Shown here piece by piece: positions 1 through 35,345 of a stretch of DNA of 35,345 nucleotides. This stretch comes from a virus. The stretch is taken from positions 1 through 35,345 of the IMG/VR virus record IMGVR_UViG_3300005747_000068, one strand, 5' to 3'. The notes below the pieces were generated by a model. It was not told the DNA's origin. It did no database searches and worked only from the letters and a program-made list of their open reading frames with translations. Positions within the stretch are counted from its first letter, which is position 1. The number at the start of each line of letters is the position of its first letter. The position numbers and the translations under genes are program-made.

Positions 1-941
1 GTCCACCAACTTGGGTTTTCATTTTTAATTAAGTTTACCAAATCAAAACCAAATCCAGCATGTATGTTTTCTTCTTTTGATGTCGCTTCAACAGCGTTAC
101 TAATACCTTTCAACATATTCTTATGTTTATTGAATGACATAATAACTAAAAATTGTGAGAATAGTGACACATTCTCTACGAACATTGAGAATAGAACAAC
201 CGATTCGAAGTATTCCTTGTCTTCAACTGCCTTTGAATTTGTAATTGCTTTCTCTAAATACTTAATTCTTTTACGAATAGCAGGTACTTGTAAAAGTGTT
301 TCAAATTCATTATTTAATCCCAATAATTGTACTAAATGTGAATAAGCATCAGCATGTCTCACCTCTGACTCTGCAAAAGTAGCTCCAACGTTACCAATCT
401 CTGGTTTTGGCATTCTTTTGTATATGTCACCCCAAAATGATTTAACAGCAACCTCAATTTGTGAAATCGCCAACATTGCTCTTTTAACTGCAGTTCTTTC
501 TTTTTTGTCGAGATTCACTTTAAAGTCCTGAATATCAGAAGTAAAATTAAATTCTGTATGTACCCAATATGAATGTCTAATAGCGTCAACATACTCATTA
601 AGATTAGGGTACTCGTAAGGTTTTAAGTTCGTTCTTTTTGTAAAGATATTCGGACCATTATCCTTACGGTAAATGATGTATTCTTTTGCAACATCATTTA
701 GACCGTTATCCATAAGTTTATTCTCTACCATATCGTGTATTTCATCAACGTGAGGAACTCTATCTGGTTCCCCTCTGAAAATCCCTTTTCTCGTTATTCT
801 TGCAATTTTTTCAGCCATATCATCATCAATATTACCGACACTCTTCATTGCTTTTAATACCGCATATTTTATTTTTTCGGACTGAAACTCTACTTTCTCC
901 CCGCTTCTTTTAATCACATAATTAGTTTCTTTACTGTTCAT
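1..941 (-). CDS. nrdB: Class Ia ribonucleotide reductase small (radical) subunit with N-terminal ATP-cone, partial
   Basis: Makes deoxyribonucleotides together with an NrdA partner that is not in this window. I translated this gene directly from the minus strand: it starts at ATG 941 and runs off the left edge, so about 313 residues are visible and the C-terminus is missing. Residues about 8-95 look like an ATP-cone (YVIKRSGEKVEF near the start, DVAKEYIIYR at the end). The ferritin-like radical domain follows. It keeps the expected metal ligands: Asp in FNFTSD, Glu and His in ESEVRH, Glu in FVENVSLF, and Glu and His in EENIH. The radical Tyr sits four residues after the first ligand His (HADAY). 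The ATP-cone is normally on the large subunit; its presence on NrdB is known from some Bacteroidota enzymes and implies allosteric control through the radical subunit. The gene lies 36 bases after the helicase gene. No Shine-Dalgarno sequence precedes the ATG. The family call is very secure. Confidence 0.93.
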   Translation of the reverse strand, partial: MNSKETNYVIKRSGEKVEFQSEKIKYAVLKAMKSVGNIDDDMAEKIARITRKGIFRGEPDRVPHVDEIHDMVENKLMDNGLNDVAKEYIIYRKDNGPNIFTKRTNLKPYEYPNLNEYVDAIRHSYWVHTEFNFTSDIQDFKVNLDKKERTAVKRAMLAISQIEVAVKSFWGDIYKRMPKPEIGNVGATFAESEVRHADAYSHLVQLLGLNNEFETLLQVPAIRKRIKYLEKAITNSKAVEDKEYFESVVLFSMFVENVSLFSQFLVIMSFNKHKNMLKGISNAVEATSKEENIHAGFGFDLVNLIKNENPSWW

Positions 942-977
942 ACTAGTAATTCTATTTTAGTTTATTTATATTTTATT

Positions 978-2354
978 TTAAATATTCTCACGTTGCTTTC
1001 GCTTTTCCATGAGCTCCTTAATTCTATCCCTTTGTTTTTCTTCTTTCTGTTCTTCCAAACCTAAGAATGTCATACTTTGTTCAGTATCAATTACCAACAT
1101 TTCATTATCATACTTACAATTCTCAAACACAACACCATCTTTCCCGATACGAGACTTAGTGATTGCGATAGTTGCCAAGTTCATTTCTTTCTGTTGTAAT
1201 GATTTAGCAATAGAAATGATTACGTGACCTACTTGAGCCTTCTTAATAGAACCACCCATTTGGTCTGTTGTTACAACTTCTGAAGAAATCGATGAACGGT
1301 TACCTTGAGTTGCTGTCCATCCAACAATGTCCAATTCATGACACATCGCTTCAAACGCTCTCATTACTGAACCCTCACTCTTCCATTCATCACCTAAATT
1401 TTTATCAGGTGTAATACAATCAATATAATCTATAACTATCATATCAATCTTATTTCCTTCAGCAATCATCTTCCTAACTTGATTCTTTATCTGATTCATG
1501 GTCATCGTATCAGAAGGTAGTTTTTTCAAAGTTAAAGAGTTATTTGTGTTCTCCTTAATCTGTCTAACTTTCTCCATTACGTCATCCCTATGATTAGATA
1601 AATCATCAGGTGCAATTCCAGTCCATAGTGTGAAATGCTTACGTTGGATAATTTTCGGGTTATCCTCAAAGAAAATCTGTAACACATTGTAACCCAAGTT
1701 AAATGCGTGATTCGACATCTTTGTTAGGAAAGTAGTTTTACCCACACCTGTTGGTGCCAATATAACACCGATTTCTCCCTTAGCTAACCCACCTTTCATT
1801 AGGTTATCAATACCTGGTACCCCCATCGGAATAGGGTGACGATAGTCATCGTCTAAAACCACCTCTAAATTTGAGAACACATCTGCCGTTCCGGTATCAA
1901 CTTCACCAACTTGTAACGCTTCTCTAACCATTTCTTCTAAATGGTCATACGATTCGAAATCACCCTTATCGATGATTTTCTGAGCCTTTGACATTACTTT
2001 CTGTAACTCTTGTTGTTTACAGAATTTAAGTGATTTTTCCTGTACGAAATCTGAACCTTCAATAGGTGACTCTTTAACACTCTCTATCATGTCAAAAACC
2101 ATCTTCTGAGCCATAGGTGAACTAATTTCACTCTTCGTAAGTTGTTCCAATGTTGCAAATGTTGGAGTATGTTCGTACTTACTATAGTACTCCTTAATCA
2201 TTTGCATTATGATTTTAAAATATTGATTATCAAAATACTTCGGGTCAATAACATCAACAATCGAATTGGCAAAATCCTTGTCAATAACGATGTTGTTTAT
2301 AAGTTGTATTTGAAATGAGTTACCTAAGTAACCGAAGTTTTTTTCTTTTGACAT
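978..2354 (-). CDS. 41: Replicative DNA helicase, DnaB/T4 gp41 family
   Basis: Hexameric 5'-3' helicase that unwinds the replication fork. The protein has 458 residues, close to T4 gp41 and DnaB. An N-terminal helical domain (about 1-150) precedes a RecA-type motor. Walker A is APTGVGKTT at 200-208. Walker B is the hydrophobic strand MIVIDYID near 305-312. A later ATQGNRSS segment corresponds to the sensor/DNA-loop region of DnaB. It follows the 150-aa unknown gene by 37 bases, and that gap holds a TATTTATA element. It lies upstream of nrdB in a replication module with uvsX, gp32 and the 5' nuclease. No primase gene is visible in the window. The start ATG is preceded by an A-rich leader without a Shine-Dalgarno sequence. 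Confidence 0.93.
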   Translation of the reverse strand: MSKEKNFGYLGNSFQIQLINNIVIDKDFANSIVDVIDPKYFDNQYFKIIMQMIKEYYSKYEHTPTFATLEQLTKSEISSPMAQKMVFDMIESVKESPIEGSDFVQEKSLKFCKQQELQKVMSKAQKIIDKGDFESYDHLEEMVREALQVGEVDTGTADVFSNLEVVLDDDYRHPIPMGVPGIDNLMKGGLAKGEIGVILAPTGVGKTTFLTKMSNHAFNLGYNVLQIFFEDNPKIIQRKHFTLWTGIAPDDLSNHRDDVMEKVRQIKENTNNSLTLKKLPSDTMTMNQIKNQVRKMIAEGNKIDMIVIDYIDCITPDKNLGDEWKSEGSVMRAFEAMCHELDIVGWTATQGNRSSISSEVVTTDQMGGSIKKAQVGHVIISIAKSLQQKEMNLATIAITKSRIGKDGVVFENCKYDNEMLVIDTEQSMTFLGLEEQKEEKQRDRIKELMEKRKQRENI

Positions 2355-2380
2355 ATCAATTAATTTTCTTTAGGGTAAAA

Positions 2381-2388
2381 TATAAATA
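2381..2388 (-). promoter_or_regulatory. TATTTATA element before the helicase gene
   Basis: The minus strand reads TATTTATA 26 bases before the helicase ATG, in the short gap after the 150-aa gene. It matches the element seen before the late genes. Because this is a replication gene, it may instead be a chance AT-rich match. Confidence 0.35.
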
Positions 2389-2391
2389 TGG

Positions 2392-2844
2392 TTATACTAA
2401 GCTATAATCCATGTACTCGTAAGTTAAATTTTCAGATGAGAAAATATCCGTTAGACCCCTAAGTACACTTTTTAGTTGCGGACGTATGTCTACGGTGTAT
2501 CTTATTTTAGGTGGGTATAATTTTCCGTTAAATACTCTATGACAAATTGTCTCATCACCAAGCCTAATTTTAATGTGAAAATTCTCTTCACCATCTGTAT
2601 TTGAAGTGTCTAAGATTGCTGGGTCCAACGCAATTTGATTGTAGTGGTCTAACAAATACATGTTAGTTCTATCTTTCAAAATGTCGGTTAATTCACTCGT
2701 AAAATCATTAACAAACTCAAGTACATCAATACTCTTTCTTGCTTTAGGATTGTAACCTCTAACGTTGAAGTATCTTTGAACAACTATGTTCTCATTCAAC
2801 ATCATTACAAACTCCATTTTTGTTACGTCATTTTTTTCTTTCAT
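2392..2844 (-). CDS. Unknown 150-aa protein of the replication module
   Basis: I do not recognise a domain with confidence. The protein is 150 residues, with no signal peptide or membrane segment. Its opening, EFVMMLNENIVVQRYFNVRGYNP, is split by no obvious linker, and the middle has an acidic loop near DTSNTDGEEN. The general look resembles short conserved hypothetical proteins of marine T4-like phages, but I cannot name one. It starts four bases after the 5' nuclease stop codon and ends just before the helicase promoter-like element, so it is probably co-transcribed with uvsX and the nuclease. A role in replication or recombination is suggested by position only. Confidence 0.75.
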   Translation of the reverse strand: MKEKNDVTKMEFVMMLNENIVVQRYFNVRGYNPKARKSIDVLEFVNDFTSELTDILKDRTNMYLLDHYNQIALDPAILDTSNTDGEENFHIKIRLGDETICHRVFNGKLYPPKIRYTVDIRPQLKSVLRGLTDIFSSENLTYEYMDYSLV

Positions 2845-2848
2845 TTTT

Positions 2849-3856
2849 TTAAATTTTGTTTTTGTAACGTTTTTTTTCTTTTCTTGTTAGTTTCATAAAA
2901 GGTGTTATAAACTCTACCCAATTATCGTCTTTTTTGGGTAAATATTTGAAGATTCCATCACTCATCATCATTCTCATTAGATTCTGATATCCTCTTCCTT
3001 CAGGGTCTAACTCTTCCGTGTAGTAGAGTTCAACCATTTCCATACCTTCATTACTTATCATTGGTGAGGACAAATCTACAACTTTTTTGTTAATATCAAA
3101 GAATTCTTTTCCTAAAACCCCTCTTTTAGTTTTTCCTTCTTTGATACTTTGTAAAATCTTTCGATTATCTCCCTCCGATTGTAATTCTTTAGTACGTTGT
3201 ATAATATCGTCAACAGATATGACATTGTCCAATATCTCAGGAAATATCTTAACAAATGTTTTCTCCCCTAATAAATAAATACCATCAATATTGTCAGACT
3301 TATCACCTGACAAGATTTTAAATGTAGTAATATTATAGTGTGGTATTGAAATGTCTTTAAGGGGTATATTATCTCCTTCCTTATAGACTCTTCTGTGGTT
3401 AGGTGAGTAAACCTCTACTTTGTCTGAGATAAGTTGTGTAAGGTCCTTATCTGATGAAAATATAGTTTTGTATTCATCATGAGATATATTACAATAGTGA
3501 GCAATTGCGTCATCAGACTCACACCCATCTATGGATACTTGTCTAATGAACATCTCTTCTAAATACTTCTTAACTCTCGACAACTGCCATTCAAATGAAA
3601 TCTGTTGTTGTTCGTTAAGACTTCTTTTTCTATTTCTTTTGTATTGTTCGAGTATGTCTCTTCTCGAATTAGAATTATTCTCAGCATCCCAAAATACAAT
3701 TACTTTATCATAATTGTGGTCAACTAAGAATTTTTTCAATGTATTCACAAAGTGGAAAATACCACCAATATGGTTACCCTCATGGTAGAATTCCCTTACT
3801 CCGTGAAACCCAATTTTAAATAAGTTATTTCCGTCTACTAATAATGTTTTTGTCAA
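2849..3856 (-). CDS. rnh: FEN-like 5'-3' exonuclease (T4 RNase H type)
   Basis: Removes RNA primers and 5' flaps during lagging-strand synthesis. Family signs are the opening strand LLVDGNNLFKIG with the first metal-binding Asp, the acidic cluster around IDGCESDDAIAHY, the FSSDKDLTQLI segment, and the helix-hairpin-helix-like SGDKSDNIDGIYLLGEKT region. I start at TTG 3856, which gives 335 residues (T4 RNase H has 305). This start lies 17 bases after the uvsX stop and is preceded by AAAGG. An in-frame ATG at 3934 would add 26 basic residues encoded inside the 3' end of uvsX in another frame, and they look like out-of-frame translation. The family call is strong; the start is moderately sure. 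It is followed after four bases by the 150-aa gene. Confidence 0.88.
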   Translation of the reverse strand: MTKTLLVDGNNLFKIGFHGVREFYHEGNHIGGIFHFVNTLKKFLVDHNYDKVIVFWDAENNSNSRRDILEQYKRNRKRSLNEQQQISFEWQLSRVKKYLEEMFIRQVSIDGCESDDAIAHYCNISHDEYKTIFSSDKDLTQLISDKVEVYSPNHRRVYKEGDNIPLKDISIPHYNITTFKILSGDKSDNIDGIYLLGEKTFVKIFPEILDNVISVDDIIQRTKELQSEGDNRKILQSIKEGKTKRGVLGKEFFDINKKVVDLSSPMISNEGMEMVELYYTEELDPEGRGYQNLMRMMMSDGIFKYLPKKDDNWVEFITPFMKLTRKEKKRYKNKI

Positions 3857-3873
3857 AATACCTTTATTATAGG

Positions 3874-4875
3874 TTAGACTTCTTTTACTTCTTCCAATTT
3901 GTAGTCGCCATCGGTACCGATGACTTTTTTCCAATATTCCGCTTGTTCTCCTTTATATTGCTCAATAGACTTCTTTTCTTCAGTAGATTCCTTACCAGCA
4001 AGGAAACCATGAGGTGTTACAATAATTTTACCGTCTTCATAACCTAATCCATTGATATGGTTTTTCATTACCGATATTTTTGTTCTTACCGCAAACTTAA
4101 CCTTTCTCTTGTCTTTAACCGCAGCAATCTTGTTGGTTCCCGCATTTTTCTGATTACCAAATAAAAACACTAAAGATGAGTTTAACCAAATCGCCTCACC
4201 ACCCTTAGCTTTAATCTTTGGTTGACCAAATGGGTTGTCAGGTAATTCCACCCACGGTTGATTAACAATCAATAAAGTGTTTTCGTATTTTGATGTTGCC
4301 TTACGTGAACCCGCAATTCTTTGGTTGATACCCATACCAATCTTATCCGCTAATGTTGCGGCATTGTGTTGTTTACCTCCCTTACCATCAAAAGTCATCT
4401 TACAAGGGACAGAACCAACAGAGTCCCACAAGAATAGTAAGTCATATTCTAACTCACCTTTTTCTTGTGCATCTAATAGTTCGTTGATATAGTCGGTAAT
4501 TTGTTCGATGTACTCGAAGTTGTTATTGAACAGGAAGAATCCATCCCAATCCAATTCACCTGTTTCTTCATCGACAACTTCATCACATTCGAATCCCATT
4601 GTTCTTGCATGGTCAAATGACCACTTTTGTTCAGTTATAATGAATACGGGTAATACTCCTTTATTTTGTGCATCAACAGCTGCCTTTACAAGTGCCGTTG
4701 TCTTGCCTGTATCAGAATGACCTAAGAACATATTTAGATGACCAATAGCCGGACCTGGTACCCCAACCGCATCTAAAAATGCTTCACCCAAATCAAAGAA
4801 CCTTTGTGGTTTATATTTTGCAGAAGTAGAATACTTCTTCTTCAGAGAACTGAAATCTGTTTTTTTAATTGCCAT
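3874..4875 (-). CDS. uvsX: UvsX/RecA-family recombinase
   Basis: Strand-exchange recombinase for recombination-dependent replication and repair. It has 333 residues, somewhat shorter than T4 UvsX (about 390). Walker A is GHSDTGKTT at 52-60. Walker B is the strand YDLLFLWDSVGSVP near residue 145. A loop with PFGQPKIKAKGGEAIWLNSS near residues 215-235 corresponds to the DNA-binding L2 region. The C-terminus is charged. The gene follows gp32 across a 58-base gap filled by a perfect 11-bp inverted repeat, so its expression relative to gp32 may be set by read-through. The leader before the ATG is an A-run with no Shine-Dalgarno sequence. Confidence 0.92.
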   Translation of the reverse strand: MAIKKTDFSSLKKKYSTSAKYKPQRFFDLGEAFLDAVGVPGPAIGHLNMFLGHSDTGKTTALVKAAVDAQNKGVLPVFIITEQKWSFDHARTMGFECDEVVDEETGELDWDGFFLFNNNFEYIEQITDYINELLDAQEKGELEYDLLFLWDSVGSVPCKMTFDGKGGKQHNAATLADKIGMGINQRIAGSRKATSKYENTLLIVNQPWVELPDNPFGQPKIKAKGGEAIWLNSSLVFLFGNQKNAGTNKIAAVKDKRKVKFAVRTKISVMKNHINGLGYEDGKIIVTPHGFLAGKESTEEKKSIEQYKGEQAEYWKKVIGTDGDYKLEEVKEV

Positions 4876-4893
4876 ATTTTTTTTAGTGATAAA

Positions 4894-4920
4894 GATGGTA
4901 CCGACAATATCGGTACCATC
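4894..4920 (-). terminator. Strong hairpin between gp32 and uvsX
   Basis: A perfect 11-bp inverted repeat (GATGGTACCGA and its complement) with a 5-base loop lies in the 58-base gap after the gp32 stop. On the minus strand it is followed by TTTAT, a weak U tract. It is probably a partial terminator or attenuator that keeps gp32 mRNA in excess over uvsX, or an mRNA 3' stabiliser. Confidence 0.6.
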
Positions 4921-4933
4921 ATGTTAGTTTTAG

Positions 4934-5791
4934 TTAAAACGGTAAGTCCTCATCCACATCCATTTTAGATTGTGGGTCCTCAGTTTTTTCTGTTGTTGAC
5001 TCAGTTGTAACACTACTTCCGAATGTTGTTTCAGTATTGTCACCGTATACGTATTTCTTAAGTTCTGTATCCCAAACAGGTGTCTCACCTCTTGCGATTG
5101 CCTCTAAATACTCAACAGGTTTCTGTGAGTAAACATCTTGCCAAGTTAACTCATCTTCAACCCATTCCGTCATCTGACTCTTATCAGAGTGTATCGGTGC
5201 TGGGTCATCATACATAATAGTCTTAACTACTGTATATTCAATTCCTGAAGGTGTTTTTGCCTTAGACAAATCAACAATCAAGTCACGACCTTCGTTAGCA
5301 TCAGTCACATCACCTTTTTGTCTCCAAATTGGAATGATTTTATCCAAGATACCCTCTTGTTTGTAATTATCTTTGAATCTCCAAAACTTTGGTCCGTGGT
5401 CTTCATTCTCACGGTCAATAACCTTAACGATGTAGAATTTACGTGGACGGTACTGACGAGCCAATTCCTTATCTGAGTCTTTACCTGTTGACGTCAATTC
5501 TTCGTAAACCTCAGTAAGTGGTGAACGCTCACCGTCATTTTTACCTGGGTCAAATAATTTAGTCCATTTACCGTCGATTTGAACTTCGTGATACCATACT
5601 TCTTTGAATGGTGATGAACCGTCTGGTGTTGGAAGGATACGAATAACCTTTTGTCCTGACTTAGTTCCTTTTGGAAGATACGTTGTAAAGTATCTTTTTA
5701 ATCTGTCTTCTTGAGAGATTCTGTTACCTCCACCCGTGTTTTGGGTGTTCTTTTCATACTGCGATAACACAGCATCTAATGCATTTGCCAT
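4934..5791 (-). CDS. 32: Single-stranded DNA-binding protein, T4 gp32 type
   Basis: Coats single-stranded DNA at the fork and organises replication and recombination proteins. It has 285 residues (T4 gp32 has 301). The N-terminal part is basic (GGGNRISQEDRLKRYF) as expected for the cooperativity region. The core has the gp32-like run RKFYIVKVIDRENEDHG then FWRFKDN. The C-terminus is acidic and ends DVDEDLPF, the partner-binding tip typical of phage and bacterial SSBs. The protein contains no cysteine, so the zinc-binding site of T4 gp32 is absent; the corresponding region reads NDGERSPLTEVYE. The gene has its own upstream promoter-like sequence and a hairpin downstream. The family call is strong. 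Confidence 0.88.
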   Translation of the reverse strand: MANALDAVLSQYEKNTQNTGGGNRISQEDRLKRYFTTYLPKGTKSGQKVIRILPTPDGSSPFKEVWYHEVQIDGKWTKLFDPGKNDGERSPLTEVYEELTSTGKDSDKELARQYRPRKFYIVKVIDRENEDHGPKFWRFKDNYKQEGILDKIIPIWRQKGDVTDANEGRDLIVDLSKAKTPSGIEYTVVKTIMYDDPAPIHSDKSQMTEWVEDELTWQDVYSQKPVEYLEAIARGETPVWDTELKKYVYGDNTETTFGSSVTTESTTEKTEDPQSKMDVDEDLPF

Positions 5792-5838
5792 AATTTTTCT
5801 TTTTTACTCTGTTAATTGTTTTTTCTTAAACTCAATAA

Positions 5839-5869
5839 TAAAGATAGTAATTATGTCAATAAAGTCAAA
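5839..5869 (-). promoter_or_regulatory. Candidate Bacteroidota-type promoter of gp32
   Basis: On the minus strand TTTG is followed, after exactly 19 bases, by TATCTTTA. This is close to the Bacteroidota vegetative consensus (TTTG at -33, TAnnTTTG at -7). It would start transcription about 40 bases before the gp32 ATG, just after the terminator of the preceding operon. The location fits an early or middle host-sigma promoter. Confidence 0.5.
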
Positions 5870-5878
5870 CTCTATAAA

Positions 5879-5905
5879 CAAAAAAAACCACTCTATTTGA
5901 GTGGT
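5879..5905 (-). terminator. Rho-independent terminator at the end of the tail operon
   Basis: On the minus strand a 7-bp stem ACCACTC/GAGTGGT with a 5-base loop is followed directly by a run of Ts. It lies 43 bases after the stop codon of the acidic coiled-coil gene and before the gp32 promoter, so it separates tail from replication transcription. Confidence 0.85.
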
Positions 5906-5948
5906 CTTTATTATAGTTGTAAAATTTAATTAAGTCAAATGATTAATT

Positions 5949-6566
5949 TTATTCTGTTGGACCGTTGAATGATTTACGAATGTCGGAATCAGAATAATTC
6001 TCAACCTCATCAGAAGTTAAAATATATTCATTCTTACCCGTTTTTTCCATATCATCTTCTTTATCTGCAAAGAAATCGGTTAACTTTTGATTATAAGGAT
6101 AGCTATCTAAACTTCTTAGTTGTAGTTTCTCCTCAGGTGATTTTTGACGATACTTCTCGACTTTAGTTTCAATATCATTAATCTTAGTGAAAATTTGGTC
6201 CATCTGAGAAAGTTTACTTTCTAAATCAGATAACTTCTCGAACATTGTATCCATATACTCGTCTTGTTTATCTGATATCTTGTTCTGTGTATTCACTAAA
6301 TCAGTTATATCTAACTCTTCAGTGTCCCCACCCATGTCTTTATCAGACTCAACATTTCCTTCGTCGTCAATTTTTTCAACTTCAGGGTCAGTATCAACAT
6401 CAACTGGTTCTGCAATTTCTTCAGCACCACCTTCGACATCCATATCTAACTCCAAATCATCACCAGCTTCATCAGCTGTGTCTGTGGGTTCTTCTTGTTC
6501 AATAAGGTAACGATTAATAGTATTGTGTCTATTAAGTTCCTCAAGTATTTTTTTATCTATTGACAT
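5949..6566 (-). CDS. Acidic coiled-coil protein, unknown
   Basis: I do not recognise the family. The 205-residue protein has a short helical N-terminus (DKKILEELNRHNTINRYLIE), then a strongly acidic low-complexity stretch at about 25-88 rich in Asp and Glu. A heptad-like helical region follows at about 90-142, including EKLSDLESKLSQMDQIFTKI, and the tail is polar. No signal peptide or membrane segment is visible. It is the last gene before the terminator of the baseplate operon, 11 bases after the 74-aa gene, so it is probably expressed late. An assembly chaperone, scaffold-like or virion-associated role is possible but rests on position and composition only. Confidence 0.8.
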   Translation of the reverse strand: MSIDKKILEELNRHNTINRYLIEQEEPTDTADEAGDDLELDMDVEGGAEEIAEPVDVDTDPEVEKIDDEGNVESDKDMGGDTEELDITDLVNTQNKISDKQDEYMDTMFEKLSDLESKLSQMDQIFTKINDIETKVEKYRQKSPEEKLQLRSLDSYPYNQKLTDFFADKEDDMEKTGKNEYILTSDEVENYSDSDIRKSFNGPTE

Positions 6567-6577
6567 AATTTTTTATT

Positions 6578-6802
6578 TTAACCATTAAGTAATGTCTTAA
6601 CACCATGAGGTGTTTCGACCTTTAAGGTTCTATTAACTTGTCTAGTATTATCAACTCGCTCAATAAGTCCGTCTCTCATACTAACTGTATAACAATCACC
6701 TGTGTCTAAGTCACAAACCTCTTTGTAACCATTTCCGGCATCTTTTTCAGTAATTCTAGTGTCTTTTGACAAATACTGGTCTAATAATGATTTAACATTC
6801 AT
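6578..6802 (-). CDS. Small unknown protein (74 aa)
   Basis: No family recognised. The start is set at ATG 6802 (opening MNVKSLLDQYLSKD), because a TATTTATA promoter-like element ends only 15 bases upstream. A longer reading frame from 6907 would run backwards into the end of the giant hub gene. The protein has two nearby cysteines in the segment VCDLDTGDCYTV and is otherwise hydrophilic and probably soluble. It lies between the hub gene and the acidic coiled-coil gene and is probably expressed late with them. It could be a minor structural or assembly protein. Confidence 0.7.
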   Translation of the reverse strand: MNVKSLLDQYLSKDTRITEKDAGNGYKEVCDLDTGDCYTVSMRDGLIERVDNTRQVNRTLKVETPHGVKTLLNG

Positions 6803-6817
6803 AATATTACTTTTATA

Positions 6818-6825
6818 TATAAATA
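6818..6825 (-). promoter_or_regulatory. Late-promoter-like TATTTATA element
   Basis: The minus strand reads TATTTATATATAAAAG, 15 bases before the ATG of the 74-aa gene, in a 43-base gap. It matches the element before the sheath, tube, tape measure and neck genes. Confidence 0.6.
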
Positions 6826-6845
6826 TACGTTTATTATCGTTTTTC

Positions 6846-9800
6846 TTACAATCCGTTATTTTTAGACCATCTAAAGGCCTGTTTAAATATTGGGATTGAA
6901 TTATCATACGTCTTTTTTATTAATTTTTCATCGTCAGTGGTAGGGTTATTTAATATATCATTAAGTTCATTATCAGTATTAATTCTTCTAAACCAATTTC
7001 TAATATATACCTTAGAATACGCAACAGCATAATTATCTTCACTAAAGTCAGAACCTATATAGTCTGTCAGTTGAGTACGTACTGAGTTACTATTATATCT
7101 AACCAATAATGGGTCAAAAGACCCGTTAGGGTCACTGAATGAAAAGTAACTTCTAGCCCTACCGTCAGATGTTGATGATACACAAAATTGTCCACTAACT
7201 TTATCATTATCTAAACCTGACCACCGACCACTATCAGTAGTTAACCCAACGTAGTTATTATTAATTCCTTTAACATAGCCATTTTTATAACCTTGTTCTC
7301 TCCAAACAGTACCAATTGTTAATCTTTTAACATCAAAATTAGTAGTTTTAGTATTAACATACGTTATAATATCATTATAAGAATACTGTGTGTTTTGTTT
7401 AGTTATGAAATCTAAACCTTGGTAAGCACTTACTGGCGAACAATTACTTGAACCCACACTTGAACCATTAGTAGAGTTAGTACTAACACCATTAGAGTTT
7501 GAAGACCCATTCTGTAATGTTGGTGTTGTAGAAGGTGTTTCATTTGTTGGTTTTACTTCTTTAGGTTTTTTATATGATTTATTAATTCTCTTTAGTAAAT
7601 CAATATTAACACTCATTGTTAGTTCGGTAATACTCGGGAATGAATATTTAGAAATTCTAACACCACTAAATGTAGTGATAAAATTACCAGGACTAATACT
7701 GTGAGACACATCTGTAATCCAATACGGACCTGTGAACATTGGTACGTATCTTAGGTTAAAATACATTGTCGGCTGTATCATCATATTACCCATTGACATA
7801 ATCTGACAATTATAACTTCTATTTTTATAGATATTATATAATGAAGTTGATTGTTGAGATGTTTTCGAACCTTTACTCTGATTCGCCATGTCTGTTAATA
7901 TACGGAACGATTCTGAGGTATCTTTAAATTGTGATTGGTCTAAACTTACGGATTTAAATATCCCTTGATTTCTCACACCAAAGTCAACATTGAAACCAAC
8001 TACTTTATTTGAGAAAGCATAATCTGTTTTATTTGTTTGATTTTCCCTAAGAACCTGTGCCTTGTACATATCAAAACTATCATCACCAAACCTATAATCT
8101 ATATTTTCTGTTTGTTTTAAATGTTTTGACACTTTATCTGTGTATAAACATAAAAACCGAGGTCTACTTTTATTATCGTCAACCTCTAAGAACGTACCAA
8201 ATACGTCGGACGCTGAGTTTTCAAAACCTTCTTCAGGTTTCGCGTTTTTAGATGGTTCATTAACACCATAAAAATTCGTATAGGATGGTAACGCCATAAA
8301 TAATAGGTTATTACCCTTAAATAAATGACCTATCAATGTGTAAATAGAATTAGAACCTGACTTATCATTAATAAACCCTGTTAGTGTACTAACATCCACA
8401 ATAAGCTTATCACCAATATCTCTGTTCGCCCTATCTAAAAATAAAAATTCCTCAAATAATGTTCTATTTTGAAAGTCACCCCCTGCAATCCATTTATCAT
8501 TTAATGTTTTAAAGAATTCATACAACTCTAACTTAGCCACCTCTCCCGACATAGATGTTTTAATCTGTTCAGTCTCTTCAGTAATTTTAGGTAAGTCTTT
8601 ATTTAGTTTGGTAAATAAATTGTTTTGTACCTTCTTTTGTGAATTATCCATCAATGTCAAATATTGATTAAACAGCGACATAAACTTAGTACTTGTCATT
8701 GTTGGGTCTTGATATTTTTGAGTGGCGTAAATTTGTATGATTGGACCCAATTGTCTAACATTATTTTCACTAAATAGAATATCCATTTCAACAAAGAAAT
8801 CTGTAATTGTTGAACCACTATCACTATACTTCATTCTATCCTCATCATACACACCGACCACTAATCTTAGGGCGTTCCACGCATCGGGGTATTGTGATTC
8901 ACTAATAGCTATTGTTGTTAAATTACTTGCAGTGGGTAGTGAGTCATTAATATAGTTACCAAAATTAATTTTTTGATTCTGAGTTTGATATTTTGTATCA
9001 TCAGTGAATGAGTACCAAACACGTCTATTAAAATTAGAAGGATTACCCTGTTTAAAAATAAAAGTTTCTGATAATAAATTTTGAACAGTATTCCTTAAAC
9101 TAATCATTTGTTGATTGGCAATTATTTGTCCGTCTAAATCAGATTGACCTGTCAATGTTGGTCTATTAATAAAAAACAAACCATTTAAACTTGTCATTAA
9201 ATTTGGTTTAAGAATATCTTCAGCGGGTATATTATCACGAACAGGGTCTTTACAGAACTCTAAAAATTCAGTCTCAAACATATCCATAATACCCTCATTA
9301 AACACCGCAAGTATTTCATCGATTGATGAGTATTCAGATACCGACTCTAAACTAAATGCTGTTTGGTTGTTAGTTGTATTATCAATAGTTTTTATATATT
9401 GTCTATATGTGGGTTTTTTTATTAAAGTGGTATCAAAATATCCATAGTGTGAACCACCCCAAAGAGTTTTTATTGAACCATCATATAACGATTGTCTTAA
9501 CGGTTCCCCCTCATATATACCAGGAGTTTTACATATTTCAAACTCATACTGATTAAAATTACCACCACCCGCAGAAGGATAACATAATAACTTTTCTGTA
9601 TTATTAGTATTATCATAGGTTTTAGGTTTATCGTAAAAAGCATAATATGAGGACACACTATACGTAGTGTTTCCTGAAGACATATTAATAATGGAATCTG
9701 AATTACTCGCAACCTTTAAACCATTACCATCAAATTGTGTATTACCACTAAAATAATTATCAAAGTCTGACTGGGTCGTACCACTAATAAACTCATCATA

Positions 9801-12800
9801 ACCAAATAAATAATTAACATCATTAACTAATTTAGGGTAAAACCCAACGTTAGATGTGTTAAAATTAAAGGTAAATAAAGGCGGTATTGATATTAGTGAT
9901 GGGTTCATACTGTATGTCGTATTACCACTTCCACCATAGTTTGGGAACGTATATGTCTTTGTCTTTGATGGTGTGACACTAAAAGGGTCGTATAAATCGT
10001 CTTCATTAACACTACCCCAAACACTATCTAATATATCCACGTTTTCATTAATGTATTTTTTATACCTATGCCATATTGAACCGTATTTAACAACCCATGC
10101 GTACGGCATCTTGTGTAGTGCACCGAACTTATTATAAATTGCAAAATTATAATCATTAGATTTACCATCAATACCATGGTTCATCTTTTCTTTTAACGTC
10201 TGAAGTGGTAATGAATTTAAATACATATAACCCATTGTAACATATGGATTATCCACATTATTTTTTCTGTTTTCGACAGACTCACTTAGTGAGTTTATAA
10301 AATATGGACTATTCAATAAAGAGGTTGTTTGATATCTAGACGTGAAACCTGAATAATTATTTCCGTAATCTATTTTTCCTTCCGTAGCAAAATAATCATT
10401 ATTTGTGATTGTTTTATCAAACTTAGTCTTAATTGAAGAGTAACCAGGTATACGTATAGTCGCGTCTGTATTGTTCACCCACGAACGGTTCAAACTAGGG
10501 GTGTCAGCAAAATCACCAAATAATCTATTCTCATTAAATGATGTTATTGTCATTTTACTATTTGAAAAGTACATGGAATTAATTGTTGAATTAGCACCAT
10601 TAACACTTGTTACACCACCACCTTTAGATATGTTTTTTCTTAACCAAGTTAGGTCTGTTAGAGGATAAACATCCGTAAAACTTATAGCGTCAGTATCTGA
10701 TGACGACTTTAAAAAGTCGTTCATTTTTTGTTGACTCTCATCTGAAACGTCAATCACAGGTGAGTCTGACTCATAAGTTAATAAATCATATAAACCATAA
10801 TATTTTTCATTATAACCCCTAATATATGGTGTTACGAAAACATCGGCTAAATAAGTATTCCATAACTCACCAGTACCGTTATTAGAAATATGAGATAGAA
10901 CATTTTCAAAGTTTGACGAGTTTATTCCAAGTTTCTTAAGTTTCATCTTAAGATATGGGTCACTTTTAATTGAGTTTTTTATTGTTAACGTTTCGAAATC
11001 TGCGGTCACCTGAAATAAATTCTGTGACGAGTTTTTTTCTCTATATATTTTACTGTAGTTTGATGATAGTAACGTCCTTTCCCATAATTCATATAAGAAA
11101 TTTACTTCACTTAAGTTGATATAAGGTGGGTTATCATAAGGGAACTCCGTCGCATTTACTGGTATGGTTTTAATTTCTTTTTTTTCATTTGTGAAATTAG
11201 CACTTCTTTGTTCCTCTTTTCTTTGTAGTTTACCTTTTATAAATTCTTCAATGAATTCTACTTCAGGCCACTTGTCATACAAATACGCTTTAGTTCTAGA
11301 CTCAACTTTTGGGTCACCAACATATTTTACGACATATTTCTCATTACCGTCTTCGTCAGATTCTGTTTCGAAATATTGTGGCCATGGGTATATAATTTTT
11401 TCACCATCGTTAGTTGATAGAACACTATCCTTTGAATCAACACCATTAGCAGTTGACTCACTAATAATAACATTTTGTCTAATTGGGTCCGCTTTAACGT
11501 TCCACGCATCTCTATGTACCTCATCCATTAACCTATAAAACGCATCAACATTTGCCATCAACATACCCATAACATTTCTAATTGTCGGCTTAAACCCTAA
11601 CCCCCCATCAGGACTTTCAATTTTTTGTGCCAATGCGGTTGATAACTCTTTCTGTATAGACTCGGCTTTATCGGTATATATTCTTTCAATTTTATCTAAC
11701 TTATTTAAAAATGAACCAGGTAATGTCTTTTGAGAGCCACTTACCTGACCAAAACCATAAAATTTAGAACTCAATTCTTCATCTACCGTTAAGTCTTTGT
11801 TGTAATATTTGTCTTTAATTTCAAAATAACTAAGTGTCTCCGCAGAAAATTTAGTCAATTCAATTTCTGTGGGTGTCGCCCTTTTTTGTAACTCATAAGT
11901 CTTTTCAAGATTTAAATCATCATATTCTAAATCAAACATAAGGTCACTACTAGATATAGTTACAGGTATGTTTGAAGATTGTTCTTTACCTAAAATACTA
12001 TAGGTACCTTCGTCACCAAAAGTAGCATTAGTAGTCAACTTATTATTATATTCATTAATTTTGGCGTCTAATAATGCTTGAGCAGACTCTTGACCTTGTA
12101 ACCCGTCAACCCCCTTTTTTAACCCATAATATAAATTACCTTCATTATCAACAAAAGTTTTACCTACATCTAAATTTTCAAAAGGCCATCTTTTAGACCT
12201 AAAAAGTGTAATATACTCTCTATATTGATTTAAAGTTTTTCTATATAATTCAATATCATTTAATACCGATAAATCCTCCTTACTAAATTGTTGTCTTACA
12301 TACTCTTCTAAACCATTTAGTCTCGAAGCAAGTGCAGATAGATTTAACCTTGGTATTGAGGGGTCTATTAGTCCCTTAGATATATATGTAGAATACACAT
12401 CATTAATAACCTTACTACCTCTGGTTACTGTAACAGGTGTTGTTTGAACATCATTATTACCCGCAGCCATTTCTATTAGTCCTTGAACATTTAACTGACT
12501 TTCTAATGAACTTAAATCTCCATTATAATCAGAAGGGTCTTCATTACTATCAATTAATAAATTCGTTTCATACATATGAGGTAACGCAAATAGTGCACCT
12601 AAAGATAAATCTGAAAGTATTGCGGCAGTACGACCAATAAATGAAACTGAAACTTTATAATTACCATCTGTGGGGTCAAATCGAGCGTTAAAACTTTTCA
12701 TCATTAACTCATATTTGACAGCTTTACCGTAGTATCCTTTAACCGTTAGAAAGAATAATGGGTATGGTAATTGTAAAAATGCGGAATATGGTGATTTTTC

Positions 12801-13325
12801 ACCTAACTCAAATAATGTTCTTCCTTGGACATCCACCATTTCAATATCTACCTGTGGTATGTATGAACTATTATTTTTAATATTGATACTTGTAATACCT
12901 AAAAGTTGAGTATCTTTAGAGTTATTAACAACAGTACCCTCTTCAGTAATTTGTGTTTGATTAATTCCTTTACCATTCAACGAGTCTTGTCCCGTTAATT
13001 GGTCAGTATATGAAGTATCTAAATAACTCTTACCTTGTGGTTTTAGAAAGTTGATTTTACCGTCTTCATTACCACCAAAATTAGCAATCTTAAGATTTTT
13101 GGACATTTGGTCAGTATTTTCACCTAATGCTAATTTTGTTCTTGGAATCATTCTAGCTTCTAAGTTAGCGTACATAACCAAATTTTCGTGGTCAACCAAC
13201 CTTTCAATTTGTTTACCATCTGAATCAACAACCTTATTTGGGTCGACTAACACGATATTATCAAACTGGTCAAAGGCAATCTTCTCACCTCCATAGAAAC
13301 TTCTGAAATTTTTATTAACGGCCAT
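6846..13325 (-). CDS. Giant baseplate hub/spike-like structural protein with possible C-terminal peptidoglycan hydrolase domain
   Basis: A 2159-residue protein at the end of the baseplate block. The N-terminal 120-260 region (SPYSAFLQLPYPLFFLTVKG, then a segment ending FIGRTAAILSDL) and a C-terminal segment with FTGPYWITDVSHSISPGNF, then TTFSGVRISKYSFP, look like the beta-rich halves of contractile-tail hub proteins (T4 gp27, gpD/XkdQ type). A long interior of about 1500 residues is unassigned. A Ser/Asn/Thr-rich linker (about 1915-1958) leads to a final domain of about 160 residues with VWREQGY (Glu about 2010) and GINNNYVGL, then RARSYFSFSDP. This is the layout of glucosaminidase or transglycosylase-like enzymes (Glu, then NNxxG). 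T4 also carries its lysozyme on the hub (gp5). The ATG overlaps the gp53-like gene by 11 bases. Structural role is likely; enzyme call is tentative. Confidence 0.72.
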   Translation of the reverse strand: MAVNKNFRSFYGGEKIAFDQFDNIVLVDPNKVVDSDGKQIERLVDHENLVMYANLEARMIPRTKLALGENTDQMSKNLKIANFGGNEDGKINFLKPQGKSYLDTSYTDQLTGQDSLNGKGINQTQITEEGTVVNNSKDTQLLGITSINIKNNSSYIPQVDIEMVDVQGRTLFELGEKSPYSAFLQLPYPLFFLTVKGYYGKAVKYELMMKSFNARFDPTDGNYKVSVSFIGRTAAILSDLSLGALFALPHMYETNLLIDSNEDPSDYNGDLSSLESQLNVQGLIEMAAGNNDVQTTPVTVTRGSKVINDVYSTYISKGLIDPSIPRLNLSALASRLNGLEEYVRQQFSKEDLSVLNDIELYRKTLNQYREYITLFRSKRWPFENLDVGKTFVDNEGNLYYGLKKGVDGLQGQESAQALLDAKINEYNNKLTTNATFGDEGTYSILGKEQSSNIPVTISSSDLMFDLEYDDLNLEKTYELQKRATPTEIELTKFSAETLSYFEIKDKYYNKDLTVDEELSSKFYGFGQVSGSQKTLPGSFLNKLDKIERIYTDKAESIQKELSTALAQKIESPDGGLGFKPTIRNVMGMLMANVDAFYRLMDEVHRDAWNVKADPIRQNVIISESTANGVDSKDSVLSTNDGEKIIYPWPQYFETESDEDGNEKYVVKYVGDPKVESRTKAYLYDKWPEVEFIEEFIKGKLQRKEEQRSANFTNEKKEIKTIPVNATEFPYDNPPYINLSEVNFLYELWERTLLSSNYSKIYREKNSSQNLFQVTADFETLTIKNSIKSDPYLKMKLKKLGINSSNFENVLSHISNNGTGELWNTYLADVFVTPYIRGYNEKYYGLYDLLTYESDSPVIDVSDESQQKMNDFLKSSSDTDAISFTDVYPLTDLTWLRKNISKGGGVTSVNGANSTINSMYFSNSKMTITSFNENRLFGDFADTPSLNRSWVNNTDATIRIPGYSSIKTKFDKTITNNDYFATEGKIDYGNNYSGFTSRYQTTSLLNSPYFINSLSESVENRKNNVDNPYVTMGYMYLNSLPLQTLKEKMNHGIDGKSNDYNFAIYNKFGALHKMPYAWVVKYGSIWHRYKKYINENVDILDSVWGSVNEDDLYDPFSVTPSKTKTYTFPNYGGSGNTTYSMNPSLISIPPLFTFNFNTSNVGFYPKLVNDVNYLFGYDEFISGTTQSDFDNYFSGNTQFDGNGLKVASNSDSIINMSSGNTTYSVSSYYAFYDKPKTYDNTNNTEKLLCYPSAGGGNFNQYEFEICKTPGIYEGEPLRQSLYDGSIKTLWGGSHYGYFDTTLIKKPTYRQYIKTIDNTTNNQTAFSLESVSEYSSIDEILAVFNEGIMDMFETEFLEFCKDPVRDNIPAEDILKPNLMTSLNGLFFINRPTLTGQSDLDGQIIANQQMISLRNTVQNLLSETFIFKQGNPSNFNRRVWYSFTDDTKYQTQNQKINFGNYINDSLPTASNLTTIAISESQYPDAWNALRLVVGVYDEDRMKYSDSGSTITDFFVEMDILFSENNVRQLGPIIQIYATQKYQDPTMTSTKFMSLFNQYLTLMDNSQKKVQNNLFTKLNKDLPKITEETEQIKTSMSGEVAKLELYEFFKTLNDKWIAGGDFQNRTLFEEFLFLDRANRDIGDKLIVDVSTLTGFINDKSGSNSIYTLIGHLFKGNNLLFMALPSYTNFYGVNEPSKNAKPEEGFENSASDVFGTFLEVDDNKSRPRFLCLYTDKVSKHLKQTENIDYRFGDDSFDMYKAQVLRENQTNKTDYAFSNKVVGFNVDFGVRNQGIFKSVSLDQSQFKDTSESFRILTDMANQSKGSKTSQQSTSLYNIYKNRSYNCQIMSMGNMMIQPTMYFNLRYVPMFTGPYWITDVSHSISPGNFITTFSGVRISKYSFPSITELTMSVNIDLLKRINKSYKKPKEVKPTNETPSTTPTLQNGSSNSNGVSTNSTNGSSVGSSNCSPVSAYQGLDFITKQNTQYSYNDIITYVNTKTTNFDVKRLTIGTVWREQGYKNGYVKGINNNYVGLTTDSGRWSGLDNDKVSGQFCVSSTSDGRARSYFSFSDPNGSFDPLLVRYNSNSVRTQLTDYIGSDFSEDNYAVAYSKVYIRNWFRRINTDNELNDILNNPTTDDEKLIKKTYDNSIPIFKQAFRWSKNNGL

Positions 13326-13632
13326 AGTAATAGAAATGTGTGTCTAAAGCATTTTTATAATCCTGTAAAGACTGTACCAATGGAAATGGAACAATCAAAA
13401 CAGACCCATCAGGTATGTCTTTTTCTAAACTACCATATTGAGGATTAGCCATTTGTATTAACCAACCAAAATAAGGTGTTTGGTAAAATTCAAAACTAAT
13501 TTTATCTAATCTACTCACATCTGCTTTATAAACATACCTCTTATCTGTAGTTTTTGAAGGCAAAACTATATTTGGGACCACAGTTTGTTGTCCATTTAAT
13601 AAAAACTTTTGATATCTATCGTAGTATCTCAT
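13315..13632 (-). CDS. 53: Baseplate wedge protein, gp53/LysM-like
   Basis: A 105-residue protein with the pattern of small LysM-like baseplate proteins. DVSRLDKISFEFYQTPYFGW resembles the segment in gp53 and gpX-type proteins where an early helix is followed by a Trp-containing turn and 'ANP'. It continues with IPDGSVLIVPFPL, which fits the end of a LysM fold. T4 gp53 is longer (196 residues), so this would be a minimal form. Its ATG overlaps the stop codon of the 1545-aa gene (TAATG), and its 3' end overlaps the hub gene, which suggests translational coupling and fixed stoichiometry. It joins wedge and hub parts in known contractile tails; here that is inference. Confidence 0.65.
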   Translation of the reverse strand: MRYYDRYQKFLLNGQQTVVPNIVLPSKTTDKRYVYKADVSRLDKISFEFYQTPYFGWLIQMANPQYGSLEKDIPDGSVLIVPFPLVQSLQDYKNALDTHFYYYGR

Positions 13633-16600
13633 TATTGTAGTTTTACTTTATTATTCCATTTTGTTGGGTCACCTTCATTACCACCTGTGTATAATATATC
13701 AATTAAATCTTTATCTAAAGCTGATGGTGATGGATTATTAGTAAATGTAAATTCTCTTATTTTACCCTTAGTATATGGTATGTCATTAAATTCACTTTTT
13801 AATTTAGTCTCATTTTCGTAAGCTTCAAATAATTTTTTAATTTGTGTTTCACCCTTTTTAAAATCCGATAAAAGATTGTTTATGTTATCTGTAATTGATT
13901 TCACCCATATCTCTGTGTTTTTAAACTTGTTCTCTTTAACAAATTTTGTTAACTCATCAATTAAGTTATTACTATTATCTAACATATATCGATAAAAAGT
14001 TAAGTAAAATCTTTTAAATTCTGCGTCTGAAAAATCTGAAACCATTATTGTCATACTCAAATCTTTTTGGTAAGTAGTGTTTGTATTTTCAAGTGACAAA
14101 ATTTCAAACCCATTATTATTAACATTATAAACTTTAGTTTTAGTAATAGTATCTAACTCATTTAATTTATCTTGTATTATAACTAAATCCCCATTTAACT
14201 CATCTAAGGTGTTAGCATAGTTTGAACTATAAACCTCAGTAGTTGCTGTTAAGTCATACACCACGGTATTACCACCTTGAATAAAACCATCAATTTCTTC
14301 ATTAATAACATTCATCTTATCAATAACTCTCGTTAAATCGGTTTCATATTTTGTTAATGTCTGAAGGTTTGTAACCATTTCAGATTCAAAATTATTAATT
14401 TTTGAATTAATTATCTGTTTTAGTTTATTGTTATATTTTCTAACATCTTTTCTTTTAAAATCATTAACCTCACTAAAAGTTTGTGTTTTATTAGCAAACT
14501 GCAATGGATGTTTATCATTATCAACATCAATTAATGATTGTTCAAATTGGTAACTTACTTTTTCTGTAATCTTTTCTGACTTACCAAACAATTTAGTATT
14601 ACCATTTGCAACATACGCCACCGAAGCAATATTACCTTCAATTAAATTTCTATCTTTAGTGAATAATCTTAAACCGATTTCCCCATAGTTTTCAGCAACA
14701 CTTTGTAGTGATGGACCTATCGAGTCCCTATATGTTTCATACTTAACTATTAAATCATCCATTATTGTTTTATAGTTGATTACCCCACTAATTGATGTCC
14801 CACTATTGGATATCTCTTTACTCGTAATTTCACCAATCGTACTACCACCATCTTTAGTATCTAAATCACTAATATCATCAATACTAAATGGCACCTCAGG
14901 TCCTAACGCTTCAATAGTTTCTAAATCAATCTTAGTTGTGTCTTCTGTTGCTACTGCCCTTTCATCATACATTTCAGTATTAGCGTAATAGTTAAACGAC
15001 AACGCATTTTGTAATCGTGCTACAGGACCCTTTAATCCATGTCCACCAATAAAGTAGAATGATAAACTAACATCGGCAATCATTGGTTGAACACCAATAC
15101 CTTCAGGGTTTATATCTAATGTCAAAGGCTCGTACCTTATACTCATCTGATTTATAGCAATTTTAGTATGAAAGAAATCCCCAACCCTTAAAATACATAT
15201 TGGTGGTGAACCAAATGAAGTATTTAACGCATTGTTTTCTAAAGGTTGACCATCAGGACCAATAGTCGGTATAGTCTCACCTGGTCTCATACATTGTTGT
15301 AAGAACGTTAATCTACTGTTTAACCCTTCAGGTGTCATTGAATGGAATGTAGGATTAAAATATTTAATCTTTTCTTTTATACCTTGATATAAGAAAGATG
15401 TGTCCTCAGCAACGCTCTCAAAATAATCACATTCTGATAATAACTTTCTTAACACCTTTTTAGTTATTCCCTCTCTTAATGAAACCTCACTCGTTGTTCT
15501 TGGCGCCCCTTTTCCTTTTTCAATCACTGCGACCTTATCATCACCAACACTAACACTTGTAGTTTCTTCCTCAACGGGTGGTGTTTCCTCTACAGGTGGT
15601 GAAATAATATTAATCGATTTTATTGTCGTTCTACGACATTTCATGGCTTGTGTTGAATATATTTTAGCAACTTTGTTAGTTATTTCCTGCGAACAATCTG
15701 TACCACCAATAGTTATTGATTCACCACTAAAGGAACTCTGAATACCAATATATCCTTTTTCGTTAACTTTTTTAATTCTAGGGTCATTTAAAATTTGTTT
15801 TTTAACTGAATCAACCCTTCTTTTAGATAGGTTAATATTATAACTTTCATCGTTAGGTGAAGAGGCGGAACCCGTTAATAAAATATTAACACCAAATTTA
15901 TTGGTCGCCGCGTCAACTAACTTATCAATTAAACTATCAAGTTCATTCTTACCTTTCTCAATATTATTTTCAAAAAATGTTTCAACCTGTTGTTCTTCAT
16001 TAATTGTTTTGGCTTTTGTTAAATAATCACTTTTTTTCGCAATATAATTATTATAAGTTACATCATAATTAACTGATGAAGTTGTCCCTCTAGACCTTGA
16101 ATCTGGCTTATCATTATCAAAATATAAATTTACACCTTCAAATTGATTGAAATTTGGTTTTTGTGTCGTTTCTGTTTCGACATTATCAGGTTCAGGGTTT
16201 TGTTTAGGTATTTCCTTAACAACTTCTCTAAAAACATCAGGATTATTAGTTTTACTAACAACCTCATATATGTCGTTAAAACTTAACTGACCATACTTTC
16301 GAGCCAATTCATAGATATCTAAAGTTTTACATCCAGAAAAGAAACTATCTACAATCTTAGTAACCTCAGAGTCGGGTGTCACATTTGCTAATTCCTTATC
16401 AACTAACGTATTTAATACCGATGGATGGTCAACTATTATTTTAAAACTTAATGAACCCTGTCTTTGGGTATTTGAGTATGTATATATCGGTTCAGGTCTA
16501 CCTAAAAAATCATTAGTTGTCCAACTTGCAGACACGCTCTCATCAACTCTTAAATCATAAGGGGGGAACCACATTACACGTCCACCATTAGGTCCTTTCT

Positions 16601-18269
16601 CACACTCAGCTAAATCTTGAGTCATATTTGACGTTCTCCAAGCAAGGTTCTCAAGTGATAACATATATTTAGTCATGTTTTCACCTTTATCATTTACCCC
16701 AAAATTTGTTGGTATTCCTCCTGATTTTTGTGGTGCAATATTTAAATTATATGTATTATCCAAAACAGAATTGGTAAATTTACGTATGTTACCATCCCTT
16801 TTTTGTAAGTCCGCCATTGTATAGTATGGTGTGTCTTTTGTGAATACACGACAATATTCCTCACCAACAAACGCACCATTTTCATTAACATATCTTTTAA
16901 CTCTTGAACCCTTAGTTATCTCACGGGTCCCGTCAAAAAATACTTTAGATACTTGATTAATTGCGGTTCCAACGTGACTTAAACGTGCTTGACCCTGTAG
17001 TCCATCCGCAGAATCAACTAATCTCTGTGTATCATCAAGTATTGACCCTTCAGTTAATTTATAACTACTTGAAGATGATGATGTAAATTGTGAACTAATA
17101 GGTCCAAATCCAGCATCTCCTGACTTGATATCACCACCTACACCAACTTTTTTACCCGCAGCTCCACTACTTTTTGGTGATACCCATGTGAATCCGCCTT
17201 GGATATCGGGGTTATCCCCTGGCTCAACTGTGTTTAATCCAAATTTAAAATTTTGTTCACCTTCATATAGTTTAGCCAATTCTCCATAACCTCTAACTGC
17301 CGTTTGAACTCTCTCACCATCCATATTAACAGGTAACTCATCAGGTGGAGAAATTATATCGTTAGGGTCCTGAGTTCGTTTACCGACATAGTAGTTACCG
17401 TTAGGTGCACTTAAATTAAGGTCAGAAATAAAGTTTGCTTTATAGTCAGGTCTAAATCTATTATACTCAAGTGATTTAAACATTGTTGATGTCTGACCAC
17501 CACCAGTATTATTTAGGAATATATCGGAACCACTTTTTCTCTCAGGTAGCAGTTTACCACCACCAAATAAATTAGAAATTTTGTTTACCGCAATGTTTGA
17601 GTATACTTTTTTACCACCAAAATAATCACCAGGTATCCATGAAAAAGGAACATAAACACCAGTAATTCTACTTATAAAATCTAATCCCTTCCCAACTATG
17701 TTTGTTGGTGAGGATATTACCCAATCAGGCTCTATTAACTCTTGTCGTCCAGTTAAAATATCTGCAGCGATGAAAGGGTCTTTTAATGCATTAAGGAAGT
17801 TTGCTCGACCTAATGTCTCCTGTCTAATCTCCTCATCAACACGGTACTGAAATTCATCTTTCAATGATTTTGCACCAATCTGAATCATTGCAGAATCTTG
17901 TGTTAACGAACCATTAGTTCCCTGTGGGTCTTTATTAAATAGTATATCAGCGCTTGTATATGTTGATGAAACAAACTTAAAATAAGTGTCCCTATCAGTG
18001 ATTAACTGTTGTACATCTTGTACACTATACCTATTATCATATCCCCCTGCTGGTCCATATTGATTCTGTAAAAATAATTTTACTTCTTCAACGTCACCAA
18101 TGTCTTCAACCTCAGCACTATCAACAACGGCATAATTTGAAAGTATCAATTCAGACTGTCCAGGGTTTGTAGAAGGGGCAAAACCGTCACTGTTAAAAGG
18201 TGGTAAGTTTTTGACCAACAGTTTTTTTCTGAAGTTTTCTGTAGAATTAAATGATAATGGACTTGGCAT
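13632..18269 (-). CDS. Large baseplate structural protein with embedded OmpA-like domain
   Basis: A 1545-residue tail protein encoded just after the tape measure. Residues about 540-620 (NMTQDLAECEKGPNGG, VMWFPPYDLRV, then TQRQGSLSFKIIVDHPSVL) and about 1030-1110 (GSPPICILRVGDFFHTKIAI, then VQPMIADVSLSFYFIGGHGL) look like beta-rich modules. The second has the feel of tube-like or LysM-like baseplate domains of the gp48/gp54 type. Between them, residues about 710-885 resemble an OmpA/MotB peptidoglycan-binding domain: LYFDND near 716, LLTGSASS near 797, YNINLSKRRVDSVKKQIL at 810-827, and MKCRRTTIKSI near 877. A Pro/Glu/Thr linker (PPVEETPPVEEE) follows. The C-terminal 300 residues are helical. 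It has a TATTTATA element 17 bases upstream and is coupled to the gp53-like gene. Exact T4 counterpart unclear. Confidence 0.72.
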   Translation of the reverse strand: MPSPLSFNSTENFRKKLLVKNLPPFNSDGFAPSTNPGQSELILSNYAVVDSAEVEDIGDVEEVKLFLQNQYGPAGGYDNRYSVQDVQQLITDRDTYFKFVSSTYTSADILFNKDPQGTNGSLTQDSAMIQIGAKSLKDEFQYRVDEEIRQETLGRANFLNALKDPFIAADILTGRQELIEPDWVISSPTNIVGKGLDFISRITGVYVPFSWIPGDYFGGKKVYSNIAVNKISNLFGGGKLLPERKSGSDIFLNNTGGGQTSTMFKSLEYNRFRPDYKANFISDLNLSAPNGNYYVGKRTQDPNDIISPPDELPVNMDGERVQTAVRGYGELAKLYEGEQNFKFGLNTVEPGDNPDIQGGFTWVSPKSSGAAGKKVGVGGDIKSGDAGFGPISSQFTSSSSSSYKLTEGSILDDTQRLVDSADGLQGQARLSHVGTAINQVSKVFFDGTREITKGSRVKRYVNENGAFVGEEYCRVFTKDTPYYTMADLQKRDGNIRKFTNSVLDNTYNLNIAPQKSGGIPTNFGVNDKGENMTKYMLSLENLAWRTSNMTQDLAECEKGPNGGRVMWFPPYDLRVDESVSASWTTNDFLGRPEPIYTYSNTQRQGSLSFKIIVDHPSVLNTLVDKELANVTPDSEVTKIVDSFFSGCKTLDIYELARKYGQLSFNDIYEVVSKTNNPDVFREVVKEIPKQNPEPDNVETETTQKPNFNQFEGVNLYFDNDKPDSRSRGTTSSVNYDVTYNNYIAKKSDYLTKAKTINEEQQVETFFENNIEKGKNELDSLIDKLVDAATNKFGVNILLTGSASSPNDESYNINLSKRRVDSVKKQILNDPRIKKVNEKGYIGIQSSFSGESITIGGTDCSQEITNKVAKIYSTQAMKCRRTTIKSINIISPPVEETPPVEEETTSVSVGDDKVAVIEKGKGAPRTTSEVSLREGITKKVLRKLLSECDYFESVAEDTSFLYQGIKEKIKYFNPTFHSMTPEGLNSRLTFLQQCMRPGETIPTIGPDGQPLENNALNTSFGSPPICILRVGDFFHTKIAINQMSIRYEPLTLDINPEGIGVQPMIADVSLSFYFIGGHGLKGPVARLQNALSFNYYANTEMYDERAVATEDTTKIDLETIEALGPEVPFSIDDISDLDTKDGGSTIGEITSKEISNSGTSISGVINYKTIMDDLIVKYETYRDSIGPSLQSVAENYGEIGLRLFTKDRNLIEGNIASVAYVANGNTKLFGKSEKITEKVSYQFEQSLIDVDNDKHPLQFANKTQTFSEVNDFKRKDVRKYNNKLKQIINSKINNFESEMVTNLQTLTKYETDLTRVIDKMNVINEEIDGFIQGGNTVVYDLTATTEVYSSNYANTLDELNGDLVIIQDKLNELDTITKTKVYNVNNNGFEILSLENTNTTYQKDLSMTIMVSDFSDAEFKRFYLTFYRYMLDNSNNLIDELTKFVKENKFKNTEIWVKSITDNINNLLSDFKKGETQIKKLFEAYENETKLKSEFNDIPYTKGKIREFTFTNNPSPSALDKDLIDILYTGGNEGDPTKWNNKVKLQ

Positions 18270-18285
18270 CTATTTTAGTTTACTA

Positions 18286-18293
18286 TATAAATA
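18286..18293 (-). promoter_or_regulatory. Late-promoter-like TATTTATA element
   Basis: The minus strand reads TATTTATATAGTAAAC, 17 bases before the ATG of the 1545-aa baseplate gene, in the short gap after the tape measure gene. Confidence 0.6.
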
Positions 18294-18314
18294 GACGAAT
18301 TACTTATTTTATAA

Positions 18315-20117
18315 TTAATAAGTCGTTCCTTGTCTAGCAATTTCTTGTTGTATCATATTAGTTAAGTTTGACAAAGCTGTTGGGTCTGTTTGTAATGATT
18401 GTATTGTCATTCCACCACCCTGTAACTGTATGGTTCCTGTATGATTTACATTTAGGTCCTCATGTCTTTGTATAGCAGTTTCAACCTTCATCGGAGTATT
18501 CGTTGTTATTTCCGCAATATTAACAGGTGATAAACTTAGTGGTGTAGGGTTACTCATAGTACCCATAGTATTACTCGATGAGGTATTAGGATTTATTGGT
18601 ACATTAGTATTACTTGCAGGTCTTGGGGTGTTTTGAGTACTTCCTGATGACGAACTAAAAGAAGGTAATGTATATGTTGGAAGTGGTACACTTGGTAAAC
18701 TTAAATCTTGAAGAAAATCATTAAATCCAGTAGCAATTGATTTACCAAGACCTATTGCCCCTTCATCTGCATACGTGGTAAAAGCGTTACTAAAAATACG
18801 TGCGGCGTCTTTGAAGACGTCGTCTGTTACTTCAAATGCTTTTTGTACGTTTTCAGGTGATAAAGATTTCTCGATAGTCGCACTAATTGTCTTGGCGGTG
18901 CCGCTTAATCTATTTTCTAACTTATCAAATTCATTAGTTGCTGCAACTCCGGCGGTAATACCTTTAGCACCTTGTTTAAGGGTCGTTTCTATTTGTTCTA
19001 AAACCGTAAGTTGTTGTAATGCAACTTCTTTTGAACTCAACTGACCTTTTTGAAAATTGTCTTTTAATGTAGCGATTTCTTCAGTTGTCAAGTCGGTTGC
19101 TGACTTCAACACTTCTTGACCAGGTATTTTAAATTTTAACTCACCACCCTCAAACTGACCAATATTTGATAAAAATTCTTTAGTATCGTCATCATAGTTA
19201 CTACTAAAATCTAATTGTGATAGTGCCTCCTGTTTTTGTGCAGATTTCACTGCAGTATTAGCTAATTCTTCATAGTCCATACCAAGAGCACTTGCCTGAG
19301 CCCTTAATCTTCTCATCTCAGTCGCTGAAATTGCAAAACTACCTGTTTCTGAATTAAATGATACCGCAGCACTCGCAGCGTCAATAATCGATTCTTGGAG
19401 ACCATCGATATCATTCTGAGCCATGTTCATTAACTGAAATGGGTCTGCTAAAGCACCAACAGCACCACCTAACATTTGGAACTCAGCTGCTAGATTGATT
19501 GCCTCAGAAGGGTCGAGTAGTTTACCCGCCAAACTAGTTACATCCGCCATGTTAATTCTTAATGCCTGAGAACGAGCAACCATATTAGTAAATCCTTCTA
19601 CACCATTTCTAAAATTATAAGAGTTGATAAGTTTTACATTATCACCAACAGTTTTTAAGAATTGTCCTGTATTAAGACCTAAAGACGCTGCCCTTTTACG
19701 TGATAACTCTATTTGTTTAGCGGCTTGAGTCGGCCCAACACCTATCGAGTCAAAACCCTCAACTAAGGAACCCATATCTTCACTAGTAAGATTCGCGGCT
19801 TTTTGAATTGCTACAAAATTTTCAAGTTGTTCATTAGTTAGATAAACATTTCTTTGTAATGAAGTAGTAATTGAAGCGTAGACAGAACCAACCTCAGACG
19901 CAGTAACACCTAATTTAGCCATATTACCCACCGCCTGTGCAATTTCTTTTCTCATCTCCTTCGCGGAATCTGCACCTTGACCGAAGATATCGGCGGAAAC
20001 TGATTTAGCAACTTTATCGAATTCTAAAATTGCTGATTGTAACTGAGTATAGGCCTGAGCGGCACTACTAAATGCTCCTTTTAAATCTGATGGTCCACCT
20101 GTGTCTTGTAAAAACAT
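18315..20117 (-). CDS. 29: Tail tape measure protein
   Basis: Sets tail length and fills the tube lumen before DNA ejection. The 600-residue protein is nearly all helical and Ala-rich, with long stretches such as SSAAQAYTQLQSAILEFDKV and ASALGMDYEELANTAVKSAQ. A Ser/Pro/Asn/Thr-rich linker (about 485-535) precedes a C-terminal tail ending in MIQQEIARQ. At about 0.15 nm per residue, 600 residues predict a tail of about 90 nm, close to T4 (gp29 has 590 residues and the tail is about 100 nm). Position between the tube/hub-chaperone genes and the baseplate genes fits. There is a TATTTATA element 15 bases upstream of the ATG. Confidence 0.82.
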   Translation of the reverse strand: MFLQDTGGPSDLKGAFSSAAQAYTQLQSAILEFDKVAKSVSADIFGQGADSAKEMRKEIAQAVGNMAKLGVTASEVGSVYASITTSLQRNVYLTNEQLENFVAIQKAANLTSEDMGSLVEGFDSIGVGPTQAAKQIELSRKRAASLGLNTGQFLKTVGDNVKLINSYNFRNGVEGFTNMVARSQALRINMADVTSLAGKLLDPSEAINLAAEFQMLGGAVGALADPFQLMNMAQNDIDGLQESIIDAASAAVSFNSETGSFAISATEMRRLRAQASALGMDYEELANTAVKSAQKQEALSQLDFSSNYDDDTKEFLSNIGQFEGGELKFKIPGQEVLKSATDLTTEEIATLKDNFQKGQLSSKEVALQQLTVLEQIETTLKQGAKGITAGVAATNEFDKLENRLSGTAKTISATIEKSLSPENVQKAFEVTDDVFKDAARIFSNAFTTYADEGAIGLGKSIATGFNDFLQDLSLPSVPLPTYTLPSFSSSSGSTQNTPRPASNTNVPINPNTSSSNTMGTMSNPTPLSLSPVNIAEITTNTPMKVETAIQRHEDLNVNHTGTIQLQGGGMTIQSLQTDPTALSNLTNMIQQEIARQGTTY

Positions 20118-20132
20118 TTAAATTACTTTTAT

Positions 20133-20140
20133 TATAAATA
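20133..20140 (-). promoter_or_regulatory. Late-promoter-like TATTTATA element
   Basis: The minus strand reads TATTTATAATAAAAG, 15 bases before the tape measure ATG. The sequence is identical over 15 bases to the one before the plus-strand neck gene. Confidence 0.65.
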
Positions 20141-20145
20141 CCTTA

Positions 20146-20295
20146 TCAAGACTTTTGTCTACGTTTTTCATTTAAGTTTTCCATATCAGATATGAATTTA
20201 TTAATAAAATACTTTCTTTCAAAAGTGGGCATTTTGAGCACGTCTGAGTATGAGAAACCTAATTCCTTAACGGAATAGTAAATCTCATCGAGCAT
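20146..20295 (-). CDS. Small tail-assembly protein (gp51/gp26-chaperone-like)
   Basis: A 49-residue protein, all helical, that sits between a gp26-like gene and the tape measure gene. The segment FSYSDVLKMPTFERKYFINK, then FISDMENLNEKRR, resembles the short hub-assembly chaperones of T4-like phages (pattern MPxxERxxFI followed by a charged helix). I start at ATG 20295, 13 bases after the previous stop. A GTG start at 20334 would add 13 residues but overlap the previous gene by 26 bases. In the T4-like gene order a protein here is expected to chaperone hub or tape measure assembly. The function is inferred from pattern and position. Confidence 0.6.
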   Translation of the reverse strand: MLDEIYYSVKELGFSYSDVLKMPTFERKYFINKFISDMENLNEKRRQKS

Positions 20296-20308
20296 AGCTT
20301 GCCTGTAA

Positions 20309-21061
20309 TCAGAAGAAAGGACGAAAAAACTCACCCCCGAAGGCTATACGAGTAGTAACCTTTTCTCCTGACGGGGCGTTAAAGACGCGTGTCAAGTCTA
20401 ATCTTGGCTCCGCTCCTTCCATTGTTTTTTTAATATGTTTAGAATCTGCGATTGGTAAATTAGATATTATTGATGAAATTTCTGAAAGGTCTTTTGACCC
20501 GTCAAATTCAACAATAGTTCTTTCAAGACGTTTTGTTACCACTGGAGTAACAACACTATCAGGATATGATTCCATCATTTTTTGAAGTTCTTGAGTATCT
20601 CTTTGATTTAATAATCTACATTTTACCATTTTTTTAGAAACGGGTAACATTATTTCAAAAAGACCTTCTGAGTTTGGTTCGATAGTTGCTACCTTAACTG
20701 AAATCTCGTCTAAGGTGATTGTACTTTCAAAGTCTTTAAGTGTTTTTGGGTCTTTTAAATTAAAGGTATAGCTACTACCAAATGAAGTGTTTCTTAGAAA
20801 TATTAAAATCGCTTCAACATCACATTCAAGTAGTTCCATTGGGTCAAAATTTGGCTCGTATATTTTATTCCTCAAAAGAGTCATAATTACATTGTCATTT
20901 TGCCTTTGACCACCTAATAAGGTGTTTTCATCAGACGCAGTTAAATAACCAACTTTAATTGATGATTTACCATTTACATAAAATTTACCTTTAGAAGGTA
21001 ACTCAACCACGTCATGTGGTAGGTTAAAGTCTTGTTGTCCGTATTGTGCTGATGTATCCAT
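20309..21061 (-). CDS. Baseplate hub protein, T4 gp26-like family
   Basis: A 250-residue protein beginning with VVELPSKGKFYVNGKSSIKV, then GYLTASDENTLL. The LPSxGxxY opening, followed by a TAxDE step, is typical of the T4-like baseplate hub family usually labelled gp26 in marine T4-like phages. No membrane segment or signal peptide. It is read after the tube gene, across a terminator-like hairpin, and immediately before a small chaperone-like gene and the tape measure. This matches the hub and tape-measure assembly module of related phages. The family is fairly secure; whether it is a structural hub part or an assembly factor is not. Confidence 0.7.
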   Translation of the reverse strand: MDTSAQYGQQDFNLPHDVVELPSKGKFYVNGKSSIKVGYLTASDENTLLGGQRQNDNVIMTLLRNKIYEPNFDPMELLECDVEAILIFLRNTSFGSSYTFNLKDPKTLKDFESTITLDEISVKVATIEPNSEGLFEIMLPVSKKMVKCRLLNQRDTQELQKMMESYPDSVVTPVVTKRLERTIVEFDGSKDLSEISSIISNLPIADSKHIKKTMEGAEPRLDLTRVFNAPSGEKVTTRIAFGGEFFRPFF

Positions 21062-21073
21062 ATTTTGTGAATT

Positions 21074-21106
21074 AAAAAACCATAGAAAGTTTCCCTTCTA
21101 TGGTTT
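21074..21106 (-). terminator. Terminator after the tube gene
   Basis: On the minus strand a stem of at least 10 bp (AACCATAGAA/TTCTATGGTT), with an 8-base loop including GGGAAAC, is followed by TTTT. It lies about 40 bases after the tube stop codon. It probably raises tube mRNA over the downstream hub genes by partial termination. Confidence 0.8.
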
Positions 21107-21144
21107 AATTATAGTTGAACTGATTTTAACGTAAATAGTATTTC

Positions 21145-21633
21145 TTAATAAACTAAAACACATCTATCAGGACGTAATGTCGCTGTAATAGTTGCAATAC
21201 CATCGTCAGAGTAACCTAACGAATCAAAGTTTACATCAGTTAAGAATGTTCCTTGTAATATCCACTTTTCGACAGCGACACCTGTTGGGTCTAACATTTC
21301 TAAGTTGATATTCTTTTTATATCCTGCTGCGTATCCCATACGACCAGTTACAGATTCTGCGTGTAAACGAACCCACTCCATTAATGCTTGTGAAGCAGAA
21401 GGACCGATTGGGTCACGGAATGTCACATTAAGTGTACTCCATGTGAACCTACCTGCCACATATGTTGAAGTATTTAAAAAAGGAACCTCAACAGGGTTAA
21501 TTGATACTTGTGGACGTGAAGTTGACTCTACGTACCAAGAGTTGATACCTAACGACGAATCGAAAGTCATTATAAACCTGTTCTTTCTTTTTGGTTCGTA
21601 AGGTACCGGCATTTTCATTAATAAATCAGCCAT
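21145..21633 (-). CDS. 19: Tail tube protein
   Basis: Polymerises into the inner tail tube. It has 162 residues (T4 gp19 has 163). It opens with YEPKRKNRFIMTF and has the tube-like pattern of strands: NPVEVPFLNTSTYVAGRFTW, LNVTFRDPIGPSASQALMEW, and the end LRPDRCVLVY. No signal peptide. It follows the HAD hydrolase gene with its own TATTTATA element 36 bases upstream and a strong terminator downstream, which suits a very highly expressed gene. The sheath gene lies just upstream of the HAD gene, so the T4 order 18-19 is preserved but interrupted. Confidence 0.9.
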   Translation of the reverse strand: MADLLMKMPVPYEPKRKNRFIMTFDSSLGINSWYVESTSRPQVSINPVEVPFLNTSTYVAGRFTWSTLNVTFRDPIGPSASQALMEWVRLHAESVTGRMGYAAGYKKNINLEMLDPTGVAVEKWILQGTFLTDVNFDSLGYSDDGIATITATLRPDRCVLVY

Positions 21634-21669
21634 TGTATTTTAATTTTAATTGTTTTTTAGTTTATTACT

Positions 21670-21677
21670 TATAAATA
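21670..21677 (-). promoter_or_regulatory. Late-promoter-like TATTTATA element of the tube gene
   Basis: The minus strand reads TATTTATAAGTAATAAAC, 36 bases before the tube ATG, in a 118-base gap. The leader that follows is A-rich with no Shine-Dalgarno sequence. Confidence 0.65.
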
Positions 21678-21751
21678 GTTGAAGTCTTAAAATTTTTTCT
21701 ATTTACTTTTAATCTTAATTTTCCATAATATATAAAAATATCTAGAAAATT

Positions 21752-22606
21752 TTATACTTCTATTTTATCTCCTCCTTTAGTTAAATAAGTTTTAACTGGT
21801 TTTTCATCTTTATATTCTTTATCTAGAAAATCTTTAATAGAATCAATATTTCCTGGGTCATCATCTGAAAATCCAATCATTGGTACAAAGTTATTTTTTA
21901 CATCATTTTTGAAAAAAGCTCTTTGATTAAGTTTTGATGACATTTCTTTCACATATGAGATAAATCCTCTTAATGCCTTTATCTTACCCTCCTCAGGATT
22001 CGCAGCACTACCTTCACCATATGTCACAGGGTGGAACTTCAACATATCTAAGTATTTTTCAATCATATCTTCACTGGTCATTTCTTCTTCACCAGCAAAT
22101 TCACGAAATCTTTTAAGATTACCTATTAACTCTTCCTTACTTATACCCTTGTGGTTCGTCATAATCATATTATAGACCGCATCTCTTAATACTGAGGGTG
22201 TGTGTCCACGTGCAGTGATAATTGAGAATATAGACCCTCCATTTACCGCTTCAACAAAATCTTCCCATGATGGACCAACATCAGCAACCATAGAATCAAC
22301 TATAAATTGTGAATCACCCTTTACAGTGAAGTTTCTATACGGGTCTTCAGCATAACCAACAATAGTTTCACCGTTATAGTTAAAAGGTTCTTTACCCAAT
22401 ATTCCTCTATATTCTGCAAAATCTTCAGTAGACATACCGATTTCTTTACCTTCATCATTCAACACAATAATTTGTGTTGGCATATAAAGTATGTTGTCGT
22501 CCCAATCGAAAGCATAATACTTTAAATTAGGGTTACCGACATCATCAAAACCCTCTTTGAGTTCTTTTTCTTCGATATACTCTTTTAATATTTTACGAAA
22601 TATCAT
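21752..22606 (-). CDS. HAD-superfamily hydrolase in the tail cluster
   Basis: Probably a phosphatase or phosphotransferase of unknown substrate. The 284-residue protein has HAD motif I at YYAFDWDDNIL (Asp34 nucleophile, Asp36 acid/base; Asn at the position where Thr or Val is usual), motif II at SIITARGH (Thr131), a basic segment around KN at 233-234, and motif IV at GFSDDDPGN (Asp248-Asp250). So the catalytic Asp pair and metal-binding acids are present. Length leaves room for a cap domain in about 60-120 and 140-230. Its ATG overlaps the stop of a 47-aa gene (ATGA), and it lies between the sheath and tube genes. Whether it is a virion component or acts on host metabolites cannot be told from sequence. 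Confidence 0.78.
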   Translation of the reverse strand: MIFRKILKEYIEEKELKEGFDDVGNPNLKYYAFDWDDNILYMPTQIIVLNDEGKEIGMSTEDFAEYRGILGKEPFNYNGETIVGYAEDPYRNFTVKGDSQFIVDSMVADVGPSWEDFVEAVNGGSIFSIITARGHTPSVLRDAVYNMIMTNHKGISKEELIGNLKRFREFAGEEEMTSEDMIEKYLDMLKFHPVTYGEGSAANPEEGKIKALRGFISYVKEMSSKLNQRAFFKNDVKNNFVPMIGFSDDDPGNIDSIKDFLDKEYKDEKPVKTYLTKGGDKIEV

Positions 22607-22746
22607 TTCTTGTTGTTTAATTTTTCGATTAGTCTTTCAAGTTGTTCTTCAGATATAATTACATTTTGTGGTTTTTCTGAAAAAGTCTTGACCCCATTAT
22701 CTTTCACATTGAGGTGTTCTGTTAACATGTGCTTTTTAAATTCCAT
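22603..22746 (-). CDS. Small protein (47 aa) coupled to the HAD hydrolase
   Basis: Not a recognised family. Found by translating the gap after the sheath gene: ATG 22746 to TGA 22603. It begins MEFKKHMLTEHLNVKDNG and ends in a charged helix (EEQLERLIEKLNNKK). The stop overlaps the HAD ATG by four bases (ATGA), so the two are probably translated together. A hairpin and a TATTTATA element lie upstream. It could be an assembly or regulatory peptide for the HAD protein, or simply a leader peptide. Reading frame and coupling support a real gene, but length makes this less certain. Confidence 0.6.
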   Translation of the reverse strand: MEFKKHMLTEHLNVKDNGVKTFSEKPQNVIISEEQLERLIEKLNNKK

Positions 22747-22780
22747 TTCTTTAATTTATTTAAACGTTTAATTAAGGCTA

Positions 22781-22805
22781 ATGGGGACCACTATGTAGTC
22801 CCCAT
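22781..22805 (-). promoter_or_regulatory. Hairpin downstream of the sheath gene, at the 5' end of the HAD transcript
   Basis: An 8-bp stem ATGGGGAC/GTCCCCAT with a 9-base loop. On the minus strand it starts five bases after the TATTTATA element and is not followed by a U tract. It may be a 5' hairpin of the HAD operon mRNA or a 3' structure of the sheath mRNA. Confidence 0.5.
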
Positions 22806-22810
22806 ATTAA

Positions 22811-22818
22811 TATAAATA
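22811..22818 (-). promoter_or_regulatory. Late-promoter-like TATTTATA element before the 47-aa/HAD genes
   Basis: The minus strand reads TATTTATATTAAT directly after the sheath stop codon, followed by the hairpin at 22781-22805. Confidence 0.55.
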
Positions 22819-22825
22819 TACCGAA

Positions 22826-25800
22826 TTAGATATCTTCGAAAGATGCTCCTGTTGGAGTTATCAAGAATTCAATATCGATGAATTCAAGTGCTCTCGTTGG
22901 TTTAAGGTAAATCTTACCCGTTAACGTGTTATTATCCAAATCTTCAGGTGTGTTTTCTACAACCACACGGAAGTCAATAAGACCTCTATCTCTTCTAATT
23001 GAGTCTAAGATTGGATTAACCGCATCTAAGAAGTCTTGTCTTACTTGGTCATCATTCTGTTCGAACAATAATCTTACCGCCACCGCAGAAATCAATTTAC
23101 GTGCTTGTAACAATAATCTTCTTACGTTAATTCTATCAAGTGCAGATTCTCTAAGTTGTAGAGTTTTATTACCCCAAATTACGGTACCGACATCAGAGAA
23201 GGTTGCAATTGGGTTTAATCTACCTTGATATAGTGTATCTCTATCTTCTTGTGTCAACTTCTTACGTGCTTTAACAGAATTAACTAAACCTCTTGTGTAA
23301 CCCGCAGTTGCGAACCAAGGGAAAGCTACGTTATCCGTTAACGCCAAGTTTTTAACTACCTCAGATGTTGGTGGAATATAAACTTGTGTGTTATTTACAC
23401 CATCTCTTGTTAAAATCCATGGGTAATAAGTTGCAGTGTAGTTAGAATCAATATCTGATTCCTCTAAATTGTCAACCGCTTCATCAGGATAGATAAAGTC
23501 CGTATCAAATGACGATGTGTTAGGTACAAACATATTATAATCAGGTGTTGTACAGATGTAGATAGAATCAGCTCTATCTGTTTCAATCATATCAATCGCA
23601 TCCTCAACTAAGTTTGAATGATTAGTATAATCAATACCTGGTGTTACAAAAATATTAATGTTTACCGCTTCAGGGTTTTCAAAAGTTTTCTGACCCATTA
23701 AGTAAGCGTAGTAATCAGTATTTGCCCAATCAGTTGAATCTTCACCTACTGTAATTTGTTTAAACTGTCCCCATCCTGTTGCAGTTGGGAATGTAGGTGA
23801 AGGTGTAGCACCTAATAAGTAACCTGTACCACCTAATCTAAACGAGTCTTGATTAGAACGGAATTCTCTGTAAACATCCCATCCGTCAAAACCACCTTTA
23901 GCTAATAAAGTGAATTTACGCGCATTTAATTTATAGTAAGGATTAGTTTGGGATGTTGGTTCACTTGTGAAATCCGCGACACCGACATCAAACGATGACG
24001 TACCTGAACTAATATATTGACCAGAAATTGTAACAACAGTTGCTCCTGAATCCATATGGAAACCTTTTGTGAGGTAAGACCAATCACTACTTTCAGTTGC
24101 CGTTCCTAAGTTAGATGGGTTTTGTTTACCACCATAGTTAAAGAAGTCTGGGTCAATTCCAACAGTATTAGAAATACCTAAATAAGTTTTTCTCACTTTA
24201 TCACCTGAACTTCTCGTAGCATTACTACTTCCTGCGGTTGTACCGAATGGTGGGTTATAAATAACTTCACCTGGTGTGTTATATTTTGTTTTATATTCAA
24301 CAAAAGGACTCCTTGCCCCTGAGTATTCTCTCATCACATAACCTTCAAATCCACATGGTAGTGCATCTACAGGAGCATCTTCATCCATGTCTAACATTAT
24401 GAATCTTGACTTAAGTTCAAACTCACCGTTAGAAGTACCAACTTTCTTAGCCACGTAACCATTCTCACCTGGACTCATAGTACAGTTTGTGAATTTTTCT
24501 AAAACTACCGGATTTGCATCTGTATCGAAATAATCACGAACGATTATATCAAATGTGTTATTTGAGAATGACATATTTGCCAATGACACTTTTACTAAAT
24601 TATTAGCCGCGTTACCATCAGATATTAAGATAAACCTAAATAACCTATCTACTTTAGTACCTCTTAGTTCTGAAACCACAAACGGTGTTGATGGTGTTTG
24701 ATATTGTTCCAAATACCAACCAATTGAAGTATTATTAGCGTCATCTTCTCTAGCTGAAGGTAAACTAATTAATTCACAATTAAGTCCACGAACTTTACCA
24801 AGTCTATACCCTTGTGTTAATAATGAGTAATATGTTTCTTCCACAAATAATGGGAACTCACTACTTGTTTTACCGAAATTAGTAGAACCAAAAACTTTAG
24901 TTAGATAGTTTGTATCTGATAGTGAAAAAGATGTTTTAAATGTGAAAACATCACCACCCGACGTTAAACCTGATATTCCAAATGATGAGTAAGGATTTTT
25001 CTGTACATCAGCGTATGAGCCTGAACAATCCATTACCACATTAGTTAACCCTGTTACGTTGTAAACGGGTCCACCATCAGAGTTGTCATTAATGCCTCTT
25101 GAACGAAGTGTTGCAACAACAACATCATTATATTCAGTGAATGCCGTTGCATTGTATGTTAATACAGTACCACTAATCGTACCTGCAAAGACACTAGGAC
25201 TTGTTTCTGTAAATGTCCCCGGTTCCATAACTGCGTTAAATGACATACCCGAATAGTTGTCCCCCGAACCAGGTTCAAAACACCCGTAATACCAAGGGTC
25301 CATTAATGAGTCATCATAATCTGCAACTGAATTATATAAACCATCAACACCTAAGTTATTAGTCACTGATGTATAACCGTTACCTGTATACGCAGAATAT
25401 ACTGAATCTGTTAATACTCCCCATTGAGAAGAGGTTGTAGCAGATAATGAATTATCTAACATTAGATTGAGTACAAAAGTTTGTAACTGACCTTTAATAG
25501 TTGCTGAATCACCGTCATATAAGGTAATGTCATCATTAAAATAATCACTAATTGGTGATGGGATAGTACCAGTAAATTCAACAGTGTCTGTTGAACCTGT
25601 ACTACCCGTAAATGTTACCGACCAAGTAGTTTCTACAGGTGTTGATAATGTTGCTGGGTCTAAGTTTGCTTGAGTCGTTATAGACCAAGACGGACCTGCA
25701 TCATAACCTGATAAACCTAATACTCTGGTTACAAATAATTGATTTGATTGTTGTAAATATGCTTTCGCAATATATGCCGCTTCATATTTTGGAATTTGTG

Positions 25801-26008
25801 TGTTCACAAATTTAGTTGGATTTGTTCCCCCGAAGTAGGATTGAAACTCGTCAAAGTTTGTGATAAAAATTGGTTCAAATGCGGGACCTGTTAATGTCTC
25901 CCCTACTAAACCTAAAGTTGTTACCCCAACACTTTGTGCTACGAAACTCAAATCTCTTTCTGATGTATATACACCTGGTGAAACGAAGACTGTGTTTGAA
26001 CTTGCCAT
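22826..26008 (-). CDS. 18: Tail sheath protein (extra-large)
   Basis: Forms the contractile outer sheath. It opens with the classical sheath N-terminus: VFVSPGVYTSERDLSFV, then FGGTNPTK. The C-terminal 330 residues carry the conserved sheath core: NIFVTPGIDYTNHSNLVEDA, VYIPPTSEVVKNLALTDN, WGNKTLQLRESALDRINVRR, LLLQARKLISAVAVRLLFEQ and LIDFRVVVENTPEDLDNNT. It has 1060 residues, against 659 for T4 gp18; the excess is in the middle (about 110-700), as extra Ser/Thr/Gly-rich beta domains. The tube protein is of normal length, so the extra mass should project outward. A TATTTATA element lies 33 bases upstream of the ATG. Confidence 0.93.
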   Translation of the reverse strand: MASSNTVFVSPGVYTSERDLSFVAQSVGVTTLGLVGETLTGPAFEPIFITNFDEFQSYFGGTNPTKFVNTQIPKYEAAYIAKAYLQQSNQLFVTRVLGLSGYDAGPSWSITTQANLDPATLSTPVETTWSVTFTGSTGSTDTVEFTGTIPSPISDYFNDDITLYDGDSATIKGQLQTFVLNLMLDNSLSATTSSQWGVLTDSVYSAYTGNGYTSVTNNLGVDGLYNSVADYDDSLMDPWYYGCFEPGSGDNYSGMSFNAVMEPGTFTETSPSVFAGTISGTVLTYNATAFTEYNDVVVATLRSRGINDNSDGGPVYNVTGLTNVVMDCSGSYADVQKNPYSSFGISGLTSGGDVFTFKTSFSLSDTNYLTKVFGSTNFGKTSSEFPLFVEETYYSLLTQGYRLGKVRGLNCELISLPSAREDDANNTSIGWYLEQYQTPSTPFVVSELRGTKVDRLFRFILISDGNAANNLVKVSLANMSFSNNTFDIIVRDYFDTDANPVVLEKFTNCTMSPGENGYVAKKVGTSNGEFELKSRFIMLDMDEDAPVDALPCGFEGYVMREYSGARSPFVEYKTKYNTPGEVIYNPPFGTTAGSSNATRSSGDKVRKTYLGISNTVGIDPDFFNYGGKQNPSNLGTATESSDWSYLTKGFHMDSGATVVTISGQYISSGTSSFDVGVADFTSEPTSQTNPYYKLNARKFTLLAKGGFDGWDVYREFRSNQDSFRLGGTGYLLGATPSPTFPTATGWGQFKQITVGEDSTDWANTDYYAYLMGQKTFENPEAVNINIFVTPGIDYTNHSNLVEDAIDMIETDRADSIYICTTPDYNMFVPNTSSFDTDFIYPDEAVDNLEESDIDSNYTATYYPWILTRDGVNNTQVYIPPTSEVVKNLALTDNVAFPWFATAGYTRGLVNSVKARKKLTQEDRDTLYQGRLNPIATFSDVGTVIWGNKTLQLRESALDRINVRRLLLQARKLISAVAVRLLFEQNDDQVRQDFLDAVNPILDSIRRDRGLIDFRVVVENTPEDLDNNTLTGKIYLKPTRALEFIDIEFLITPTGASFEDI

Positions 26009-26040
26009 GTTTTTTTAATTTCTTTTAGAATTTATTTTAT

Positions 26041-26048
26041 TATAAATA
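26041..26048 (-). promoter_or_regulatory. Late-promoter-like TATTTATA element of the sheath gene
   Basis: The minus strand reads TATTTATAATAAAATAAA, 33 bases before the sheath ATG, with an A-rich leader. Confidence 0.65.
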
Positions 26049-26085
26049 TTTAGAAAAAACGCAAAAAACTTTCACTGAGGGGACA

Positions 26086-26093
26086 TATTTATA
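26086..26093 (+). promoter_or_regulatory. TATTTATA element before the 49-aa plus-strand gene
   Basis: The plus strand reads TATTTATAAATTA, five bases before the GGCAG hairpin and 42 bases before the ATG at 26135. It lies between divergent sheath and 49-aa genes. Confidence 0.45.
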
Positions 26094-26098
26094 AATTA

Positions 26099-26122
26099 GG
26101 CAGTATTTATTCTGCCTTTTTT
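26099..26122 (+). terminator. Terminator-like hairpin before the 49-aa gene
   Basis: GGCAG, an 8-base loop, CTGCC, then six Ts: a short rho-independent terminator form on the plus strand. It lies between a TATTTATA element and the ATG at 26135, so it may act as an attenuator or 5' hairpin. The U tract is not in the right place to terminate minus-strand transcripts. Confidence 0.5.
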
Positions 26123-26134
26123 CTACCTTTATTT

Positions 26135-26284
26135 ATGAAAGAGATAAAAAATATTAAAATATCGACAGAAGTTCACACCACATTAAAAACCTATTGTGAA
26201 GAAAATGGTCTAAAAATGTATAAGTTTTTGGAAAAGATGATTATGGAAAAATGTTCCAAACCAAAAGACATCTACGGAGAGTAG
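26135..26284 (+). CDS. Small ribbon-helix-helix-like protein (49 aa)
   Basis: Probable DNA-binding regulator. I translated it from the plus strand: ATG 26135 to TAG 26284. The short N-terminal strand KEIKNIKISTEVHTTLK, followed by a helix, a turn at EENGLK and a second helix YKFLEKMIMEKC, is the shape of a ribbon-helix-helix (Arc/CopG-like) domain. It is alone on the plus strand between the minus-strand gp15-like and sheath genes; its stop lies one base from the stop of the gp15-like gene. With the hairpin and promoter-like element it has its own signals. The target is unknown; regulation of tail or late genes would be a guess. Confidence 0.6.
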   Translation: MKEIKNIKISTEVHTTLKTYCEENGLKMYKFLEKMIMEKCSKPKDIYGE

Positions 26285-26285
26285 A

Positions 26286-27332
26286 TTATAGTAACTTTGC
26301 GGTAGTAAAAATCTTTGATTCACCCGATGTGTTTTTAGTAACTACGAATCTCACCAAATCATTAGTATTAATTTGTACTTTGTTTTCGTCCTCATTTAGT
26401 TCACCGACATAATCATTATTAATATAAACATCACAAGTTTTTATGTTTTCTGTCCTATCTAAATATAAATCAATAGTGTATCTGAAAATTTCACTCAATT
26501 CGCTATTACCATCTACAAACAATAAATCAACTGGAAACTCATTTGGGTTCTCAGGTTGTGGGTCAACCTTTCTTGATTTATTTAGTAATGGTACTTCGTA
26601 CATTGTAAGGGCTCTTGATATACCAGGACTAACCTCAAACTCATCTTCATCCATTAAGAACCCTAACATTGTAAACTCGTAGTTTTGAATGTAGTATTTT
26701 CTTTTATCAATATCTAAAACAGATTCATCAGAAATGTTATTTAATACAATTGGTATATAGTGTCCTTTAATGTTAGTATATGCCTGACGAGACGCAAAAT
26801 TTTGAAGAACGTTTTTGTTGAACTCATTCAACGACCTCATTCTATTTACAAACAGTTTAACATTATAAGTAATATCAACAGGAATAGGTTGAGGAATTTT
26901 ATAGACGTCGACACCTTTTCTTTGTCCGTCCCAAGTTGGTACTTTAGCATAATAAAATTGTTTTCTATTTGGAATAGTATATTGTAATGATGGGTTAGAA
27001 CCATAAGGAACTTCAGGTTGTCTAACTGTCGACACAAAAGGGGGTTTTACATTCTTATCTAAATCTTGAAAGTTCCAAGTCTCAGTAAACTGTACCCAAT
27101 TCTGTGTTGTTATAATAATATCAACAGTAGGTATAACCTTACCATCCATAAATGTTTTTAAATCATTTTTAACAAAATCCAACATACCACGGTCTAAATC
27201 TGCATGACCAATGCCTTTCGGCAAATAAGTACCATCCTTTTGAATGTCCTCCAAAAGTTCTATCCTTCTATCTAAACCTGTTTTTTTAGGTATAAGATTA
27301 ATCGTTTTCTTTATTTTTTTTGGTAATGCCAT
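26286..27332 (-). CDS. 15: Tail terminator/sheath stabiliser, gp15-like
   Basis: Caps the tail end and joins it to the neck. It has 348 residues (T4 gp15 has 272). The middle region resembles gp15: PVDITYNVKLFVNRMRSLNE, LQNFASRQAYTNIKGHYIPI, then KYYIQNYEFTMLGFLMDEDE (in T4, a Tyr-rich strand, a helix before a Pro/Ile strand, and a final beta strand with Gly). A C-terminal extension about 255-348 looks like an additional beta domain. It begins at TAATG overlap with the gp14-like gene and precedes the sheath gene, the order seen in T4 (14-15-18). The assignment rests on pattern and order. Confidence 0.62.
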   Translation of the reverse strand: MALPKKIKKTINLIPKKTGLDRRIELLEDIQKDGTYLPKGIGHADLDRGMLDFVKNDLKTFMDGKVIPTVDIIITTQNWVQFTETWNFQDLDKNVKPPFVSTVRQPEVPYGSNPSLQYTIPNRKQFYYAKVPTWDGQRKGVDVYKIPQPIPVDITYNVKLFVNRMRSLNEFNKNVLQNFASRQAYTNIKGHYIPIVLNNISDESVLDIDKRKYYIQNYEFTMLGFLMDEDEFEVSPGISRALTMYEVPLLNKSRKVDPQPENPNEFPVDLLFVDGNSELSEIFRYTIDLYLDRTENIKTCDVYINNDYVGELNEDENKVQINTNDLVRFVVTKNTSGESKIFTTAKLL

Positions 27333-27847
27333 TATACTCCGTTGAATTCATCATTTGATACCGGCGACGCAGTGATACTGCGGTAATATGGTTTATAACC
27401 ACCATAAGTGTGCCTGTTATCCGAGGTGATACGTCCGTCATCAACAACGGAATAATACCTAACTCTATCTTCTTTTTCATAATAACCAATATAGTCTCCG
27501 AACTCAACATCAACATCCATCTCATCTAAGTAAGACTGATAAATACCAACCTTGAGGTTACCAGGTTCTAATTGTTCAATTCTTGAAGACCCCATATACG
27601 CATTTGTTGGTGCTTCAACCTGAACATATCCTTTGAGTTCCACAGGTGCGTGATATTGTACCCCTTCGGAGACCACCTCACCATAAACATCATCTTTTTT
27701 TGTTCGTTGTTTATCAACACGATACAATACAAACGTAAAGTTCATATCTCCATGTAACCATTCTTGGCCGAGAGATATGTCTAAATCAAAATCTTCTTCT
27801 GCGAAGAATTTATTTAATCGTGTTATTGGAACTTTTCTTTGACTCAT
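27332..27847 (-). CDS. 14: Neck/head completion protein, gp14-like
   Basis: A 171-residue beta-rich protein. The start is ATG 27847 (TTG at 27850 is one codon upstream and probably not used). It opens with ITRLNKFFAEEDFDLDISLG and has mixed polar beta sequence, including VDVEFGDYIGYYEKEDRVRY and RITSDNRHTYGGYKPYYRSI. The gene precedes the gp15-like gene (TAATG overlap) and sheath, as gp14 does in T4, but T4 gp14 is longer (256 residues). A TATTTATC element ends five bases before the ATG, so the mRNA may be leaderless or nearly so. Neck role is inferred from position; gp14 specifically is uncertain. Confidence 0.5.
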   Translation of the reverse strand: MSQRKVPITRLNKFFAEEDFDLDISLGQEWLHGDMNFTFVLYRVDKQRTKKDDVYGEVVSEGVQYHAPVELKGYVQVEAPTNAYMGSSRIEQLEPGNLKVGIYQSYLDEMDVDVEFGDYIGYYEKEDRVRYYSVVDDGRITSDNRHTYGGYKPYYRSITASPVSNDEFNGV

Positions 27848-27868
27848 CAATTGATAAATATCTATAAA
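27838..27868 (+). promoter_or_regulatory. Candidate promoter of the SNF2 helicase gene
   Basis: On the plus strand TTGACT (27839-27844), preceded by T as TTTG, and TATAAA (27863-27868) are 18 bases apart, about 30 bases before the helicase ATG. It overlaps the start of the divergent gp14-like gene. Weak support. Confidence 0.25.
27853..27860 (-). promoter_or_regulatory. TATTTATC element immediately before the gp14-like gene
   Basis: The minus strand reads GATATTTATCAATTG and then the ATG, only five bases downstream. If it is used as a -10 element, the transcript would be essentially leaderless. Confidence 0.45.
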
Positions 27869-27896
27869 ATGATTATATTTAAATGTATTTAAGTTT

Positions 27897-29651
27897 ATGC
27901 AAGAAAATAAAGTAGTATCAAAGATACCCGAAATTAAGGCAACACGTATTTTAGAAGATTACGAAGGGTACAACAATTATATACTTTTGTTGAAAAAAAA
28001 GATGCAAATAAAAAAGCATTTTAAAATGACCCGAGCACAGGCCGACTATATTATTGATTTTCATAAACGAACACCAAAAGTTGCAAGAAAGTGGGTTGAG
28101 TTAGATGAATACTTTGCTAATAAAATGAAAGAAGAAAAATTACTTTCTAAAAAACCAACTCAAATTTATGTTGAAAAAATATTGGTAGAGAAGGACAAAT
28201 CATTTCATATTTATGGTAAATTATTTGAAACAGAGGAACTCCACGATTTTTGGTTACCCAAGGCGGCAGTAATACAAAATAAGGAAAGAAAGGTTGAGGT
28301 TGACTACACTAAATATTCAAACAGACCACCACTAGAACATCAGAAACTTGCCGTCGAAAAACTAGTTGGTAACGATAAATACATTTTAGCAGATGACATG
28401 GGTCTTGGTAAGACGACCGCAACGGTAATGGCAGCATTAGAGTCAGGGTCAAAAAAAATATTAATCATATGCCCCGCATCTTTAAAAATCAATTGGCAAA
28501 GGGAAATTGAAAACTACACGGATAAGTCAATATCGATAGTAGAGGGTAAAAAATGGGAACCCGCCGATTTTATGATAATAAACTTCGACATATTAAAAAA
28601 CTTCCACAACCTAAAAAAAATAAAAGAATCTGTTATCCTTAATTATGGTTTTGATTTAGTGGTAATAGATGAGGCACATTACATACAAAACAAACAAGCA
28701 CAGAGAACAAAAATTGCAAATGATATTTGTAAAAAGGTTGGTAAAGTGTGGTTACTAACGGGAACACCAATGACCTCAAGACCAATTAATTATTACAACC
28801 TACTGGACTTGGTCGACTCACCAGTTGCGTATAATTGGATGGCATATGCAATTCGATATTGTGAGGGTTACCAATTTAGCGTGGGGAATAGAAGAGTGTG
28901 GAATGTTAATGGAGCATCAAATCTATTAGAACTTAGAGACAGAACAAAAACACACGTACTAAGAAGATTAAAAGAAGATATTTTAGACTTACCTGAAAAA
29001 ATATTAACACCTGTTTACCTCAGACTTAAATCTAAACAATACGAGGCAATGATGGGTGAATATTTTGAGTGGTATGATAATTCAGAGGAATCGTCCTCAT
29101 TAACAGTGCAATTCTCAAAGCTGATGAAAGTAAGACAAATCATCGCAGAAGAAAAAGTTAGAAATACAATAGAAATTGCACAAAACATTATAGAACAAGG
29201 AAAAAAAGTTATTATTTTTACAAACTTTACAGATACATTAAATCAAATAAAAACTCATTTTGGTAAAGAGGCTGTCACTTTAGATGGACGAATGAGTAAA
29301 CCTAACCGACAGCACTCCGTTGACGAGTTTCAAACAAACGACAAGGTAAAAGTATTTGTTGGTAATCTTAAGGCTGCGGGTGTTGGTATAACACTAACAG
29401 CCGCGGAAGCAGTTATCATGAACGATTTATCGTTTGTACCTTCGGACCATTCACAGGCCGAAGATAGAGCATATAGATATGGTCAAAAATCCAATGTGTC
29501 TGTCTTTTACCCAATTTTTGAAAATACTATTGAAGGTGCAATATATGATATCTTATCAAAAAAGAAAAACGTATTTGAAACAGTTATGGGTGATAATGAA
29601 GATAAAGGGAATATTGTAGAAGAAATATTAAACTCTATCACAAGAAGATAG
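27897..29651 (+). CDS. SNF2-family helicase (SMARCAL1-like)
   Basis: ATP-driven DNA translocase, possibly for fork regression or recombination. The 584-residue protein has a 140-residue N-terminal region and both SNF2 lobes: motif I DDMGLGKTT at 166-174, motif Ia near LIICPAS, DEAH box VVIDEAHYIQ at 255-263, motif III LLTGTPM at 286-292, lobe-2 motif GVGITL at 495-500, and motif VI QAEDRAYRYGQ at 520-530. The DEAH/RAYRYGQ pair is typical of SNF2 rather than T4 UvsW (which has a different domain order). It is on the plus strand, divergent from the gp14-like gene. It opens the plus-strand run that continues into the SOD fusion gene, neck and small beta protein. Confidence 0.92.
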   Translation: MQENKVVSKIPEIKATRILEDYEGYNNYILLLKKKMQIKKHFKMTRAQADYIIDFHKRTPKVARKWVELDEYFANKMKEEKLLSKKPTQIYVEKILVEKDKSFHIYGKLFETEELHDFWLPKAAVIQNKERKVEVDYTKYSNRPPLEHQKLAVEKLVGNDKYILADDMGLGKTTATVMAALESGSKKILIICPASLKINWQREIENYTDKSISIVEGKKWEPADFMIINFDILKNFHNLKKIKESVILNYGFDLVVIDEAHYIQNKQAQRTKIANDICKKVGKVWLLTGTPMTSRPINYYNLLDLVDSPVAYNWMAYAIRYCEGYQFSVGNRRVWNVNGASNLLELRDRTKTHVLRRLKEDILDLPEKILTPVYLRLKSKQYEAMMGEYFEWYDNSEESSSLTVQFSKLMKVRQIIAEEKVRNTIEIAQNIIEQGKKVIIFTNFTDTLNQIKTHFGKEAVTLDGRMSKPNRQHSVDEFQTNDKVKVFVGNLKAAGVGITLTAAEAVIMNDLSFVPSDHSQAEDRAYRYGQKSNVSVFYPIFENTIEGAIYDILSKKKNVFETVMGDNEDKGNIVEEILNSITRR

Positions 29652-29671
29652 TATTTTTTTCCATATGGTGT

Positions 29672-29679
29672 TATTTATA
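29672..29679 (+). promoter_or_regulatory. Late-promoter-like TATTTATA element of the SOD-fusion gene
   Basis: The plus strand reads TATTTATAAATAAAACACA, 16 bases before the ATG of the SOD-fusion gene, in a 44-base gap after the helicase. Confidence 0.6.
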
Positions 29680-29695
29680 AATAAAACACAAACTT

Positions 29696-31234
29696 ATGGA
29701 GTTTAAAAAGAGCCAAGAAAAAATCCGTGAAATAGAAAACAAAATTACGGAATCAGAAAGAAAAGATATCGTTACCGAGAATAAAAAAGGTAGTAAAATG
29801 ATAACCGCAATAAAGTTACCATATTCATATTCGTCGTTAAAACGATTCATAGATAAAGAAACAATGAATGTTCATTATAACCAACACTATAAAGGTTATA
29901 TTAGAAAACTTAACAAAGAGTTAGAAAATGTTAAAGATAAAGACTTAGATTTAGAGTCTTTAATAAAGGGTATTTCAAGATATAGTAATACCATCAAAAA
30001 TAATGCTGGTGGAGCATATAATCATGAGTTATTTTGGCAGATGTTATCACCAAAACAACAACAACCAAATGGTCCGGTATTAGATAAAATTAAGAAGAAG
30101 TTTAAAACATTTTCAAATTTTAAGAAAACATTTAAAAACAAAGCTTTAGGTCAATTTGGCTCAGGATGGGTATGGTTAGTACTCACAAAAAGTGGTGATG
30201 TTAAAATTGTAACTACATCTAATCAAGATAATCCGTTAATGAACACTATTAAATTTGGTGGGATACCATTATTAGGTTTAGATTTATGGGAACACGCATA
30301 TTACTTAAAATACAAAAATAAAAGAAACGAATATATTGATAATTTCTTTACAGTTATTAATTGGTCTTTTGTTAATAAACAATTTGATTCACATCAAAAG
30401 AGTAAACTTAACGAATCAAAAGTTGTGAAGAGCTTAATTAGTGAGGGTTTATCTAAAGGATGTTCACCACAACAGGTAAACACATATAGAATGGTCTTTA
30501 ACAGAAATCCACAAGTTAAGAAAAAGTTTATGTACGCAATTATGGATATACTTAAAGAAGTTTATTCTGAATTTCATTACGAAAAAAATCAATACGCAGA
30601 TGGACAAATGTCAGGAATATACGATTTTGAACAACCTGGTCGTTCAGTAATTAATAAATTAAACACTAACTACTCCGCATTTTGTATTTTAGTTAATGAC
30701 CTTAATGCAGTATTAAAACACTACGGGCAGAACCCATTAAATTTTGTAGGTGTTAATGATAAACAACAGTTGAGGGAGGTACAGAGAATGATAAAACTTA
30801 TGATTGAATTCAGATATCGTATTTTTAATCAAGAATCAGGGACATTCCAAAGTATTATGGCATCATTAGACAAAACAAATAAATTTGGTGATGAAAGAGA
30901 AATAAAGGCTGTTGTTAATATGAAAGATATCTTTAACACTAAAAAAGTATTCAAAGTAGGTGAACTAGGTGGGAAAGATGATATGATTGGAGGTATTGAT
31001 GCAACAGTAGAAATAAATGGCGAAACTAAAACAATACAAATAAAACCATTTAATAATACTGAAGAAAGTGAAGGTAGAGTCACCGTATTTGGTACAGGTA
31101 ATGTTAAACCCTATAAAACCGACTATATGTGTTTTCATGATAACTCTAAAGGTACGTTAGTTTTTGAAAATAATGATACAAAAATTGTTAACGGTAGATA
31201 TACTTTCCCTGTCGATAGTTTAATAAAACAATAA
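29696..31234 (+). CDS. Superoxide dismutase (Fe/Mn family) fused to a C-terminal PD-(D/E)XK-like domain
   Basis: A 512-residue fusion. Residues 35-235 form a complete Fe/Mn SOD: LPYSYSSLKRF, ligand His60 in NVHYNQHYKGY, ligand His110 in AYNHELFW, QFGSGWVWLV, and ligands Asp196 and His200 in GLDLWEHAYYLKY. The gate Tyr68 is present, the usual His before it is Tyr65, and NQDNPLM (Gln177) suggests the Mn-type. An internal ATG at 29798 would give a standard SOD start; the first 34 residues are charged. Residues 236-512 are not SOD: a helical part (235-395) and a C-terminal segment about 398-470 with GDEREIKAVVNMKD, GGIDATVEING and IQIK (Glu402, Asp435, Gln448-Ile-Lys450), the pattern of PD-(D/E)XK nucleases. 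TATTTATA precedes it; neck gene follows. Confidence 0.88.
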   Translation: MEFKKSQEKIREIENKITESERKDIVTENKKGSKMITAIKLPYSYSSLKRFIDKETMNVHYNQHYKGYIRKLNKELENVKDKDLDLESLIKGISRYSNTIKNNAGGAYNHELFWQMLSPKQQQPNGPVLDKIKKKFKTFSNFKKTFKNKALGQFGSGWVWLVLTKSGDVKIVTTSNQDNPLMNTIKFGGIPLLGLDLWEHAYYLKYKNKRNEYIDNFFTVINWSFVNKQFDSHQKSKLNESKVVKSLISEGLSKGCSPQQVNTYRMVFNRNPQVKKKFMYAIMDILKEVYSEFHYEKNQYADGQMSGIYDFEQPGRSVINKLNTNYSAFCILVNDLNAVLKHYGQNPLNFVGVNDKQQLREVQRMIKLMIEFRYRIFNQESGTFQSIMASLDKTNKFGDEREIKAVVNMKDIFNTKKVFKVGELGGKDDMIGGIDATVEINGETKTIQIKPFNNTEESEGRVTVFGTGNVKPYKTDYMCFHDNSKGTLVFENNDTKIVNGRYTFPVDSLIKQ

Positions 31235-31252
31235 TAAACGGGTAAAACCAGA

Positions 31253-31260
31253 TATTTATA
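31253..31260 (+). promoter_or_regulatory. Late-promoter-like TATTTATA element of the neck gene
   Basis: The plus strand reads TATTTATAATAAAAGTTA, 13 bases before the neck ATG. It agrees with the tape measure element over 15 bases even though the two genes are on opposite strands. Confidence 0.65.
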
Positions 31261-31273
31261 ATAAAAGTTAACG

Positions 31274-32386
31274 ATGTCAATAATTTTAGAACCACAAAGA
31301 ACCAAGCTATATACTAGAATTCGTCATCTTTTAGGTGCACCTTTAAGGGGTATTGAAATAGAAGATGAAATGATGGATTCATTATTGGAATTATCTATTG
31401 AAGATTACTCGCAATATGTAAATGATTGGTTAATTGAATCACAATGGACATCACTATATGGTTTGAATCAGGATACTCAGTCCGTTGCCAAAGCATTAAT
31501 AACACGTTCTTTAGATTGGGAAACACAATACACTTATGCATATTCTAAAATTGTTGGTTTACAAGCGGGTGGTGATTCTGAATTAAAAAAGGACTATTTT
31601 GACCTTAAGGCTAACCAACAAATTTATGAAATACCTGCAGGTAGGGAAATAAATGAACTTTTATGGTTTACACGCGCCGAACTTGACGCAGCTTTCTTTG
31701 ACCCATTTATGGGTGGATTCGGCGGATTTGGTGGTATTGGTTTAGGTGGTGGTGCCGGTTTCTCACAAATGGGTGGTCAGGGTAATTACTTTGTTTCACC
31801 AGGTTTTGACATCTTACTTAGAATGCAAGATATTAATATAAAAAGAAGACTTATAGGTGGAGAACTAACTTATAGAATAACTGCTTTACCTGAGGGTAAA
31901 AAGGCTATACATCTTTATAATGTTCCTGGTGGTAAGTTTGATTTTGGTAACATGGCTAACAACAACTATAGAGTGTGGTATTGGTATTATGAAACAGACG
32001 ATAGGGAAAGTTGTTTAGCTAAAAATCCTGATATTGTTAGATTACCATCAGACGTTAATATGGAAAATTTAAATTGGGCGGAATTAAATTCACCCGCACA
32101 AACATGGGTCCGTAGATGGTTTACCGCATATGTTAAAGAGACACTGGGTCGAGTAAGAGGTAAATTTAGTGGTAATTTAAAAACACCTGATTCAGAAGTT
32201 CAATTAGAATACGATTCATTATTGAGTGAATCTAAAGATGAGAAGTCTAAACTAGAAGAAGAATTAAAAATGAGACTAGAAAGACTTCGTCCTGATAAAA
32301 TGATGGAAGTTAAGGCCAATCAAGCAGAAAGTTTAAACAAATCACTACAATATAGAGCACTTCCTCGTCAAATTTATATTATATAA
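31274..32386 (+). CDS. 13: Neck protein, gp13-like
   Basis: Joins the portal to the tail. It has 370 residues (T4 gp13 has 309). It opens with TKLYTRIRHLLGAPLRGIEI, then EDEMMDSLLELSIEDYSQYV: the helix-and-acid pattern of T4-like neck proteins (LGxPxxxxEI followed by an acid-rich helix). It continues with the Tyr/Trp-rich EINELLWFTRAELDAAFFDP and a glycine-rich loop (GGFGGFGGIGLGGG). A late segment carries WVRRWFTAYVKETLGRVRGK, then YDSLLSESKDEKSKLEEELK, ending in coiled coil. It shares TATTTATA with the tail genes, and its stop overlaps the next ATG by one base. It is split from the gp14-like gene by the SNF2 and SOD genes. Confidence 0.72.
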   Translation: MSIILEPQRTKLYTRIRHLLGAPLRGIEIEDEMMDSLLELSIEDYSQYVNDWLIESQWTSLYGLNQDTQSVAKALITRSLDWETQYTYAYSKIVGLQAGGDSELKKDYFDLKANQQIYEIPAGREINELLWFTRAELDAAFFDPFMGGFGGFGGIGLGGGAGFSQMGGQGNYFVSPGFDILLRMQDINIKRRLIGGELTYRITALPEGKKAIHLYNVPGGKFDFGNMANNNYRVWYWYYETDDRESCLAKNPDIVRLPSDVNMENLNWAELNSPAQTWVRRWFTAYVKETLGRVRGKFSGNLKTPDSEVQLEYDSLLSESKDEKSKLEEELKMRLERLRPDKMMEVKANQAESLNKSLQYRALPRQIYII

Positions 32387-32718
32387 TGGGAATATTTAAA
32401 TCATACCCCGTTACTAAAATAATAAATGGGGTTGAAATAAAAACTTCAGATGCAATAATATGTACTAACTCTAGTCATACCACAAATGGGGAGTCTGCAA
32501 TAATTGTTAAAAACACCGATAGTTGTGTGGTTACATTAAATGAAAATACAACAGACCACATAACAATTAAATCTATGACTAATGTTACTATTAAAAGTGA
32601 CTTACTCATTGATGATGAATATAATCAGATTGAAACTGAAAGAGGTGCGTCTGTTGAATTACGTTTCATCGGTAAAGGATGGTATATAATGTCTTCTGAT
32701 GGATTAAAAAACTCTTAA
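32386..32718 (+). CDS. Small beta-rich protein, possible virion component
   Basis: A 110-residue protein, mostly beta, with an end pattern VTIKSDLLIDDEYNQIE, then SVELRFIGKGWYIMSSDG. Short phage fibre or decoration proteins often end this way (an Ile-Asp-like turn, then strands and a Trp near the C-terminus), but this is only a resemblance. It follows the neck gene by translational coupling (TAATG), so it is probably late. The stop codon overlaps that of the convergent polymerase gene by four bases. Alternatives are a head or neck whisker component. No signal peptide or membrane segment. Confidence 0.7.
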   Translation: MGIFKSYPVTKIINGVEIKTSDAIICTNSSHTTNGESAIIVKNTDSCVVTLNENTTDHITIKSMTNVTIKSDLLIDDEYNQIETERGASVELRFIGKGWYIMSSDGLKNS

Positions 32719-35333
32719 CCGAATAGTGATTGTTGATTAGTTTCAATCTTCTTTTTAACTACTTTTCTCTTTTCTGCGATATAAGGTTTTTCTTCATTTC
32801 TAACATTCTCAACTTCAAGACCTAACATTATATCACTATTTTTCTTAATGTAATCACCATCAACAAGTTCCATTGTACCATCAACATACATATAGTATGG
32901 GTCAATACCAACCTTCTGCCAAAATGTAATCTCAGTATCTGATAATGTTAAAACTTCTTCAAGAGTATCTTGGTCACCTTCTCTACGAGGGAAACCACGA
33001 ACTAATTTTGACTGTGTTTTAGTAAAAACAGGTCTATCTTTTGGGTCATCAATTAAAATATCGGGTCTAATGTCTGGTGAGAATACAACTAAAAGTGGTT
33101 CGATTCTTTTATTAAATGCCGCTAAGTAACGTGCGACATTATATTCACCTAACATATCAGGACTTTCTGTAATATATTTTTCGTCAATATGGTAACAATT
33201 TAATACCACCTCATCTTTTTTCTTTTGTACGTCACCATGTGATTTTCTCTCACCGTTATTTACGTAATATATGGTGTCACCTAAACCGATGGGTAAATTG
33301 TGTTTCATTGCCAACTCCATATGTGCTTGACGAGACATTAATGAACCAGATTTAGTTCTTTTTGTAATGTGTTTTTTGTATTCCTCAATACTTTGTTTTA
33401 CACGGGCTTTATTAGCTATTTTAGAAATAGGTATTTCTCGATTGTATATAACCTCAACATATTCATAATAGTAATCTAAAAATTCATGACCCTTACCGTC
33501 CAGTAACATACGAAGACTTTTATCTAAAAATTCCGCAACATATGTCGGTAATTTTTTTGACTTAATCGTGTTACCTGTAAGTTTAACTTTCCCCTTATCT
33601 GTTAATAGTGCGTAGTTCTTACGTGCAACATTTATAGTTGCTGGCCATTGACCATCAGTATCTAGCCCCATTTCATTTCTCATAAAAAGGTCGTTATACT
33701 CGGCAACATCCGCTTCTGAACCATAATAGGTTTTACCTTTTTCAACTAAACCATTTAGACCAATACCAACATAACTATGATTTTCCTTACCTTCAGGGAC
33801 TGAAAAGTTAACACCATCCGTATCCATGACTAATGGTTTATAATCCCTTTCCATGAACCACATAATCATCTGTCTTAAGTATTGTCGACCAGTACAGGTT
33901 ATCTGTTCACCCATATCCATATCACCCCACGGAAATACATGAGGTGCAGATAGTGAACCAAAGAACGCATTAATAAAAATCTTAATGGGTAATTGTTTAC
34001 GGTTGTATTGTGAAGAAAGTTTAGGGTCTGTCTTTGAATAGTCTGCTGCTAATTTCTTATATTTAATACGAGTATCACGGAAATACTTTAACATACTCTT
34101 CATTGCCCCTGTAACATCACATTTAGGGAACACATCGTGCACTAATTGAATAGATGGGTATAGAGAGGAGTAATCGAGTTTTAATACGTTTGTAGAGTAA
34201 CCCACAGCTAATAATCTCGATAGACCTCCCGTGAATGGTCTTTTCTCACCTTTCTTAGGTATTGCTAATCCATGCTTGTATGACCAAGAAGCCATAATCA
34301 TTTTCCATAAAGTTGCGGTACCCATTGTTGATAGTCTCTCATATGTTGTTGGTACTAACTTTGCAAGAAGAAAGTTTGCTTGGTTAAACTCCTCATCAAC
34401 CACCATGGTCTCCCAAATATCATCATAAAGATACCTTTCTACAATATACTTACCCGTTACCTTTTCATAGTGACCAGGAAATTTATCCATCAAGTTTTCA
34501 GTCCCTTTTGAACCAACTTCTTTAAAACCACCTGTTTTTGGGTTAAAGTAGTAATCTTTATTGTCGAAATAAGTTTTACCAATCTTATCACCCTGAACGT
34601 ACACACGATTTTCTTTCCCCGCACCGATAAACTGAGTGATATATTTAAGTCCCCAACTCTTTATGTCAGAGTTAATTGCCTGTGCCCTACGTACTGCATG
34701 TGCAATATCAACAACATTATAACCCCACATTTGCATCTGAGTAAAATCTTCCATCTCATTTGCAAGTTTGAGTATACTATCTTTTTGTCTAAACTTAACT
34801 TCGGGATTTAAGGTCCTAATTATCTTTTTAGGGTCTAATCCTAATATTTCTGCTCTACGAATTAAAAATGGAAAATCGAAGAATGCCGAGTTATACCCAC
34901 CAATTAGTGTTGGTTTTAATTGATTAACAATCTTAAAAAACTCAATAATAAGTTGTCTTTCTTCTTCATCGTTGTTGGCTGAGATAACTTTTTCATACCC
35001 TTTATTGTCTTTCATACCAATAAGAAATATACTACTATCTTCAGGTGAAAGACCTGTGGTCTCAATATCGAATACAAATCTATGTACCTCATCATATTCA
35101 TCAAAACCTTTGAATAACCTCTTTCCCTTTTGACAGAGATATTGTTCAACAGGCGACATTATCATTATGTGTTCTGAATTACCCCTTTCCCATGGGTCTA
35201 ACCCACCACCTTTAAAGAAGTTAACTAAATTCGAATAAGACTTCGTAGTCTTAACCATATATTTTAAACCTTTTTCCATTCTATCATCACCATGAGTATC
35301 TAATTTTTCAATTAATATACCATGTGTTGACAT
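32715..35333 (-). CDS. 43: DNA polymerase, family B (T4 gp43-like)
   Basis: Replicative polymerase with proofreading. It has 872 residues (T4 gp43 has 898). The exonuclease domain shows FDIETTG (89-94) and NSAFFDFP (Exo II near 148-155). The polymerase domain shows DYSSLYPS (387-394), IKIFINAFFGS (450-460), and VMDTDGVNF with the catalytic DTDG at 504-507. The final residues (TNQQSLFG) resemble the short clamp-binding QxxLFG tail. Start ATG 35333 is close to the right edge but the gene is complete. It is on the minus strand, convergent with the plus-strand neck-to-small gene run, overlapping by four bases. Very secure. Confidence 0.96.
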   Translation of the reverse strand: MSTHGILIEKLDTHGDDRMEKGLKYMVKTTKSYSNLVNFFKGGGLDPWERGNSEHIMIMSPVEQYLCQKGKRLFKGFDEYDEVHRFVFDIETTGLSPEDSSIFLIGMKDNKGYEKVISANNDEEERQLIIEFFKIVNQLKPTLIGGYNSAFFDFPFLIRRAEILGLDPKKIIRTLNPEVKFRQKDSILKLANEMEDFTQMQMWGYNVVDIAHAVRRAQAINSDIKSWGLKYITQFIGAGKENRVYVQGDKIGKTYFDNKDYYFNPKTGGFKEVGSKGTENLMDKFPGHYEKVTGKYIVERYLYDDIWETMVVDEEFNQANFLLAKLVPTTYERLSTMGTATLWKMIMASWSYKHGLAIPKKGEKRPFTGGLSRLLAVGYSTNVLKLDYSSLYPSIQLVHDVFPKCDVTGAMKSMLKYFRDTRIKYKKLAADYSKTDPKLSSQYNRKQLPIKIFINAFFGSLSAPHVFPWGDMDMGEQITCTGRQYLRQMIMWFMERDYKPLVMDTDGVNFSVPEGKENHSYVGIGLNGLVEKGKTYYGSEADVAEYNDLFMRNEMGLDTDGQWPATINVARKNYALLTDKGKVKLTGNTIKSKKLPTYVAEFLDKSLRMLLDGKGHEFLDYYYEYVEVIYNREIPISKIANKARVKQSIEEYKKHITKRTKSGSLMSRQAHMELAMKHNLPIGLGDTIYYVNNGERKSHGDVQKKKDEVVLNCYHIDEKYITESPDMLGEYNVARYLAAFNKRIEPLLVVFSPDIRPDILIDDPKDRPVFTKTQSKLVRGFPRREGDQDTLEEVLTLSDTEITFWQKVGIDPYYMYVDGTMELVDGDYIKKNSDIMLGLEVENVRNEEKPYIAEKRKVVKKKIETNQQSLFG

Positions 35334-35345
35334 TGCTTGTTTTTG

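Follow-up and report, generated by a model that had tools for sequence, protein, structure and literature searches.

The window, by which we mean the whole stretch of 35,345 nt of viral DNA that was analyzed, encodes an uninterrupted protein of 512 aa (29696..31234, +) with relatives in IMG/VR, in which an Fe/Mn superoxide dismutase (SOD) that is complete and intact by sequence is joined to a second half that is, in structure models, a helical region followed by a nuclease-like PD-(D/E)XK fold. The fusion is real, and the reading that we favor, to which we give about an even chance, is that it is a capsid-targeted precursor that would be cut into a free SOD and a nuclease-like protein, both of which would be ejected. 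From its N-terminus the protein consists of the following parts, all encoded on the plus strand: a variable N-terminal extension (residues 1–34; 29696..29797) that is a candidate capsid-targeting propeptide with the motifs ITE19↓S and VTE28↓N (arrows mark candidate cuts), the SOD domain (residues 39–228; 29810..30379), a linker with two conserved [LI]xE motifs (residues 229–256; 30380..30463), the helical half of the C-terminal domain (residues 257–392; 30464..30871), which is drawn as helices in the AlphaFold2 model and carries the GRSVINKLNTNY motif, and the PD-(D/E)XK-fold nuclease-like domain (residues 393–512; 30872..31231).

We read 160 protein strings, comprising 133 fusions and 27 forms without the SOD, and two of the IMG/VR readings took in the best 80 of at least 454 and the best 80 of at least 479 relatives; collapsing near-copies left 125 distinct fusions and 26 SOD-less forms, and the larger set was used for the promoter and shuffled-extension counts given below. 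Both halves are spanned in 19 of 20 IMG/VR loci at 61–99% identity, the remaining one (L020) being ended by its contig, and they are also joined in the best 80 of at least 454 loci of a distant IMG/VR search. A preliminary description of this DNA had named an assembly error at the join as something that would speak against its reading, and had suggested looking for homologous fusions in other T4-like phages. The recurrence of the same join in 125 distinct proteins among the IMG/VR relatives read rules out an assembly error. For 11 of 12 chosen pairs (one locus lay outside the set), Nei–Gojobori estimates of dN were 0.02–0.11 in the SOD and 0.02–0.23 in the C-terminal half, with dS from 0.47 to saturation; because dN is far below dS in both halves, both appear to be kept as proteins under constraint (purifying selection). 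The further claim that no standard family joins the two halves stood in part: the join has no named family, but a member of the group had already been deposited, because UniProt/BFVD A0A6J5L953 (501 aa), entered as "superoxide dismutase [uncultured Caudovirales phage]" and thus labeled for its SOD half alone, is 46% identical in an alignment of 486 columns, counting gaps. This accession was not found in open-licence PMC papers, and the titles and abstract openings of the open-licence PMC literature yielded neither a SOD–nuclease fusion nor a virion-borne phage SOD. A passage of PMC9405923 mentions a virion SOD of large eukaryotic viruses, and PMC9875498 has bacterial SOD as its subject. Within the literature searched, neither the architecture nor the processing hypothesis has a precedent, whereas the kinds of parts are already known.

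The SOD half matches both Pfam domains of the enzyme, Sod_Fe_C over residues 125–228 (4.8e-39) and Sod_Fe_N over residues 39–118 (2.3e-19), above cut-off (133 and 70 bits vs. 20.9 and 27), and the closest solved chains in a PDB sequence search are named SODs (best 1.4e-54). His60, His110, Asp196, His200, Tyr68, and Gln177 are found at the positions given for them in the preliminary description, and H60, Y68, H110, Q177, D196, E199, H200, and Y203 are identical in all 125 distinct fusions; we take the His-His-Asp-His set to be the metal ligands, the Tyr to be the gate, and the Gln to be an active-site residue, following the preliminary description, which called the Gln Mn-type. Compared with Fe/Mn SODs of solved structure (PDB 3tjt, 6gsc), both Pfam domains, the ligands, the gate Tyr, the Gln, E199, and Y203 are the same, whereas the SOD of the fusion is embedded in a 512-aa phage protein and falls into a separate clade. 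In a quick tree that used 32 of 64 usable bacterial SODs from 80 fetched cellular SODs, most of them from Bacteroidota, the 17 phage representatives formed one clade (SH-aLRT 100) apart from the 32 near cellular SODs, which suggests a single gain. A separate second SOD gene was ruled out in all eight SOD-bearing records, where the fusion is the sole Sod_Fe_C match (one match per record in eight of nine records, and none in the SOD-less record G010). INPHARED also holds unannotated "phage" entries (H1–H7, e.g., OR846937 and OR850395) whose SODs are 41–44% identical to the query and which are perhaps host DNA.

Residues 236–512, the helical half included, gave no sequence match at threshold in Pfam, PHROGs, or PDB. 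Membership of a known sequence family found no support at threshold, phrog_5018 giving a weak alignment (0.003–0.04, function unknown); annotated phages in INPHARED gave no match (best E 4), and a pattern scan of bacterial and archaeal genomes, in which 39 stretches were tried, confirmed none. An AlphaFold2 model of residues 236–512 built with 29 sequences (pLDDT 86.7, pTM 0.74) has mainly helices up to approximately residue 412 and strands thereafter, with a PD-(D/E)XK core at model residues 158–277, corresponding to residues 393–512 of the protein. With this model as a query, Foldseek returned I-Ssp6803I as the best hit (E 6e-3) together with Hjc resolvases, none reaching 1e-3, and VIA-align gave Hjc (Z 8.3), NhoI/Eco15I (7.4–7.6), and I-Ssp6803I (7.4) over approximately 100 residues, the tool advising caution at Z less than 8. 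These scores are modest, yet the top rows all agree on PD-(D/E)XK enzymes. The similarity to Hjc is one of fold only, as no Pfam, PHROG, or PDB match at threshold indicates an Hjc-type sequence family. In the model E402 lies in a long helix, D435 beside a strand, and Q448 and K450 on the next strand; all four are identical in the 125 distinct fusions and invariant down to 33% identity, and among the 26 SOD-less forms Glu402 is present in all, and D435, Q448, and K450 are present in every form but one, a fragment too short to reach them (25 of 26). The PD-(D/E)XK pattern recognized in the preliminary description is thus matched by a modeled core and by invariant residues, and the match to a non-nuclease phage domain that would have spoken against it did not appear at threshold, the nearest solved folds being Hjc and I-Ssp6803I. 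The core fold and the E...D...QxK arrangement are common to this domain and to archaeal Hjc, I-Ssp6803I, and NhoI/Eco15I, whereas the fusion adds a helical half of approximately 135 residues with its own GRSxxNxLNTN motif, and its last motif reads QxK, with Q substituted for D/E. A similar C-terminal fold (TM 0.78, 24% identity) is seen in BFVD A0A8D9CCA0, an uncharacterized marine phage protein of 1113 aa, which raises the possibility that the domain is used in more than one architecture.

The fusion gene carries the late-type element that the preliminary description had placed upstream of it: TATTTATA lies at 29672..29679 (+), 16 bases before the ATG, and a second motif match lies at 31253..31260 (+) before the neck ORF. 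Within 60 bases upstream, TATTTATA is present in 116 of 133 fusion ORFs and its reverse complement TATAAATA in four, and TATTTAT is present in 130; the SOD-less genes have TATTTATA in 3 of 27 cases and TATTTAT in 18. G001, a related record whose fusion is 99% identical, has TATTTATA before 57 of 249 ORFs, compared with 23 for the reverse form, and there it precedes the sheath, tube, portal, prohead protease, and neck ORFs and not the major capsid ORF. The late element of T4 is TATAAATA, of which TATTTATA is the reverse complement, so that the strand mattered in these counts. The coding-strand form of the late element in this phage group is TATTTATA, and it probably acts as a promoter.

What points to processing is a set of [LI]xE motifs that flank the SOD and look like prohead-protease cut sites. 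Cleavage by T4 gp21 follows L/I-X-E (PMC9026906), and proteins enter the T4 head by means of N-terminal capsid-targeting sequences, several of these proteins being ejected later (PMC9026906, PMC5694885). Of the 123 fusions with a full N-terminal extension, which is otherwise variable, 121 have an [LI]xE motif 5–14 residues ahead of the SOD fold; the remaining two, the protein of the window and a near twin, have VTE, with V at P3, and the ITE19 of the window lies further upstream. Before collapsing, [LI]xE was found ahead of the SOD in 129 of 131 fusions compared with 50.6 of 131 for shuffled extensions. The commonest N-terminal site is LITE↓M (23 of 53 representatives), and 47 of the 53 have a Met directly after the site, apparently the old start of the SOD. 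In L067–L069 (~5270–5400) a frame break splits the N-terminal extension from the SOD, as seen in the sequence of L067 and from the same short ORF in L068 and L069, and the SOD's own Met could then serve as a fresh start of translation; L067 and L068 are outside the 123 because of this break.

Two further candidate sites lie in the linker, KLNE240↓S (30413..30415, +) and LISE250↓G (30443..30445, +), where 122 (first site) and 123 (second site) of the 125 fusions combine L/I at P3 with Glu at P1, while P2 and most intervening residues are variable; K237 is also conserved (52 of 54). The whole protein has eight Glu columns that are at least 90% conserved, two of which are these linker sites, with L/I at P3 in 98%. 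Among the six others, L/I likewise occupies P3 ahead of E199 in 85% of fusions and ahead of E361 in 61%; [LI]xE is a short motif, and this pattern counts against the cleavage reading. In a model of the full-length protein (pLDDT 80, pTM 0.47) the segments of at least three residues under pLDDT 50 are residues 20–32, 236–248, and 250–252, and they contain E28, E240, and E250; the model draws a low-confidence helix over residues 223–250, and E240 and E250 could form one face of a linker helix. The motif is not significantly enriched near the N-termini of late proteins in general: in residues 9–40, [LI]xE occurs in 25 of 57 late versus 71 of 192 other ORFs of G001 (P = 0.22) and in 46 of 87 versus 90 of 214 in a second related record, G007 (P = 0.057).

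A gp21-family protease and gp23 are encoded in all six related records, G001 included; the window's own 35-kb record gave no match to the protease in a search whose controls gave none either. All six capsid proteins carry HLINE↓A(A/S) within the N-terminal region, where T4 gp23 is cut, and by analogy HLINE↓A would be their cut site. In G007, 18 ORFs begin with one of three recurring N-terminal tags, defined by regular expressions written after inspection of late ORFs (G001 has only three such ORFs). All 18 have TATTTAT upstream, compared with 108 of 395 ORFs overall; within residues 12–30, [LIV]xE occurs in 15 of them, compared with 129 of 377 untagged ORFs. The tags, of MSKIIRLTENDLIRLVNKVIKEQ-, MNLNENISRVKELMG-, and MKYIITESQ-types, are near-identical on otherwise different late ORFs (L420–L435, e.g., at record coordinates 195661, 198877, 211229, 211780, and 213103, and 201940, 204694, 205274, and 205862). 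These peptides look like a family of capsid-targeting tags, and because all tagged ORFs have the late element, the tagging of late proteins seems to be habitual in this phage group. The N-terminal extension of the SOD fusion differs in type from the G007 tags.

Successive IMG/VR searches found 54, 65, at least 454, and at least 479 relatives of the C-terminal domain. A tree built from 76 representatives of the core domain needs two changes to account for the forms without SOD, and each of their two groups is placed among rows that bear it; the tree is midpoint-rooted, which makes the order of gain and loss a reading, and on that reading the SOD-less forms arose by loss of the SOD. L292 and L293 (309 aa) are in frame without the SOD, the first SOD residues (SINE↓MKKIEIEKL) being joined to the linker (KSIISE↓G), and L292 sits among the SOD-bearing rows; judged from this junction, the pair carries a natural deletion scar of the SOD. 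The SOD seems to be a cassette that can be taken out of a gene whose neighbors are conserved. Four of the 26 SOD-less forms are without [LI]xE ahead of the core; L334 and L335 have almost no N-terminal extension, and in L282 Q replaces the Glu of the site. The core therefore does not always need the tag. The candidate sites on both sides of the SOD, the low-confidence linkers, and the lineages that keep the nuclease-type domain without the SOD together suggest two separable cargoes. The suggestions that the SOD is tethered to a DNA-binding part or that the protein is a redox-sensitive nuclease are not supported; a virion-carried SOD, which had also been suggested, agrees with the prohead-protease-like sites.

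The fusion ORF adjoins a head-tail adaptor or neck protein ORF (phrog_211, 65-residue match, 8.9e-11; 31274..32386, +), in keeping with the earlier placement of the gene in a neck cluster, and its upstream neighbor is an SNF2-related helicase (phrog_62; 27897..29651, +) that we take to be of UvsW type. The order helicase, fusion gene, neck adaptor, small ORF, and DNA polymerase is kept in all eight divergent loci, SOD-less ones included. L171 has one small ORF between the helicase and the fusion; extra ORFs precede the neck gene in L163 and L164 (both 6413–7552), L159 (6407–7555), and L160 (6399–6704), and extra ORFs precede the polymerase in L163 and L164. Elsewhere in the window, a tail sheath ORF (22826–26008, −; 1060 aa) matches sheath families over residues ~760–1057 only, leaving approximately 750 N-terminal residues without a match, and no RNA families or tRNAs were found within the 35,345 nt. 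A gene for ribosomal protein S21 (bS21) is present in 11 of 13 records (e.g., L098:15157–15348), and in G001 the portal and protease genes are encoded on the other strand. The carriers resemble known bS21-encoding Bacteroidetes phages in both the gene and the opposite-strand layout, and the records here reach 322 kb; Chen et al. (PMC9723584) predict Bacteroidetes hosts for such phages, and the word "superoxide" occurs 0 times in the main text of their paper. From this prediction and from the nearest cellular kin of the SOD we infer that these giant T4-like phages probably infect Bacteroidota.

On the reading that we favor, a giant T4-like phage of Bacteroidota would make, late in infection, a protein consisting of an N-terminal targeting peptide, the SOD, the linker, and the PD-(D/E)XK nuclease-like domain. 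The N-terminal peptide would take this precursor into the prohead core, as the capsid-targeting sequences of T4 do, and a gp21-type prohead protease would cleave after [LI]xE once before the SOD, usually right before its apparent old start Met, and twice between the SOD and the nuclease domain. The products in the capsid would be an SOD of approximately 210 residues, its native length, and a nuclease-like protein of approximately 260 residues. Both enzymes would be ejected with the DNA, the SOD clearing superoxide early in the next infection and the nuclease-like part acting on DNA. We infer packaging, cutting, ejection, both enzyme activities, and the host; the sequences themselves show both domains with conserved catalytic residues, a late element, a prohead protease in related records together with a similar motif in their capsid protein, the conservation of the [LI]xE motifs, low model confidence at these motifs, and SOD-less relatives with a deletion scar. 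The fusion resembles the internal head proteins of T4 (Alt, IPI–IPIII) in having a late-type element and an N-terminal extension ending in [LI]xE, in the presence of a protease and a capsid protein of T4 type in related records, and in a cargo without evident structural need; it differs in that an SOD and a nuclease-like domain, separated by two more candidate cuts, make up the putative cargo.

A clearly less probable explanation, though one with evidence on its side, is that the protein stays whole inside the cell, where its C-terminal domain would resolve junctions or debranch DNA late in infection as a partner of the UvsW-type helicase and the packaging machinery, the SOD being a tethered guard of the DNA or of the nuclease metal and the [LI]xE motifs belonging to a linker helix. 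Hjc Holliday-junction resolvases are among the nearest folds, the gene keeps its place between helicase and neck in the eight divergent loci, the core is retained where tag and SOD are gone, and the linker is modeled as a helix. EndoVII, RusA, and RuvC, moreover, were each absent from all nine records searched (eight of 139–321 kb and one of 61 kb, perhaps incomplete); RusA and RuvC were matched in control genomes, whereas EndoVII matched in two control genomes without exceeding the cut-off in either, and the search covered these three resolvases only. A whole resolvase would leave unexplained the third [LI]xE motif ahead of the SOD, the retention of Glu and L/I amid variable neighbors, and the low model confidence at those places.

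That the SOD is a plain auxiliary metabolic enzyme boosting the host's defense against reactive oxygen species, the fusion merely supplying a late promoter and a stable partner, strikes us as improbable. Its active-site residues are intact, a defense of this kind has been proposed for phages, with SODs among the genes named in a passage of PMC6802176 on freshwater phages, and giant phages of Vibrio and Pseudomonas have stand-alone SOD genes. Those SODs, however, are separate genes of 189 aa (Vibrio phage 2.275.O) and 182 aa (Pseudomonas phage Callisto), whereas the SOD described here lies inside a conserved gene, between candidate cut sites, and is the sole Sod_Fe_C match in the eight SOD-bearing records searched. 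It is very unlikely that the protein is an uncut structural part of the virion at the neck or portal that guards the tail or the end of the DNA against oxidation and stands in for head completion proteins such as T4 gp2 and gp4. In favor of this, the gene directly precedes the neck ORF, which has its own late element; against it, no head-completion protein is among the sequence or structure matches listed, the SOD is dispensable in the SOD-less lineages, and the linkers are of low model confidence.

Extended from the single protein to the group, the favored reading is that hundreds of giant Bacteroidota phages pack a working SOD and a nuclease as one precursor, cut it with the prohead protease, and inject both products, so that superoxide would be removed from the start of infection, and that the gene has, between targeting peptide and nuclease, a cargo slot with one SOD insertion and later deletion; we hold this broader statement to be slightly less probable than an even bet. 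The group is widespread in IMG/VR, as the number of relatives of the C-terminal domain indicates, and that family, named by no library searched, is a candidate resolvase or packaging nuclease for these phages. The phage enzymes known to be ejected mostly act on host transcription, DNA, or restriction. An ejected antioxidant enzyme, if the proposal is true, would imply that superoxide meets incoming phage DNA or proteins early, and phage entry would be tied to oxidative conditions in lakes and seas.
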